Origin: Streptomyces sp. NBC_00663
GTDB lineage: Bacteria; Actinomycetota; Actinomycetes; Streptomycetales; Streptomycetaceae
DNA length: 64,000 nt
Assembly: GCF_036226885.1 (NCBI RefSeq)
Contig: NZ_CP109027.1
Span: forward strand, 6,510,001 to 6,574,000
Reading direction: 5' to 3'
The translations under genes were made by a program, and so were the position numbers. The notes beneath the pieces are model-generated. The model made no database searches. It saw only the letters and a program-made list of their open reading frames with translations, and had not been told where the DNA came from. This document shows, piece by piece, positions 1-64,000 of the stretch (positions are counted from its first letter, which is position 1; every line of letters starts with the position of its first letter).

Positions 1-159
1 GACGGGCAGGGCGACGTTCAGGACGGAGAAGTCGAGGGCGACCATGAACTGGGCCGCGCACAGGACGAAGAGAACGAGCTTGTCGCGGTGCGAGAGCCGT
101 GGCGCGGGAACGGTGCCGGTCTTGGTGGGGGTGGTCGTGGGTGCGGTGTCGATCGCCAT
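1..159 (-). CDS. MFS transporter, DHA2-like (5' end only)
   Basis: Only the first 53 codons lie in the window; the gene continues past base 1. The start is the ATG read on the minus strand at 159-157. The protein opens with a Thr/Pro-rich cytoplasmic stretch followed by the first membrane helix, which carries the loop motif LDFSVLNVALP. This matches the first-helix motif of drug:proton antiporters of the 14-helix DHA2 branch of the major facilitator superfamily, usually multidrug exporters. It is divergent from the XRE/MmyB-type regulator at 260, and a perfect 10-bp-arm palindrome lies between them, so regulation by that neighbour is likely. Substrate unknown. Confidence 0.8.
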   Translation of the reverse strand, partial: MAIDTAPTTTPTKTGTVPAPRLSHRDKLVLFVLCAAQFMVALDFSVLNVALPV

Positions 160-208
160 GGGCAAGAGCCTCGTGGCTGCGGAATAGCCTTGGGGAGACG
201 GAAGTTGT

Positions 209-229
209 CCTGGTGGTGGCACCACCAGG
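209..229. promoter_or_regulatory. Palindromic operator candidate between MFS gene and MmyB-type regulator
   Basis: A 21-bp sequence with perfect 10-bp arms (CCTGGTGGTG and its complement) around one central base. It lies 30 bp upstream of the regulator start and 50 bp upstream of the divergent exporter start, the usual place for the operator of a divergent repressor. That the adjacent MmyB-type protein binds it is inference. Confidence 0.5.
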
Positions 230-259
230 CATCGGCGGCGGTACGAGGGGGACGAGTTC

Positions 260-1126
260 GTGGTGGCGGAGGCTGTCGAGCGGCGGCAGGAGCTGCGCGA
301 GTTTCTGATGAGCCGGCGGGCCCGGGTCTCGCCGGCCGAGGCGGGACTGCCCGACGGCGGGGCGCGGCGCCGGACGCCGGGGCTGCGGCGCGAGGAGGTC
401 GCGGTGCTGGCCGGGGTGGGCGCGTCCTGGTACCAGTGGCTGGAGCAGGGCCGGGACATCTCGGTCTCGCCGCAGGTCGTGGACTCCGTGGCGCGCGTGC
501 TGCGGCTGAGCGGCGCCGAGCGACGCCACCTCTACGTCCTCGCCGGGCTCAACCCGCCGGTGCCCGAGGTGGAGCCGGACCGGCGGGACATGTGCGACGG
601 GCTGCGGCGGATGATCGACGCGTGGATGCCGTATCCGGCGCACATCATGGACCTCTACTACAACTGCGTGCTCTACAACGACGCCGCCGCGATGGTCCTC
701 GGGATGCGGCCCGGCATCACGCAGAACTGTCTCGTCGACTTCTTCACCGACTCGATGTACCGGTCCCGTTCCAAGAGCTGGGAGCAGAACGCGCGCACGG
801 TGGTGGCCCAGTTCCGGGCGGCCTCGGCCGCGCGCCCCGGCGACGAGGGGTTCCAGCAGGTGCTGGCGGAGGTGTCGGAGGCGAGCGAGGAGTTCGTCGC
901 GCTCTGGAAGGAGCGGGACATCGAGGACGCCGGGCAGATCCGCAAGGAACTGGAGCATCCGGTGGTGGGGCTGCTTCAGGTCGAGTCGAGCGTGCTGAAG
1001 ATGCCGGTGCGGCCGGATCTGTCGATCGTGCTGCACACGCCGATGGACGAGGTGACGGCGCAGAAGCTGGAGTGGCTGGCGTCGCCGGAGGGGCGGCGGG
1101 GCGCGATGTACCCGGTGGCCGGGTGA
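260..1126 (+). CDS. XRE-family regulator with MmyB-like ligand-binding domain (1)
   Basis: 288-residue DNA-binding protein. Residues about 12-80 form the helix-turn-helix domain typical of Streptomyces MmyB-like regulators, including the stretch RRRTPGLRREEVAVLAGV and the WYQWLEQGRDI segment; the remainder matches in length and character the MLTR (MmyB-like ligand-binding, PAS-like) domain. The start is a GTG behind a purine-rich site (GAGGGGGA, 245-252). It is divergent from an MFS exporter, with a palindrome between, so it probably controls that exporter in response to a small hydrophobic ligand; ligand and target are inferred. Two paralogues of the same architecture occur at 7569 and 42917. 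Confidence 0.85.
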   Translation: MVAEAVERRQELREFLMSRRARVSPAEAGLPDGGARRRTPGLRREEVAVLAGVGASWYQWLEQGRDISVSPQVVDSVARVLRLSGAERRHLYVLAGLNPPVPEVEPDRRDMCDGLRRMIDAWMPYPAHIMDLYYNCVLYNDAAAMVLGMRPGITQNCLVDFFTDSMYRSRSKSWEQNARTVVAQFRAASAARPGDEGFQQVLAEVSEASEEFVALWKERDIEDAGQIRKELEHPVVGLLQVESSVLKMPVRPDLSIVLHTPMDEVTAQKLEWLASPEGRRGAMYPVAG

Positions 1127-1160
1127 GCTCCGGCGGGATGCGGGTACGTATCCTCGGCTC

Positions 1161-1511
1161 ATGACCGACAGCACGCTTGATCCCGAGGACCGCAAGATCG
1201 TGACCCTGGCCCGTTCCGCGCGGGCGCGCAACGGGGTGCCCGAGGGGGCGGCGGTACGGGACGACACCGGCCGTACGTATGTGGCGGGGACCGTGGCGCT
1301 GGACTCGTTGCAGTTGAGCGCGTTGCAGACGGCTGTGGCGATGGCGGTGGCTTCCGGGGCGAAGTCGTTGGAGGCGGCGGCGGTGGTGACGGCGGCGGAG
1401 ACGGTTTCGGTCGCGGACCGGGCCGCGGTGCGGGATCTTGGCGGGGCGTCGACGCCGGTGCTGCTGGCGGGGCCGGACGGGGTGGTCCGGGGGACTGTGA
1501 CGGCGGGCTGA
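1161..1511 (+). CDS. Cytidine deaminase-like protein lacking the zinc motif
   Basis: 116 residues beginning MTDSTLDPEDRKIVTLARSA. The Ala/Val-rich middle with a GRTYVAGTVAL segment and the LQTAVAMAVASGA helix resemble the small tetrameric cytidine deaminase fold found next to era in actinomycetes. The catalytic zinc signatures of real deaminases (H/C-A-E and P-C-x-x-C) are absent: there is no cysteine or histidine at all. The protein therefore cannot be a normal zinc deaminase and is probably a binding or structural relative. It is 34 bp after the regulator. In the genomes I know, this gene lies directly before era; here about 5 kb of other genes separates the two. Confidence 0.6.
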   Translation: MTDSTLDPEDRKIVTLARSARARNGVPEGAAVRDDTGRTYVAGTVALDSLQLSALQTAVAMAVASGAKSLEAAAVVTAAETVSVADRAAVRDLGGASTPVLLAGPDGVVRGTVTAG

Positions 1512-1599
1512 GCGAGGCGGGCCGGCGCTGCCTCTGCGGGTCGGCCGGAATTGAACCTTGCCGTGTTCAGTCTCTCGCGCATCAATGGAACCGATAGTT

Positions 1600-1614
1600 C
1601 CGACGGTCCGTCAG
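1600..1614. promoter_or_regulatory. Copy 1 of a 15-nt palindrome (consensus CTGAYGGNCCRTCRG)
   Basis: Reads CCGACGGTCCGTCAG, which on the other strand is CTGACGGACCGTCGG. It lies 123 bp upstream of the secreted-protein start at 1738. Two more copies lie at 2232 and 2268, upstream of the next exported-protein gene, so this is probably the binding site of a shared regulator. The regulator is unknown. Confidence 0.5.
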
Positions 1615-1737
1615 GTTTTCACCCCGCCACCCCCCACGCGGCGCGTCCCGCACCACGCCCCGCAGGCGGGCCGTTCGGGCATCTCCCGTCCATCCCCACA
1701 TGGCAGTTTCCCGATATGGGAAGGGAGTCGGAACCCC

Positions 1738-2214
1738 ATGAGAGGCAAACGAACAGCGACAGGTGCGGCACTGGTGACCGGGGCGTTCGCGGTCGCCGGG
1801 CTGGTGTTCGCGCCCGCCGCCCTGGCCGTCAGCCCCGGCAGCGCGACCATCAACGCCGACTGCGGCAGCTTCGGCAGTGGTGAAGCCACCATCAGCGCCA
1901 CGCAGGACGGCACCGCCGCGACCATGACCGTCAACTCCTCGGCCATCACCGCACCGATCGGCCTGTCCGAGGACTCGATCACCTCGACCCTCACTCTGGT
2001 GAACGCCTCCGGCGGCACCAGGTCCTTCACCGCCACCGAGAACCCGGCGATGGCCGCCGGCGACCCCGTGCAGGTCGGCCCGCTCCCCGGTGTCGTGGCC
2101 TCCGGCGACAGCCTTGAGGCCTACGGCGGCTCGCTCACGATGACGGTCTTCGGGATCACCATCACCTGCACGGCGACCGCGGCACAGTCGCCCGGACCGT
2201 TCGTGTTCGACTGA
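1738..2214 (+). CDS. Small secreted beta-rich protein of the WxL-like cluster
   Basis: 158 residues. The ATG at 1738 follows AAGGGAG; the longer upstream frame has no such site. Residues 1-30 form a Sec signal peptide (basic start, hydrophobic core, cleavage near ALA-VSP). The mature part is rich in Thr, Ser, Ala and Gly, with alternating short strands and two cysteines (in NADCGSF and ITCTAT) that could form one disulfide outside the cell. I do not recognise a named family. It precedes a WxL-like surface protein and a DUF916 protein on the same strand, and the palindrome shared with the next gene suggests joint regulation. It is probably a surface or matrix component. Confidence 0.75.
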   Translation: MRGKRTATGAALVTGAFAVAGLVFAPAALAVSPGSATINADCGSFGSGEATISATQDGTAATMTVNSSAITAPIGLSEDSITSTLTLVNASGGTRSFTATENPAMAAGDPVQVGPLPGVVASGDSLEAYGGSLTMTVFGITITCTATAAQSPGPFVFD

Positions 2215-2231
2215 GAATCGCGCAAACATCG

Positions 2232-2282
2232 CTGATGGGCCGTCAGTTCCATTGCGCTGTACAGGAACTGACGGTTCATCAG
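2232..2282. promoter_or_regulatory. Inverted pair of the 15-nt palindrome / stem-loop
   Basis: Copies 2 (2232-2246, CTGATGGGCCGTCAG) and 3 (2268-2282, CTGACGGTTCATCAG) face each other, so 19 bases on each side form an inverted repeat with two mismatches and a 13-nt spacer. Lying between 2214 and 2367, it could be a terminator for the first gene, but each half is itself a near-palindrome matching the site at 1600, which favours a pair of operators before the WxL-like gene. Confidence 0.55.
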
Positions 2283-2366
2283 TTCATGGCTCAATCTCCA
2301 TTGACTTCTCACGCGATCCCCACATCAATGCCCCCAACTGAGTCACCAGAGAGGGGGCACTCCCCA

Positions 2367-3683
2367 ATGGATCCGACATCACGAAGACGCCGCTGGGCCG
2401 CACTGCTCGGAGCGGGCGCGCTGGCGGTCGCCGCGTCGAGCGGTCTGGCCGGTCCGGCCGCCGCGGCGAGCAACGTCGACTTCGCCACCCACTGCATCCC
2501 GCCCGCCGTCGCCGGCATCCCGCCCATCGACGGCACCACGACCGCGCTCATCACGGTCGACAACGCCGCCCCGAAGGTCGGCGACACCGTCACCGTGACC
2601 TACACCGTGGTCAAGCCCGCGGCCAGCAACCCCACCGCGATCAGCCTGCCGGCCGACATCATGACGCCGTCCGGGAAGGTCACCCTCGGCGGGGCGCAGA
2701 CCGGCGACGTGACCGTCGTCGGGCCGAAGAAGAACGATCCGGTCGCGGGCAACGCCCCGTTCCCGTCGTTCAGCATGACCGGCACCTTCACCGTCACCAC
2801 CGCCGGGGCCATCACCCTCTCGCCCGGCGACTACAACATCCACACCAGCTACATCCTGGAGCTGGACACCCCCTGCACCGTCACCAACCCGCCCGCCCCG
2901 GTCTCCGAGACCGTCACGGCGAGTCCGGCCACCCAGCCCAACACCCGTGCCATCACGCTCGGTTCGGCCTCCGGCGACCCCGGTGACAGCGTCACCGTCA
3001 GCGGCAGCAACTTCACCCCGGGCGCGACCGTCACCCTTGCCGGACGCTCCGGTTCCAGCCAGACCGCGGACACCGCGACCGTGACGGCGGACGGCAACGG
3101 TGCATTCAGTGGTTCGCTCGTCGTCAGCGACAAGACCACCACCGGTGTCGTCGCCTACGAAGGGGCGAGCTGGACCGATGCCTCCGGTGCCGGGCCCGCC
3201 GCCTACACCGTCATCGACAACACCCCCGTTCCCGACAACGCCCAGAAGATCAGCACCACGGTGAAGGCGGGCACCCTGTCCATGACCCAGGCCGGGGACA
3301 CCGTCTCCCTGGGCGCGGTCGACTACGGCAAGGGCGGCGCCTCGGGCGGCGACCTGAACACCGTGAGCGTCAAGGACTTCCGTGGCGGTGTCGCGGGCTG
3401 GTCCCTGACCGGCAAGGTCACCGACTTCACCGGTCCCGGCGCCAAGATCGATGCCGGGGCGCTCAGCTGGACCCCCGCCTGCACCACCAAGGCGGGCAGC
3501 CCCAGCACCTGCCAGGCCGGTTCCGCGGGCGCCGTGGGCTCGGCCGGGGCGACCCTCGCGTCCGCTCCCAACGGCACGCTCACCGGCGGTGAGTTCACCG
3601 TGGACGCGAAACTCTCCCTGAACGTACCGGCGTTCACGCCTCCGGGCACCTACTCCGGCGTCCTCACCCTCACGCTCAGCTGA
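2367..3683 (+). CDS. Exported surface protein with C-terminal WxL-like domain
   Basis: 438 residues from the ATG at 2367, which has GAGAGGGGG upstream; upstream in-frame ATGs lack such a site. Residues 1-33 are a signal peptide (TSRRRRWAALLGAG core, cleavage near AAA-SNV). Residues about 35-170 form a Thr-rich beta domain, residues about 190-270 an Ig/IPT-like domain (SASGDPGDSVTVSGSNFTPG), and the last 110 residues resemble a WxL domain: a GWSLTGKVTDF segment gives the W-x-L triplet, and the protein ends YSGVLTLTLS like the distal WxL motif. In Firmicutes, WxL domains bind peptidoglycan non-covalently and work with DUF916 partners; a DUF916 gene follows 163 bp later. The assignment rests on motif and context. 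Confidence 0.65.
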   Translation: MDPTSRRRRWAALLGAGALAVAASSGLAGPAAAASNVDFATHCIPPAVAGIPPIDGTTTALITVDNAAPKVGDTVTVTYTVVKPAASNPTAISLPADIMTPSGKVTLGGAQTGDVTVVGPKKNDPVAGNAPFPSFSMTGTFTVTTAGAITLSPGDYNIHTSYILELDTPCTVTNPPAPVSETVTASPATQPNTRAITLGSASGDPGDSVTVSGSNFTPGATVTLAGRSGSSQTADTATVTADGNGAFSGSLVVSDKTTTGVVAYEGASWTDASGAGPAAYTVIDNTPVPDNAQKISTTVKAGTLSMTQAGDTVSLGAVDYGKGGASGGDLNTVSVKDFRGGVAGWSLTGKVTDFTGPGAKIDAGALSWTPACTTKAGSPSTCQAGSAGAVGSAGATLASAPNGTLTGGEFTVDAKLSLNVPAFTPPGTYSGVLTLTLS

Positions 3684-3732
3684 CCGTACGGGCGTCCGCA
3701 CCCGCCCGAACGCTCCGCTGGTGGTGCCGTCT

Positions 3733-3783
3733 TTCGTCTGCGGCTCCGTCGTGGCTGGTCGCGCAGTTCCCCGCGCCCCTCAG
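3733..3783. repeat. Streptomyces intergenic repeat, copy 1
   Basis: The block 3748-3780 carries the core GGCTGGTCGCGCAGTTCCCC followed by GCGCCCCT. The same block recurs at 15524-15570 and, inverted, at 46865-46911. It sits between the WxL-like and DUF916 genes. I know it as a common dispersed intergenic element in Streptomyces; its function is not established. Confidence 0.8.
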
Positions 3784-3846
3784 GGGCGCTGCCGGACCGC
3801 GTCAGGCTTCGCCGGGCCCGCTCAGTCCCCGTGGGGGTCCGCACCC

Positions 3847-7524
<3,678 letters not shown>

Positions 7525-7568
7525 CCGCTTCCGATTGCTTCCGATTGCTTCTGAGCGACCCGCGGCGG

Positions 7569-8426
7569 CTACGGCGTCCGGGCTGCTGACGGTGACAGGT
7601 CCTGGAGGCCCACCACCCTCAGCAGCCGCAGGCGTTCGTAGGCCTCGGTGCCCGGGCGGGCCGAGTGGACGATCAGGAGGTGGTGGTGTTCGTGGCTGAG
7701 CATCACCTCGCAGTCGAGGTCCAGGAGGCCCACCAGGGGGTGCAGGAAGCGTTTTGTCGCTCGCTTGCGCAGCGACACCTCGTGTTCTTGCCAGAGGGCG
7801 GCGAACTCGTCGCTCGCGGCGCGTAGTTCGGCGACCAGGGCCGCCGGTCCCGGGTCGTCGGGGCGGGACGCCGTCACCGCTCGGAGCGTCGAGACGTGGG
7901 TCCGGGCGTGGGCCGGCAGGTCCTCCGCCGGGAACAGGTCACGTGCCGTCGGGTCCAGGAAGAAGCGGCGGGTGAGGTTGCGGTCCCGGTGGGGGCGGGA
8001 CATCACGTCGCCCACCAGGGCCTTCGCCATCGCGTTCTGGGCCAGGACATCGCCGTAGTCGTTCAGCACCTGCGCCGGTGTGTCGTGGAGGCGGTCGAGG
8101 ATCAGCAGGAGGCCGGGGCGGACGTGGGCCGAAGCCGTCTCCCGGCGTGGGGGTTCCTCGCCCACCAGATGGAACAGGTGGTCCTGCTCGGCATCCGTCA
8201 GACGCAGCGCGCGGGACAGCGCCGTCAGCATCTGGCGGGACGGGCGCGGGCCCCGGGACTGTTCCAGACGCGTGTAGTAGTCCACCGACATGCCCGCCAG
8301 CGACGCCACCTCCTCCCTCCGCAGGCCCGGCGTACGCCGTCTCGCCCCCGGTGTCAGGCCCACGTCCGACGGGGTGAGGCGGGCGCGGCCACGGCGGAGG
8401 AAGTCCGCCAGTTCGGATCGGTTCAC
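7569..8426 (-). CDS. XRE-family regulator with MmyB-like ligand-binding domain (2)
   Basis: 285 residues starting at a GTG. The N-terminal helix-turn-helix (ELADFLRRGRARLTPSDVGL, then RRRTPGLRREEVASLAGM and YYTRLEQSRG) is of the same type as at 260 and 42917; the C-terminal 190 residues match the MLTR ligand-binding domain in length and end in a VHSARPGTEAYERLRLL strand-helix. It is divergent from an NAD-dependent epimerase-like gene 121 bp away, a common Streptomyces pairing in which the regulator controls the redox enzyme. Ligand unknown. Confidence 0.85.
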   Translation of the reverse strand: MNRSELADFLRRGRARLTPSDVGLTPGARRRTPGLRREEVASLAGMSVDYYTRLEQSRGPRPSRQMLTALSRALRLTDAEQDHLFHLVGEEPPRRETASAHVRPGLLLILDRLHDTPAQVLNDYGDVLAQNAMAKALVGDVMSRPHRDRNLTRRFFLDPTARDLFPAEDLPAHARTHVSTLRAVTASRPDDPGPAALVAELRAASDEFAALWQEHEVSLRKRATKRFLHPLVGLLDLDCEVMLSHEHHHLLIVHSARPGTEAYERLRLLRVVGLQDLSPSAARTP

Positions 8427-8547
8427 CCCTCAAGCGTGCGTCAGCCCGCCCGGCTTATCCAGGGACTGCCGATCCCCCGATCGACGGGTCTCTCCCGGCG
8501 CCACCGGCCCTGCCCAAGGCTGGTCGGGACGAGAGGAACACATCCCC

Positions 8548-9450
8548 ATGGGAGACAGGGCAGACATGACAGGCACGGCAGGCACGACAGACATGGCGTT
8601 GACCTTGGTCACCGGTACGACCGGACAGGTCGGGCGGCGGTTCGTGCCCCGGCTGCTGGCGCAGGCCAGGGGCGGGGAGCGGATCCGGGTCCTGGTGCGG
8701 GACGCCGCCCGCGGTGAGCGTTTCGCCGATCTCGGCGCCGACGTCGTCGTCGGCGACCTCCGCGACACCGACACCCTCGGCAAGGCCGTCGCCGGTGTCG
8801 ACGCCGTGGTCAACGTCGCGGCCTCCTTCCGCGGCGTCCCGGACGACGAGGCGTGGGCGGTCAACCGGGATGCGGCCGTCGAGCTGGGCCGCGCCGCGCA
8901 GGCGGCCGGGGTGCGGAGGTTCGTGCAGGTCAGCACCGGGATCGTGTACGGCCTCGGGCGTGGGCGGCCGTTGACCGAGGACGACGAGACGCTGCCCGGC
9001 GGCCCCATGTGGGGCGCCTACGGCGAGTCCAAGGCCGCGGCGGAGCGGGAACTGCTCGCGATGGACGGGCTGGACGTACGGGTCGCCCGGCTGCCCTTCG
9101 TCTACGGCGAAGGCGATCCGCATCTCGCCCAGTCCCTGATGTGGGCCGGGAACTGGGCCGCGGCCCAGCGGCTCCAGATGGGCCATCACGCGGACGTCGC
9201 CCAGGGCCTGCTGCGCATCCTGCGTGCCCGCGGCATCGCCGGCCGCGTCTACAACATCGCCGACGACGCCCCCGTCACCGCCGTCGAACTGCACCAGCTC
9301 AACGGCGTCGAGATCCCCGCCGAGCTGTACACCCGCACCGATCCCGACCCCTGGTACATCATCACGTCCACCGACCGCATCCGCCGCGAGCTGGGCTACC
9401 GCCCCCTCTTCCCGTCGGTGTACGCCGCCCGCGACGCCGGAGCCCTCTAG
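8548..9450 (+). CDS. NAD(P)-dependent epimerase/reductase (extended SDR)
   Basis: 300 residues from the ATG at 8548, which has GAGAGGA upstream. The Rossmann glycine motif is TGTTGQVG, the acidic NAD ribose end is near LVRDAARGE, and the catalytic YGESK gives the Tyr-x-x-x-Lys pair. The protein resembles the NAD-dependent epimerase/dehydratase branch of the extended short-chain dehydrogenases, which act on nucleotide sugars or small carbonyls; the substrate cannot be told. It is probably regulated by the divergent MmyB-type protein. Confidence 0.8.
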   Translation: MGDRADMTGTAGTTDMALTLVTGTTGQVGRRFVPRLLAQARGGERIRVLVRDAARGERFADLGADVVVGDLRDTDTLGKAVAGVDAVVNVAASFRGVPDDEAWAVNRDAAVELGRAAQAAGVRRFVQVSTGIVYGLGRGRPLTEDDETLPGGPMWGAYGESKAAAERELLAMDGLDVRVARLPFVYGEGDPHLAQSLMWAGNWAAAQRLQMGHHADVAQGLLRILRARGIAGRVYNIADDAPVTAVELHQLNGVEIPAELYTRTDPDPWYIITSTDRIRRELGYRPLFPSVYAARDAGAL

Positions 9451-9457
9451 GCGCCCC

Positions 9458-10699
9458 CTAGTCCACGCTCCTGATCCGCCCCACCAGCACCGACCCCGCC
9501 AGCCCGATCACCGCCGCCACCAGATACAGCACCCGGTAGCCGCCGAGGTGCGTCACGATCGGGGCGGCGACGGCGGGGGCGGCGACCTGGGGGAGGGCGT
9601 TGGCGACGTTGATGACGCCGAGGTCCTTGCCCCGGTCCAGGGCCTTCGGCAGGACGTCCGTCATCAGGGCGAAGTCGACCGACATGAACACCCCGAGGGC
9701 CAGGCCCAGCAGGGCCGCCACGACGATCGCGCCCGGCCAGGTCTGCCAGGCGGCGAGCAGTGCCGTGGCCGCCGCCATCAGCGCCCCTGACCACCGTACG
9801 AACGGTTTGCGGCGGCCCAGCCGGTCCGACCAGACGCCGCCCACCACCACCGTGGCCAGCAGCGTCACGCTGTTCACCGCGGTGAGGATCAGGACGCCCC
9901 GCTCCGGGTCGTCGTAGTGGAGCCGGTCCCGGAGGTAGTAGAGGAGGTAGAGGATCACCAGCGCGTTGCTGAGGTTGATCAGGAAGCGGGTCAGCCAGGC
10001 CCAGCCGAAGTCCGGGTAGCGGCGCGGGCTCAGCCAGAAGCCGCGGACGAAGGAACGCCCGTGCCACGGCGGGCGGTCCGCCGGCGCCAGCCGCAGGTCG
10101 GGGTGGCGGAGGACGTACGGCAGCACCCCCGCCATCGTGAACACCGCGCAGGCCGCATATCCCGCCGCGATCCCGCCCGCCGCCGTCGCCAGTCCCGTAC
10201 CCGCGACCGCGCCCAGGATCTGCGCCGCCCCCAACCAGCCGCCCACCACGCCCCGTTGCGGACGCGGCACCCGGTCCGGCACCGCCGCCGTCACCGCCGC
10301 GAACGAGGCGTTCAGGGTGAGCTGGACCAGGCACCAGCCCAGCGTCATCAGCCACAGCCCGCCCGCCCCCGCTAGCAGCAGCAGGGACAGGGCACCGCCC
10401 GCCGTTCCCGCCACGATCCACGGCGTACGGCGGCCCCGGCGGGCCGTGGTCCGGTCCGACAGGGCGCCGAAGAACGGGTTCGCCGCCAGGGACACCACCG
10501 CGCCCGCGCCGGTCACCCACGCCAGCAGCGTCTCCTTCGACATCCCGGTGCCGGGTGCGAAGTCCTCCGCCTGCCGGGCCAGCAGGATCTGTAGCGGGCC
10601 GTACCAGCCCACCCAGATCGCCACGTTGGCCAGCGACAGCGCGGCCGTCCAGCCCCGGCCGACCCGTTCGACGGGCTCGTCCAGGGCCGCCGACGTCAT
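9458..10699 (-). CDS. MFS transporter, sugar (GPH/SLC45-like) type
   Basis: 413 residues with about 12 membrane helices. The motif GALSDRTTARRGRRTPWIV between helices 2 and 3 is typical of glycoside-pentoside-hexuronide/cation symporters and SLC45-like sugar transporters. The start ATG overlaps the stop of the upstream beta-glucosidase gene by 4 nt (ATGA), so both are one operon. The likely role is uptake of a beta-glucoside or disaccharide that the coupled enzyme hydrolyses. Confidence 0.8.
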   Translation of the reverse strand: MTSAALDEPVERVGRGWTAALSLANVAIWVGWYGPLQILLARQAEDFAPGTGMSKETLLAWVTGAGAVVSLAANPFFGALSDRTTARRGRRTPWIVAGTAGGALSLLLLAGAGGLWLMTLGWCLVQLTLNASFAAVTAAVPDRVPRPQRGVVGGWLGAAQILGAVAGTGLATAAGGIAAGYAACAVFTMAGVLPYVLRHPDLRLAPADRPPWHGRSFVRGFWLSPRRYPDFGWAWLTRFLINLSNALVILYLLYYLRDRLHYDDPERGVLILTAVNSVTLLATVVVGGVWSDRLGRRKPFVRWSGALMAAATALLAAWQTWPGAIVVAALLGLALGVFMSVDFALMTDVLPKALDRGKDLGVINVANALPQVAAPAVAAPIVTHLGGYRVLYLVAAVIGLAGSVLVGRIRSVD

Positions 10700-12000
10700 C
10701 CCTGGGCCCGCAACAGGGACTGGAACCAGGTGTACGAGTCCTTCCTCGTCCTCTCCTGCGTCGTGAAGTCCACGTGCACCAGGCCGAACTGCTGGGCGTA
10801 CCCCTCGGCCCACTCGAAGTTGTCCATCAACGACCACACGAAGTACCCACGGACGTCGACCCCGGCCTCCAACGCCCGGTGCAGGGCCCGCACATGGCCG
10901 TCCAGGTAGTCGATCCTGGCGCGGTCGTGGACACCCTCGTACGAGCAGCCGTTCTCGGTGATGACCACGGGCGGCAGCCGGTCGCCGTAGCGCTCGCGGA
11001 AGGTGGTGAGGAGCTCCGTCAGGCCCTCCGGGACCACCGGCCAGCCGAAGTCCGTGACCGGGACATCCTCGATCTCCTGCACGGAGAAGGGGAGTTCGGC
11101 CGGGATCGTCAGCCCGCCGAACGCGATGTCGGCGCCCTGCGGGGCACCCACCCGGGTCGGGGCGTAGTAGTTGACGCCGTAGAAGTCCAGGGACTCCGAG
11201 ATGACCTTCAGGTCGGCCGCGACATCGCCCGGCATCAACTCGCCCAGCCCGTCCGGGTATTCGCCCAACAGGATCGGCTCGGCGAACAGACGGTTCAGCA
11301 GCAGGTCGTAGAACGCCGCCGCCTCCAGGTCCGGCTGCTCCCGCGAGGCCGGCCAGGTCGGGCCGTGCGAGTTGGCGATGCCGATGTCCGTGGCGCCGGA
11401 CGCGCGCAGGGCCTGGACGCCCAGACCGTGCGCGAGGAGCAGATGGTGGGCGACCGGGAGCGCGTCGAACATCAGCCGCTTGCCCGGGGCGTGCGCGCCC
11501 AGCGCATGGCCGAACAGGGTGTGTTCGGCGGGCTCGTTGATCGTGATCCACTTCTTCACCCGGTCACCGAGCCGCTCGGCGACGACCTGGACGTACTCGG
11601 CGTACCGCGCCGCGGTGTCCCGCTCCAGCCAGTCAAGGGCGACCGGCAGGTCCCAGTGGAAGAGGGTCGGCACCGGGCGGATGCCCGCCGCGCAGAGCTC
11701 GTCGACCAGGCGGTCGTAGAAGTCCAGCCCGCCGGGGGAGTTCACCCGCGGCCAGGAGACCGAGAAGCGGTACGCGTCCACGCCCAGGTCGGCCAGGAGC
11801 GCCACGTCCTCGCGGTAGCGGTGGTAGTGGTCGCAGGCCGTCTCCGCCGTCGAGCCGTCCTTCACCCGGCCCGGCTCGGCCGTGAACGCGTCCCACACGG
11901 AGGGCTCGCGCAGGTCCGCCGCGCCCTCGATCTGATGGGCCGAGGTCGAGACGCCCCACAGGAAGTCGGAGGGGAACGTGGGTATCGCGTTGGTCGCCAT
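10696..12000 (-). CDS. GH1 beta-glucosidase
   Basis: 434 residues of glycoside hydrolase family 1. The acid/base glutamate is in TINEPAEHT and the nucleophile in ITENGCSYEG; the N-terminal FPSDFLWGVSTSAHQIEGA block is the family signature. There is no signal peptide, so it acts in the cytoplasm on imported oligosaccharides. The start is the ATG at 12000 with AAGGA about 11 nt before it; a longer start at 12012 is possible. An operator-like palindrome overlaps the ribosome binding region. Translationally coupled to the sugar MFS gene. Confidence 0.93.
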   Translation of the reverse strand: MATNAIPTFPSDFLWGVSTSAHQIEGAADLREPSVWDAFTAEPGRVKDGSTAETACDHYHRYREDVALLADLGVDAYRFSVSWPRVNSPGGLDFYDRLVDELCAAGIRPVPTLFHWDLPVALDWLERDTAARYAEYVQVVAERLGDRVKKWITINEPAEHTLFGHALGAHAPGKRLMFDALPVAHHLLLAHGLGVQALRASGATDIGIANSHGPTWPASREQPDLEAAAFYDLLLNRLFAEPILLGEYPDGLGELMPGDVAADLKVISESLDFYGVNYYAPTRVGAPQGADIAFGGLTIPAELPFSVQEIEDVPVTDFGWPVVPEGLTELLTTFRERYGDRLPPVVITENGCSYEGVHDRARIDYLDGHVRALHRALEAGVDVRGYFVWSLMDNFEWAEGYAQQFGLVHVDFTTQERTRKDSYTWFQSLLRAQG

Positions 12001-12012
12001 GGGCGGGATCAT

Positions 12013-12029
12013 CCTTACCGCCGGTAAGG
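12013..12029. promoter_or_regulatory. Operator candidate over the beta-glucosidase translation start
   Basis: CCTTACCG and CGGTAAGG flank one central C, a perfect 8-bp-arm palindrome 13 bp upstream of the ATG at 12000 and overlapping the ribosome binding site. Its size suits a TetR- or LacI-type repressor, but no regulator gene is adjacent. Confidence 0.5.
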
Positions 12030-12058
12030 GAAGTCAACGCCCAAGCCTGAACTGCCGG

Positions 12059-12325
12059 TCACGCTCCCTCCTTGAGCACCCGCGAGATCAGCCCGCGCTG
12101 CTCCTCGGTGAGCCGGGGGTCGGCCGCGTAGACCGTCCTCCCGTCGACCGTGATCTCGTAGCTGAACCCGTCGGGGACCCCGACGGGCGGGGTGTGCCGC
12201 CCGTCGGTGATCGCCTTCTCGGCCAGGGCCCGCCATTCGTGAGCGTCGGGCCGCCCCGAGGTGTCCACCTCGGCGCTGCGCTCGATGCCCGCGAATCCGC
12301 CCGTACGCCTCACTCGAATACGCAT
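12059..12325 (-). CDS. Emfourin-type protealysin inhibitor
   Basis: 88 residues beginning MRIRVRRTGGFAGIERSAEV, the characteristic start of emfourin-like inhibitors of M4 protealysin-type metalloproteases (a basic beta strand then GGFAG). The middle YEITVDGRTVYAADPRLTEE gives the second strand pair. It has no signal peptide and lies 35 bp downstream of an M4 protease gene on the same strand. The expected role is tight inhibition of that protease inside the cell or at release. Confidence 0.8.
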   Translation of the reverse strand: MRIRVRRTGGFAGIERSAEVDTSGRPDAHEWRALAEKAITDGRHTPPVGVPDGFSYEITVDGRTVYAADPRLTEEQRGLISRVLKEGA

Positions 12326-12360
12326 GGATCTCTTCTAGTACGGAACGCCGGCGTACGGAA

Positions 12361-13434
12361 CTACGCCGTGCGCACCCCGACCTGCTCCCATGCCTTCAGC
12401 ACGGCCTGAAGCTCCTCGCCCTCCTGGTAGCGGGCCTTGGCCGCCGCCACCGTCAGGGTCGCGAAGTCCGTGAACAGGGCGTCCTTCTTCAGCTCGCCGC
12501 CGGTCAGGACGTCGTACCAGATCTGTCCCGCCCGCTCCCAGGCATGGCCGCCGAGGGTGGTGGCGGCGAGGTAGAAGGCGTGGTTGGGGATGCCGGAGTT
12601 GATGTGGACGCCGCCGTTGTCGCGGCCGGTGCGGACGAAGTCGTCCATGGTCGCGGGCTGCGGGTCCTTGCCGAGGACGTCGTCGTCGTACGCCGTGCCC
12701 GGCTCCTTCATGGAGCGCAGGGCCTTGCCCGTGACGCGCGGGGCGAGGAGACCGGCGCCGATCAGCCAGTCGGCCTCGGCGGCGGTCTGGCCGAGCGTGT
12801 ACTGCTTGATGAGGGAGCCGAAGACATCGGACATCGACTCGTTGAGCGCGCCGGGCTGGCCGAAGTAGGACAGGTTGGCGGTGTGCTGTGTGACGCCGTG
12901 GGTGAGCTCGTGGCCGATGACGTCGATCGGGATGGTGAAGTCGAGGAAGATCTCGCCGTCCCCGTCGCCGAACACCATCTGCTCGCCGTTCCAGAAGGCG
13001 TTGTTGTAGTCCCTGTCGTAGTGGACCGTCGCGTCGAGCGGGAGGCCGTTCGCGTCGATGGAGTCGCGCTCGTACGCCTTCAGGTAGAGCTCGAAGGTGG
13101 CGCCGAGGCCCGCGTAGGCGCGGTTGACCGTGGCGTCCTTGCCGGGTTCCGAGCCCTCGGCGCGGACCTTCTTGCCGGGCAGCTCGGTGCGGTGCCGGGC
13201 GTCGTAGAGGGTGCGGTGCGGCTTCCCGGCCTCCGCGCCGGGCGGCGCGGCGACGGAGGGGGCGCCGACGACCGTGGTCAGCCGGCGGTGGGTGCGCTCG
13301 AAGGCGTCGCGCTCCAGGGTCCTGCGGGCGGGATCGGCGAGCGCGGGATCCTCGGCCCGGGCGAGCCTGTCGAGGACGTGAGGCGGTACGACGGTGCAGA
13401 AGACGGGCTCGAAGCCCCCGTTGGTCTTCGTCAT
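12361..13434 (-). CDS. M4 family metalloprotease, protealysin-like
   Basis: 357 residues. The zinc motif HELTHGVTQH (HExxH) is followed about 20 residues on by NESMSD with the third ligand Glu. The N-terminus has no signal peptide; instead it carries the short propeptide motif CTVVPPHVLDRL typical of protealysins (PPxxL). The start ATG at 13434 is spaced 8 nt from AAGGG; an upstream GTG is too close to it. Protealysin-like proteases are made as cytoplasmic zymogens and act on actin-like or outer proteins in other bacteria; the substrate here is unknown. The emfourin gene follows in the same operon. Confidence 0.9.
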   Translation of the reverse strand: MTKTNGGFEPVFCTVVPPHVLDRLARAEDPALADPARRTLERDAFERTHRRLTTVVGAPSVAAPPGAEAGKPHRTLYDARHRTELPGKKVRAEGSEPGKDATVNRAYAGLGATFELYLKAYERDSIDANGLPLDATVHYDRDYNNAFWNGEQMVFGDGDGEIFLDFTIPIDVIGHELTHGVTQHTANLSYFGQPGALNESMSDVFGSLIKQYTLGQTAAEADWLIGAGLLAPRVTGKALRSMKEPGTAYDDDVLGKDPQPATMDDFVRTGRDNGGVHINSGIPNHAFYLAATTLGGHAWERAGQIWYDVLTGGELKKDALFTDFATLTVAAAKARYQEGEELQAVLKAWEQVGVRTA

Positions 13435-13648
13435 GCCCGGCACCCTTGCACTGTGTTATGCCGGTGTCACTACCCGCAACCATGATTGGTGAAATATGCG
13501 GACAGCGGGGCGCACGCTCCGTGACGAAGTGGTATGACGAAGTGGCGTGGCGCACTTTTTGTCCGGTTCTCTGTTATTCGTCCCCCGGGTCCCGCATGCT
13601 GATACAGCGCCCCGCATCCGAACCGGCTCGGCTAGCATGCTTCGCATC

Positions 13649-15498
<1,850 letters not shown>

Positions 15499-15523
15499 GA
15501 GGGTGCCGCGCGGGGTTGTGTTT

Positions 15524-15570
15524 CGGCTGCGGGTTCGTCGTGGCTGGTCGCGCAGTTCCCCGCGCCCCTG
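15524..15570. repeat. Streptomyces intergenic repeat, copy 2
   Basis: This shares the core GGCTGGTCGCGCAGTTCCCC plus GCGCCCCT with the copies at 3733 and 46865, preceded by a CGGCTGCGGGTTCGTCGT stretch. It lies 25 bp after the leuA stop. Confidence 0.8.
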
Positions 15571-15599
15571 AAAAGCCTCCATCGCACCCCGTGCTCTCA

Positions 15600-15631
15600 G
15601 GCCCCGTCCGCTGTGTCTCGCGGGCGGGGCC
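15600..15631 (+). terminator. Stem-loop terminator after leuA
   Basis: A 12-bp stem (GGCCCCGTCCGC with GCGGGCGGGGCC, one G-U pair) and an 8-nt loop, followed by a T-containing stretch (CGTGTGTTT). It lies about 100 bp after leuA and before the next gene. Confidence 0.65.
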
Positions 15632-15762
15632 CGTGTGTTTCCGGCCATCTCGCTGTGCAGGTCACGGAAAGGTCTCGTCCAGGGTGCTGACTGGGCCTGC
15701 CTGATGTGGCTAACATCACGCCAGCGCGGCGATGTTGCCGCGCGGTTACGCGGAGGTGTGAC

Positions 15763-16458
15763 GTGCTGCCAGGACGGGGACGAAACGACCGTGCCGCCAG
15801 GCCTGCGCGCATGCTGGGCACGCGTACCGCGTGGACGCCCGTGGGCGACGGGGAGTTCTTCTGCCCCGGCTGCGGCGGGGACCGCAACTACCAGCGGCTG
15901 ACCGGCCGGCGCCGCTTCACCCTCCTCGGTGTCCCGGTCCTGCCGCGCGGCGAGACCGGGCCGGTCGTCGAATGCGCCGCCTGTCGCCGCCACTTCGGCA
16001 CCGACATCCTCGACCATCCGACCACCACCCGCTTCTCCGCGATGCTCCGCGACGCCGTCCACACCGTCGCCCTCGCGGTCCTCGCCGCGGGCGGCACCTG
16101 TTCGCGTACGGCCCTGGAGGCGGCCGCGTCCACGGTCCGTGCCGCCGGGTTCGACGACTGCACAGAGGACCAGCTCGGCGCGCTGGTGGAGGCGCTGGCC
16201 GCCGACACCGGGCGGGTCTTCGGCGAACCCTGCGGCGCGGGGCTGGCCATAGAGCTGCATGAGGCGCTCGATCCGCTGGCCCCGCATCTCGCACCGGCCG
16301 GGCGGGAATCGATCCTGCTCCAGGGGGCGCGCATAGCGCTCGCCGACGGCCCCTACACCCCGGCCGAGCGGGACGCGCTGGCCACGGTGGGGGCCGCCCT
16401 CACCATCTGCGCGGACGACGTGACGCGGCTGCTGGCGGCGGCGCGTACACCGTCGTAG
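15763..16458 (+). CDS. Zinc-ribbon TerB-like protein
   Basis: 231 residues from a GTG at 15763 with GGAGG 6 nt before it. Residues about 27-70 hold two CxxC pairs (FFCPGCGG and ECAACRR), a zinc ribbon. The rest is helical with the acidic pattern of the TerB/tellurite-resistance helical domain (LAIELHEALDPLAPH, then ALADGPYTPAERDALATV). Streptomyces genomes often annotate such proteins as TerB family; the biochemical role is not established. Stands alone between leuA and an MMPL gene. Confidence 0.65.
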   Translation: MLPGRGRNDRAARPARMLGTRTAWTPVGDGEFFCPGCGGDRNYQRLTGRRRFTLLGVPVLPRGETGPVVECAACRRHFGTDILDHPTTTRFSAMLRDAVHTVALAVLAAGGTCSRTALEAAASTVRAAGFDDCTEDQLGALVEALAADTGRVFGEPCGAGLAIELHEALDPLAPHLAPAGRESILLQGARIALADGPYTPAERDALATVGAALTICADDVTRLLAAARTPS

Positions 16459-16613
16459 GACCTTGATCACCGCGATTACTCCCCAGGGAGTAGTCGCAGG
16501 TGTGTGCCGCCCTCCGGAGTAACCCCCAACTCGCCCTCCCGCCCGACGAATCCGCCCCCGCCCGCCGGGAGTCTGGACACGACCCAGACACCCGACCGGA
16601 GGGAGGCCCGTCG

Positions 16614-18701
16614 ATGAGGGCCGCAAGGACATCTTCATCGCGACGGCGTGCCGTGCCCTGGGTGCTGCTCGGGCTCTGGATCGCCGTGCTGGCGTTCGCC
16701 TCGCCGTTCGCCGCCAAGCTCGCCGACGTCCAGCGGGACCGGGCCGTCGACTATCTGCCCGGCAGCGCCGACTCCACGCAGGTCGCGAAGATCCAGGACC
16801 GGCTGCCCGGCGGCGAGGCCACCGAGATGGTCGTCGTCTACCACCGCGACAGCGGACTGACCGCCGCCGACAAGGCGACCGCCGCCGAACAGATCGAGCG
16901 GATCGCCGGCGCCCACCAGCTCACCGGCCGGCCGCAGGGCGTCCCGTCCAAGGACGGCACCACCCTGATGTACCCGGTGGCGAGCACCGAGCCGGGCACC
17001 GACGAGAAGGCGCGCGACGCCCTCGTCAACGACGTACGGGACATCGCGCACGACGACGGCGGGATGAGCGTCGACGTGGGCGGCGCGGGAGCCCTCCAGA
17101 CCGACGCGGCCGAGGTGTACAACGCGCTCGGCGGACCGCTGCTCTACACCACGGCCGGGGTCGTCGCGCTGCTGCTGATCCTGATCTACCGCAGCCCGGT
17201 CCTGTGGCTGGTGCCGCTCGCCGTCGCGGGCCTCGCCGACTATCTGTCGATGGCCGTGGCGTACGGCCTCCACCAGTGGTTCGGCACCGCCGTGACCGGC
17301 GCCGGCTCCGGCATCATGACGATCCTCGTGTTCGGCGCGGGCACCGACTACGCGCTGCTGCTCGTCTCCCGCTACCGCGAGGAGCTGCGGCGCTTCGAGC
17401 GGCCGTACGACGCGATGGCCGCCGCGCTCAAGGGCTGCGGCCCGGCCGTGCTGGCCTCGTCCGGCACGGTCGCCGCGGGCCTGCTCTGCCTGCTCGCCGC
17501 CGACCTCAACTCCAGCCGCGGCATGGGCCCGCTCGGCACGGTCGGCATCCTGTGCGCACTGGCCGCGATGCTGACCCTGCTGCCCGCCCTCCTCGTGCTG
17601 CTCGGCCGCCGGGTCTTCTGGCCGCTCGTGCCGCGCTACGGCAGCACCCCCAAGGCCCGCCGGTCCCTGTTCGCCGCGATGGGCAGTTCGGCCGGGCGCC
17701 GCCCCCTGACCGTCCTCGCGGCCGGCGCGGTCCTGCTCGGCGCGCTGGCGCTCGGGGCGCTGAACCTGCCCGGCGCCCTCAAGCAGGAGGACTCCTTCAC
17801 CACCAGGCCCGACGCGGTCGCCGCCATGGAGACGCTGGCCAGGGCCTACCCTGAGCAGGGCACCCAGCCGCTCACCGTCCTCGCCCCCACCGACCGGACC
17901 GACACCGTGCTCGGCGAGGTCCGGGACACCCCCGGCGTCGCCACGGCGGAGCGCGGACGCAGCGGCGACGGCTGGACGGAGATCTCGGTCGTCGCCACCT
18001 CCGCACCCCAGTCGGCGGGCGAGACGGCGACCATCGAGGCCCTGCGCGACCGACTCGACGACGCGCTGGTCGGCGGAGCCAGCGCCCAGCAGCTCGACCT
18101 CGCGGACACCAACGCCCGCGACCGCATGATCGTCGTACCGCTCGTCCTCGTCTCGGTCCTGCTGATCCTGATCGTGCTGCTGCGGTCGGTGGTCGCGCCG
18201 CTGCTCCTGGTCGGCGCCGTGGTCGCGGTCTGGGGCGCGGCGCTCGGCATCGGCGGACTCGTCTTCGGCCCGGTGTTCGGCTTCGAGGGCACCGACCCGG
18301 GGCTCGGCCTGCTCTCCTTCGTCTTCCTGGTGGCCCTCGGCGTCGACTACGGCATCTTCCTGATGCACCGGATGCGGGAGGAGTCCCTCCAGGGCACGGA
18401 GCCGGTGGCGGCGGCCCTGACCGCGCTGCGCACGACGGGCGGGGTCATCGCCTCGGCGGGCCTGGTCCTCGCGGCGACCTTCGCGGTGCTCACCAACATG
18501 CCGCTGGTCAGCCTCGTCGAGCTGGGCTTCGTCATCGCCGTCGGTGTCCTGCTCGACACCTTCCTGGTCCGCACCTATCTGGTCACCAGCGCCGCCGTCG
18601 CGCTGCGCCGCAGGGTGTGGTGGCCGGGCGCCCTGTCCCGCGAGCCCGCGGCGCCGACCCCGCCGAGGGAACCGGAGCCCGTGGCGGTGGTGACGCACTG
18701 A
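16614..18701 (+). CDS. MMPL family RND-type transporter
   Basis: 695 residues from the ATG at 16614 (GGAGGGAGG upstream). It shows two repeats of six membrane helices with large extracellular loops, as in MmpL/RND proteins. The paired signature motifs are GAGTDYALLLVSRYREEL in the first half and LGVDYGIFLMHRMREE in the second, carrying the proton-relay Asp-Tyr pairs. MMPL proteins export lipids, siderophores or hydrophobic compounds using proton motive force. The next genes are a two-component pair, which may regulate it, although a terminator lies between. Confidence 0.9.
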   Translation: MRAARTSSSRRRAVPWVLLGLWIAVLAFASPFAAKLADVQRDRAVDYLPGSADSTQVAKIQDRLPGGEATEMVVVYHRDSGLTAADKATAAEQIERIAGAHQLTGRPQGVPSKDGTTLMYPVASTEPGTDEKARDALVNDVRDIAHDDGGMSVDVGGAGALQTDAAEVYNALGGPLLYTTAGVVALLLILIYRSPVLWLVPLAVAGLADYLSMAVAYGLHQWFGTAVTGAGSGIMTILVFGAGTDYALLLVSRYREELRRFERPYDAMAAALKGCGPAVLASSGTVAAGLLCLLAADLNSSRGMGPLGTVGILCALAAMLTLLPALLVLLGRRVFWPLVPRYGSTPKARRSLFAAMGSSAGRRPLTVLAAGAVLLGALALGALNLPGALKQEDSFTTRPDAVAAMETLARAYPEQGTQPLTVLAPTDRTDTVLGEVRDTPGVATAERGRSGDGWTEISVVATSAPQSAGETATIEALRDRLDDALVGGASAQQLDLADTNARDRMIVVPLVLVSVLLILIVLLRSVVAPLLLVGAVVAVWGAALGIGGLVFGPVFGFEGTDPGLGLLSFVFLVALGVDYGIFLMHRMREESLQGTEPVAAALTALRTTGGVIASAGLVLAATFAVLTNMPLVSLVELGFVIAVGVLLDTFLVRTYLVTSAAVALRRRVWWPGALSREPAAPTPPREPEPVAVVTH

Positions 18702-18713
18702 ACGGCACCGACC

Positions 18714-18741
18714 GGCGCCCCTCCTCTCCCGGAGGGGCGCC
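18714..18741 (+). terminator. Stem-loop terminator after the MMPL gene
   Basis: A perfect 11-bp stem, GGCGCCCCTCC with GGAGGGGCGCC, and a 6-nt loop, 12 bp after the MMPL stop and before the kinase start. It lacks a T tract, as usual for Streptomyces. Confidence 0.65.
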
Positions 18742-18763
18742 GTTCCGGCGGAGGATGGGCCCC

Positions 18764-20008
18764 ATGCATCTCACCACGGTCCCGGTGCGGCCACGCCTGG
18801 GCGAACGCGTCGTGGCGGCGCTCACCCGCGACCCCAGGACCGCGCCGCACGCCACCCGCAACGACGCGGTGCTGGCGGCCGTACTCGCCGTACTCGCCGC
18901 GATCCTCGCGGCCTTCACCGACACCCTCCGCCACCCCGACGCCCTGGGCTGGACGCTGCTGATCGCCGCCCATGTGCCGCTGGTGTGGCGCAGGCGGCGA
19001 CCGCTGCTCGTGCTCGCCGCGGTGGTGGTGCTCGTCATCCCGTACCACGCTCTCGACAACAACCACGGCGCGCCCGTCCCCGCCTCGCTCGTCGCGCTGT
19101 ACACGGTCACCGTCACCCAGCGCCCCCTCCGCTCGATCCTGGTCGGCGCCGCGGGCCTCGCCGTCTCCCTGACCGTGATGCTCACCTTCGGCGAGCACAA
19201 ACAGGCGGCCGACCTGGTGCGCACCTACGGCTGGGTGCTCGCCGTCCTCTTCATCGGCATCGACGTCCGCTACTACCGCCAGTACGTCGCTTCCCTCGTC
19301 GAACGCGCCGAACGCGCCGAACGCACCCGCGAGGAGGAGGCGCGCCGCCGGGTCGCCGAGGAACGCCTGCGCATCGCCCGCGACCTGCACGACCTCCTCG
19401 CCCACACCATCACCCTGATCGGCGTCCAGACCTCGGTGGCCGCGCACGTCCTGTCCGCCGACCCCGAACGCCTGGACCGCGAGACGATCGCCAAGGCCCT
19501 CAACGACATCGCCGACACCTGCCGCACCGCCCGCGGCGAGTTGCGTACGACGCTGGAGGTGCTGCGCGAACAGGGCGCCGCCGCCGCGGAGACACGCGGC
19601 CCGCTGCCCGGCCTCGACGGCGTCCCCGACCTGGTGGAGGCGGCCCGGCTGGCAGGCGCACGGGTCACCCAGACCGTACGGACCGGCGAGACCCCGCCCG
19701 CCGTGGGCGCCGCGGCCTACCGCATCGTGCAGGAGGCCCTGACGAACGCGGTGCGGCACGCGGGGGCGGAGCCGGCGGTGCGGGTGGAGGTGTACGAGGA
19801 GCAGGGCGCTCTCCGGCTGGCCGTCACGGACGACGGGGCGGGCGCCACCGGCTCCGGGAGTTCCTCGGCCGGCGGCTTCGGGCTGGTCGGGATGCGGGAG
19901 AGGGCCCGCAGCGTGGGTGGCACACTCGACGCGGGGCCACGGGCCGGAGGCGGCTTCGAGGTGACGGCGGTGCTGCCGCTCAGGGGTGCTCTGGAGGGGG
20001 CCGGATGA
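18764..20008 (+). CDS. Sensor histidine kinase (HisKA_3, NarL-partner type)
   Basis: 414 residues. The N-terminal about 160 residues hold four or five membrane helices with little outside the membrane, so it probably senses the membrane state. The dimerisation/phosphoacceptor H-box is EERLRIARDLHDLLAHTITL (His in DLHDLLAH), and the ATPase domain follows with the N-box EALTNAVRHAG and G-box GFGLVGMRERA. The ATG follows GGAGG. Its stop overlaps the start of the response regulator by 4 nt (ATGA). Confidence 0.92.
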   Translation: MHLTTVPVRPRLGERVVAALTRDPRTAPHATRNDAVLAAVLAVLAAILAAFTDTLRHPDALGWTLLIAAHVPLVWRRRRPLLVLAAVVVLVIPYHALDNNHGAPVPASLVALYTVTVTQRPLRSILVGAAGLAVSLTVMLTFGEHKQAADLVRTYGWVLAVLFIGIDVRYYRQYVASLVERAERAERTREEEARRRVAEERLRIARDLHDLLAHTITLIGVQTSVAAHVLSADPERLDRETIAKALNDIADTCRTARGELRTTLEVLREQGAAAAETRGPLPGLDGVPDLVEAARLAGARVTQTVRTGETPPAVGAAAYRIVQEALTNAVRHAGAEPAVRVEVYEEQGALRLAVTDDGAGATGSGSSSAGGFGLVGMRERARSVGGTLDAGPRAGGGFEVTAVLPLRGALEGAG

Positions 20009-20691
20009 CGATCCGCGTACTGCTGGCGGACGACCAGAGGCTCGTACGGGCCGCGTTCGCGATGCTCGTCGAGTCGGCGGGGGACATGGAGGTCGTGGGC
20101 GAGGCGGGCACCGGCCGGGAGGCGGTGGAACTGGCCCGGGGCTCGCGTGCGGACCTGATCGTGATGGACATCCGGATGCCGGACCTGGACGGCATCGAGG
20201 CGACCCGGCTGATCGCGGCGGATCCCGACCTGGCCGGGGTGAAGGTGCTGGTCCTCACGACCTACGACACCGACGAGAACATCGTGGAGGCGCTCCGGGC
20301 GGGGGCGTCGGGATTCCTGGTGAAGGACACCAGACCGGCGGAGATGCTGGAGGCGATCCGGACGGTGGCGGCGGGGGAGTCACTGCTGTCGCCGGGGCCG
20401 ACGGCGCGGTTGATCGCACGGCTGCTGAGCAGCCCGACAGCCACGGCCCCCACGTCGGGCGGGCCGGAGTGCCTGTCCGAGCGGGAGCGGGAAGTGCTGA
20501 TGCTGGTGGGCCGGGGACTCAACAACACCGAGATCGGCGACGCGCTGGGCTTGAGCCCGCTGACCGCGAAGACCCATGTCAGCCGGATCATGGGCAAGTT
20601 GGGGGCCAGGGACCGGGCACAGCTGGTGATCGTGGCGTACGAGTCCGGGATGGTTACACCCGGGACACTCCCGACGAGGCCCGCCCAGTAG
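20005..20691 (+). CDS. NarL/LuxR-family response regulator
   Basis: 228 residues. The receiver domain (1-120) has the acidic pair LLADDQ, the phosphorylation Asp in LIVMDIRMPDLDG, the Thr in VLTTYD and Lys in FLVKD. The C-terminal LuxR-type helix-turn-helix is LSEREREVLMLVGRGLNNTE then LSPLTAKTHVSRIMGKLG. It is coupled translationally to the kinase. It could control the adjacent MMPL exporter, which is inference. Confidence 0.93.
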   Translation: MTIRVLLADDQRLVRAAFAMLVESAGDMEVVGEAGTGREAVELARGSRADLIVMDIRMPDLDGIEATRLIAADPDLAGVKVLVLTTYDTDENIVEALRAGASGFLVKDTRPAEMLEAIRTVAAGESLLSPGPTARLIARLLSSPTATAPTSGGPECLSEREREVLMLVGRGLNNTEIGDALGLSPLTAKTHVSRIMGKLGARDRAQLVIVAYESGMVTPGTLPTRPAQ

Positions 20692-20700
20692 CCACCCCCG

Positions 20701-21636
20701 CTACAACAGCCCCGCCCCCGCCAGGAACCTTCCCACCTCCGCGACCTCCCCCTCCGACAAACCCACCTGAGGCTCAGCGGTCACCGGGCATGTGATGACC
20801 CCTCGCAGGTACAGCGCCGCCTTGAACGCCCCCAGTGCCGCCGATGACGCCCCCATCCGCCCGGGGGCGCCGACCTTCACCATGCCGAACAGCCCGCACA
20901 ACCGGTCCTGTTCGGCCCGGGCCGTGACCCAGTCGCCCGCCTTGCAGAGTTGGTACAGGCGGACGTAGCCCTCCGGGTCCACGTTCGCCAGGCCGGGCAC
21001 CGCCCCGTGCGCGCCCGCCGCCAGTGCCGAGTCGACGAACAGTTCGGAACCGGTCAACGCCGAGAAGCCGGTGAGGTCGGAGTGGGCCCGTAGGCCCCGC
21101 AGCACGTCACGGAATGACGCCAGGTCGCCGCTGGAGTCCTTCAGGCCCGCCAGCACCCCCTCCGCCGCCAGTTCCAGCACCACCTCGCCGGGGAGTTTGG
21201 TGTGGACGCCGCTCGGGAGGTCGTAGGCGATGACCGGGAGCTCGCTCGCCGCCGCGAGGAGGCGGTAGTGGCGGGCGATCTCGGCGGGGTGGGTGCGGGT
21301 GTAGAAGGGCGCCGTCGCCACCACCGCGTCCGCGCCCGCCGCCGTCACCGCCCGGACATGCTCCAGGACCCTCGGCGTGGTCATGTCGATCACCCCGGCC
21401 AGCACCGGCAGCCGCCCGCCCACCTGGTCCGTCACCGCCCGCACCACCAACTCCCGCTGCCCGTCCGTGAGATACGCCGCCTCCGACGACGTACCGAGCA
21501 CGAACAGCCCGTGCACCCCGGCTCCCAGCAGGTGGTCGACGAGGCTGAGCAGCGAGGGGACGTCCACCTCGCCGTCCGGCGTCAGCGGGGTGCACACAGG
21601 TGGTACGACGCCGGTCAGCGGGGCGGGGACGGTCAT
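20701..21636 (-). CDS. Dihydrodipicolinate synthase/NAL family aldolase
   Basis: 311 residues. It is a TIM-barrel class I aldolase of the DapA/NanA family: the N-terminal GTSSEAAYLT replaces the GTTGE block, the Schiff-base lysine is in AGLKDSSGD, and the Tyr of the YxxP segment is present as AYDLPSG. The divergence from DapA consensus suggests a keto-acid or sugar-acid lyase rather than the lysine pathway enzyme. The ATG at 21636 follows GGGAGCC. Convergent with the response regulator gene, 9 bp apart. Confidence 0.8.
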   Translation of the reverse strand: MTVPAPLTGVVPPVCTPLTPDGEVDVPSLLSLVDHLLGAGVHGLFVLGTSSEAAYLTDGQRELVVRAVTDQVGGRLPVLAGVIDMTTPRVLEHVRAVTAAGADAVVATAPFYTRTHPAEIARHYRLLAAASELPVIAYDLPSGVHTKLPGEVVLELAAEGVLAGLKDSSGDLASFRDVLRGLRAHSDLTGFSALTGSELFVDSALAAGAHGAVPGLANVDPEGYVRLYQLCKAGDWVTARAEQDRLCGLFGMVKVGAPGRMGASSAALGAFKAALYLRGVITCPVTAEPQVGLSEGEVAEVGRFLAGAGLL

Positions 21637-21813
21637 GAGGGCTCCCTGTCGTCGGTCTGCACGGGTGCGGTGAGCCGGGCCGCGATCGCCACGCCGGCCG
21701 GCCGGCCGCACGTTCTCGCGGGAGATCTTCCCCGTTCCGCGAACTCGACCCCGCCGAGGCGAGGGACGTGATGCGCTGGGCGGCGGAGGCGGTGCTGCGA
21801 GAGGCGGAGGGGC

Positions 21814-22257
21814 ATGACAGGGGCTGAGTGGGAGGCGGGTGCGGGCGGCGTCCTGCGGCTGCCGTCGGGGAGGCTGGTGCGCGGCCGGGGCCTGCGGCAC
21901 CCCCTTCCGCCGGGGGCACCGAACCCCTCGTACGGCCTCTATCTCCTCGGGAACCGGCCCCCGCCCGTCCCCTGGGAGTCGCGCTGGCTGCGCTGGCCCG
22001 ACTTCCGGCTGCCCGCCGATCGCGCGGACGCCCGCGACGCGCTCGCCGAGGTGTGGGAGCGGGCCGCGGGCGAGCGCGTCGAGGTCGCGTGCGGAGGCGG
22101 ACGCGGGCGTACGGGGACGGCGCTGGCGTGTCTGGCCGTGCTGGACGGCGTACCGCCCGCCGAGGCCGTCGCGTACGTCCGTGCGCACTACCACCGGGGT
22201 GCGGTGGAGACGCCCTGGCAGCGGCGTTATGTGCGGCGGTTCAGGGTCGTCCGGTGA
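21814..22257 (+). CDS. Small protein-tyrosine-phosphatase-like protein
   Basis: 147 residues. The phosphatase P-loop is VACGGGRGRTGTAL: a C-x5-R signature (CGGGRGR) followed by TG, as in dual-specificity/tyrosine phosphatases. A WPDF segment about 35 residues earlier may supply the general-acid Asp. It has no signal peptide or membrane helix. The ATG follows GGCGGAGGGGC. It overlaps the 3' end of the convergent beta-lactamase by 17 bp. The substrate is unknown. Confidence 0.7.
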   Translation: MTGAEWEAGAGGVLRLPSGRLVRGRGLRHPLPPGAPNPSYGLYLLGNRPPPVPWESRWLRWPDFRLPADRADARDALAEVWERAAGERVEVACGGGRGRTGTALACLAVLDGVPPAEAVAYVRAHYHRGAVETPWQRRYVRRFRVVR

Positions 22258-23146
22258 GCGTTTCCGCCAGCAGGGCCGCCGTGTCGCGCACCAGTACGTC
22301 GTCCCGGGCGGCGTCCCGCGCGGGCAGGATCGTCAGGACGGCCAGCAGGAGCGGGGTGCCGTCCTCGGTCCAGGCGATGCCCACGTTGTTGTTGGTGCCG
22401 TAGGAACCGCCGCCCGTCTTGTCGGCGACCGTCCACGTCGGCGGCAGGCCGGCGCGCAGCCGGGTGCCGCTCGTGGTGTTGTTGCGGAGCCAGTGCGTGA
22501 GGAGGGCGCGGTCCGGGCGGTCCAGGGCGTCGCCGAGGACCAGTCGGCCGTACGTCCGGCCGATCGCGTACGGGCTCGTCGTGTCCGTGATCCGCCATGG
22601 CTCGGCCGAGTTGAGTTCCGTCTCCCAGCGGTCCAGGCGGGTCACCCGGTCGCCGAGGGAGCGGGCGAAGCGGGTGACGGCGGTGGGGCCGCCGAGCTCA
22701 CGCAGGAGGAGGTTGCCGGCACCGTTGTCGCTGAACGTGATGGCCACCTCGGCGAGTTCGGCGATCGTCATGCCGTCGGCGAGGTGCTCCCGCGTCTTGT
22801 CGGAGCCCTGCTTCGGCAGGTCGGCGTCCGTGTAGTGGAGGCGGCGTGACAGGAACTCGCCGCCCTGGTCCAGGTCTCGCAGGACGGCGGCGGACGCGAG
22901 CGTCTTGAACAGCGAGCACATCGGGAAGAGTTCGTCGGCACGGTGGCGGACGGTCCTGCCGGTGGCGATGTCGCGGGCGAACACGCCCAGGCGGGCGCCG
23001 TGTCGAGCCTCCAGCTCGCGCAGGCCCGGGTGCGTGGAGGCGTGCGCGGGCACGCTCGTCATGAGGGCGGCGGTGGTGGCAGCGGCGGCGGTGAGAAGGG
23101 TTCGGCGGGCTGGGCCTGTCCGGCGGGTCAGGTCGCAGGGAAGCAA
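22241..23146 (-). CDS. Class A beta-lactamase
   Basis: 301 residues from a TTG at 23146, which has GAAAGG 6-7 nt before it; no in-frame ATG precedes the signal peptide. Residues 1-36 are an export signal (basic TRRTGPARRTLL, hydrophobic core, cleavage near AHA-STH). The family motifs are all present: the active Ser in CSLFK (SxxK), FSDNGAGN (SDN), WETELN (ExxLN with the deacylating Glu) and DKTGGG (KTG). Secreted serine beta-lactamases are common in Streptomyces and may protect against beta-lactams or serve cell-wall turnover. Confidence 0.9.
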   Translation of the reverse strand: MLPCDLTRRTGPARRTLLTAAAATTAALMTSVPAHASTHPGLRELEARHGARLGVFARDIATGRTVRHRADELFPMCSLFKTLASAAVLRDLDQGGEFLSRRLHYTDADLPKQGSDKTREHLADGMTIAELAEVAITFSDNGAGNLLLRELGGPTAVTRFARSLGDRVTRLDRWETELNSAEPWRITDTTSPYAIGRTYGRLVLGDALDRPDRALLTHWLRNNTTSGTRLRAGLPPTWTVADKTGGGSYGTNNNVGIAWTEDGTPLLLAVLTILPARDAARDDVLVRDTAALLAETLTGRP

Positions 23147-23462
23147 GGGTGACCTTTCGACGTGGGTGAGCGGGGTCTGGTGCGTGCAGCTGCAAGGCGG
23201 AGGAGGGCGGCGACGCGGAGCGTCGGCAACCGGCGACAACGCGGCTGGGGGTCCCCCCACGCCTTCAGGGCAGTGGGGGAGTGCGTGCCGGCCCCCGCGT
23301 CTGCGGCATGATCCGCCGGGCAGGCCCTGGATCGCGCTCTCCTTCGGTCGGCGGGTGGGTGACGATCTCCGTAGTGATCGACGCCGTACGTCATTCCTTG
23401 GTTGCGGGGGCGTAGACCTTCGGGGGACGGCGGTGCGGGCGGGGGCTCGGCACAGTGGCCGT
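23147..23462. other. Intergenic region with a common Streptomyces stem-loop element
   Basis: 316 bp without a convincing gene. At 23247-23280 it holds CTGGGGGTCCCCCC followed by a 7-bp stem (CCCCCAC ... GTGGGGG), a motif widespread between Streptomyces genes. The rest should hold the divergent promoters of the beta-lactamase and the exported TIM-barrel gene; no clear -35/-10 pair is visible. Confidence 0.5.
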
Positions 23463-24599
23463 ATGGAGAAGACCTGGAAGGCCAAGGGGATCAGCCGGGC
23501 GCGGTTCCTCACAGGGGTGGCGGGGGCGGCGGTGCTGCCTGCGGGGGTGGCGTCGGCGACCGGACGGGCGGCGCCCCACAAGGGACTGGCCCGCCGCGGT
23601 GTCGTCTACACCGTCGGCGCGGGGGAGACGCCGGCCACCGCCTGGAGCACAGCCCGGATGTGCGCGGACCTCCGCGTGATCCGCGACGGCCTGCACGCGA
23701 ACACCGTCGATGTCACCGGCGACGGCGTCGAACGCCTCACCGCCACCGCCGCCGAGGCCGCCGAACTCGGTCTGCGCGTCTGGCTCCAGCCCACCCTCGG
23801 TGACGTCCCGGAGCGGGACATCCTCGAACACCTCGCGGAGACGGGCCGGTTCGCGGAGCGGCTGCGGCGCCAGGGCGCGCGTGTCGAGTTCAGCGTGGGC
23901 TGTGAGTTCTGGCTGTTCGTGCCCGGGATCATCCCCGGGGACACGGTCTTCGAGCGCATCGAGAACCTCCAGGGCGGGAACGTCGACCGGGCCGCGATGC
24001 AGCGCCGCCTCGCCCGCTTCACCGCGAAGGCGGCGACGCTCGGCCGCAGGGTCTTCCACGGCCGCCTCAGCTACGCCTCCGCCCCCGAGATCGACCAGGT
24101 CGACTGGAACCTCTTCGACATCGTCGGCGTCGACTACTACTCCTACTTCCCCCGACGCTCCGACCACGTAAGGGAGTTGAGGCAGCATCTGCGCCACGGC
24201 AAGCCCCTCGTCATCACCGAGTTCGGCACCTGCGCCTATGCCGGCGCCCCCGAGGCGGGCGGCATGGCCTGGGACATCGTCGACCACGGCAAGAACCCCG
24301 AGGAGATCAGGGATCCGGTCCCGGTCCGCAGCGAACGCGTCCAAGCCGCCTATGTCGCCGACCTGTTGGACGTCTTCGCGTCGATGAACCTCTACGGCGC
24401 GATGGTCTTCGAGTTCCTCACCGCCGACGCCCCGCACCGCCCCGGCGACCCGCGCCACGACCTCGACCTGGCGAGCTACGGCATCACCAAGGCGGTCCAG
24501 GACCGCCCCGGCGACCCGGACCCGGACTGGCACCGGGAGCCGAAGGAGGCGTTCCACGCGGTGGCCCGGGCCTATGGCGGGGCGCGTCAGCGGCAGTAG
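23463..24599 (+). CDS. Exported TIM-barrel glycosidase-like protein
   Basis: 378 residues. The N-terminus MEKTWKAKGISRARFLTGVA then AGAAVLPAGVASA is a Tat-like or Sec signal. The body resembles clan GH-A enzymes: GCEFWLFVPG carries a first candidate catalytic Glu and LVITEFGTCAYAG the second at a strand end. Related Streptomyces proteins are sometimes labelled abortive infection protein without experimental basis. No strong ribosome binding site is visible before the ATG. It overlaps the convergent peptidase by 13 bp. Substrate unknown. Confidence 0.6.
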   Translation: MEKTWKAKGISRARFLTGVAGAAVLPAGVASATGRAAPHKGLARRGVVYTVGAGETPATAWSTARMCADLRVIRDGLHANTVDVTGDGVERLTATAAEAAELGLRVWLQPTLGDVPERDILEHLAETGRFAERLRRQGARVEFSVGCEFWLFVPGIIPGDTVFERIENLQGGNVDRAAMQRRLARFTAKAATLGRRVFHGRLSYASAPEIDQVDWNLFDIVGVDYYSYFPRRSDHVRELRQHLRHGKPLVITEFGTCAYAGAPEAGGMAWDIVDHGKNPEEIRDPVPVRSERVQAAYVADLLDVFASMNLYGAMVFEFLTADAPHRPGDPRHDLDLASYGITKAVQDRPGDPDPDWHREPKEAFHAVARAYGGARQRQ

Positions 24600-26065
24600 A
24601 GGTCGGTGGCGGGACGCTCGCCGGTGGCCAGGAAGCGGGACACCGTCGCGTCACCGCACGCGTTGCCGTTGTCGAGATAGGCGTCATGGCCCGTCGAGTT
24701 CACGGTCACCATGACGGCTCGCCGGCCGAGGGCCTCGCGGAGCTTCAGGGCGCCGCTCACGGGGGTGGCGACGTCCCGTTCGTTCTGCACGAGGAGGATG
24801 TTCGAGGGCCCTCGGTCGGTGATCCTCACCGGCGGTTCCTGGGGCGCGTAGGGCCAGGCGGCGCAGACCATGGCGTTGCGGGGCATGCCGGCGGTGAGCG
24901 GGTACTTGGCCCGGCTCTCGGCAACGCCCTTCTGATAGACGGCCGTCGAGGTCGGCCAGGCCACGTCGTTGCACAGCGTCCCGGCACCGACGGCGGCCAC
25001 GTTCTGGAGCACGGCGTCGGGCGGCGAGGCCGGCGCCGGCGGCAGCGTGCCGCTCTCGGCGGCCAGCATCAGCTGGGCGAGGGCGGGGAAGTCGTCGGGG
25101 TCGTAGAGGGTGTCCAGCATGGTCTGCCGCAGCACGTTGCCGTTCAGCTCCGCGGGGTTGGCGCCCGGCCACGGGATCGGCTCCCGGTCGAGCCGCTCGG
25201 CCAGCCTCAGGAACAGCGGCCGTACCTCGGATGCGGTCTCCGCGAGCCGGTACGGATTTCCGTCCTCCGACGCCCACTTGGCGAACTCCGGGAAGGTGTC
25301 CTCGACCCCCTGCTCGTGCCCGGCGAGCCAGGCGCGCGACACCCTGGCCGGATCGGGGTTGTCATTGCTGTCCAGCACGAACCGGTCCGTGCGCGCCGGG
25401 AACAACTGGGCGTAGACCGAGCCGACATACGTCCCGTACGACACTCCCCACGCGGAGATCCGCCGCTCGCCCAGCGCGGCCCGCAGCCGGTCCAGATCGC
25501 GGGCCTCGTTACGGGTGCTGAGGTGCTTGAGCAGCTCACCCCCGTGGGCCGCGCAGGCGTCCGCCATCCGCCGGGCGGTGACCATGGCGTCGTCGACGGA
25601 ACCGTCGGCGGCGGGCCAGGGCCGCAGTCGGGAGAGCGCGAGGTCCTCGTGGGCCAGCCCGCAGTCGACGGAGGCGGAGGGCGCGAGACCCCGGGGGGCG
25701 AAGCCGATGAGGTCGTAGGCGTCCCGGACGTCCTGCGGCAGCTTCTGCCCTTTCCGGGACGGGTCGTTGAGGCTCGAACCGCCGGGCCCGCCCGGGATGA
25801 GGAAGAGCGCCCCGCGCCGGGCGGCGGGGTTCTCGCTCACGATCCGGGAAACGGCGATCCCGATGGTCCGGCCGCCGGGGTCGGCGTAGTCCATGGGCAC
25901 GTCGAGGGTGGCGCACTGCTGGCGCGGGTCGAGTCCGGCGCCCGTGCACGGTCCCCAGTCGAGGGCGGCGGCGGGCGCGGCCGACGCGGTGAGGGGGGTC
26001 AGCACACCGAACACGATCCCGGAGGCGGCGGCGATCAGGGCGAGGCTCTTGGTCATCTGCTGCAT
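24587..26065 (-). CDS. Secreted tripeptidyl aminopeptidase-like alpha/beta hydrolase
   Basis: 492 residues. The ATG at 26065 is 9 nt from GAGG; the ATG at 26071 would be too close. A signal peptide covers about residues 1-30. The nucleophile elbow is WGVSYGTYVGS (GxSxG), the oxyanion segment LIPGGPGGSS, and the C-terminal TAP-like domain provides the acid in NERDVATP and the His in STGHDAYL. It belongs to the Streptomyces Slp/Tap family that removes tripeptides from secreted proteins. The GFDPRG block of the family is changed to GFAPRG, which may alter activity. Confidence 0.88.
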   Translation of the reverse strand: MQQMTKSLALIAAASGIVFGVLTPLTASAAPAAALDWGPCTGAGLDPRQQCATLDVPMDYADPGGRTIGIAVSRIVSENPAARRGALFLIPGGPGGSSLNDPSRKGQKLPQDVRDAYDLIGFAPRGLAPSASVDCGLAHEDLALSRLRPWPAADGSVDDAMVTARRMADACAAHGGELLKHLSTRNEARDLDRLRAALGERRISAWGVSYGTYVGSVYAQLFPARTDRFVLDSNDNPDPARVSRAWLAGHEQGVEDTFPEFAKWASEDGNPYRLAETASEVRPLFLRLAERLDREPIPWPGANPAELNGNVLRQTMLDTLYDPDDFPALAQLMLAAESGTLPPAPASPPDAVLQNVAAVGAGTLCNDVAWPTSTAVYQKGVAESRAKYPLTAGMPRNAMVCAAWPYAPQEPPVRITDRGPSNILLVQNERDVATPVSGALKLREALGRRAVMVTVNSTGHDAYLDNGNACGDATVSRFLATGERPATDLYCR

Positions 26066-26284
26066 GCCCATGAGCCTCGCGGATCTTCACGACCCGCCCC
26101 ATCCGGCCAACTGCCTTGTCGGTGCGGGGGTTTACCCCACCGGCCGGCATGACGTGGGGGACAGGGGCCGACGAGGGAGGCAGGGAAGGGGGGAGCGCCG
26201 TGATGTCGCCGCCGAATCGTCATGTATCCGTGGCGCACGGATGCGCTCATACGGGTATATGCCTGCGGGGGACGGGGGCGGCGG

Positions 26285-28837
26285 ATGCGGAAGTGGCTGT
26301 TGCCCGCTCTGCTGGGCGGGCTGAGCTGTCTGTTGGTGCTGTGCGGTGCCGGAAGCGCGGGGGCGGAACCGAAGACCGCGTGTGACCCGGCGGCGCTCAA
26401 GGACGCCGAGATCACCAGCGCGGTGTGGATCACCTACGACGGCAAGGACTATGCCCGGGCCGAGAACGACATGGTCGTGAAGGTGCCCAAGTCCTGGCCG
26501 CTGGCAAGGGATCTGCTGCTCAACGGGGACGCCGAACGGTATCGGACCGCCATGCGCTGTCTGCTGCGCCAGCCCACCGACACCCACCCGTTCCGGTTCT
26601 CCGAGTGGCGGCCCCAGCCGCCCGAGGTGACGGTCGGGGAGCAGACGATCAGCGTGCGGTACCGCACTATCACCCAGCTGGACAACTCGGACGTCCACTA
26701 CTTCGGCATCTGGTGGATACTGCCCGGCAACCGGATGTGGACCCTGAGCCTGGAACCCCCGGAGGCCCTACGGCAGTCCTGGTGGCACCGGATCACGGTC
26801 GACCTCGGCGGTCGCGGGAGCCGTGACATACGGCCGGTGCCCACCCAGGGCACGCCGACCCGGCTGACCTGGATCTGGGCCAAGTCCGACATGCCGGTTC
26901 CGGCGGTGGACATCCTGATGCAGCCGCCGGCCGCCAAGTCGATTCTCATGAGATGGCGGAGCGACCCCTGGGAACGGCTGTCGGTGCTCTGCTGGTTGTC
27001 CTGGGACCTGATTCTCGTCGTCGCCCTGCACGTCCTGCGGCATCGGCTGGCCCGCTCCCCCGGACCGGCCACGGAGACCCCCGCGCAGGCGGCGACCCAG
27101 CACAACCTGGAGGTGTGGTCGTGGCTGATGCTCTGGGGGGTGCTGCTTTACGAGGTCACGTGGACGGCTGAGAACAACGTCGTCTGGGCGGAGTGCCTCG
27201 GCGCCTTCGGTGGTGTGGCCCTGACCTGGTTCGGCAGGCCGCGGGCGGCCGTCAGGGCGACGGTCGTCGTGGCCGCCGCCTACCCCCTCCTGGTAGCGGT
27301 ACGGCCCGGCTGGTTCGGCTTCCCCCATGACTTCTGGCTCGACGAGAGCGACCCCACCGGTGCCGCCCCCGTCCGCCAGTCGGCGGCCTTCTGGTGGATC
27401 GCGCTCGTCGCCGCCTGCCTGGTCTTCATCTGGCTGGTGGGCACGGTGTCGGTCGTCCAGCGGTTCCGGGCCGGAACACGTGTCCAGACCCCCGGGACCC
27501 GGCCGCGAGGCGAGCTCCCGTGGTGGGTTCTCCTGGTGAGCGCGTTCGCGGCGCTGACCGTGGTGGCCCTCGAGCTGTGGACCACGCACAACGGCTGGAC
27601 ACAGTGGACCTGGCTGGCCGCCCACGACACCTATTGGGACCAATGGCACTTCGTCTACGACTACAACCAACTCGTCTGGTTCGCCTACGATTGGACCGGC
27701 TGGTTCTTCTACGTCCTCGTGTGGTACTGCGTCGTCGCTGTGCTCCTCGCCGCCCTCGCCGCACGTGCGGCCGCGCACCCGCGGTCCTTCAGCCCCCGGG
27801 GACCGTCCCTGCTGCTCCTCGTGGTGCTCTCCTTCGTGGTGGCCTGGCCCGAACCCGAGTGGTACGCCGGTCTGCGGGTGCCGTTGCTCACCGTTCCGGT
27901 CACCCTGCTGGCCGGACTTCTCCTGCTGGCCGTCGGCCGACGCCGCGCCGTGCTCTGCCAGGACCTGCTGCCGGGCATCCCGCTGCGGGCCCCGATCCGG
28001 GAGACCGACCGCAAGTGGCTGATCGAGTCCGCGCGCGGCTACCGCGACCTCCACTCCCAGCTGCGCAGGCTGGAGCAGGGCGACCAGAGCGGTGAACGGG
28101 CGGACCTGGAGCGGGAACTCGACGACCTGCACCACTGGAACCCGCCCGGCGCCACCGCTCCGTTCGCCGGTGCCCCGCTGCCGGACTCCGTCGACGCCGT
28201 GGAACTCGCCCTCGCCTGGGGGCCCCGCGCGAGCTGGTGGCAGAACGCCTGCCGCGCCGCGCTGTTCTCCGCGCTGTTCGCGCTGCCCGCCACCGGCATC
28301 CTGTTCTGGGCGAACAAGCTGCGCGGGCCGCTGTGGGAGGCCGCGACCAAGGACGAGTTCGGAGTGCCGGATCTCGTCAACCACCTGGTCGTCCAGGAGA
28401 CCCGGGCCGCGGGCATCGGCTTCGTCCTCGGCGCGCTGTGGCGGGTCCTGCCCGGACGCCGGGGCCCGGCGAAGGCGGTGGGCCTGTTCCTCGTGTACGC
28501 CGCCCCGCTCGCCGCCCACTGGATCACCACCCGGGCGATCGGCCAGACCTTCGGCACATGGGCGCTGGACGGGGCCCTGACGCTGCTGGTGCTCACCTCG
28601 ACGGGCGTGGCCATGGATATCGACACGTTCCGCCAGGAGGGCATCTACTGGCCCACCAAGGCGTCACTGTTGCTGTCCATTTACCAGTTGCGCACCGCGT
28701 CGGTGCAACTGGCGTTCTTCGTGGCCCAGGTGGTGGCGCTCGTCGGCGTCTGGCAGCAGCTGAAGGGCAACGACCCCATGGTCCTCATCCAGCCGAGCTC
28801 GGGAGGCACCGACGAGAGCCACTCGGCGGGCAACTGA
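26285..28837 (+). CDS. Large exported/membrane protein (DUF6185-like)
   Basis: 850 residues starting at the ATG 26285 rather than 26222, because that opens a signal peptide (KWLLPALLGGLSCLLVLCG). Residues 30-230 form an extracellular domain; then several groups of membrane helices follow to about residue 560, a cytoplasmic segment with an acidic helix (QGDQSGERADLERELDDL), and further helices to the C-terminus. The overall plan fits the Streptomyces-specific family I know as DUF6185; the function is unknown. No catalytic motif is visible. Confidence 0.55.
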   Translation: MRKWLLPALLGGLSCLLVLCGAGSAGAEPKTACDPAALKDAEITSAVWITYDGKDYARAENDMVVKVPKSWPLARDLLLNGDAERYRTAMRCLLRQPTDTHPFRFSEWRPQPPEVTVGEQTISVRYRTITQLDNSDVHYFGIWWILPGNRMWTLSLEPPEALRQSWWHRITVDLGGRGSRDIRPVPTQGTPTRLTWIWAKSDMPVPAVDILMQPPAAKSILMRWRSDPWERLSVLCWLSWDLILVVALHVLRHRLARSPGPATETPAQAATQHNLEVWSWLMLWGVLLYEVTWTAENNVVWAECLGAFGGVALTWFGRPRAAVRATVVVAAAYPLLVAVRPGWFGFPHDFWLDESDPTGAAPVRQSAAFWWIALVAACLVFIWLVGTVSVVQRFRAGTRVQTPGTRPRGELPWWVLLVSAFAALTVVALELWTTHNGWTQWTWLAAHDTYWDQWHFVYDYNQLVWFAYDWTGWFFYVLVWYCVVAVLLAALAARAAAHPRSFSPRGPSLLLLVVLSFVVAWPEPEWYAGLRVPLLTVPVTLLAGLLLLAVGRRRAVLCQDLLPGIPLRAPIRETDRKWLIESARGYRDLHSQLRRLEQGDQSGERADLERELDDLHHWNPPGATAPFAGAPLPDSVDAVELALAWGPRASWWQNACRAALFSALFALPATGILFWANKLRGPLWEAATKDEFGVPDLVNHLVVQETRAAGIGFVLGALWRVLPGRRGPAKAVGLFLVYAAPLAAHWITTRAIGQTFGTWALDGALTLLVLTSTGVAMDIDTFRQEGIYWPTKASLLLSIYQLRTASVQLAFFVAQVVALVGVWQQLKGNDPMVLIQPSSGGTDESHSAGN

Positions 28838-29013
28838 GCGAACTCGCGACCGCTCGAAAATGCCGTTGGTTTGCGGCGCCCCAGCAATCCATCGGGCGAT
28901 ATCCGGCCGAGCCTTTCGAACCGCCTGCTCGAACTGTCCGACATAAACTCCCGACGCGAGACGAGTGCCGTTCCGAAGAACTCGCACACTGCCTGCCACG
29001 AACTGTTGGCCAT
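28681..29013 (-). CDS. Possible small gene with an excellent ribosome binding site (frame uncertain)
   Basis: On the minus strand AGGAGG lies 7 nt before an ATG at 29013, and the region 28840-29100 is clearly lower in G+C than its surroundings, both signs of a real but foreign gene. The frame from this ATG gives 110 residues (starting MANSSWQAVCEFF) but becomes Ser/Arg-rich. A more protein-like frame (GVYVGQFEQAVRKARPDIAR) starts after a shift near 28975, which suggests a frameshift or a short gene. The 3' part overlaps antisense to the DUF6185-like gene. I do not recognise the family. Confidence 0.3.
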   Translation of the reverse strand: MANSSWQAVCEFFGTALVSRREFMSDSSSRRFERLGRISPDGLLGRRKPTAFSSGREFAQLPAEWLSSVPPELGWMRTMGSLPFSCCQTPTSATTWATKNASCTDAVRNW

Positions 29014-29100
29014 GGCCAACCCTCCTGCGCTGTCCGGCGCTTGTGGCGCACAGACTCCTGCCGAGTGTAGGGAAACCGGCTCCCCCCGGAGAAGCGAAGC

Positions 29101-29220
29101 GTGAAATCCGAAAGAGCGGGGAGTGAGGTGGAAGAGCGCCACGCGGCGTCCTGTGGCAAAGAGGTGGAGGAGACGGTGGAGGAATTGCGGGCGGCGTCGG
29201 AAAGCGTGGTGCCGCGATGA
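29101..29220 (+). CDS. Small acidic helical protein
   Basis: 39 codons from a GTG with GGAGAAG 7 nt upstream. The product is one charged helix (EVEERHAASCGKEVEETVEE) with a single Cys. Its stop overlaps the next start by 4 nt (ATGA), which supports it being translated. An internal GTG at 29128 is an alternative start. No family recognised. Confidence 0.45.
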   Translation: MKSERAGSEVEERHAASCGKEVEETVEELRAASESVVPR

Positions 29221-29432
29221 GGCTCCCCGTCGGCAGCTACGTCGTGGACACCCGCACCGGAAGGCTGGGCATCGTCATGGGACACGAAGGCCCCTACCTC
29301 CAGCTCAGACCGTACGGCGGCGGCAAGGAATGGGACGTCGCCCCCGACGCCGTACGCCACGCGACCCCCGCCGAGCGGCTCAGCGCGGCGACCGCGTACG
29401 CCAATGCCCGCAGCCGGGGCGAGGTGCCTTGA
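29217..29432 (+). CDS. Small conserved Streptomyces protein (71 aa)
   Basis: 71 residues starting MRLPVGSYVVDTRTGRLGIV, an SH3-like small beta barrel followed by an Ala-rich helix (TPAERLSAATAYANARSRG). I know similar short proteins downstream of regulators in Streptomyces, without a function. Start overlaps the stop of the preceding small gene (ATGA), so the two are coupled. Confidence 0.65.
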   Translation: MRLPVGSYVVDTRTGRLGIVMGHEGPYLQLRPYGGGKEWDVAPDAVRHATPAERLSAATAYANARSRGEVP

Positions 29433-29458
29433 CGCCGTTGTCGTAAGGTGCGGGTCCC

Positions 29459-30082
29459 ATGGGCCTGTGGAGCATATGGAGAGGGAAGAAGCCGAGGGCG
29501 GCGGGCCGCCACCGCGTTCCGCTCACCGCGCACCAGCTGTGGATGGTGTCGCTGAGCGCGCCGGTCAGCCGGGACCGGGATGCCTCGCGGAGCACCCTCT
29601 ACCCGTTCACCCGGATCGACGACGAGCGGGCCCGCGACTGGCTCGCCGGGCAATGGGGCATCACCACCCGCGACCAGCTGGCCGGCCGCCTCGACGAGCT
29701 GCACCGCAGCGGCTACCGGGCGCGTGCCGCGCAGCGCTACGGCGTCTCGCCGCTCGCCTGGGACGCCGCCCTGTACGTCGACATCTCCCGGCGCGGCTTC
29801 GGCTGCGGGCTGATCACCGAGGCCGAGGCGTGGACCGCCCTGAAGAACATCGTGCCCTCGGTGGTGTCGGCGTACGGCTCCTGGCGGGAGTACGCCGACC
29901 ACTATCTGCTGGGCCGGCAGGTGTGGCGCGACGACCTCAGGGCCGACGGGGACACCGACCTCCCCGCCCCGCAGGCCACCGCCGACGCCCATCTGCGCGC
30001 CCTCCTCGACCCCGCCAACCGCTCCAGCCCGTGGAACCAGGCCCCCTGGACCACCATCAGCCACCCCGACCGGGCCCGCTGA
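29459..30082 (+). CDS. DUF1266 domain protein
   Basis: 207 residues. The sequence from PLTAHQLWMVSLSAP through LITEAEAWTALKNI to SWREYADHYLLGRQVWR fits the DUF1266 pattern (a helical domain with conserved Trp and the W..YA.. L.GR..W block). Cytoplasmic, no membrane helix. Role unknown; the domain is also seen in toxin- and export-associated proteins. The ATG follows AAGGTGCGGGTCCC. It lies just before the recO leader frames. Confidence 0.75.
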   Translation: MGLWSIWRGKKPRAAGRHRVPLTAHQLWMVSLSAPVSRDRDASRSTLYPFTRIDDERARDWLAGQWGITTRDQLAGRLDELHRSGYRARAAQRYGVSPLAWDAALYVDISRRGFGCGLITEAEAWTALKNIVPSVVSAYGSWREYADHYLLGRQVWRDDLRADGDTDLPAPQATADAHLRALLDPANRSSPWNQAPWTTISHPDRAR

Positions 30083-30109
30083 CCCCCCGGCGTACGGGAC
30101 AATGAACCC

Positions 30110-30175
30110 ATGACCCTGTTCCGCGACGACGGCATCGCGCCGCGCCCTCCCGACATCGGCGGAGGCGTGCGATGA
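30110..30175 (+). CDS. recO upstream reading frame 1 (diverged copy of the recO 5' end)
   Basis: 21 codons, MTLFRDDGIAPRPPDIGGGV then R. The first eight residues copy the start of RecO (MSLFRDDGV). It stops by a TGA that overlaps the ATG of frame 2 (ATGA at 30172), and the ribosome binding site GGAGG of frame 2 lies inside it. This makes it part of a chain of coupled frames leading to recO. Confidence 0.5.
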   Translation: MTLFRDDGIAPRPPDIGGGVR

Positions 30176-30239
30176 GTCTGTTCCGGGATGACGGCGTCGT
30201 CCTGCGCACCCAGAAGCTCGGCGAAGCCGACCGCATCAT
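30161..30239 (+). repeat. 79-bp direct repeat, upstream copy of recO 5' end
   Basis: Identical over 79 bp to 30289-30367, offset 128 bp. It contains GGAGG, the ATG and the first 22 codons of recO. The perfect identity points to a recent tandem duplication. Confidence 0.95.
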
Positions 30240-30303
30240 GCTGTGCTCGCCCGGGGGACAACCCCCGTACCCCCGGCCGGACACTCGTGGAGGCGTGCGA
30301 TGA
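30172..30303 (+). CDS. recO upstream reading frame 2 (truncated recO copy)
   Basis: 43 codons. The first 22 are identical to RecO ([20 protein letters not shown] and RI); then the sequence diverges into a Pro/Gly-rich tail ([19 protein letters not shown]). It ends with TGA overlapping the ATG of recO (ATGA at 30300). Its last part holds the recO ribosome binding site and a GC hairpin with two alternative partners (CCGGGGG with CCCCC at 30262 or CCCCCGG at 30270). It is a pseudogene-like leader that may control recO translation. Confidence 0.6.
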   Translation: MSLFRDDGVVLRTQKLGEADRIMLCSPGGQPPYPRPDTRGGVR

Positions 30304-30367
30304 GTCTGTTCCGGGATGACGGCGTCGTCCTGCGCACCCAGAAGCTCGGCGAAGCCGACCGCATCAT
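30289..30367 (+). repeat. 79-bp direct repeat, downstream copy at recO start
   Basis: This is the second copy of the repeat at 30161-30239; it forms the true recO start. Confidence 0.95.
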
Positions 30368-31046
30368 CACCCTCCTCACCCGTGGCCACGGGCGCGTGCG
30401 GGCCGTCGCGCGGGGAGTGCGGCGGACCAAGTCCAAGTTCGGGGCCCGGCTCGAACCCTTCTCCCATGTCGACGTGCAGTTCTTCGCGCGCGGGAGTGAG
30501 CTGATCGGGCGAGGGCTGCCGCTGTGCACGCAGAGCGAGACCATCGCCGCCTACGGCAGCGGGATCGTCTCCGACTACGCCCGCTACACCGCCGGGACCG
30601 CGATGCTGGAGACCGCCGAGCGGTTCACCGATCACGAGGGCGAGCCCGCCGTACAGCAGTATCTGCTGCTCGTCGGCGCCCTGCGGACGCTGGCCAACGG
30701 GGAGCACGCCCCGCACCTCGTCCTCGACGCCTTCCTGCTGCGCTCCCTCGCCGTCAACGGCTACGCCCCCAGCTTCGGCGACTGCGCCAAGTGCGGCCTT
30801 CCCGGGCCGAACCGGTTCTTCTCGGTCGGCGCCGGCGGCTCCGTCTGCGTGGACTGCCGGGTGCCCGGCAGCGTCGTACCCTCTCCACAGACCCTGGAAC
30901 TCCTCGGCGCGCTGCTTACGGGAGACTGGGGCACCGCCGACGCGTGCGAACCGCGGTACGTGCGGGAGGGCAGCGGACTGGTCTCCGCTTATCTGCACTG
31001 GCATCTGGAACGCGGGCTGCGCTCGCTGCGTTACGTAGAGAAGTAA
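30300..31046 (+). CDS. recO: DNA repair protein RecO
   Basis: 248 residues. The OB-fold N-terminus reads [20 protein letters not shown] and [16 protein letters not shown], typical of actinobacterial RecO. The zinc site is made of two CxxC pairs ([10 protein letters not shown] and CVDCR). RecO helps load RecA onto SSB-coated single-stranded DNA in the RecFOR pathway. The ATG at 30300 has GGAGGCGTGCG before it. Two incomplete copies of its 5' end precede it, chained by ATGA overlaps. uppS follows 23 bp later, and the pair is conserved in Streptomyces. Confidence 0.95.
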
Positions 31047-31069
31047 GCCGGAGAGGAACGAGAAGCAAC

Positions 31070-31906
31070 ATGGTCGTACGTGGGATCCTGGGGCGCCAGC
31101 GCCGCGACTACAAGACGCCGGAGCCGCACCCCTCCGGCGCCCGCGCGCCGAAGCTCCCCGGCGAACTCGTCCCGAACCATGTGGCGATCGTCATGGACGG
31201 CAACGGCCGCTGGGCCAAGGAGCGCGGCCTGCCGCGCACCGAGGGCCACAAGGTCGGCGCCGAGCGCGTGCTCGACGTCCTCCAGGGCGCCATCGAGATG
31301 GGCGTCGGCGCCATCTCGCTGTACGCCTTCTCCACCGAGAACTGGAAGCGCTCGCCCGACGAGGTCCGCTTCCTCATGAACTTCAACCGCGACTTCATCC
31401 GCAAGACCCGCGACCAGCTCGACGCGCTCGGCATCCGGGTCCGCTGGGTGGGCCGGATGCCCAAGCTGTGGAAGTCGGTCGCCAAGGAGCTCCAGGTCGC
31501 CCAGGAGCAGACCAAGGGCAACGACAAGCTGACCCTGTACTTCTGCATGAACTACGGCGGCCGTGCGGAGATTGCGGACGCCGCCCAGGCCCTCGCCGAG
31601 GACGTGAAGGCGGGCCGCCTCGACCCGTCGAAGGTCAACGAGAAGACCCTCGCCAAGTACCTGTACTACCCGGACATGCCGGACGTGGACCTGTTCCTGC
31701 GGCCCAGCGGCGAGCAGCGCACCTCCAATTACCTGCTGTGGCAGAGCGCCTACGCGGAGATGGTGTTCCAGGACGTCCTGTGGCCCGACTTCGACCGCCG
31801 CGACCTGTGGCGGGCCTGCGTCGAGTACGCCTCCCGCGACCGCCGCTTCGGCGGCGCCCTGCCCAACGAGGAACTGCTGGCGATGGAGGGCAGGCAGACC
31901 CCGTAG
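31070..31906 (+). CDS. uppS: Isoprenyl transferase (undecaprenyl/long-chain cis-prenyl diphosphate synthase)
   Basis: 278 residues. Cis-prenyltransferase motifs: [19 protein letters not shown] (the catalytic Asp and pyrophosphate loop), [13 protein letters not shown], and the C-terminal [18 protein letters not shown] then [15 protein letters not shown]. It builds the C55-type lipid carrier for peptidoglycan from FPP and IPP. ATG at 31070, shortly after recO. The family name uppS is used for Streptomyces homologues next to recO. Confidence 0.95.
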
Positions 31907-31966
31907 GCGGCACCATGGCCACTTCGCGGCTACCCGTTGTTCACGGGGGTCGCGCACGATCCGGCC

Positions 31967-33310
31967 ATGAAGGTCACGCACCGCGCCATACCCGCCGCCC
32001 TCGCCCTGGGGACCCTGCTGGTCGCGGCCCTGCCCGCGCAGGCCGCGCACCACCCCGCCCACGCCACGAGCTACGGCACCAAGGCCACGTACAGCCCGCG
32101 GCAGAGCGCGCACTCCTACCAGCGCCCGCCCGCCGGCTTCACCCCGGTCTTCACGGAGAACGTCTCCCGGCACGGCTCCCGCGCCGCCTCCGACAGCGAG
32201 GACGGCGACCTGATCCTCACCCTGTGGGACAAGGCCCGGACCGCCGGACAACTCACCGGCAAGGGCGAGGAGTTCGGCCCCCGGGTGCGCGCCCTCCAGG
32301 CCGCCATGGCGAAGGTCGGCTACGGCAACCTCAGCGGGCGCGGCGAGCAGGAGATGCGGGACACCGCCGCGCGGATGCGGCAGCGGCTGCCCTCGCTCTT
32401 CGCGAAGATCGCCGCCGACGGCCAAAAGATCGACGTCGTCAGCTCCGGGCAGGGCCGCGCCATCGACAGCGCCGACGCGTACGCCGGTGAGCTGGCCGCC
32501 GCCGACCCGGCCCTGAAGCCGCTGATCGGCGAGACCCGCACCGACAAGGACCTGCTCTACTTCCACAAGGCCGCCGGGGGCGCCGCCTACCGCGACTACA
32601 TCGACAATGACCAGCGCCTCGCCGCGACCCTGAAGTCGATCACCGACCAGCCCCGCACCCAGGAGGCCGCCCGCAGCGTCCTGCGCCGCCTCTTCGCGGA
32701 CGCCTTCGTGGAGCAGCTGAGCAGCGCCGACCAGGTCGCCGCCGCCGAGGCCGTCTACAACCTCTACGCCATCGCCCCCGCGATGAGCGAGGAGAGTCCG
32801 GACGGCAGGGGCTGGGGGATGCAGCGGTACATCTCCACCACCGACGCCGCCTGGTTCGGCTACCTCTCCGACGCCGAGGACTTCTACGAGAAGGGCCCCG
32901 GCTTCGCGGACAGCGACATCACGTACAAGATGGCCGACGTGCTCCTCGACGACTTCTTCCAGCAGGTGGAGGCCAAGAAGGCGGGTACCAGCACGCTGGG
33001 CGCCGAACTGCGTTTCAGCCACGCCGAGGAGATCATCCCGCTGGCCGCCCTGATGGGCCTGCCGGGCAGCACTGAGCCGGTCACCGAGCAGCAGCCGTAC
33101 ACCTACGCCACCAACCCCTGGCGCGGTGCGGCCGTCTCCCCGCTCGGCGCGAACATCCAGTGGGACGTCTTCCGGAAGGGCGACCGCTGGCTGGTGCGCA
33201 TGCTCTACAACGAGAAGGAGACCGCGTTCAAGGCGAACTGCACGCCGATCGCGAAGGGCAGCACGTTCTACGACCTGGACGACCTGGAGAGGTGCTTCGG
33301 ACGTTCGTAG
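31967..33310 (+). CDS. Secreted histidine phosphatase, MINPP/phytase-like
   Basis: 447 residues. Signal peptide at about 1-25 (AIPAALALGTLLVAALPAQA). The phosphate-binding motif is VSRHGSRAASDSED (R-H-G-x-R with the nucleophile His), and the proton donor segment is HAEEIIPLAALMG (HAE), the variant found in multiple inositol polyphosphate phosphatases rather than HD of ordinary phytases. It probably releases phosphate from inositol phosphates outside the cell. No clear ribosome binding site precedes the ATG. Confidence 0.85.
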   Translation: MKVTHRAIPAALALGTLLVAALPAQAAHHPAHATSYGTKATYSPRQSAHSYQRPPAGFTPVFTENVSRHGSRAASDSEDGDLILTLWDKARTAGQLTGKGEEFGPRVRALQAAMAKVGYGNLSGRGEQEMRDTAARMRQRLPSLFAKIAADGQKIDVVSSGQGRAIDSADAYAGELAAADPALKPLIGETRTDKDLLYFHKAAGGAAYRDYIDNDQRLAATLKSITDQPRTQEAARSVLRRLFADAFVEQLSSADQVAAAEAVYNLYAIAPAMSEESPDGRGWGMQRYISTTDAAWFGYLSDAEDFYEKGPGFADSDITYKMADVLLDDFFQQVEAKKAGTSTLGAELRFSHAEEIIPLAALMGLPGSTEPVTEQQPYTYATNPWRGAAVSPLGANIQWDVFRKGDRWLVRMLYNEKETAFKANCTPIAKGSTFYDLDDLERCFGRS

Positions 33311-33334
33311 TCAGCGGGCGTACGATCCCGCCTC

Positions 33335-33868
33335 ATGGTCATGAACATGGGGCGGGACGCCGAACAGGGCGTGGTCGAGCTGGTCTACCAGCCGGTCGTC
33401 GGGGACTACACGGCGGCGCTGCGCGAGCGCAGGCGGTTCAACCGGGCGGGGCGGCTCCAGAAGGTGGCGCTGGTGCTCATCGCGCTCGCCTGGGTGCTGA
33501 ACCTCGCGACCGCGGTGAGCGGCGGGGACTCCCACACGTTTCTGCTGATCTGGATGCCCCTGATGGTGGCGCTGGTGCTGTGCCAGCCCTGGTTGACGGC
33601 CCGCCAGGTCTTCAAGGCCGCCGCCCGCAACGGTGTCTACCGGGCAATGGTGTCGGACGCGGGGCTGACGGTGGTCACCGAGCACAGCTCGACCTCGGTG
33701 GGCTTCGCGGCCCAGCCGCGCTACCGGGAGACCAAGGAGCTGTTCGTCCTGTACAGCGACGACAAGAACGCCACCTGCTTCACGGTGCTGCCCAAGCGGG
33801 GCGCCGCGAATCCCGCCGACGTGGACCGGCTGCGGGGGATCCTCGACCTCAACCTGACCCGCGTCTGA
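33335..33868 (+). CDS. YcxB-like membrane protein
   Basis: 177 residues. Residues 1-40 are cytoplasmic, followed by two helices (KVALVLIALAWVLNLATAVS and FLLIWMPLMVALVLCQPW) and a C-terminal PH-like domain (SDAGLTVVTEHSSTSVGFAA then FTVLPKRG), the YcxB-like arrangement. Function unknown. The start is ambiguous: ATG at 33335, 33341 or 33347. Convergent with zur, 10 bp apart. Confidence 0.65.
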   Translation: MVMNMGRDAEQGVVELVYQPVVGDYTAALRERRRFNRAGRLQKVALVLIALAWVLNLATAVSGGDSHTFLLIWMPLMVALVLCQPWLTARQVFKAAARNGVYRAMVSDAGLTVVTEHSSTSVGFAAQPRYRETKELFVLYSDDKNATCFTVLPKRGAANPADVDRLRGILDLNLTRV

Positions 33869-33878
33869 GCGTCGGCCG

Positions 33879-34295
33879 TCAGCCGGCCGCCGCGGCGCAG
33901 TCCGCGCATGTGCCGAAGATCTCCACCGTGTGCGCCACGTTCACATAGCCGTGCTCCGCCGCGATGGCCTCGGCCCACTTCTCCACCGCGGGTCCCTCGA
34001 CCTCCACGGCCTTGCCGCAGACGCGGCAGACCAGGTGGTGGTGATGGTCGCCGGTGGAGCAGCGGCGGTAGACGGACTCGCCCTCGGAGGTGCGCAGGAC
34101 GTCGACCTCACCGGCGTCGGCGAGGTTCTGGAGCGTGCGGTAGACCGTGGTCAGGCCGACCGAGTCGCCCTTGTGCTTGAGCATGTCGTGGAGTTCCTGC
34201 GCGCTGCGGAACTCGTCGACCTCGTCCAGGGCCGCCGCGACGGCAGCCCGCTGCCGGGTCGAACGGCCCTTCACGGGCGGTCCAGCGGTGGTCAC
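33879..34295 (-). CDS. zur: Zinc uptake regulator Zur (Fur family)
   Basis: 138 residues from a GTG with GGAGGAGG 6 nt upstream. The helix-turn-helix lies around STRQRAAVAAALDEVDEFRS and VGLTTVYRTLQNLADAGEVD. The metal sites are typical: HHHHLVCRVCGK (His cluster and first CxxC) and FGTCADCAAAAG (second CxxC). Zur represses zinc import when zinc is plentiful. It lies downstream of znuACB on the same strand, and two Zur-box-like sites precede znuA. In Streptomyces coelicolor zur lies in the same arrangement, as far as I recall. Confidence 0.93.
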   Translation of the reverse strand: MTTAGPPVKGRSTRQRAAVAAALDEVDEFRSAQELHDMLKHKGDSVGLTTVYRTLQNLADAGEVDVLRTSEGESVYRRCSTGDHHHHLVCRVCGKAVEVEGPAVEKWAEAIAAEHGYVNVAHTVEIFGTCADCAAAAG

Positions 34296-34320
34296 CGGTT
34301 GCCTCCTCCAACACCTACTG

Positions 34321-34366
34321 CGTCTGCCGGGCCATTGTGCCAGCCCCGACTGTGCGCAGTCAGACG
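34321..34366 (-). promoter_or_regulatory. Stem-loop in the zur leader
   Basis: GACTG-TGCG-CAGTC (34348-34361) plus outer CGTCTG and CAGACG arms (34321 and 34361) form a small structure about 25-70 nt before the zur start. Its role is unknown. Confidence 0.35.
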
Positions 34367-34374
34367 CCGACCCT

Positions 34375-34553
34375 AGAACCTGGCCGGCACATTCCCGTCT
34401 GCCGCGCGACGCCTGGCACGCACGCTCGCCGCGTTGCCGGAGCACACACGTGACTCCGCCACGCGCGTGCTCCGGCGCCTGGCGATCGCACGCACCAGAC
34501 GCCGCGCGGCCCGCCCTACCGGGCGGACGACGGGAATGTGCCGGCCAGGTTCT
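34375..34553 (-). repeat. Long hairpin between znuB and zur
   Basis: An inverted repeat of about 180 nt. The outer arms are perfect over 25 bp (34375-34399 with 34529-34553). The inner arms (34401-34451 with 34461-34510) align over about 50 nt with six transitions, one transversion, a small internal loop and two further transitions. Every transition is oriented so that it becomes a G-U pair in the minus-strand RNA, the strand on which znuB and zur are read. The right arm has a nested hairpin (34511-34526). The right arm overlaps the last codons of znuB. Terminator, processing site or relic of a miniature element are all possible. Confidence 0.8.
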
Positions 34554-35442
34554 CGCCCTCGCCTGCCCGGCTGGCCGGAATCACACACTCCGCGGGGTCT
34601 CCCGCGGCTCGCGCGGCGGCTGCCGCCCGGGCCCGGCGGCGGGCCAGCGGGGTGGCCGCGGCCGTCGTCAGGATGAACGCGGCGATGGTCAGCAGGACGA
34701 TCGTCGCGCCGGGCGGGACGTCCTGGTAGTACGAAGTGACCGTGCCGCTGATGGTGACCGTGACGCCGATGGCCACGGCGATCGCGAAGGTCGCCGCGAA
34801 ACTGCGGCTGAGCTGCTGTGCCGCCGCCACGGGCACGACCATGAGGGCCGAGACCAGGAGCAGGCCCACCACGCGCATGGCGACCGTGACGGTCACGGCC
34901 GCCGTGATCGCGGTGAGCAGGTTCAGGGCGCGCACCGGCAGCCCGGTGACGCGCGCGAACTCCTCGTCCTGGCTGACCGCGAAGAGCTGGCGGCGCAGGC
35001 CCAGGGTGACCAACACCACGAAGGCCGCGAGCAGACAGATCGCCGTCACGTCCGACTGCGACACCGTCGACAGGGAGCCGAAGAGGTACGAGGTGAGGTT
35101 GGCGTTGGAGCCGGTGGGCGCGAGGTTGATGAACATCACGCCGCCGGCCATGCCGCCGTAGAAGAGCATCGCGAGGGCGATGTCGCCGCGGGTCTTGCCG
35201 TACCAGCGGATCAGCTCCATGAGCACCGCGCCGAGGACGGAGACGAGGGTCGCCATCCACACCGGGGAGGTGTTGAGCAGGAAGCCGAGGCCGACTCCGG
35301 TCATGGCCACGTGGCCGATGCCGTCGCCCATGAGGGCCTGGCGGCGCTGGACGAGGTAGATGCCCACGGCCGGGGCGGTGATGCCGACCAGGACGGCGGC
35401 GAGCAGGGCTCGCTGCATGAAGGCGTAGTCGAGGATCTCCAT
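34516..35442 (-). CDS. znuB: Zinc ABC transporter permease
   Basis: 308 residues of the ABC-3 family with about eight membrane helices. Family features include VGIYLVQRRQALMGDGIGHV near the start and AMLFYGGMAGGVMF. It forms the membrane channel for zinc with ZnuC and ZnuA. The start overlaps the znuC stop by one base. The C-terminal tail (after RRRARAAAAARAAGD) is variable, and its last 12 or so codons lie inside the arm of the long hairpin at 34375-34553, so that sequence may be shaped by RNA structure rather than by protein function. Confidence 0.93.
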   Translation of the reverse strand: MEILDYAFMQRALLAAVLVGITAPAVGIYLVQRRQALMGDGIGHVAMTGVGLGFLLNTSPVWMATLVSVLGAVLMELIRWYGKTRGDIALAMLFYGGMAGGVMFINLAPTGSNANLTSYLFGSLSTVSQSDVTAICLLAAFVVLVTLGLRRQLFAVSQDEEFARVTGLPVRALNLLTAITAAVTVTVAMRVVGLLLVSALMVVPVAAAQQLSRSFAATFAIAVAIGVTVTISGTVTSYYQDVPPGATIVLLTIAAFILTTAAATPLARRRARAAAAARAAGDPAECVIPASRAGEGENLAGTFPSSAR

Positions 35443-36194
35443 CAGCTCAGCAGTCCCGCGTGGATCGGCTCGTGGGGGTGGACGTGGTCGTGGCCGGGCA
35501 GCGCGTGCTGGCCGACCGCCTTCGGGGGCGGTCCGTCGTGCAGGACGCAGCCGTCGCGCAGGACGACCGCGCGGTCGATCAGGGGCTCCAGGGGGCCCAG
35601 TTCGTGCAGCACCAGCAGGACCGTCGTACCGGCCGCGACCTGCTCCTCCAGGGTGTGCGCGAGCACCTCCTGGCTGGCCAGGTCGACGCCCGCCATCGGC
35701 TCGTCCATGATCAGCAGTTCGGGTTCGGCGGCGAGGGCGCGGGCGATCAGCACGCGCTGGTGCTGGCCGCCGGACAGGGCGTCCACCGAGTCCTTCGCGC
35801 GGTCCGCCATGCCGACCAGCTCCAGGGCCCGGCGCACGGCCTCGCGGTCGGCCTTGCGGAGCACGCCGAAGCGGGCGCGGGACAGGCGGCCCGAGGAGAC
35901 GACCTCGGTGACCGTCGCCGGGACGCCGCCCGCGGCTGTGGTGCGCTGCGGGACGTAGCCGACGCGCGCCCAGTCCCGGAACGTCTTGCGCGGGGTGCCG
36001 AACAGCCGTATCTCGCCCTCGGCGAGCGGTACTTGGCCGATGATGCTGCGGATGGCCGTCGACTTGCCGGAGCCGTTGGCGCCGAGCAGCGCGACGACCT
36101 CACCGCGGTTCACGGTGAGGTCGATGCCGCGCAGGACGGGCCGCGAACCCAGGTCGGCGCGGACACCGCGCAGGGAGATGACGGGCTCGGACAC
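35442..36194 (-). CDS. znuC: Zinc ABC transporter ATP-binding protein
   Basis: 250 residues from the GTG at 36194, which has GGAGG 5 nt upstream; a GTG at 36215 lacks this. Walker A GANGSGKST, signature DALSGGQHQR, Walker B LLIMDEPMAGVD and switch His (LVLHELG) are all present. The C-terminus ends in a metal-binding-like tail (GHDHVHPHEPIH). It powers zinc import with ZnuB and ZnuA. znuA is 17 bp upstream, and znuB overlaps the stop, so the three form one operon. Confidence 0.94.
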   Translation of the reverse strand: MSEPVISLRGVRADLGSRPVLRGIDLTVNRGEVVALLGANGSGKSTAIRSIIGQVPLAEGEIRLFGTPRKTFRDWARVGYVPQRTTAAGGVPATVTEVVSSGRLSRARFGVLRKADREAVRRALELVGMADRAKDSVDALSGGQHQRVLIARALAAEPELLIMDEPMAGVDLASQEVLAHTLEEQVAAGTTVLLVLHELGPLEPLIDRAVVLRDGCVLHDGPPPKAVGQHALPGHDHVHPHEPIHAGLLS

Positions 36195-36211
36195 GGGCTC
36201 CTCCGGGTGGA

Positions 36212-37168
36212 TCACTTGGCGCCTAGCGCGCTCTGCAGCGCCTTGAGGTTGGACTCCATGACCTGGAAGTAGTCCTCGCCCTTGGACTTGGCGGTGATGC
36301 CCTCGATCGGGTCGAGGACGTCCGTCTTCAGGTTCGCGTCGGAGGCGATGGTCTTCGCGGTCTTGTCGCTGACGAGCGTCTCGTAGAACACGGTGGTGAC
36401 GCCGTCGGCCTCGGCCATCTTCTCAAGGTCCTTGACGCGGTTGGCGCTGGGCTCCGACTCGGGGTCGAGGCCGTTGATGGCCTCCTCGGTCAGGCCGTAG
36501 CGCTCGGCGAGGTAGCCGAAGGCGGCGTGGGTGGTGATGAAGACCTTGGTCCTGGTGTTCTTCAGCCCGTTCTCGAACTGGGTGTTGAGGCCGTCGAGCT
36601 TCTTGACCAGGGCCGTGGTGTTCTTCTTGTAGTCGGCCGCGTGGTCCGGGTCGGCCTTCTCGAAGGCCTTGCCGACGCCCTCGGCGACCTGGGCGTAGCG
36701 CACCGGGTCGAGCCAGATGTGCGGGTCGAGGCCGGCCAGCTCCTCGTTCGCGTGGTCGTCGTGCTCGGCCGCGTGGCCGCCGACCTCGTTGCCGTGCTTC
36801 TCCAGCGTGGTGAGGGAGGCGGCGTCGATCTTGGTCTTGACCTCGGACTGGGCCACCGCGTCGTCGACGGAGGGCTGGAGGTTCTTGAGGTAGAGCACCG
36901 CGTCGGACTCCTGGAGCTGCGCGGTCTGCTTGGCGCTGATCTCCAGGTCGTGCGGCTCCTGGCCGGGCTCGGTGAGGCTGGAGACGTTGACGTGGTCGCC
37001 GCCGATCTGCTCGGCGAGGAAGGCCATCGGATAGAACGAGGCGACGACGTCGAACTTGTCGGTGTTGCCTGCGGCGCTCGCGCCGGAGCACGCGGAGAGG
37101 GTCCCGAGACCGAGGGCGGTGACGGCCGTGAGGGCGATCCCGGATATGTGCTGTCGTCGTACGTTCAT
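36212..37168 (-). CDS. znuA: Zinc-binding lipoprotein of the ABC transporter
   Basis: 318 residues. A lipoprotein signal ends with LSACSG, the lipidated Cys near residue 27. The mature protein has the cluster A-I fold of metal-binding lipoproteins, with His ligands suggested by EPGQEPHDLEIS, DPHIWLDPV and ITTHAAFGYL, and a His/Asp loop (GGHAAEHDDHANEE) typical of zinc rather than manganese binders. It captures zinc outside the membrane. The start ATG at 37168 adjoins a Zur-box-like site; a second start at 37177 is possible. Confidence 0.93.
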   Translation of the reverse strand: MNVRRQHISGIALTAVTALGLGTLSACSGASAAGNTDKFDVVASFYPMAFLAEQIGGDHVNVSSLTEPGQEPHDLEISAKQTAQLQESDAVLYLKNLQPSVDDAVAQSEVKTKIDAASLTTLEKHGNEVGGHAAEHDDHANEELAGLDPHIWLDPVRYAQVAEGVGKAFEKADPDHAADYKKNTTALVKKLDGLNTQFENGLKNTRTKVFITTHAAFGYLAERYGLTEEAINGLDPESEPSANRVKDLEKMAEADGVTTVFYETLVSDKTAKTIASDANLKTDVLDPIEGITAKSKGEDYFQVMESNLKALQSALGAK

Positions 37169-37182
37169 GACAGTCATTTTCA
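37168..37182 (-). promoter_or_regulatory. Zur box candidate, proximal
   Basis: On the minus strand TGAAAATGACTGTCA matches the 7-1-7 Zur consensus TGAAAATGATTTTCA at 13 of 15 positions. It touches the znuA start codon, so bound Zur would block initiation. Confidence 0.7.
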
Positions 37183-37189
37183 ACAAATA

Positions 37190-37204
37190 TGGAAACCGTT
37201 GTCA
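37190..37204 (-). promoter_or_regulatory. Zur box candidate, distal
   Basis: TGACAACGGTTTCCA on the minus strand matches the same consensus at 11 of 15 positions, 22 bp (two helical turns) from the proximal site. The spacing suits cooperative binding of two Zur dimers. Confidence 0.6.
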
Positions 37205-37323
37205 ACAAGCCTGGGTAAGGGGCCGGTGAGAGCGGTTGAGACCCGAACCGATTTGATACGGGGGGTGGCCCCGCCGGTAACCTGAGGCATTCGCTGCCGT
37301 ACACCCGTCATGAAGAGAGCACC

Positions 37324-38706
<1,383 letters not shown>

Positions 38707-38723
38707 ACGCAAGTTGCCGCATT

Positions 38724-38765
38724 GGCCCTCGATGCGGGTCCCTTGGTGGACCTGTATCGAGGGCC
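38724..38765 (+). terminator. Stem-loop terminator after glyS
   Basis: GGCCCTCGAT pairs with ATCGAGGGCC over 10 bp; inside, GGTCC pairs with GGACC. The hairpin begins 17 bp after the glyS stop and ends 22 bp before the next start. Confidence 0.75.
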
Positions 38766-38787
38766 GTTGTGCTTTCAGGGTGGAGGC

Positions 38788-39402
38788 ATGAGCCTCGCCT
38801 TTCTCCTCACCACCCTCGTCGTGGTCGCCACCCCCGGCACCGGAGTCGTCTACACCCTCGCCGCCGGGCTGTCCCGGGGCCGCCGCGCGAGTGTCGTCGC
38901 GGCCCTCGCCTGCACGCTCGGGATCGTGCCGCACGTCCTGGCCACCGTCACCGGGCTCGCCGCGCTGCTCAACGCCAGCGCCGCCGCCTTCCAGCTCCTC
39001 AAGTACGCGGGTGTCGCCTATCTGCTGTGGATGGCGTGGGCGAGCCTGCGGGACCGGGACGCGATCACGGTCGAGCGGGATGCCGGTGAGCCCGTTTCCG
39101 TGAGCCGCGTCCTCGTGCGGGGCGTGCTGATCAATCTCCTCAACCCGAAGCTGACGATCTTCTTCTTCGCGTTCCTGCCGCAGTTCGTGAGTACGGACGA
39201 GCCGCACGCGCTGCCGCGCATGCTGGCGCTGAGTTCCGTTTTCATGGTCATGACGTTCGTGGTCTTCGCCGCGTACGGGGTGCTCGCGGCGTCGGTCCGC
39301 CGCCATGTGATCTCTCGGCCGCGGGTGATGGCGTGGCTGCGGCGGAGCTTCGCCGGGTCCTTCGTGCTGCTCGGGGCGAAGCTGGCAACGACTGACAGAT
39401 GA
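38788..39402 (+). CDS. LysE family exporter
   Basis: 204 residues with about five or six membrane helices. The N-terminus (TLVVVATPGTGVVYTLAAGL) holds the family motif around TPGP, here TPGT. The second helical block LLNPKLTIFFFAFLPQFV is characteristic. LysE/RhtB proteins export amino acids or related metabolites. The ATG at 38788 follows GGTGGAGGC. Its 3' end reaches into an operator-like inverted repeat of the next gene. Confidence 0.85.
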   Translation: MSLAFLLTTLVVVATPGTGVVYTLAAGLSRGRRASVVAALACTLGIVPHVLATVTGLAALLNASAAAFQLLKYAGVAYLLWMAWASLRDRDAITVERDAGEPVSVSRVLVRGVLINLLNPKLTIFFFAFLPQFVSTDEPHALPRMLALSSVFMVMTFVVFAAYGVLAASVRRHVISRPRVMAWLRRSFAGSFVLLGAKLATTDR

Positions 39403-39428
39403 CAAATATTGAAATCTGTCAGCTGTCA
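39393..39428. promoter_or_regulatory. Operator-like inverted repeat before the aldo/keto reductase
   Basis: TGACAGATGACA and TGTCAGCTGTCA form 12-bp arms with one mismatch around a 12-nt A+T-rich spacer. Four TGACAG/TGACA units are visible. It lies 16 bp before the reductase start and overlaps the end of the exporter gene; a TetR gene lies downstream, so it may be that protein's site. Confidence 0.55.
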
Positions 39429-39444
39429 TGTCACGCTGGAGCGC

Positions 39445-40458
39445 ATGACGACACAGACCCCCCGCACCCTCGGCACCACCGGCCCCCAGGTCGCCCCCCT
39501 CGGTCTCGGCTGCATGGGCATGTCCGCGTTGTACGGCGACGCCGACCGCGCCGAGTCGATCGCCACCATCCACGCCGCCCTGGAGGCCGGCGTCACCCTC
39601 CTCGACACCGGCGACTTCTACGGCATGGGCCACAACGAACTGCTGATCGGCGAGGCCCTGCGCAGCGCCCCCGCCGCCCGCCGCGAACAGGCGCTCACCA
39701 GCGTGAAGTTCGGCGCGTTGCGCGGCCCCGACGGCTCCTGGACCGGCTACGACGGCCGCCCCGCCGCCGTGAAGAACTTCGCCGCCTACTCGCTCCAGCG
39801 CCTCGGCGTCGACCACATCGACGTCTACCGGATCGCCCGCCTCGACCCGGACGTCCCGATCGAGGAGACGGTCGGCGCGATCTCCGAACTGATCGAGCAG
39901 GGCTACGTCCGCCATGTCGGCCTCAGCGAGGTCGGCGCCGAGACGATCCGCCGGGCCGCCGCCACCGCCCCGATCGCCGACCTCCAGATCGAGTACGCGC
40001 TGATCACCCGCGGCATCGAGGAGTCGATCCTGCCGACCACCCGTGAGCTGGGCATCGGCATCACCGCGTACGGCGTGCTGTCCCGCGGGCTGATCTCCGG
40101 CCACTTCGGGCGGGACAAGCAGTTCACCGCCGATGACTTCCGCGGGTCCTCGCCGCGCTTCCAGGGCGACAACTACCAGCGCAACCTCGACCTCGTCGAC
40201 GCCCTGCGCAAGCTCGCCGAGCAGAAGGGCGTCAGCGTCGCCCAGCTCGCCATCGCCTGGGTGCTGTCCCGTGGCGACGACATCGTGCCGCTGATCGGCG
40301 CCCGCACCCGGGAGCGGCTCACGGAGTCGCTGGGCGCCCTGGACGTCGTACTGGACGCGGCCGACCTCGCGCTGATCGAGGACGCCGTGCCGGCGGACGC
40401 GGCGGCGGGCGAGCGGTACGCCGCCGCGGCGATGGCCCACCTCGACAGCGAACGCTGA
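39445..40458 (+). CDS. Aldo/keto reductase
   Basis: 337 residues. The TIM-barrel motifs are PLGLGCMGMSALYG, the catalytic Asp-Tyr pair in TLLDTGDFYGMGHNE, the Lys in TSVKFG, and RHVGLSEVGAETI. It reduces aldehydes or ketones with NADPH; the type resembles the AKR13 group. The true start at 39445 leaves the operator free. It is followed by a TetR gene 25 bp downstream, on the same strand, which may be the regulator. Confidence 0.9.
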   Translation: MTTQTPRTLGTTGPQVAPLGLGCMGMSALYGDADRAESIATIHAALEAGVTLLDTGDFYGMGHNELLIGEALRSAPAARREQALTSVKFGALRGPDGSWTGYDGRPAAVKNFAAYSLQRLGVDHIDVYRIARLDPDVPIEETVGAISELIEQGYVRHVGLSEVGAETIRRAAATAPIADLQIEYALITRGIEESILPTTRELGIGITAYGVLSRGLISGHFGRDKQFTADDFRGSSPRFQGDNYQRNLDLVDALRKLAEQKGVSVAQLAIAWVLSRGDDIVPLIGARTRERLTESLGALDVVLDAADLALIEDAVPADAAAGERYAAAAMAHLDSER

Positions 40459-40483
40459 TCGCCGCGCCGGGTACGGTCTGGGT

Positions 40484-41071
40484 ATGCCGACGACCAGCGA
40501 GCCCCTGACCGCCGAGCGCATCCTCGAGGCGACCGAGGACGTGCTGCGCCGCTACGGCCCGGCCAAGGCCACCGTGGTCGACGTGGCGCGGGCGCTCGGC
40601 GTCAGCCATGGCAGCGTCTACCGGCACTTCCGCACGAAGGCCGCCCTGCGGGAGGCGGTCACCAAGCGCTGGCTGGACCGGGGCTCGGTGTCGCTGGCCG
40701 ACATCGCCGCCGCCGACCGGGACCCGGAGGCGCGGCTGCGCGACTGGCTCGCCGCGCTGCTGGACTTCAAGCGCCGCAAGGCGGGCGGCGACCCGGAGCT
40801 GTTCGCCACCTACATGGTGCTGGCCGAGGAGAACGGCCTGGTGGTCGGCACCCATATGTCCGACCTGACCGTCCAGTTGGAGCGGATCCTCCGGGACGGC
40901 GTGGCCGCGGGCGTCTTCGCCGTGTCGGACCCGGCGGCGTCGGCCCGCGCGGTCTTCCAGGCGACCGCCCGCTTCCACGACCCGCGGTACGCCCGGGAGT
41001 GGGAACACCCGGGCACCCAGGCCGACTTCGAGGCGGTCGTCCACCTCGTGGTGCGGGGCCTGCGCGCCTGA
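40484..41071 (+). CDS. TetR/AcrR family regulator
   Basis: 195 residues. The N-terminal helix-turn-helix is TAERILEATEDVLRRYGPAK, ATVVDVARALGVSHGSVYRH and FRTKAALREAV. The C-terminal ligand domain is all-helical with no recognised subtype. It follows the aldo/keto reductase closely, so both may be transcribed together and autoregulated through the operator at 39393. Confidence 0.9.
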   Translation: MPTTSEPLTAERILEATEDVLRRYGPAKATVVDVARALGVSHGSVYRHFRTKAALREAVTKRWLDRGSVSLADIAAADRDPEARLRDWLAALLDFKRRKAGGDPELFATYMVLAEENGLVVGTHMSDLTVQLERILRDGVAAGVFAVSDPAASARAVFQATARFHDPRYAREWEHPGTQADFEAVVHLVVRGLRA

Positions 41072-41076
41072 CGGCC

Positions 41077-41286
41077 TTACGCCTCGCTCGGGTTCACCGT
41101 CGCCTGGTGGGCCTGCGTCAGGTGTTCCTCCGCCTTCAGCCAGGGCAGGAACTGTGCGGCCTGCTTCCAGCCGCAGGTGTCGCATCTGATCGTGCGCTGC
41201 GGGCCTTTGCGCAGGACCTGGACGACATGCTCCCGCCCGTGCTGGTCCCAGCGGCTCACCTTGCTCGTGTTGATCTGCTGCACCAT
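41077..41286 (-). CDS. Small zinc-finger-like protein
   Basis: 69 residues. A possible C2H2-type site: TIRCDTCGWKQAAQFLPW (CxxC) followed by EEHLTQAHQ (His-x4-His). The first half is KVSRWDQHGREHVVQVLRK. The ATG follows GGCGAGGTGTC. No known family; may bind nucleic acid or another protein. Convergent with the TetR gene, 5 bp apart. Confidence 0.65.
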   Translation of the reverse strand: MVQQINTSKVSRWDQHGREHVVQVLRKGPQRTIRCDTCGWKQAAQFLPWLKAEEHLTQAHQATVNPSEA

Positions 41287-41375
41287 GACACCTCGCCTCC
41301 GGTGAGGCAGTGTGCAGCAAGAACAACATCAACAGGGGTTTCTTCACGGTGAGTTCGCTGAAGCGTGAACAGTCC

Positions 41376-42806
41376 TCACCCGACGGTCCGCGGCAGGCGC
41401 AGGCTCAGCAGGCCCGTCAGGGCCACGGTCGCCAGCTGGACGAGGAGCGTGACGATCAGGGCGTCCCGCATGCCCAGGCCGGGCGTCAGGGAGAGGAACA
41501 GGCTGCCCAGGGTGGCCACACCGAGCGCCAGGGCCGCCTGCTGGGTGGTGACCATCACGCCGCTGCCCACGCCGGCCCGCGCGGGCGGCACCTCGGACAG
41601 CACGATCCGGAAGATCACCGGCAGCTGGAGCGCCTGGCCCACCCCGGCGATCGCCCCGCCCGGCAGCAGCGTCACCAGACCGAGGTCCGGCCACTCGCGC
41701 CACGCGGCCAGCGCCATCAGCGTCAGCCCGACGCCCTGGATCAGGGCGCCCGCGGTCACCACCCGGGTGCCGAACCGGTTGATCAGCCGCGGCCCGGCGA
41801 TGGACGTGAACAGGAACGTCACCGCCAGCGGGAACAGCGCGAGCCCCGCCTGCACCGGGCCGAGGCCCGCGCCCTTCTGGAGGGCGACCGCGATGACGAA
41901 CATGAAGCCGCTGAACCCGATCGAGAACGGCAGGATCAGCACCAGGCCCCGGCGCAGCGACACCAGCGCGAACAGGCTCGGCGGGACCAGCGGCGTACGG
42001 CCCGCCCGGTCCGCCCGGCGCTCCACCGCGTAGAACGCCGCCGCCAGTACCGGGAAAGCGGCCAGCGACAGCCACGTCCACAGCGGCCAGCCCGCCGCAC
42101 GGCCCTCGGTCAGCGGGGCCAGCAGAGCCAGCAGCGACGCCGCCAGCAGGACCGTGCCGGGACCGTCCACCGGCTCCGGGCGCCGCGCCCTGGTCTCCGG
42201 GACGGCGCGGGCCGCCAGCACCAGGCCGACCACGACGACCGGCACGTTCACCAGGAACGCCGAACGCCAGCCGGTGCCCCACAGATCCGCGGAGACGAGC
42301 ACCCCGCCGAGGATCTGGCCCGCCACCATGGACAGGCCGGCCGTCGCGCCGTACAGGCTCATCGCCTTGGCGCGCCGGGAGCCGGTGGTCGTCGACTGGA
42401 TCGTGGCGAGCACCTGCGGCAGCATCGCGGCCGACGCCGCGCCCTGCGCGATCCGCGCCGCGACCAGCGTCCACGCGGTCGGCGCGAGCCCGCACGCCAG
42501 CGATGTCAGGCCGAAGGCCGCCATACCGCCGAGGAAGAGGCGGCGCCGGCCGAAAAGGTCGCCGAGCCGGCCGCCGAGGACGAGCAGCACGGCGTACGCC
42601 AGTCCATAGCCCGCCACGACGAGTTCGAGCACCGACTCGCTCGCGGACAGGTCCGCGGCGATGCTCGGCAAGGCGACGTTGACGATGAAGAAGTCGATCA
42701 GGGGGAGGGCCGCGGCGAGCAGCACGGTGAAGAGGCCGAGGCCGCCGAGCTCGGGTGACGCCTCCGCGGTGCGGACGTGACGTGGGGTGATGGTTTCGGT
42801 AGTCAC
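41376..42806 (-). CDS. DHA2-type MFS exporter
   Basis: 476 residues, 14 helices, starting at a GTG behind CTGGAGCAC. Motifs include LPLIDFFIVNVALPSIAADL in the first helix and GGRLGDLFGRRRLFLGG in the loop between helices 2 and 3. The antiporter motif C lies near VAGQILGGVLV. It is likely to export a drug or metabolite. It is divergent from the MmyB-type regulator at 42917, with inverted CTGGTAC/GTACCAG elements between. Confidence 0.9.
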   Translation of the reverse strand: MTTETITPRHVRTAEASPELGGLGLFTVLLAAALPLIDFFIVNVALPSIAADLSASESVLELVVAGYGLAYAVLLVLGGRLGDLFGRRRLFLGGMAAFGLTSLACGLAPTAWTLVAARIAQGAASAAMLPQVLATIQSTTTGSRRAKAMSLYGATAGLSMVAGQILGGVLVSADLWGTGWRSAFLVNVPVVVVGLVLAARAVPETRARRPEPVDGPGTVLLAASLLALLAPLTEGRAAGWPLWTWLSLAAFPVLAAAFYAVERRADRAGRTPLVPPSLFALVSLRRGLVLILPFSIGFSGFMFVIAVALQKGAGLGPVQAGLALFPLAVTFLFTSIAGPRLINRFGTRVVTAGALIQGVGLTLMALAAWREWPDLGLVTLLPGGAIAGVGQALQLPVIFRIVLSEVPPARAGVGSGVMVTTQQAALALGVATLGSLFLSLTPGLGMRDALIVTLLVQLATVALTGLLSLRLPRTVG

Positions 42807-42836
42807 GTGCTCCAGCGTCCGCCTCCCTTCAGACGG

Positions 42837-42875
42837 GTACCAGAGTGTCTTTATCCTGGTACAAGGAGTACCTGG
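42837..42875. promoter_or_regulatory. Operator-like GTACCAG/CTGGTAC cluster
   Basis: GTACCAG (42837-42843) and CTGGTAC (42856-42862) form one inverted repeat; CCTGGTAC (42855-42862) and GTACCTGG (42868-42875) form a second, with one mismatch. They lie between the divergent MFS exporter and MmyB-type regulator. They share the CTGGT/ACCAG half-site with the palindrome at 209-229, before a related pair. Confidence 0.55.
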
Positions 42876-42916
42876 AAACAGGGTCCGGGCGGCGGCACGC
42901 TGGAGGTATGACGACG

Positions 42917-43777
42917 ATGACCACCATGGCTCAGGGTGCCACGGACATCCGGCGGCACGAGCTGGCCGCGTTTCTGCGCCACCGCCGTGAGCACATCGCC
43001 CCGGAGCAGGTCGGCCTGCCCCGCGGTCGCCGGCGCCGCACCCCCGGGCTGCGCCGCGAGGAGGTCGCGCACCTCTCGGCGGTCGGCGTCACCTGGTACA
43101 CGTGGCTGGAGCAGGCGCGGGACATCCAGGTCTCCGTCCAGGTCCTGGACGCGCTGGCCCGCACCCTGCTCCTCGACCCCAGCGAGCGCGCCCATCTCTT
43201 CCAGCTGGCGGGCGCCGTGGATCCCACCCCGGCGACGACCTGCCGGACGGTCACCCCGGCCCTGCGCCACGTCCTCGAACAGCTGGAGCCGATCCCCGCC
43301 TGCGTCCAGAACAGCCGGTACGACATCCTCGCCTACAACCGCACCTACGGCCTGCTCCTCTGCGACCTCGACGCCCTGCCGCCCGAGGACCGCAACTGCA
43401 TGGTCCTGTCCTTCACCCATGAGCAGTGGCGCTCCTCGCTCGTCCACCTGGAGGAGACCCAGCGCCTCATGGCGGCCCGCTTCCGCGCGACCATGGCCGG
43501 CCATCTCGCCGAGCCCGCCTGGAAGATGCTGCTCAAGCGGCTGCGCACGGAGTCCCCGGAGTTCCGTGAGATCTGGGAACGGCACGAGGTCGTCGCCCAC
43601 CGCACCAAGCGCAAGGAGTTCCTCAACCGGTACGTCGGCTGCATCACCGTGGAACACACCGACATGTGGCTGGGGCCGGAGGCGGGGCCGCGGATGGTGA
43701 CGTACGTACCGGCGGACGAGGAGTCGAAGGAGCGGTTGGAGCGCTTGCAGGAGCTTGCTTCGACGAAGGTGGGCTGA
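42917..43777 (+). CDS. XRE-family regulator with MmyB-like ligand-binding domain (3)
   Basis: 286 residues from the ATG at 42917, which is 10 nt after GGAGG; the ATG at 42908 is too close to it. It has the same architecture as at 260 and 7569: helix-turn-helix RRRTPGLRREEVAHLSAV with TWYTWLEQARDIQ, then the MLTR-type domain. It is divergent from a DHA2-type exporter and convergent with another. It probably represses the divergent exporter until a ligand binds. Confidence 0.87.
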   Translation: MTTMAQGATDIRRHELAAFLRHRREHIAPEQVGLPRGRRRRTPGLRREEVAHLSAVGVTWYTWLEQARDIQVSVQVLDALARTLLLDPSERAHLFQLAGAVDPTPATTCRTVTPALRHVLEQLEPIPACVQNSRYDILAYNRTYGLLLCDLDALPPEDRNCMVLSFTHEQWRSSLVHLEETQRLMAARFRATMAGHLAEPAWKMLLKRLRTESPEFREIWERHEVVAHRTKRKEFLNRYVGCITVEHTDMWLGPEAGPRMVTYVPADEESKERLERLQELASTKVG

Positions 43778-43795
43778 GCGGGGGAGCCGCTGCTC

Positions 43796-45241
43796 TCAGG
43801 CGGACACCTTCGCGGCTTCCCGCACCTCGGTGGTCGACAGTCGCTCGGCGACCCGTTCGGCGCTGCGCCGGGCCCGCACCCCGCTGCTCAGGGCGCCCAG
43901 CACCAGCACCGCGAAGCCGCACCCGGCCAGGATCCACCAGCCGGGGCCCGCGGCCGACACGAAGGCCTGGGCGTACGACGACGAGCCCACGCCCGCCGCC
44001 AGCACCGCGCCGATCACCGCGACGCCGAGTGTCTGCCCCAGCTGCCGGCTGGTCGAGGCGACCGCGGCCGCCACCCCCGCCTGCGCCCTCGGCATCCCGG
44101 ACACCGCGGTGTTGGTGATCGGGGCGTTCACGAACCCGAAGCCGATGCCGAACAGGACGTACCCGGCGAAGAGCGTGACGTTCGAGGTCTCCGCGTCGAA
44201 CGCCGCGAACATCACGCCGCTCGCCGTCATCGCGAACCCGGCGATCAACAGCGGAACGCGGGGGCCCCGGTTGCCGACCAGCCGCCCGGACAGCGGCGCG
44301 CACAGGAACGTCGGCACCGCCATCGGCAGCATCCACAGACCGGCGTGCAGGGCGTCCAGACCCCGGACGTTCTGGAGATACAGCGTCGACAGGAACAGGA
44401 AGCCGCCCAGCGCCGCGAACGCGCTGATCGCGATCACCGTGGCCCCGCTGAACGGCACCGACCGGAAGAACCGCAGATCGATGAGGGGCTCCTCGCGCCG
44501 GGGCTCGTACCAGAGGATGCCCAGCAGCGCGGCCAGGGCGAGTACGGCGTACGGCAGCGTCGAGGTGAACGCGGCGTTCGGGGCCTCGATGATCGCGTAC
44601 GTCAGCGCACCGAACAGCACGATCACCAGGACCTGGCCGAGCGGGTCGGGGCGCTTGCCCTGGGGGGCGCGGGACTCGGGGACGTAGCGGAGGGTGAGGA
44701 GGAGGGCGGCGAGGCCGACCGGGAGGTTGATCCAGAAGATCGAGCGCCAGCCGACGGAGTCGACGAGGACGCCGCCCACGATCGGTCCGGCCGCCATCGA
44801 GATACCGACCACCGCGCCCCACACACCGATCGCACGGGCGCGCTCGCGCGGGTCCGTGAAGGTGTTCGTGATGATCGACATCGCGACCGGGTTGAGCATC
44901 GAGCCGCCGACCGCCTGCACCATGCGGAAGGCGATGAGCGCGTCCAGGTTCGGGGCGAGGGAGCAGAGCACCGAGCCGATCGTGAAGACGACCAGGCCCG
45001 CCATGAAGACGCGCTTGCGTCCGATGCGGTCGGCGGTGGAGCCGGCCAGCATCAGCAGTGAGGCGAGGACGAGGGTGTAGGCGTCGATCGTCCACTGGAG
45101 GCCGGACGTGATGGCGTCGAGGTCGTGCTGCATGGACGGCAGGGCGACGTTGAGGACCGTGTTGTCGAGGCTCACGATCAGCAGGCTCATGCAGCAGATC
45201 GCGAGGACGAGGAGGCGTCGGCGATGGCTGAGCTCGGGCAT
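43796..45241 (-). CDS. DHA2-type MFS exporter (EmrB/QacA-like)
   Basis: 481 residues, 14 helices. The start LLVLAICCMSLLIVSLDNTV leads into the motif LDNTVLNVALP, and AGSTADRIGRKRVFMAGLVV follows between helices 2 and 3. It belongs to the drug-efflux branch of the DHA2 family. It ends 18 bp from the convergent MmyB-type gene. Its own upstream region, shared with dus, has a TAGT..ACTA element (45267-45285) that could be a repressor site. Confidence 0.9.
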   Translation of the reverse strand: MPELSHRRRLLVLAICCMSLLIVSLDNTVLNVALPSMQHDLDAITSGLQWTIDAYTLVLASLLMLAGSTADRIGRKRVFMAGLVVFTIGSVLCSLAPNLDALIAFRMVQAVGGSMLNPVAMSIITNTFTDPRERARAIGVWGAVVGISMAAGPIVGGVLVDSVGWRSIFWINLPVGLAALLLTLRYVPESRAPQGKRPDPLGQVLVIVLFGALTYAIIEAPNAAFTSTLPYAVLALAALLGILWYEPRREEPLIDLRFFRSVPFSGATVIAISAFAALGGFLFLSTLYLQNVRGLDALHAGLWMLPMAVPTFLCAPLSGRLVGNRGPRVPLLIAGFAMTASGVMFAAFDAETSNVTLFAGYVLFGIGFGFVNAPITNTAVSGMPRAQAGVAAAVASTSRQLGQTLGVAVIGAVLAAGVGSSSYAQAFVSAAGPGWWILAGCGFAVLVLGALSSGVRARRSAERVAERLSTTEVREAAKVSA

Positions 45242-45391
45242 GGCGTCCAGCGTACGCCCATTTCGATAGTGCGTCTAACTAATGGTCGGTACATGATCGA
45301 GTGGGATTCGAGTGGGATTCGAGTCGGGGTCGAGGGGAGGTGGGCGGGAAGTGAGCGGAGGGCACTGTTCGGCGTACGCGACAATGGGGGA

Positions 45392-46534
45392 ATGTCCACG
45401 ACCGCCGCGCCCCTTCAGATCGGGCCGCACACCGTTCAGCCGCCTGTCGTCCTGGCCCCCATGGCCGGGATCACCAACGCGCCCTTCCGCACTCTGTGCC
45501 GGGAGTTCAGTGGAGGCAAGGGGCTGTTCGTCAGCGAGATGATCACTACGCGGGCGTTGGTCGAGCGCAATGAGAAGACCATGCAGCTGATCCACTTCGA
45601 CGAGAGCGAGAAGCCTCGGTCCGTTCAGCTGTACGGCGTCGATCCCGCGACCGTCGGCAAAGCCGTCCGCATGATCGCGGAGGAGGGTCTCGCCGATCAC
45701 ATCGACCTGAACTTCGGGTGCCCGGTGCCGAAGGTGACGCGGAAGGGCGGCGGGTCCGCGCTGCCCTACAAGCGGCCTCTGCTGCGGGCGATCCTGCGGG
45801 AGGCGGTGTCGGGGGCGGGTGATCTGCCGGTCACGATGAAGATGCGCAAGGGCATCGACGACGACCACATCACGTACCTCGACGCCGGGCGGATCGCGGT
45901 CGAGGAGGGCGTGACGGCGATCGCGCTGCACGGGCGTACGGCGGCGCAGCACTACGGGGGGACCGCCGACTGGGACGCCATCGCGCGGTTGAAGGAGCAT
46001 GTGCCGGAGATTCCGGTGCTGGGGAACGGGGACATCTGGTCGGCGGAGGACGCGCTGCGGATGGTGCGCGAGACCGGGTGCGACGGTGTGGTCGTGGGCC
46101 GGGGCTGCCTGGGGCGGCCGTGGCTCTTCGCCGATCTGGTCGCCGCGTTCGAGGGGCGTACGGAGGACATCGCGCGTCCGTCGTTGCGGGAGGTCGCGGA
46201 CATCATGGTCCGCCATGCCGCGCTGCTCGGCGAGTGGATCGGCAGTGAGACCAAGGGTGTTGTCGACTTCCGTAAGCATGTCGCCTGGTATCTGAAGGGC
46301 TTTGCCGTCGGCAGCGAGATGCGCAAGCGGCTGGCGATCACGTCGTCGCTGGAGGAACTGCGGTCGGGGCTGGACGAGTTGGACCTGGACCAGGCGTGGC
46401 CGGTGGGGGCGGACGGTCCTCGGGGGCGTACGTCGGGGAACAACCGGGTCGTCCTGCCGGACGGTTGGCTCAAGGACCCGTACGACTGCGCGGGCGTGAG
46501 CGAGGACGCGGAGCTGGACACGTCCGGCGGCTGA
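45392..46534 (+). CDS. dusB: tRNA-dihydrouridine synthase
   Basis: 380 residues of the Dus family: PVVLAPMAGITNAPFRTLCR (FMN binding), LNFGCPVPKVTRKGGGSAL with the catalytic Cys, the Lys in MKMRKGIDDDH, and GNGDIWSAEDALRM and GVVVGRGCLGRPWLF. It reduces uridines in the D-loop of tRNAs using FMN and NADPH. The C-terminal helical domain recognises tRNA. Direct GAGTGGGATTC repeats (45299-45320) lie before the start. The subtype DusB is inferred from general similarity. Confidence 0.93.
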   Translation: MSTTAAPLQIGPHTVQPPVVLAPMAGITNAPFRTLCREFSGGKGLFVSEMITTRALVERNEKTMQLIHFDESEKPRSVQLYGVDPATVGKAVRMIAEEGLADHIDLNFGCPVPKVTRKGGGSALPYKRPLLRAILREAVSGAGDLPVTMKMRKGIDDDHITYLDAGRIAVEEGVTAIALHGRTAAQHYGGTADWDAIARLKEHVPEIPVLGNGDIWSAEDALRMVRETGCDGVVVGRGCLGRPWLFADLVAAFEGRTEDIARPSLREVADIMVRHAALLGEWIGSETKGVVDFRKHVAWYLKGFAVGSEMRKRLAITSSLEELRSGLDELDLDQAWPVGADGPRGRTSGNNRVVLPDGWLKDPYDCAGVSEDAELDTSGG

Positions 46535-46921
46535 GTGCGGGTTCGCGGTCGGGCGCGGTTCGGTGCGTTGTGGGTCGGGGCCGCGCCGGGGGGTGTCCGT
46601 CCTCGGAACGGCGCGGAATCGGTCAGCTATAGAGGGCGCCCGTGTTGACGCGCCAACCGCTGCGGGCGGACACCCCCCCGACACGTCCCCTTGCCGCCGT
46701 ACGCGGGTGCCGCGCCGCGGGGGTGCGCGTCCCGCCGTCGCGCGCTGTGGCTCCGGTGGGGGTGCGGGGGCGCCAGCGCCGACACGTTTCCTTCCGCCGT
46801 GGGCGGGTGCGGGTGCCTGGGGGGCGTGCGTGTCCCCTCCATACGCCCGTGCGGGTCACGTCCCTAGGGGCGCGGGGAACTGCGCGACCAGCCACGGCGT
46901 ACCCGCAGCCGGTCGACTTGC
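46535..46921. other. 387-bp intergenic region with several repeats
   Basis: No convincing gene. It contains a 14-bp inverted repeat (46586-46599 with 46667-46680), an imperfect direct repeat of about 35 bp (46678-46712 and 46779-46817; core CCGACACGT then GCCGT and GCGGGTG), and an inverted copy of the dispersed intergenic repeat (46865-46911). It separates the convergent dus and sulfatase genes, so termination is expected here. Confidence 0.6.
46865..46911. repeat. Streptomyces intergenic repeat, copy 3 (inverted)
   Basis: Carries AGGGGCGCGGGGAACTGCGC then GACCAGCCACG, the reverse complement of the core at 3748 and 15540. It ends 11 bp before the 3' end of the sulfatase gene. Confidence 0.8.
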
Positions 46922-48616
46922 TCAGCCTGTGGAGGGGTGCGGTGTTGAGCCGTAGGCCTTCAGGAAACGGTCCCGGAAGGAGCTCATCTTCCAGACCGGG
47001 GCGTTGTGGGCCGGCTTCAGGCCCGCTGTCCAGTTCCAGTCGGTGATCTTGCCGAGGACCTTGGGGTCCTTGGCGACGATGGAGATCGGGACGTCGCGGC
47101 TGGCGTGGTCGCCGCTGACGCGGGCTATGGGCTGGTGGTCGCCGAGGAAGACCAGGACGGTGTCGTCGGTGCCGTAGCGCTCCAGCCACTGGGTGAGGGC
47201 TGTCACCGAGTACTGGATCGACTTGCCGTACTCCGCACGGGACTTGGTGGGGTCGGTGATGATGTCCGAGGGGTTCTTGCCGGCCTGGTGGATGGGGTTG
47301 AAGACCTTGCCGTCGCCCAGGTCGTCCCAGTCGACCATCTTGGGGATGGGGGCCCAGGGCTGGTGGCTGGAGGTCAGGATGATCTCCGACATCAGGGGCT
47401 TGTCCCGCTTCTTGCCGTGGACCTGGCGCTGGAAGGCCTCCAGGGCGTACTGGTCGGGCATGGTCGACCAGCTGAACTTCGGCCCCTGGTAGCCCAGTTG
47501 GAAGGCGTTGTAGACCTTGTCCAGGCCGTAGTAGCGCTGCTCGGGCCAGCCCTTCTGGATGCCCGGCATGACGCCCACCGTGTCCCAGGCGCCGGTCTTC
47601 TGGAAGGCCTTGGTGAGGCTGAGGTGGTCGCTGGCCATGACCGTGCGGTAGCGCTGCTGGTTGTCGATCCACAGGCCGGACATGGTGGTGGAGTGGCCCA
47701 GCCAGCTGCTGCCGCCGTACGTCGCCGACGTCAGCCAGCCGCTGCGGGCGCTGTAGCCCGCCTTCTTGAGGGCCGCCGTGCTGGTGGTGAGGGTCTGGTC
47801 CACGCCCGGCGCCATGACCGGGTCCTCGATCGCGCTGCGGCCGTAGCTCTCGATGAACGTGAAGATCACGTCCTTGCCCCGGAGGTCGGGCAGGAGCTGG
47901 CTGCCGGGGGTCGCCCCGAAGGTGTCCGACCTGGCCTCGCGGGCGAACGCCGCCTCGTCGCGGATCGTGTCCGTCACCCGCGTCGCCTGGATCTTCAGCG
48001 CCGCCGCGGCCCGGTCCGAGGCTATGGGCATCCCGGCGAGTTGGAGCCCGAGCGCGTAACAGGTGATCCACGCCATCGCCGCGATCAGGGTGCCCCGGGT
48101 GGCCGTCCCCCGGTTCGCCGCCAGCACGTTGCTCAGCCGGACCATCGAGAGTGCGGTGAGTGAGAGCAGGAGCAGTACGAGGAGGACGGCGCCGATGGTG
48201 GCGAACACCGTCACCGTTGTGCCCATCGAGTCCTTCATGTACGACTGCGCGTCGTCCAGCAGCTCCCAGTCGAGGATCATGTTGAAGCCCCGGCCCAGAT
48301 AGTCCCGGAAGCCCATGTCCAGCAGGTTCAGGACCGTCAGGACGCCCAGGCCCACTCCGGACACCGCCGCCACGATGGTCCTGGGGCGCCTCGGCAGCCA
48401 CAGTGCCACCGCCGCCCCGATGATCGCCTCGACCGGGATACGCGTGAACCGGTTGGGCTTGAGGGCGGGCAGTGTGTTGGGGAGAAGCAGTGCGGACAGG
48501 ACGAGCAGGGCGGCGAGGGTGGTGATCGTCCAGCGGAGGATCGGGGGGCGGGGGCGTTCGGGGGCGTCGAGGACGACGTCCTCGGTCGGCGGGGGCGTGC
48601 TTGTGGAGACAGACAC
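46922..48616 (-). CDS. Membrane sulfatase / phosphoglycerol transferase-like protein
   Basis: 564 residues from a GTG at 48616 (AAGG 7 nt before). The N-terminal about 210 residues hold five membrane helices, and the rest is an extracellular alkaline-phosphatase/sulfatase fold like lipoteichoic-acid synthases. Metal and nucleophile segments are FTFIESYGRSAIED and VLVFLGDHQPI, with SSHQPWAP near the substrate. No Cys-x-Pro-x-Arg sulfatase site is present, which favours phosphoglycerol or phosphoethanolamine transfer. A hairpin precedes it at 48649-48687. It probably modifies a cell-wall polymer. Confidence 0.8.
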   Translation of the reverse strand: MSVSTSTPPPTEDVVLDAPERPRPPILRWTITTLAALLVLSALLLPNTLPALKPNRFTRIPVEAIIGAAVALWLPRRPRTIVAAVSGVGLGVLTVLNLLDMGFRDYLGRGFNMILDWELLDDAQSYMKDSMGTTVTVFATIGAVLLVLLLLSLTALSMVRLSNVLAANRGTATRGTLIAAMAWITCYALGLQLAGMPIASDRAAAALKIQATRVTDTIRDEAAFAREARSDTFGATPGSQLLPDLRGKDVIFTFIESYGRSAIEDPVMAPGVDQTLTTSTAALKKAGYSARSGWLTSATYGGSSWLGHSTTMSGLWIDNQQRYRTVMASDHLSLTKAFQKTGAWDTVGVMPGIQKGWPEQRYYGLDKVYNAFQLGYQGPKFSWSTMPDQYALEAFQRQVHGKKRDKPLMSEIILTSSHQPWAPIPKMVDWDDLGDGKVFNPIHQAGKNPSDIITDPTKSRAEYGKSIQYSVTALTQWLERYGTDDTVLVFLGDHQPIARVSGDHASRDVPISIVAKDPKVLGKITDWNWTAGLKPAHNAPVWKMSSFRDRFLKAYGSTPHPSTG

Positions 48617-48648
48617 CCGGAGGACCTTCCGTGCGGGACCCGGTGGCG

Positions 48649-48687
48649 TGGTGGCGGGTCCGACATGGGGTCTCGGACCCGCCACCA
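48649..48687 (-). terminator. Strong hairpin upstream of the sulfatase gene
   Basis: A perfect 15-bp stem (TGGTGGCGGGTCCGA with its complement) and a 9-nt loop. It lies 33 bp before the sulfatase start and 165 bp after the debranching enzyme gene. It is likely a terminator of the upstream operon, with attenuation as an alternative. Confidence 0.6.
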
Positions 48688-48851
48688 TCGGGTACGGGGT
48701 GCCGTGGGTGGCTGTTCAGAGGTTCCGGGCAAACACAAAGCAAACGGCTGTTCAACGCCCTGTCTTCAGGGGCGAGGGGCTGTGTCAAGGTGCGGCTCCG
48801 CCGCTTGGGCGCGACAAGCCACAACCCACCCGCACCCGCCGTACAAACCCT

Positions 48852-50789
48852 CTACGCACCCCCTACCGCGGTCAGCAACGCCAACGGAGCCGCAGCCGAA
48901 CGAGCCTCCCGCACACACGCGTGCGGATAAGGCACCGGCTCCCGATGCGTGTCCCTGCCGTACCCGGCGATGACCTCCGGGAGTCGATGGCCGGCGGCCG
49001 TCGCCGCGTCCACCAGGCCGTGGGCCACTGAACGCGCCTCGTCATGGAGTCCGTAGCGAGCCAGGCCCAGTGTGATGAGCGCGTTGTCGTGCGGCCACAC
49101 CGAACCCCGGTGGTACGACAACGGGTGGTACGCCGGCTGCCCGGCCGCGAGGGTTCGGACGCCCCACCCCGAGAAGAAGTCCGGTTCCAGCAGACGCCGG
49201 CCCACCATCTCGCCGTACTCCTTGTCCAGCAGCCCCGACCACAGCAGATGCCCGGCGTCCGAGGCCAGCGCGTCGAGCGGGCGGCCCTCGCCGTCCAGGG
49301 CCAGGGCGGGGAAGGAGCGGTCCCGCATCCAGAAGTCCTGCTGGAAGCGGTCGCGGAGGTCGGCGGCGGCCTGTTCGAGGAGGGCGGCGTAGGTTTCGTC
49401 GCTCCATACCGTCCGCGCCAGCCATGCCGTGCGCCGCAGCGCGTCGTAGGCGTAGCCCTGGGCGCCCGCCGCCATCACCGCGCCCGTGGCCCTCGTGCCG
49501 TCGGAGGAGCAGATCGAGCCGGGGGAGTCCTTCCAGTTCTGGTTGGCGAGGCCGCCCTGGTCGGCGCGGTAGACGAGGTAGCCGCGGGAGGTCAGGCCGC
49601 CGTGGTCCAGCATCCAGCCGATCGCCGCGCGGGCGTGGGCTTCGAGGCGGCGGGCGAGGGCCAGGTCGCCGGTCTGTTCGACGTATGCGCCGAGGAGGAC
49701 GAGGAAGAGCGGGGTCGCGTCCACCGAGCCGTAGTAGCGGCCGTAGGGGACCTGGCCGAAGTGGGCCAGCTCGCCGTGCCGTACCTCGTGCACGATCTTG
49801 CCCGGCTGGGTCACCGGGTCCGTGCCGGTCTCCGTCGCCTGGGCCGCGGCCAGGGCGGGGAGGGTGGCGGCCGCCAGCTGGGGGCGGTAGGGGAGGGCGA
49901 AGAGGGAGGTGAGCAGGGCGTCCCGGCCCAGCAGGGTCAGGAACCAGGGGGCGCCCGCCGCCGGGACGCGCAGGGTCTCGCCGTCCGGGCCCGTCGCCGG
50001 GACCTGGAGCGAGGCCAGGTCGGCGAGGCCGCGGGCGCAGGCGGCGGCCAGTTCGGGCCAGCCGGTCGGGAAGGCCACACCCTCCACGAACTCGCCTTCC
50101 AGAGCGAGGAGTTCGGTGGTGAGAGAGGTGGGGGACTGCGGGACGCGGCGGGCGCGTTTGTCGCCGTGCGGGCGGGCCATGACCCGGAGGGTCAACTCGG
50201 CCGTGCCGTGCGGGGCCAGGTCCAGGGTCCAGGTCAGGCGACGGGCTCCGGTGCCGGTCTCCTCCACCGCGTCGGGGGCGGGCTCCGCCGTCACCGTCGT
50301 ACAGGAGCGCCATTCGCCGCGCTGGTAGATGAACTCCACGCCGTCGTCGAGGACTTCGCGGGAGCGGGTGGCGCCCGGCTTGGTGTAGGTGCGGTGGTCG
50401 GAGCGGAGTTCGAACTGGTCGGTGAAGTCGGCGTCCGCCGTGATCGCGAGGCGCAGGGTGGTGGGGACCGGGCGGTTGCTGGTCAGGCGGACCGATTCGA
50501 CCAAGGAGCCGTCGCCCACCGCCTGTTCGCGGAAGATCGTGTACGCGGGCGGCTCGTTGCGGCCGCCTCGGGGGACCAGGACACAGCGGGCCGTGTCGCC
50601 GTCGGCCACCGGGGTCAGCGCTTCGGGTACCGCGCCGTCCACGGTGAGCTGCCAGCGGCTCAAGTGGCGGGCGTCGCGTACGAACAAGCCGTCAGGGGTG
50701 CTGCCGCCCCGGACTCCGGTGATGTCCCCGCTGTCGCCCACGGCCGCGAACGTCCCGCCGCGTACGAGCAGATGATGCCGGTCCGTCAT
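48852..50789 (-). CDS. Glycogen-debranching-like glycosidase
   Basis: 645 residues. The N-terminal beta domain (DRHHLLVRGGTFAAVGDSGD, then DGLFVRDARHLSRW) is the glycogen debranching enzyme N-terminal domain; the C-terminal (alpha/alpha)6 part includes PWFLTLLGRDALLTSLFALP and SYHRGSVWPHDNALI, as in amylo-alpha-1,6-glucosidase-type proteins. It is cytoplasmic, with no signal peptide. Its start overlaps the stop of the upstream glycosidase (ATGA), so both form an operon. The natural substrate may be a glucosyl-glycerate or alpha-glucan. Probably controlled by the divergent ROK repressor. Confidence 0.8.
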   Translation of the reverse strand: MTDRHHLLVRGGTFAAVGDSGDITGVRGGSTPDGLFVRDARHLSRWQLTVDGAVPEALTPVADGDTARCVLVPRGGRNEPPAYTIFREQAVGDGSLVESVRLTSNRPVPTTLRLAITADADFTDQFELRSDHRTYTKPGATRSREVLDDGVEFIYQRGEWRSCTTVTAEPAPDAVEETGTGARRLTWTLDLAPHGTAELTLRVMARPHGDKRARRVPQSPTSLTTELLALEGEFVEGVAFPTGWPELAAACARGLADLASLQVPATGPDGETLRVPAAGAPWFLTLLGRDALLTSLFALPYRPQLAAATLPALAAAQATETGTDPVTQPGKIVHEVRHGELAHFGQVPYGRYYGSVDATPLFLVLLGAYVEQTGDLALARRLEAHARAAIGWMLDHGGLTSRGYLVYRADQGGLANQNWKDSPGSICSSDGTRATGAVMAAGAQGYAYDALRRTAWLARTVWSDETYAALLEQAAADLRDRFQQDFWMRDRSFPALALDGEGRPLDALASDAGHLLWSGLLDKEYGEMVGRRLLEPDFFSGWGVRTLAAGQPAYHPLSYHRGSVWPHDNALITLGLARYGLHDEARSVAHGLVDAATAAGHRLPEVIAGYGRDTHREPVPYPHACVREARSAAAPLALLTAVGGA

Positions 50790-52231
50790 TCCCGGTCCCC
50801 TCCCTTGGATCCCGTGAGTGTGGTGGCGCTGTGGAGCAGGTCGAGCGAGAGCGCGGCCGTCCAGCCGAAGCCGGTCGCCCCGCAGGCCTCGCCGGTGTAC
50901 GGGTCGACGTACTCCGCGAAGTCCGTGGTGTCGGCGAGGTGCAGGACCGCTCTGCGCAGGGCGGCGGCCCGGCCCCGTTCGCCGTGGGTGCGCAGGCCCC
51001 GCTCCAGCAGCCAGTTGGTGTTGAACCAGGCCGGGCCGCGCCAGTAGCGGTGCGGGTCGAAGGCCTCGCCGAGCAGGTCGTAGCTGGGGACCAGGCGGGT
51101 GGCGCCGCCGAGTCCGAAGTGTTTGGAGGCCGTGGTGCGGACCAGGGCCGTCACGATAGGGCGGGGGAGCGTGGGCAGGAGGAGGGGGATCAGACCGGAG
51201 ACGCCGCGTTCGGGGATCAGGGCCGCGGTGCGGACGTCCCGGGAGAAGAACATGCCCTCCGCCGGGTCCCACAGGCGGTCGATCAGGGCGGTGGTGAGGC
51301 GTTCGGCCCTGGTGCGGCGGGCCGTGCCCGGTACTCCCAACTCCTCGGCGATCCGGGCCAGCGCGTGCTCGGAGGCGATGAGGAGGGCGTTGAAGGACGG
51401 GTCCTCGACGGCGAACTCGCTGGAGCCGTCCGCGTATTCACCGTCCCGGTAGTCCGTCGCCAGGCGCACGTAACGGCCGTAGTCCAGGTCGGTGGGGCGG
51501 TCCTCCGGGGCGCCGTGGTCCAGGTCGGCGCGGCGGAAGGAGCGGGCCGGGGCGGGCGTCACCCGGCTCAACGGGGCATCCCAGCAAGGGCTGTTGTCCA
51601 TGCCCTGCTCCCACGGGTGGACCACCGACGCGAGGCCGGCGCCGCCCAGGTCGCGGCGGTGCAGGAGATAGCGGTGCCAGGCCGCCAGCCGGGGATGGAC
51701 CCGGGCGAGGAAGCCGCGGGACCGGGACAGGCCCGGGTCGGCGCGGTGCACCAGCCAGGCGGCCAGCGCGTGCACCGGTGGCTGCACGATGCCGGACGTC
51801 TGTACGGTGCGCGGGGCGCCCGCAGCGCGCCCCGCGGTCGAGGAGCGCCAGAAGTCGGGGCTCGGGAAGTACGCGTCGAGCGGTACGGAGGGGTTGAAGA
51901 CGATGTGCGGGATCCGCCCGTCACCCCATTGGGCGTCGAGCAGCGTCTCCAGTTCCGTCTGCGCCCGTAGCGGCGAGATGTGCCGCAGTCCGATGGCGAT
52001 GAACGCCGAGTCCCAGGACCACTGGTGCGGGTACAGGCTGCGGGAGGGGACGGTGGAGGTGCCCGTCCAGTTGGCCTCCAGTACCCGCGCAGCCCTGACG
52101 TGCAGAGAATGTGTCGTGACGTCCGGTTCGTATACGAAGGGACGGGCCAGGCCGTACGAGGTCAGCTGGGCGGTGCGATCCACTCGGGGCTCCCCGAAGA
52201 CGTTCGGCCCGACCGGTTCGGTCGTGGCCAC
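50786..52231 (-). CDS. GH63/mannosylglycerate hydrolase-like glycosidase
   Basis: 481 residues from a GTG. An (alpha/alpha)6 barrel is suggested by SRSLYPHQWSWDSAFIAIGL (catalytic Trp-Asp region), GRIPHIVFNP and VVHPWEQGMDNSPCW, and the second acid region in YRGPAWFNTNWLL appears as YWRGPAWF. The type resembles trehalase/GH63 proteins such as mannosylglycerate hydrolase. It has no signal peptide. No clear ribosome binding site precedes the GTG, so a leaderless transcript is possible. Coupled to the debranching-like gene. Confidence 0.75.
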   Translation of the reverse strand: MATTEPVGPNVFGEPRVDRTAQLTSYGLARPFVYEPDVTTHSLHVRAARVLEANWTGTSTVPSRSLYPHQWSWDSAFIAIGLRHISPLRAQTELETLLDAQWGDGRIPHIVFNPSVPLDAYFPSPDFWRSSTAGRAAGAPRTVQTSGIVQPPVHALAAWLVHRADPGLSRSRGFLARVHPRLAAWHRYLLHRRDLGGAGLASVVHPWEQGMDNSPCWDAPLSRVTPAPARSFRRADLDHGAPEDRPTDLDYGRYVRLATDYRDGEYADGSSEFAVEDPSFNALLIASEHALARIAEELGVPGTARRTRAERLTTALIDRLWDPAEGMFFSRDVRTAALIPERGVSGLIPLLLPTLPRPIVTALVRTTASKHFGLGGATRLVPSYDLLGEAFDPHRYWRGPAWFNTNWLLERGLRTHGERGRAAALRRAVLHLADTTDFAEYVDPYTGEACGATGFGWTAALSLDLLHSATTLTGSKGGDRE

Positions 52232-52303
52232 CGTAGAGTTACGTCTATTTAACACGCAAAACTCAATATGTAATGCAAGCTTGAGAAACACAAGGGGGTG
52301 CGC
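52232..52303. promoter_or_regulatory. A+T-rich divergent promoter/operator region (ROK regulator)
   Basis: 72 bp far lower in G+C than the flanks. It contains CTCAA...TTGAG arms (52262-52266 and 52281-52285) and the palindrome CAAGCTTG (52276-52283). The position between a ROK repressor gene and the glycosidase operon fits an operator with both promoters. Confidence 0.6.
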
Positions 52304-53500
52304 ATGAGTGGTCGTGCTCAAGCGAGCGCCGGCGAACTGCTCGAACTGGTGCGAAGCGGACGAGCGACGACTCGTGGTGCCCTCCAGCAGGTGACCGGAC
52401 TGTCCCGGGCCACCGTCGGCCAGCGCCTCGACCGGCTGTTCCGGGCCGGCTGGCTGCGCGAAGGGGCCGGCGGTCCGGTCGACTCCCCGCTCGGTGGACG
52501 GCCCTCCATCACCCTGGAGTTCGACGACTCCCATGCCGTCGTCCTCGCCGCCGACCTGGACACCCGGCACGCCCGCGCCGCCGTCCTCTCCCTGACCGGC
52601 GAACTCCTCGCCGAGCACAGCGGCACCCTGGCCATCGAGGATGGCCCCGACATGGTGCTGGGCGAGCTGGGCCGCTGGTTCGCCGAGCTGCTGGAGAAGG
52701 CGGGGCACCGGGCCGACGAGGTGTGCGGCATCGGGCTCGCCGTGCCGGGGCCGGTCGACAGCGAGACCGGCCGGGTCGTCCAGCCGCCGATCATGCCGGG
52801 CTGGGACGGCTACGACATAAGAGAGCGCCTGGCGAGAGCCTTCGCCGAGCACACGGGCGCCGGGCGGGTCCCGGTCCTCGTCGACAACGACGCCAACCTC
52901 ATGGCGTACGGCGAGCAGCGCACGGGGTACGGGGAGTGTTCCGCCTTTGTGCTGGTCAAGGTGTCCACCGGGATCGGCGCGGGCGTGGTGGTCGGCGGCT
53001 CGATCTACCGGGGCATCGACGGAGGTGCGGGGGACCTCGGGCACATCCGGGTGGGCGCCGACGCGCTGTGCCGGTGCGGGTCCTACGGCTGTCTCGCCGC
53101 CGTCGCCAGTGGCGGTGCCGTGGCGCGGCGGCTGGCGGAGAGCGGGGTGCCCGCCGCTTCCGGCTCGGATGTGCGGGACCTGCTGACCGCCGGGCATCCG
53201 GCGGCCGCCGCGTTCGCCCGGGAGGCCGGGCGGCAGGTGGGGGACGTGCTGGCGACCGTCGTGACGCTGCTGAACCCCGGGGTGCTGATGATCGCCGGGG
53301 ATCTGGCCGGAACTCCCTTCCTCACCGGGGTGCGTGAGCTGCTGTACCAGCGGGCGCTGCCGCGCTCCACCGCTCATCTGGACGTCGTCACCTCACGGCT
53401 CGGGGAGCGGGCCGGGCTGGTGGGGGCGGGTGCCCTGGTCGTGGAGCATCTGTATGCGCCCGGGCGGGTGGAGGAACGCCTGCTGGCGCTCGGTGTGTGA
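52304..53500 (+). CDS. ROK family transcriptional repressor
   Basis: 398 residues. The N-terminal winged helix (SGRATTRGALQQVTGLSRAT then VGQRLDRLFRAGWL) is followed by a ROK sugar-kinase-like domain: GIGLAVPGPVD, LVDNDANLMAYGE, KVSTGIGAGVVVGG and the zinc motif CRCGSYGCLAA. The DNTGS-type ATP site is not conserved, so it acts as a repressor that senses a sugar. ATG after AAGGGGG. It is divergent from the glycosidase operon, which it probably controls. Confidence 0.9.
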   Translation: MSGRAQASAGELLELVRSGRATTRGALQQVTGLSRATVGQRLDRLFRAGWLREGAGGPVDSPLGGRPSITLEFDDSHAVVLAADLDTRHARAAVLSLTGELLAEHSGTLAIEDGPDMVLGELGRWFAELLEKAGHRADEVCGIGLAVPGPVDSETGRVVQPPIMPGWDGYDIRERLARAFAEHTGAGRVPVLVDNDANLMAYGEQRTGYGECSAFVLVKVSTGIGAGVVVGGSIYRGIDGGAGDLGHIRVGADALCRCGSYGCLAAVASGGAVARRLAESGVPAASGSDVRDLLTAGHPAAAAFAREAGRQVGDVLATVVTLLNPGVLMIAGDLAGTPFLTGVRELLYQRALPRSTAHLDVVTSRLGERAGLVGAGALVVEHLYAPGRVEERLLALGV

Positions 53501-53882
53501 CGTCCGCATCGTGGTACCCGGCTCTCCGGGACGGCGTGATTCTCGCCACCTCTGATAAGGGTTACGCTCAGATGAGCGGATCTTGGTCGACTGCACTTCT
53601 CCAAGGGGTGGCACCCAGTGCCACCCCTTGATCGTTCATCGATCGAAATCAGACGTGATGAAAGCTGCTCAGATGAGCGTCTGGGGAGGGCTTTCCGGGG
53701 GTGCGCGTTCAAGAAGTGAACACATGATCACCCGATTGCTTGCCAAGCTTTGACTTTCGATCTGCTGGCAGAGGGCTGGTTACGAGCACATGACGCGCAA
53801 GTGGACGTACCCATGAGCCTTCGATCTGGGTATGTTCCTGGCCGTCAGGGCAGCCACCGCGTCCTCGAGGGAGTCGAGAACC
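53501..53882. other. 382-bp intergenic region upstream of ppdK
   Basis: No convincing gene. It holds the ROK-gene terminator (53602-53630) and two copies of a palindrome GCTCAGATGAGCG (53566-53578 and 53667-53679) exactly 101 bp apart, the first extended to CGCTCAGATGAGCG. The promoter of ppdK must lie here; a TTGACT at 53750 is a possible -35 but has no good -10. Confidence 0.6.
53602..53630 (+). terminator. Stem-loop terminator after the ROK gene
   Basis: CAAGGGGTGGCAC and its complement form a perfect 13-bp stem with a 3-nt loop, about 100 bp after the ROK stop. Confidence 0.75.
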
Positions 53883-56603
53883 GTGTCGGAAAACGTAGAA
53901 ACCCACGCAGTGAAGTTCGTTTACGACTTCACCGAGGGAAACAAGGACCTCAAGGACCTCCTGGGTGGCAAGGGCGCCAACCTCGCCGAGATGACCAACC
54001 TGGGGCTCCCCGTTCCCCCCGGCTTCACCATCACGACCGAAGCCTGCAAGGTCTACCTGGAGAGCGGCGCGGAGCCGGTGGCACTGCGTGACGAGGTGAG
54101 CGCCCACCTCGACGCCCTGGAGAAGCGGATGGGCAAGAAGCTCGGCCAGGCCGACGACCCGCTCCTCGTCTCGGTCCGCTCCGGCGCCAAGTTCTCCATG
54201 CCCGGCATGATGGACACGGTCCTGAACATCGGCCTCTCCGACAAGTCGGTGAAGGGCCTCGCCGAGCAGGCGGGCGACGAGCGGTTCGCCTGGGACTCGT
54301 ACCGCCGTCTCATCCAGATGTTCGGCAAGACGGTCCTCGGCGTCGACGGCGAGCTCTTCGAGGAGGCCCTTGAGGCGGCCAAGGCGGCCAAGAAGGTCGT
54401 GGTCGACACCGACCTGGAGGCGGCCGACCTCAAGAAGCTCGTCACCAAGTTCAAGAAGATCGTCAAGACCGAGGCCGGCCGGGACTTCCCGCAGGACCCG
54501 CGCGAGCAGATGGACCTCGCCATCCACGCGGTCTTCGACTCCTGGAACACCGACCGAGCCAAGCTCTACCGCCGCCAGGAGCGCATCCCCGGCGACCTGG
54601 GCACGGCCGTCAACGTCTGTTCCATGGTCTTCGGCAACCTCGGCCCCGACTCCGGCACCGGCGTCGCCTTCACCCGCGACCCGGCCAGCGGCCACCAGGG
54701 CGTCTACGGCGACTACCTCCAGAACGCCCAGGGCGAGGACGTCGTCGCCGGCATCCGCAACACCGTGCCGCTCGCGGAGCTGGAGCAGATCGACAAGAAG
54801 TCGTACGACCAGCTGATGCAGATCATGGAGACGCTGGAGAACCACTACAAGGACCTCTGCGACATCGAGTTCACCATCGAGCGCGGTCAGCTGTGGATGC
54901 TCCAGACCCGCGTCGGCAAGCGGACGGCCGGTGCCGCCTTCCGTATCGCCACCCAGCTGGTGGACCAGGGGCTCATCGACGAGGCCGAGGCGCTCCAGCG
55001 CGTCACCGGCGCCCAGCTGGCCCAGCTGATGTTCCCCAAGTTCGACGAAGAGGCGAAGGTCGAGCAGATCGGCCGGGGCATCGCGGCCTCGCCGGGCGCC
55101 GCGGTCGGCAAGGCGGTCTTCGACTCGTACACCGCGGTGAAGTGGTCGCGCTCCGGCGAGAAGGTCATCCTCGTCCGCCGCGAGACCAACCCCGACGACC
55201 TCGACGGCATGATCGCGGCCGAGGGCATCCTGACCAGCCGTGGCGGCAAGACCTCCCACGCGGCCGTCGTCGCGCGCGGCATGGGCAAGACCTGTGTCTG
55301 CGGTGCCGAGGAGCTGGAGGTCGACACCAAGCGGCGGCGGATGACGGTGCCGGGCGGACATGTGGTGGAGGAGGGCGACCTCATCTCCATCGACGGGTCC
55401 AGCGGCAAGGTGTACCTCGGTGAGGTCCCGGTCGTCCCGTCCCCGGTCGTGGAGTACTTCGAGGGCCGGATGCACGCCGGTGCCCAGGACGCCGACGAGC
55501 TGGTCGAGGCCGTGCACCGGATCATGGCGTTCGCCGACCGCAAGCGCCGGCTGCGGGTGCGGGCCAACGCGGACAACGCCGAGGACGCGCTGCGCGCCCG
55601 TCGCTTCGGCGCCCAGGGCATCGGCCTGTGCCGTACCGAGCACATGTTCCTCGGCGACCGGCGTGAGCTGGTCGAGCGGCTGATCCTGGCCGACACCGAG
55701 GCCGAGCGCGAGGAGAGCCTGAAGGAGCTGCTGCCGCTCCAGAAGCAGGACTTCGTCGAGCTGTTCTCGGCGATGGACGGCCTCCCGGTGACGATCCGTC
55801 TCCTGGACCCGCCGCTGCACGAGTTCCTCCCCGACATCACCGAGCTGTCGGTCCGGGTGGCGCTGGCGGAGTCCCGTCAGGAGCCGCACGAGAACGAGCT
55901 GCGGCTGCTCCAGGCCGTCCACCGGCTGCACGAGCAGAACCCGATGCTGGGTCTGCGCGGCGTACGCCTCGGTCTGGTCATCCCCGGTCTGTTCACCATG
56001 CAGGTACGGGCCATCGCCGAGGCCGCCGCCGAGCGCAAGAACGCCAAGGCCGACCCGCGCGCCGAGATCATGATCCCGCTCGTCGGCACGGTCCAGGAGC
56101 TGGAGATCGTCCGCGAGGAGGCCGACCAGGTCATCGCGGAGGTCGAGGCGGCGACGGGCACCAAGCTCAAGCTGGCGATCGGCACGATGATCGAGCTCCC
56201 GCGCGCCGCGCTGACCGCCGGTCAGATCGCGGAGGCGGCGGAGTTCTTCTCCTTCGGCACGAACGACCTCACCCAGACGGTGTGGGGCTTCAGCCGGGAC
56301 GACGTGGAGGCCTCGTTCTTCACGGCCTACCTGGAGAAGGGCATCTTCGGGGTGTCGCCGTTCGAGACGATCGACAGGGACGGCGTCGGCTCCCTGGTGA
56401 AGCTGGCCGCCGAGGCGGGCCGCAAGACCCGCCCCGACCTCAAGCTCGGCGTCTGCGGCGAGCACGGCGGCGACCCGGAGTCGGTCCACTTCTTCCACGA
56501 GGTCGGCCTGGACTACGTCTCCTGCTCCCCGTTCCGCATCCCGGTCGCCCGTCTTGAGGCGGGCCGCGCGGCCTCGGAGTCGGCGGGCAGCGACCACCGC
56601 TGA
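53883..56603 (+). CDS. ppdK: Pyruvate, phosphate dikinase
   Basis: 906 residues from the GTG at 53883 with GGGAG about 10 nt before it; the ATG at 53832 has no such site. It has the N-terminal ATP-grasp domain (GGKGANLAEMTNLGLPVPPG), the phosphohistidine domain with the swivelling His in GGKTSHAAVVARG (His about 459), and the C-terminal PEP/pyruvate barrel with GIGLCRTEHMF and LGVCGEHGGDP (catalytic Cys about 858). It interconverts pyruvate + ATP + Pi with PEP + AMP + PPi. The length is typical of bacterial PPDK. It stands alone. Confidence 0.97.
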   Translation: MSENVETHAVKFVYDFTEGNKDLKDLLGGKGANLAEMTNLGLPVPPGFTITTEACKVYLESGAEPVALRDEVSAHLDALEKRMGKKLGQADDPLLVSVRSGAKFSMPGMMDTVLNIGLSDKSVKGLAEQAGDERFAWDSYRRLIQMFGKTVLGVDGELFEEALEAAKAAKKVVVDTDLEAADLKKLVTKFKKIVKTEAGRDFPQDPREQMDLAIHAVFDSWNTDRAKLYRRQERIPGDLGTAVNVCSMVFGNLGPDSGTGVAFTRDPASGHQGVYGDYLQNAQGEDVVAGIRNTVPLAELEQIDKKSYDQLMQIMETLENHYKDLCDIEFTIERGQLWMLQTRVGKRTAGAAFRIATQLVDQGLIDEAEALQRVTGAQLAQLMFPKFDEEAKVEQIGRGIAASPGAAVGKAVFDSYTAVKWSRSGEKVILVRRETNPDDLDGMIAAEGILTSRGGKTSHAAVVARGMGKTCVCGAEELEVDTKRRRMTVPGGHVVEEGDLISIDGSSGKVYLGEVPVVPSPVVEYFEGRMHAGAQDADELVEAVHRIMAFADRKRRLRVRANADNAEDALRARRFGAQGIGLCRTEHMFLGDRRELVERLILADTEAEREESLKELLPLQKQDFVELFSAMDGLPVTIRLLDPPLHEFLPDITELSVRVALAESRQEPHENELRLLQAVHRLHEQNPMLGLRGVRLGLVIPGLFTMQVRAIAEAAAERKNAKADPRAEIMIPLVGTVQELEIVREEADQVIAEVEAATGTKLKLAIGTMIELPRAALTAGQIAEAAEFFSFGTNDLTQTVWGFSRDDVEASFFTAYLEKGIFGVSPFETIDRDGVGSLVKLAAEAGRKTRPDLKLGVCGEHGGDPESVHFFHEVGLDYVSCSPFRIPVARLEAGRAASESAGSDHR

Positions 56604-56687
56604 CCCACCGCTGGTCCACCAGGACGCCGGAGTCGTCGTCCGTCCCCGACCCTCACCACCGATGGGCGGCGACTCCGGATCACCAAG

Positions 56688-56722
56688 AAGGGGCGGGACC
56701 CTGTGCGGGGGTCCCGCCCCTT
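56688..56722. terminator. Bidirectional terminator between ppdK and excalibur gene
   Basis: AAGGGGCGGGACCC and its complement form a perfect 14-bp stem with a 7-nt loop. It lies between convergent genes and is flanked by A/T on both sides, so it can serve both. Confidence 0.8.
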
Positions 56723-56731
56723 CGGCATGTC

Positions 56732-57157
56732 TTACGGGCGTCCCGCCGGTGCGCGGCGCCTGCGGGTCAGCAGGAGGACTCCGCTGCCGGCGAGCAGGGC
56801 GACCACACTCCCGGCCGCGAGATACGGGGTGGTGTCGCCGCCGCCGGTCTCGGCGAGGTCGTCGGAGGCGGCCTGCTTCTCTCCGGTCTTGACCTGTGTG
56901 TCCGTCCCGGCCGCCTTGTCGTCGCCGGCCGGGATGAAGCCCGCGGGCGGCCGGTCGCAGCCGACGCCGTCGCCGTCGCGGTCCAGATGGGTGCCGTAAT
57001 GCTCGTCGCCCTTTGCGATGTTCGCGTATCCGGCGGCGTAGGCCTCGGTGCAGTTGTCGAACGGGTGGTCGCCGTCGTGGGCCGAGGCGGCCGCCGGGAG
57101 TACGGCCAGGGCCAGCGCGGCGACGACGATGGCGCCGGGCTTACGGAGCAGCTTCAC
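56732..57157 (-). CDS. Excalibur-domain protein with sortase signal
   Basis: 141 residues from a GTG after GGAGGG. A signal peptide covers about 1-28. The excalibur domain, a calcium-binding-like segment with DxDxDGxxC, is FDNCTEAYAAGYANIAKG, then HLDRDGDGVGCDRPP. A linker leads to LAETGGGD, an LAxTG sortase E-type signal, followed by a membrane helix and RRRR. The protein should be anchored covalently to the cell wall. A second excalibur gene is upstream on the same strand. Sortase genes are not in the window. Confidence 0.85.
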   Translation of the reverse strand: MKLLRKPGAIVVAALALAVLPAAASAHDGDHPFDNCTEAYAAGYANIAKGDEHYGTHLDRDGDGVGCDRPPAGFIPAGDDKAAGTDTQVKTGEKQAASDDLAETGGGDTTPYLAAGSVVALLAGSGVLLLTRRRRAPAGRP

Positions 57158-57331
57158 TGCGGGTCCCTCCGGGGTGGTGCGGGTCTCCGGACGCGTGATC
57201 AAGAAGTGACGGCCGGTCAGCTATGAGGTGACGAACCTATTGAGGGACCCCACTTGTGGAGGCAGTATGAAGGACCTGTGACACGAACGTGACGTGACCG
57301 GACGGTAGCTCTCCGCAAGCCTGACGCCGGG

Positions 57332-57784
57332 TCAACTGTCGCAGCCGACGCCGTCGTTGTCCCGGTCCAGGTGAGAGGCGTAGCCGGGCTCGCCCCGGTG
57401 GATGGGGGCGGCGCCGGCGGCACGGGCTTCGGCGCAGTTGGCGTAGTAGACGCTGTCGGAGTCGGAACCGGAGCCGGAGTCGGTGTCCGCCTCGGCCTGC
57501 GCCGTGACCGTTCTGGTGACCTTGACGGTCTCCGTGGCGGTCACGGTCGCCGCGGGTTCCGGCTCGGCGGTCTCGGTCGCCGTGGCTGTGGCCGTGGCTG
57601 TCACGGTGGCTGTCGGCCGCGGCTGGGTCGCGGCGGGCTTCGCGTCGTTCTTGGTGTCCTCGCCGCCCGCGCCTATACCGGCGCCAATGAAGAGGGCGAG
57701 CGCGAGGGCGGGCAGTACGTACCGCTTCCGGGCCCACTTGGGTGCGGGGCCGGAAGCGGACGGTGCGGTGTACGGGTTGGTCAT
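57332..57784 (-). CDS. Excalibur-domain membrane-anchored protein
   Basis: 150 residues. One membrane helix near the N-terminus (KRYVLPALALALFIGAGIGA) is followed by a repetitive Thr/Ala/Val/Glu linker (TATVTATATATATETAEPEP), a Ser/Asp-rich stretch, and a C-terminal excalibur domain (YYANCAEARAAGAAPIHRGE, then HLDRDNDGVGCDS). No sortase signal. The linker DNA contains short tandem repeats and may vary in length between strains. Neighbour of the LAETG-type excalibur gene; presumably both act at the surface. Confidence 0.85.
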   Translation of the reverse strand: MTNPYTAPSASGPAPKWARKRYVLPALALALFIGAGIGAGGEDTKNDAKPAATQPRPTATVTATATATATETAEPEPAATVTATETVKVTRTVTAQAEADTDSGSGSDSDSVYYANCAEARAAGAAPIHRGEPGYASHLDRDNDGVGCDS

Positions 57785-57877
57785 GGTGTCCCCCCAGAGG
57801 TGTTACGTGAGGGGATGACCGTATGGGCGCACCTTCGTATGTGAAGGTGAAGTGTTCAATCTGTGACCGATATGCGG

Positions 57878-59038
57878 CTAGGACCGGAATGGGCCCGTCA
57901 CTTCGTACGTGATCCCGCCCGACGAACTCCCCGTCGTCCCCCGCTGGCTGGAGAAGTACAGGCGGGTCCCGTCGGGGGAGAAGGCCGGGCCCGTGATCTC
58001 CGAGGACGACTGGCCGTCGATGCGCAGGAACGGGGCGACCACGTCGTCCGGGGTGATCAGGCAGATCTCCATGTTGCCGCCGTCCTCGGCGACATAGAGG
58101 TCACCGGAGGAGGATCCGGTGACGTTGTCGACGCCGGTGAGCGGGGCCGTGCCGGAGGTGACCAGGGAGTCGTCGTAGGCCAACTCGTAGGTGCTGGAGG
58201 TGAGGTTGAGCTGCCAGACGCGGTTGTCGCCCTTGGTGGTGAACCAGACCTTGTCGTCGGCGTAGTAGCAGCCCTCGCCGCCGTTGAAGGACTTGGAGCC
58301 CGAGACCTGGGTGCGGGTGGTCGTGGGGGAGCCGTCGGGGTCGGGGATCGTCGTCCAGGTGTAGGAACCGGAGGCGGCGGTGCCCGCCACCAGCACCTGG
58401 AGCGTGCCGGACGACAGGTTGCCCCAGGTCGTGGGCACGAAGCGGTAGAAGCGGCCGTTGGTCTCGTCCTCGGTCAGATAGATCACCTTGCGTACCGGGT
58501 CCGCGGCCGCCGCCTCGTGCTTGAAACGGCCCATCGCCGGCCGCTGCACCGCCGCGTTCACACCCCACGGGTCGGTCTCGTAGACGAAGCCGCGGTCCAC
58601 CTCCTCGCAGGACAGCCAGGTGTTCCACGGCGTCCTGCCGCCCGCGCAGTTCTGCCGGGTGCCGGAGAGGATGCGGTACGCGCCCGTGATCGCGCCGGAC
58701 GACGAGAACCTCACCGCGCTCGCGCCACCGCTCGGGTTGACCTCCGAGTTGGAGACATAGATCCAGCCGGTGCCGTCCGTGTAGCAGGCGCCGCCGTCCG
58801 GGGCGCTGTGCCAGCTGTACGACGTCCCGCTCACCGTCTGTCCCGAGCGGGCGACGACCCGGCTCGTGAAGCCGCTCGGCAGCCGGATCCCGTTGGCGTC
58901 CGGCGAGCCCAGTGCCCCGTACGGGCCGGTGCCCGGCTGGGCGGGGGCGGCGTATGCGGCACCGTGCCACAGGGAGCCGCCGAAGGCGGCGGAGGCCCCG
59001 CCGACGACGGTCGCACGGAGGAAGGTACGACGTTCCAC
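57878..59038 (-). CDS. Tat-exported PhoX-like (DUF839) protein
   Basis: 386 residues from a GTG with GGAG 5 nt before it; another GTG two codons upstream is possible. Residues 1-33 are a Tat signal (ERRTFLRATVVGGASAAFGG). The mature protein is a beta-propeller with YVSNSEVNPSGGASAVRF, WNTWLSCEEVDRGFVYE and ITGPAFSPDGTRLYFSSQ, typical of DUF839/PhoX proteins, which in PhoX bind calcium and iron for phosphatase activity. The catalytic ligands are not all verifiable, so phosphatase activity is uncertain. Confidence 0.82.
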   Translation of the reverse strand: MERRTFLRATVVGGASAAFGGSLWHGAAYAAPAQPGTGPYGALGSPDANGIRLPSGFTSRVVARSGQTVSGTSYSWHSAPDGGACYTDGTGWIYVSNSEVNPSGGASAVRFSSSGAITGAYRILSGTRQNCAGGRTPWNTWLSCEEVDRGFVYETDPWGVNAAVQRPAMGRFKHEAAAADPVRKVIYLTEDETNGRFYRFVPTTWGNLSSGTLQVLVAGTAASGSYTWTTIPDPDGSPTTTRTQVSGSKSFNGGEGCYYADDKVWFTTKGDNRVWQLNLTSSTYELAYDDSLVTSGTAPLTGVDNVTGSSSGDLYVAEDGGNMEICLITPDDVVAPFLRIDGQSSSEITGPAFSPDGTRLYFSSQRGTTGSSSGGITYEVTGPFRS

Positions 59039-59224
59039 GCTCACTCCACAGGGGTGTCGTGACAGCCCCGCCACCGGTCGGCGTCGGGGTCGCGCGCTGT
59101 CGGACCCTAGGGTCCTGGGATTGACGTGTCATGGACAAGGCGTGAATCGGGCGTACGGCTCGCATGACCAGGAGTGCCCCCGCTCGTAGGCTGGGCTTCC
59201 GTCACCGGTGGAGGGAGGCCGGTC

Positions 59225-60151
59225 ATGTCCGGCTGGAGCGAGAAGGACATCCCCGACCAGAGCGGGCGCACGGCCGTGGTCACCGGCGCCAACAGCGGCC
59301 TCGGCTACGTCACCGCACGGGAGTTGGCCCGCCGGGGCGCCCGGGTGGTGCTCGCCTGCCGAAGCGAGGCACGCGGTACCGAGGCCGGGGACCGGCTCGT
59401 CACCGAAGTGCCGGGCGCCAAGGTGGAGTTCGCCCGCCTCGACCTCGGCGACCTCGCCTCCGTACGGGACTTCGCGCACACCTTCCCGCAGGACCGCCTC
59501 GATCTGCTCGTCAACAACGCGGGCGTGATGGCGCTGCCGTACGGCACCACGGCGGACGGGTTCGAGACGCAGTTCGGCGTCAACCACCTCGGGCACTTCG
59601 CGCTCACCGGACTGCTGCTGCCGAGGCTCCTCGACACCCCCGCCGCACGGGTGGTGACGGTCTCCAGCGGGGCGCACGCGCTGGCCAACATCGACCTCCG
59701 CGACCTCAACAGCGAGCGCCGCTACCGGCGTTGGGTCGCCTACGCCCGCTCCAAGACCGCCAACCTGCTCTTCACCCATGAGCTGGCGCGCGGACTCGCC
59801 GGGCACGGGGCCGATGTGGTGGCCGCCGCAGCTCATCCCGGATACGCCGCCACCAACCTCCAGGAGACCGGGCCACGGATGGCCGGGCGGCGGGTCGTCG
59901 AGCGGCTCATGGCGGTCGGCAACAGGTTCTTCGCCCAGTCCGCGGAGGGCGGCGCGCTCCCCATTCTGTACGCGGCCACCGCCCCCGACGTCCCGCCCGA
60001 CTCCTTCACCGGCCCCTCCCGCACGGGCCGGCGCGGCTCACCCCGGCCGTTCTGGCGGGCGCCCTGGACGAGCAACGACCGGGCGGGCGAGCTGCTGTGG
60101 GCCGCCTCCGAGGACCTCACCGGGGTGGCGTACGAGGTGTTGAAGGTCTGA
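59225..60151 (+). CDS. Short-chain dehydrogenase/reductase (retinol dehydrogenase-like)
   Basis: 308 residues. Cofactor motif TGANSGLGYVTAREL, NNAGVM, catalytic Ser in VTVSSGAHAL and the YARSK Tyr-Lys pair. The protein is longer than classical SDRs and resembles the oxidoreductases of the retinol dehydrogenase-like group, probably NADP-dependent. ATG at 59225 after GGAGGGAGG. Convergent with the next SDR gene, 6 bp apart. Substrate unknown. Confidence 0.88.
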   Translation: MSGWSEKDIPDQSGRTAVVTGANSGLGYVTARELARRGARVVLACRSEARGTEAGDRLVTEVPGAKVEFARLDLGDLASVRDFAHTFPQDRLDLLVNNAGVMALPYGTTADGFETQFGVNHLGHFALTGLLLPRLLDTPAARVVTVSSGAHALANIDLRDLNSERRYRRWVAYARSKTANLLFTHELARGLAGHGADVVAAAAHPGYAATNLQETGPRMAGRRVVERLMAVGNRFFAQSAEGGALPILYAATAPDVPPDSFTGPSRTGRRGSPRPFWRAPWTSNDRAGELLWAASEDLTGVAYEVLKV

Positions 60152-60157
60152 GTGCCC

Positions 60158-60928
60158 TCAGGCCGTCGCCCCGCTGTCCACCACCAGGTCCGTGCCCACC
60201 ACCGACGACGCGTCGTCCGACGCCAGATAGAGCACGGCCGCCGCGATCTCGTCCGTGGTGGAGATACGGCCCAACGGCAGGGTGGCGTACGCCCGTTCGG
60301 TGCGCTGCGCCTCCGTCTCGCCCGGACGCAGGGACATCGGCGTCTCGACCGCGCCGGGGCTGACCGCGTTGATCCGGACGCCGTCACGGATGTGGTCCAG
60401 GGCCGCGCCCCGCGTCAGCACCGATACGGCGGCCTTGGTGGCGGAGTACGCGGCGGCGCCGGGACGGCGGGCGTGCACGCCGAAGATCGAGGCGATGTTG
60501 ACGATCGCGCCGCCGGAGGGCTGGGTGCGCATCTGGCGGACCTCCGCCTGGAGGGCGAGGAAGACACCCGTCACGTTGATGTTCAGCTGCTCCTGCCAGT
60601 CGGCCTCCGCGAGTTCGGCGAGCGGCTGCCCGCCCCGGAAGACGCCCGCGTTGTTGACGGCCACGTCGAGCGACCCGAAGCGGTCGACGGCGGCGGCGAC
60701 AAGGGCGTGTACGTCGGTGGCGTCGGTGACGTCCGCCGTGACCGCCAGGGCCTTGCCGCCCGCCTCCTCGATCAGCCGGACGGTCTCCTCCAGCGGCTCC
60801 TGACGGCGTCCGGCCGCGACGACCTGTGCCCCCTCCGCGGCGAGCGCCAAGGCGATCGCGCGGCCGATGCCGGAGCCGGCGCCGGTGACGAGGGCGGTTT
60901 TGTCGGTGAAGCGTGTCCTGGCGGTCAT
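60158..60928 (-). CDS. Classical short-chain dehydrogenase/reductase
   Basis: 256 residues. VTGAGSGIGRAIALALA, NNAGVF, and YSATKAAVSVLTRG (Tyr-x-x-x-Lys) mark a classical SDR; the C-terminus has ASDDASSVVGTDLVVDSG as in 3-oxoacyl-ACP reductase-like enzymes. The ATG follows AAGGGGAGATC. A TetR operator candidate lies 17-31 bp upstream, and the TetR gene is directly upstream on the same strand, so it is probably under that regulator. Confidence 0.9.
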   Translation of the reverse strand: MTARTRFTDKTALVTGAGSGIGRAIALALAAEGAQVVAAGRRQEPLEETVRLIEEAGGKALAVTADVTDATDVHALVAAAVDRFGSLDVAVNNAGVFRGGQPLAELAEADWQEQLNINVTGVFLALQAEVRQMRTQPSGGAIVNIASIFGVHARRPGAAAYSATKAAVSVLTRGAALDHIRDGVRINAVSPGAVETPMSLRPGETEAQRTERAYATLPLGRISTTDEIAAAVLYLASDDASSVVGTDLVVDSGATA

Positions 60929-60944
60929 GATCTCCCCTTATTCT

Positions 60945-60959
60945 TGACCGATCGGTTCA
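60945..60959. promoter_or_regulatory. TetR operator candidate before the SDR
   Basis: TGACCGATCGGTTCA has the core ACCGATCGGT, a perfect 10-bp palindrome, 17 bp upstream of the SDR start. A related sequence lies before the TetR gene at 61592. Confidence 0.65.
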
Positions 60960-60963
60960 GTAT

Positions 60964-60986
60964 GGCGCCAAATAAAAAGCGGCGCC
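60964..60986 (-). terminator. Possible weak stem-loop after the TetR gene
   Basis: GGCGCC repeated on both sides of an A+T-rich 11-nt loop, just after the TetR stop. The stem is short; the loop on the transcript is U-rich. Confidence 0.35.
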
Positions 60987-60988
60987 TC

Positions 60989-61570
60989 TCAGTCGAGCAG
61001 CGCCAGCGCCTGCTGCGCCGCGTCCCGCACCCGGGCGGGGTCGGGCGAGGCCTTGCCCACGACCTTGAGGCCCTGGAGCAGGACCAGCAGCATGCGGGCG
61101 AGCGTCAGCGGATCGCGGTCGGCGGGCAGTTCGCCCTGCGCCCGCGCGCGGACCAGGCCCGAGTGCAGCACCGTCTCCAAGTGGTCCCAGTTCCGCTCGA
61201 CCTGGCGGGCCGCGGCCGGGTCGTGCGGGGCCAGCTCGGCCGCCGTGTTGGTGATGAAGCAGCCGCTCAGGCGCAGGTTCTCGGCGGTGGCCTCATCGGC
61301 GTAACGCCGTACGAGCGCCCGGACGGCCGGCAGGACCGGGCCCGGCTGGGACAGCTCCCCGAGCAGGTCGGGGAGTCGCTCCTGATAGCGCTCCAGTGCC
61401 TTCAGATACAGCTCGTGCTTGCTGCCGAAGGTCGCGTAGAGGCTCGCGCGGCCGATGCCGAGGTGCTCGACCAGGTCGGACATCGACGTCGCCTCGTAGC
61501 CGCGCCGCCAGAACAGCTCCAGAGCTGCCTGTAGCGCGGCTTCGGGGTCGAACTCCTTGGTCCTGGCCAT
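60989..61570 (-). CDS. TetR/AcrR family regulator
   Basis: 193 residues. Helix-turn-helix: FDPEAALQAALELFWRRGYE, ATSMSDLVEHLGIGRASLYA and TFGSKHELYLKAL. The C-terminal domain with ERYQERLPDLLGELS and GCFITNTAAELAP is of the type seen in TetR regulators of SDR and efflux genes, like those with the AcrR-type C-terminal domain that senses electrophiles (one Cys in SGCFIT). Its own start is preceded by an operator-like site at 61592-61606, so autoregulation is likely. Confidence 0.92.
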   Translation of the reverse strand: MARTKEFDPEAALQAALELFWRRGYEATSMSDLVEHLGIGRASLYATFGSKHELYLKALERYQERLPDLLGELSQPGPVLPAVRALVRRYADEATAENLRLSGCFITNTAAELAPHDPAAARQVERNWDHLETVLHSGLVRARAQGELPADRDPLTLARMLLVLLQGLKVVGKASPDPARVRDAAQQALALLD

Positions 61571-61591
61571 GGGGAGCAGCCTAGAACCGGC

Positions 61592-61606
61592 TGGAACGAT
61601 CAGTCA
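61592..61606. promoter_or_regulatory. TetR operator candidate before the TetR gene
   Basis: TGGAACGATCAGTCA (other strand TGACTGATCGTTCCA) matches the site at 60945 at about 12 of 15 positions. It lies 22 bp upstream of the TetR start, suiting autorepression. Confidence 0.5.
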
Positions 61607-61625
61607 AGAAATCATGGGCTGTGCC

Positions 61626-61976
61626 TCAGGCGGCGCGGACCTCGTACGTCGTGATCCGTACCGCCTCGTCGTCCAGGCACTCCCCGGTCTCCAGGTCGAA
61701 GCGCTGCTTCAGCAGGGGCGAGGCCACGAACGGCCGTCCCTGGACGGAGCCGGTCAGACCGCGGGAGAGGACCGCCGCGCCGCCGAACGGGTCGCGGTTG
61801 TCGATGGCGTACAGCTTGCCCGCGCGGTCGCGGAACAGGGCCACCTGCCGGCCGTCGGGCAGCAGGGCGGCGACCCCGCGGCCCGGCAGCAGGACGTTCA
61901 GGTCGCAGACCGTGAACCAGCTGTCGTCGAGCTGTAGCTGGACCTTCAGGTCGGTGGTCTCGGGTGCCAGGGTCAT
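61626..61976 (-). CDS. nirD: Nitrite reductase small subunit
   Basis: 116 residues of the Rieske-like NirD fold: WFTVCDLNVLLPGRGVAALL, VALFRDRAGKLYAIDNRDPF, then RPFVASPLLKQRFDLETGEC. The cluster-binding Cys/His pairs of true Rieske proteins are missing, as is normal for NirD. It pairs with NirB to reduce nitrite to ammonium with NADH. The start overlaps the nirB stop by 4 nt (ATGA). Fits a nitrogen-assimilation theme with amtB-glnK elsewhere in the window. Confidence 0.93.
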   Translation of the reverse strand: MTLAPETTDLKVQLQLDDSWFTVCDLNVLLPGRGVAALLPDGRQVALFRDRAGKLYAIDNRDPFGGAAVLSRGLTGSVQGRPFVASPLLKQRFDLETGECLDDEAVRITTYEVRAA

Positions 61977-64000
61977 CGCTGGGCGCTTCCTTCCAGGACG
62001 TCTTCAGCAGGGCGGATGCCGATGGACAGCAGCGGCAGGTCGGGCTTGATCTGGTCGCGCTCGGGGACGAAGCCGACGACCGGGTCGGGGGTGTCGGGGG
62101 CGTTCACGAAGGACACGAACCGGGCGAGCTTCTCGGGGTCGTTGATGGTGTCGGCCCACTCGTCGCGGTAGTGCGAGACGTGGTTGGCCATCAGGCTCTC
62201 CAGCTCCTCGCAGATGCCGAGCGAGTCCTCCACGACCACGTCACGGACGTGGTCCAGGCCGCCCGGGATCCGCTCCAGCCAGGTCGAGGTGCGCTCCAGG
62301 CGGTCGGCGGTGCGGATGTAGAACATCAGGAACCGGTCGATCAGCTTGATCAGTTCGGTGTCGCTCAGGTCCTGGGCCAGCAGGTCCGCGTGGCGCGGGG
62401 TGGCGCCGCCGTTGCCGCCGACGTACAGGTTCCAGCCGCCGGAGGTGGCGATGATGCCGAAGTCCTTCGACTGGGCCTCGGCGCACTCGCGGGCGCAGCC
62501 CGAGACCGCCGACTTCAGCTTGTGGGGCGACCTGAGTCCCCGGTAGCGCAGCTCCAGGTCGATCGCCATGCGGACCGAGTCCTGGACGCCGTAGCGGCAC
62601 CAGGTCTGGCCGACACAGGACTTCACCGTGCGCAGGGACTTGCCGTAGGCGTGGCCCGACTCGAAGCCGGCGTCGACCAAGCGGGTCCAGATCAGGGGGA
62701 GTTGTTCGACGCGGGCGCCGAACATGTCGATCCGCTGACCGCCGGTGATCTTCGTGTAGAGACCGAAGTCACGGGCGATCTCGCCGATGACGATCAGGCC
62801 CTCCGGGGTGATCTCACCGCCGGGGATGCGCGGGACGACCGAGTAGGAGCCGTTCTTCTGGAGGTTGGCCAGGAAATGGTCGTTGCTGTCCTGGAGGGCG
62901 GCCTGCTCGGCGTCGAGGACGTAGACGTCGGCGCCGATCGTCGGGGCGAGGGAGGCGATGATCGAGGCGACCGCCGGCTTGCAGACCTCGCAGCCGTCAC
63001 CGCCCTTGGCCTCGTCGCGGCCGTACCGGTCGAGCAGGTCCTGGTAGGTGTTGATGCGCAGGGCGAGGACGATCTCGTACAGCTCCTCGCGGGTCTGCCC
63101 GAAGCAGCCGCACAGGCCCTTGTCGACCTCGACGCCGGACGCCTCCAGCTCGGCGTTGACCAGCTGGCCGAGGACCTTGACGCAACTGCCGCAGGTGGTA
63201 CCGGCCTTGGTGCACTTCTTCACCTCGGGCACGGTGGTGCACTGGTGGTCGGTGACCGCGGCGCGGATGGTGCCCTTGCGGACGTTGTTGCAGGAGCAGA
63301 TGATCGCGTCGTCCGGCAGCGCGCTCGGGCCGAGCTGCACCGACTCCCCGGCACCGGCGGGCAGCACCAGCGACTCGGGGGAGACCGGCGGGATCGAGCC
63401 GGTGAACGCCTTCAGCGTGCCGTAGGCGTCCGCGTCGCCGACCAGGATGCCGCCGAGCAGCGTGCCGTCGCGGCCGATGACCAGCTTCTTGTAGAGGCCC
63501 GCGCGGGAGTCGGAGTAGACGACGTCCAGGCAGTCCTCGGTCGTGCCGTGCGCGTCACCGAAGGAGGCGACGTCCACGCCGAGCAGCTTCAGCTTGGTGG
63601 AGAGGTCGGCGCCGGTGAAGGCGGCCTCGTCGGCGGCGATGGTCGCGGCGGCCGTCTCGGCCTGCTCGTAACCGGGGGCGACCAGGCCGTACACCCGGCC
63701 GTCGGCGGCCAGCGCGCACTCGCCGATCGCGAAGACGCTCGGGTCGTTCACCGTGCGGCACTGCTCGTCGACGGCGATGCCGCCGCGCTCGCCGACCGTG
63801 AGGCCCGAGTCGCGGGCCAGCTGGTCGCGGGGCCGTACACCGGCGCTGAACACCACGAGGTCGGTGGCGAGTTCGGAGCCGTCGGAGAGCTTCATGCCGG
63901 TGACGGCACCCGCCTCGTCGACGACGATCTCCTGGGTGCCGACGCCCGTGTGGACGCTCAGGCCCATCTCCTCGATGGTCCGCAGCAGGGCCGCGCCACC
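61973..64000 (-). CDS. nirB: Nitrite reductase large subunit (3' portion, 5' end outside window)
   Basis: 676 codons lie in the window; the start is beyond 64000. The fragment begins within the FAD/NAD domain (VVFSAGVRPRDQLA, FAIGECALA), then has the BFD-like [2Fe-2S] domain (CSCNNVRKG ... CTKAGTTCGSC) and a second partial one (CGCFGQTREELYE ... GCEVCKP). The sirohaem/[4Fe-4S] domain shows CVGQTWCRYG and SGCARECAEAQSKDFG. It is the assimilatory NADH-nitrite reductase that makes ammonium, in a complex with NirD. Confidence 0.96.
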   Translation of the reverse strand, partial: GGAALLRTIEEMGLSVHTGVGTQEIVVDEAGAVTGMKLSDGSELATDLVVFSAGVRPRDQLARDSGLTVGERGGIAVDEQCRTVNDPSVFAIGECALAADGRVYGLVAPGYEQAETAAATIAADEAAFTGADLSTKLKLLGVDVASFGDAHGTTEDCLDVVYSDSRAGLYKKLVIGRDGTLLGGILVGDADAYGTLKAFTGSIPPVSPESLVLPAGAGESVQLGPSALPDDAIICSCNNVRKGTIRAAVTDHQCTTVPEVKKCTKAGTTCGSCVKVLGQLVNAELEASGVEVDKGLCGCFGQTREELYEIVLALRINTYQDLLDRYGRDEAKGGDGCEVCKPAVASIIASLAPTIGADVYVLDAEQAALQDSNDHFLANLQKNGSYSVVPRIPGGEITPEGLIVIGEIARDFGLYTKITGGQRIDMFGARVEQLPLIWTRLVDAGFESGHAYGKSLRTVKSCVGQTWCRYGVQDSVRMAIDLELRYRGLRSPHKLKSAVSGCARECAEAQSKDFGIIATSGGWNLYVGGNGGATPRHADLLAQDLSDTELIKLIDRFLMFYIRTADRLERTSTWLERIPGGLDHVRDVVVEDSLGICEELESLMANHVSHYRDEWADTINDPEKLARFVSFVNAPDTPDPVVGFVPERDQIKPDLPLLSIGIRPAEDVLEGSAQR

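Follow-up and report, generated by a model that had tools for sequence, protein, structure and literature searches.

Leader frames before recO in Streptomyces as the probable insertion site of a MIRU-like family of short repeats

In Streptomyces sp. NBC_00663, the recO gene is preceded by two short reading frames that hold partial copies of the gene's own 5' end and are chained to it in phase. Where do such self-derived leaders come from, and what keeps them in frame? We analysed the locus in a window of 64,000 nucleotides (the whole stretch of DNA under study, to which positions refer) and compared it with related genomes. In the reading that we consider probable, the leaders mark an insertion site of E, a family of short repeats of Streptomyces resembling the MIRUs (mycobacterial interspersed repetitive units, reportedly going back to Supply in 1997): E is flanked on either side by a copy of one gene end, T, in the order T1-E-T2-body, the leaders would be translationally coupled to recO, and local copying is favoured as the origin of T2.

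The window contains a perfect direct repeat of 79 nt (30161-30239 = 30289-30367, spacing 128), which our repeat search recovered at the coordinates given in the preliminary description, inside a wider repeat with 95% identity over 91 nt (30149-30239 and 30277-30367). It runs into recO (30300..31046, 248 codons; all features of the locus are on the + strand), whose product was assigned by a profile match (TIGR00613 RecO, E 2e-36). The list of ORFs likewise bears out the chain described there: a leader ORF of 21 codons (30110..30175), a second of 43 codons (30172..30303), and recO, every junction being an ATGA overlap. A -10-like box, GACAAT (30098..30103), stands 6 nt 5' of the first leader ATG, as in a leaderless-type start, and GGAGG motifs at 30161..30165 and 30289..30293 are the likely ribosome binding sites of leader ORF 2 and recO, respectively. 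Leader ORF 2 begins with T1 (30172..30239), which repeats the initial 68 nt of recO, ends in ATCAT, and has homologous counterparts at other recO loci. Next comes a 60-bp copy of E (30240..30299), which runs from GCTG through a hairpin and a C-run to the recO ribosome binding site, and whose core is of a kind common to five further loci of this genome and found genus-wide. T2 (30300..30367), delimited by the direct repeat, is the restored 5' end of recO, and leader ORF 1 is a truncated unit, in which the start of T is joined to the right end of E. In the E hairpin (CGGGGG-ACAA-CCCCCG, 30252..30267, arms 30252-30257/30262-30267), the pair outward of the C-G next to the G-run is mismatched; a second C-run (30270..30274) offers the G-run an alternative partner, in agreement with the earlier account of a GC stem with two possible partners.

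Seventy-nine identical bases, together with the same architecture upstream of recO in other genomes of the genus, mean that the repeat is not due to chance. Perfect identity over 79 bp could also be the mark of an assembly artefact, but leader units stand before recO in other genomes as well, including several genomes listed as a single contig (G207, G151, G193), and we regard an artefact as very unlikely, to the point of being negligible. The ATGA junctions are present as described, although the one at recO is not special in itself: codon 2 of recO begins with A, and TGA is found at the recO start in 50/50 loci read, with or without a leader. The telling feature is a leader frame that stays open as far as this TGA.

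A DNA search with the recO region gave matches in all 295 genomes of the genus, and we read 50 loci, namely the 30 returned (window included) and the next 20 of the ranked list. Many of these carry at least one partial copy of the recO start. At 17 of the 50, the recO ATG itself lies 6-7 nt after a box of the GAGAAT/GACAAT/CAGAAT type and there is no leader; at the other 33, a share that is too high for the genus because the loci were drawn from the top of the ranked match list, the same 6-7 nt separate such a box from the ATG of the first leader, and 1-5 chained ORFs lead from this ATG to recO. There were no exceptions (0/50) to this leaderless-or-chained rule, the box search having accepted CAGAAT too and any distance of 4-9 nt, with 6-7 nt as the outcome. 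The leader ORFs have 16 distinct lengths, from 9 to 51 codons, all of which keep the frame. Upstream of recO, G151 carries five leader units of 128 bp, and G216 two units of 125 bp plus a short first leader; every unit spacing at recO (128, 125, 122, 119, 104, 98, and 152) leaves a remainder of 2 on division by 3, so that the 4-nt overlap is kept. Unconstrained, about one third of length changes would keep the frame, and the lack of exceptions and the 16 in-frame lengths thus point to selection on translation through the leaders into recO. Judging from the frames, the coupling of leader and recO appears to be selected, and the earlier suggestion that recO translation depends on the leaders is very probably right as a prediction, given the unbroken chains of 4-nt overlaps at these 33 loci. 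Direct repeats and arrays would also be expected if slippage had simply duplicated the 5' end of recO in tandem, independently of any element and in phase by chance. We hold this to be highly improbable: 16/16 leader-ORF lengths are in phase, and the linker belongs to a dispersed family with the same T1-E-T2 layout at other genes. A recent duplication that is in phase by luck, as the preliminary description had considered, thus gives way to an arrangement that is widespread in the genus and linked by a repeat element of many other genes.

E consists of GCTG, a GC hairpin, and a second C-run. The exact search pattern, ATGCTG-N4-10-GGGGG-N2-4-ACCCCC-N-G-N-CCCCC, has matches in 35 of the 121 genomes searched within the genus (reversed control, 0). 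Since it contains ATGCTG, the G-run, and both C-runs, decayed copies of E are missed, conservation of the second C-run among the matches is built in, and the pattern bases, including the AT before E, are no evidence of specificity; the recO copy in the window is one base off the pattern and so lies outside the set. With seven sites dropped for short flanks and identical flanks counted once, the set comprises 156 sites, which include one gene in related species repeatedly and are to that extent not independent. A scan of one genome per species found at least 117 stretches with the pattern; among the matches listed, 79 are titled Streptomyces and 1 Actinobacteria bacterium OK074. In a class-wide sample the pattern was present in 7 of 28 genomes of the genus (the window's own included) and in 1 of 268 genomes of other genera, being absent from 267. 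The lone match in another genus (L312, genome G493) adjoins a sequence resembling SRP RNA, followed by a local tandem repeat, and has no visible T duplication. Rfam covariance models, run on five loci with E values up to 1, gave nothing at or above the gathering score over E, the sole overlap below threshold being CC2171 at L048 (22.9 bits vs 75).

The exact E core has three matches in the genome of the window, recO and two at one other locus, and a looser pattern finds 15 places, with 11 stretches inspected for direct repeats. Six loci carry E, recO included, and the other five have direct repeats of 48-93 nt beside the core: a cupin-domain gene junction, where the sequence is present three times with a period of 170; the 3' end of murA; two tRNA-Lys genes, whose copies of E lie at the anticodon loop; and a fifth place, less regularly laid out, where the spacing is 82 bp. 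No such repeat layout was seen in the remaining six of the 11 stretches. The two letters before E are AT at recO and four loci and GT at the sixth, as found with our first patterns, from which ATGCTG was absent. Among other genomes, G063 holds seven exact copies of E including tandem pairs (L073, L092-L094), which makes it a candidate for recent activity, and G292 holds nine. At L209, two E-like cores of differing sequence lie close together, and the next gene resembles the family-2 glycosyltransferase gene of L199.

We find the T1-E-T2 layout, E between two copies of a gene end, at 113 of the 156 sites, with the end of T1 no more than 3 nt from E. The targets are tRNA-Lys (34, with ARAGORN calls at two loci and the rest of the group assigned by sequence), murA (28), proline dehydrogenase (9), recO (8), ectoine hydroxylase (8), an unnamed gene ending in SDLLF... 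(7), and others including der; genus-wide, E has 15 named target loci plus 36 unassigned sites. Of the 113, 71 were read as gene 3' ends (one of them, L212, without a near stop codon). Units measure 72-209 bp, T has a median length of 66 nt (26-148) at the 97 single-unit sites, and unit number over the 156 sites is mostly one (140 sites, with two units at 13, three at 2, and five at 1). The two tRNA-Lys(CTT) genes of the window's genome that hold E in this position, the anticodon loop (L048 and L049; G000 C1:6076614 and C1:6090812), both have their 3' half duplicated together with the terminator.

The murA gene allows occupied and empty sites to be compared. A search of 41 genomes gave matches in 40 and 30 loci; among the 26 gene ends compared, four carry E (that of the window's genome, L250, identified by eye). 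The E-less murA loci, as far as read, have a terminator-like hairpin right after the stop codon, whereas at the E-bearing loci shown the terminator-like sequence comes after T1, so T1 adjoins the native downstream DNA and T2 the native gene body. The comparison speaks for insertion rather than rearrangement, and recO offers a parallel, its promoter-like box preceding T1.

Most E sites are antisense at gene 3' ends or within tRNA-Lys, and this bears on another account of the recO leaders, in which chain and hairpin form a selected regulatory leader that senses translation or the DNA-damage state and sets recO output, unit number tuning dosage. The frame kept in 33 chains with 1-5 units suits such a role. 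So does the hairpin: beside the G-run, 142 of the 156 copies have a C-G pair, 10 a T-A pair, and 4 no pair, so that pairing is retained or compensated in 152; the inner pairs, which the search pattern dictates, are uninformative. The same hairpin at antisense 3' ends and in tRNA-Lys was, however, not made for recO, and 17 of the 50 recO loci do without a leader. Moreover, at L030, L032, and L033 the leader is down to 10-14 codons, with the hairpin lost and the frame intact, which favours ribosome delivery over hairpin-based regulation. We consider a regulatory leader unlikely: a passive role is a simpler reading than one in dosage sensing, and the coupling may be read as ribosome delivery that would make insertion of E nearly harmless.

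The 43 sites without T1-E-T2 include 23 that we read as gene starts, where the E ORF shares 4 nt with the gene (10 sites) or is fused to it in frame (13 sites); scored mechanically, with a frame of at least 90 codons, the same 43 sites divide into 14 with a 4-nt overlap, 15 with an open frame, and 14 with neither. Genes with the 4-nt overlap, whose upstream ORF opens at the ATG of E, encode a family-4 glycosidase (five genomes), an RcpC/CpaB-like protein (two), phosphoglucose isomerase, and two more, and the in-frame fusions include pyrB, hisB, nicotinate phosphoribosyltransferase, adenosine deaminase, and others. The gene for nicotinate phosphoribosyltransferase shows an in-frame fusion in L063, a 10-nt overlap with E in L087, and an E that ends before reaching the gene in L193; because of the latter two exceptions and the 14/43 sites in neither class, the frame rule is not general outside recO. 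At L071, L234 (pyrB), L174 (hisB), and L241 (adenosine deaminase), E apparently provides the N terminus of the enzyme (MLxxPGGxP...), and annotation of start sites there may mislead. The -10-like box was also tried as a general feature just 5' of E at 5' sites; it occurs at 8/27 hand-picked sites and 0/105 controls and is not general.

How old the copies are differs between loci. T1 and T2 of murA have an identity of 0.953 within a genome vs 0.812 between genomes, and T2 of the same site is the best or joint best match of T1 in 27/28 cases; the same holds for 8/9 at proline dehydrogenase and 6/7 at the SDLLF gene, and less often for ectoine hydroxylase (5/8) and recO (2/8). In tRNA-Lys the copies are nearly alike (0.980 within vs 0.981 between), and the comparison is uninformative. 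These identities suggest either that T2 was copied locally or that recombination keeps the T copies alike. At recO, the nearest copy agrees with the gene at 54 to 68 of 68 positions over 17 loci, and at all 68 in four, including the locus in the window. Recency had been deduced from the 79-bp identity; it stands for the perfect identity and fails for the duplication, which is mostly older. The E cores, too, have their nearest neighbour at the same locus in a fraction of 0.57 (permuted mean 0.15, highest 0.27, n=120), so that most sites look like inherited lineages and not like fresh hops.

T2 might also have been imported, if E and T2 together formed a minimal integrative element that carries a gene end, in the manner of phages and integrative elements, and is inserted at an AT core by a site-specific recombinase acting in trans. 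The targets, gene ends and the tRNA anticodon loop, are in line with such a cassette, as is the clustering of E cores by locus. The ends of T add to this: at the 71 sites other than tRNA and recO, the identity of T1 and T2 breaks off no more than 4 nt from the stop codon at 37, earlier at 15, and later at 19 (12 of these 19 being single-unit sites). An exact boundary of T at the stop codon, suggested by 16 sites, was only partly upheld in the 71, and a random staggered break alone does not explain the clustering. An apparent in-frame target, TTC|AT, was discarded as probably due to the codon bias of GC-rich genes and not to translation. Against import speaks the closeness of T2 to its own T1 at murA, proline dehydrogenase, and the SDLLF gene, although this is weaker at ectoine hydroxylase and recO, and gene conversion could also produce it. 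Five sites without a near T2 were followed over ~20 kb, and no direct copy of T1 farther away was convincing; L105 has one inverted match of 82%. One E copy (L105:19655-19692, - strand), within a NagD-like gene, has a large serine recombinase gene directly downstream (L105:18025-19539, - strand), which would suit a cassette; the recombinase has a NagD-like gene of its own after it in G103 and G130, and a scan of the flanks of its close homologues (G130 and G057) found no E. We set the recombinase beside this E copy (L103/L105) aside for the present, as a conceivable mover. Viral contigs contain no exact match to the E pattern, which tells against the cassette and led us to drop a phage origin. 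On balance, an imported cassette seems to us a lesser though real possibility.

Y1 transposases and reverse transcriptases were considered as movers and rejected, neither the Y1 family nor the RVT_1 family having a match in the window's genome. Y1 transposases occur in 17/35 E-bearing and 15/86 other genomes (odds ratio 4.5, p 0.001, uncorrected for kinship), an association that may stem from kinship or genome size; RVT_1 shows no association (17/35 vs 30/86, p 0.22).

Insertion with local copying is the course of events that we favour. In the sequences, E sits close to the end of a gene, and T is repeated across E, which leaves the gene whole as T1-E-T2-body, in tandem units of 1-5. At recO, the leaderless-type ATG of the leader-free gene starts a short leader ORF instead, and E gives a likely ribosome binding site; ribosomes would start at the leaderless ATG, read the leader or leaders, and reinitiate at recO, so that insertion is cheap, while selection for recO output would hold the leaders in frame. 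The MIRU offers a precedent for an inserted repeat that is coupled at -4 nt, according to the available part of PMC12548453. Recombination between T1 and T2 would homogenise the copies, alter the number of units, and could excise E exactly, which in turn could explain its patchy distribution. T2 would stem from local copying at insertion, in which a long staggered break is filled in, rather than from a ready-made gene end brought in from elsewhere. More tentatively, and as a possibility towards which we do not yet lean, E may represent a new mode of DNA insertion, in which a gene-free micro-element of ~40-60 bp has the rest of a gene end (either end, or a tRNA) copied beside it and leaves without trace through recombination of the copies. 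If so, a micro-element can live inside the essential genes murA, der, and tRNA-Lys. The repeat family would thus occupy essential genes unbroken, by gene-end duplication and translational coupling; the leader arrays of recO form a natural series for termination-reinitiation after a leaderless start, and E sites supply variable tandem loci for Streptomyces typing and raise the question of what makes the gene-end copy.

Integrative elements target tRNA anticodon loops or conserved gene ends and restore the tRNA or the 3' end of the gene. E targets the same kinds of sites, with the gene end restored, but its unit is gene-free and only 72-209 bp long, and one E is common to many different targets. 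With REP/REPIN/RAYT systems, E shares a short palindrome, a conserved tetranucleotide on one side, and the lack of a transposase of its own; as far as the available part of the source goes, REP elements have a GTAG or CGTC tag beside the palindrome (PMC3733652), whereas E begins with GCTG, and it also differs by the gene-end duplication and by the absence of a Y1 transposase match from the window's genome. Translationally coupled leader ORFs, in the portion of PMC12548453 at hand, likewise consist of a short upstream ORF that brings ribosomes to a coupled gene, but the recO leaders hold fragments of recO itself, by way of the repeat. Among the titles and abstract openings listed from an open-access library, none described this Streptomyces element, and in the accessible part of PMC4210621 the match to the searched term was the species name mirum.

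The closest known kind appears to be the MIRU, by described features rather than by sequence homology. To our knowledge, MIRUs insert only at start codons or coupled junctions (the DTGA rule), a restriction that E does not share, with 34 tRNA-Lys sites and 71 gene 3' ends among its 113; E also belongs to another genus and has a GC hairpin and a GCTG end. In the sections available, MIRUs are described as apparently mobile and inserting at start codons with an inner ORF coupled at -4 nt, which likely limits harm (PMC12548453), and as repeats of 40-100 bp that occupy 41 places of a single genome (PMC2734929). Measured against these partial texts, E is similarly short and dispersed over many loci (six in the window's genome), varies in tandem copy number (140/13/2/1 of 156 sites), shows the 4-nt ORF overlap in the recO chains and at 10 other 5' sites, and presumably costs little to insert, as a MIRU does. 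What sets E apart is the piece of host gene, mostly ~30-120 nt, that is doubled at its sites, which the parts at hand of PMC12548453 and PMC2734929 do not mention for MIRUs; as far as these parts go, the long gene-end duplications and the E sites within tRNA genes or antisense at gene 3' ends look new.
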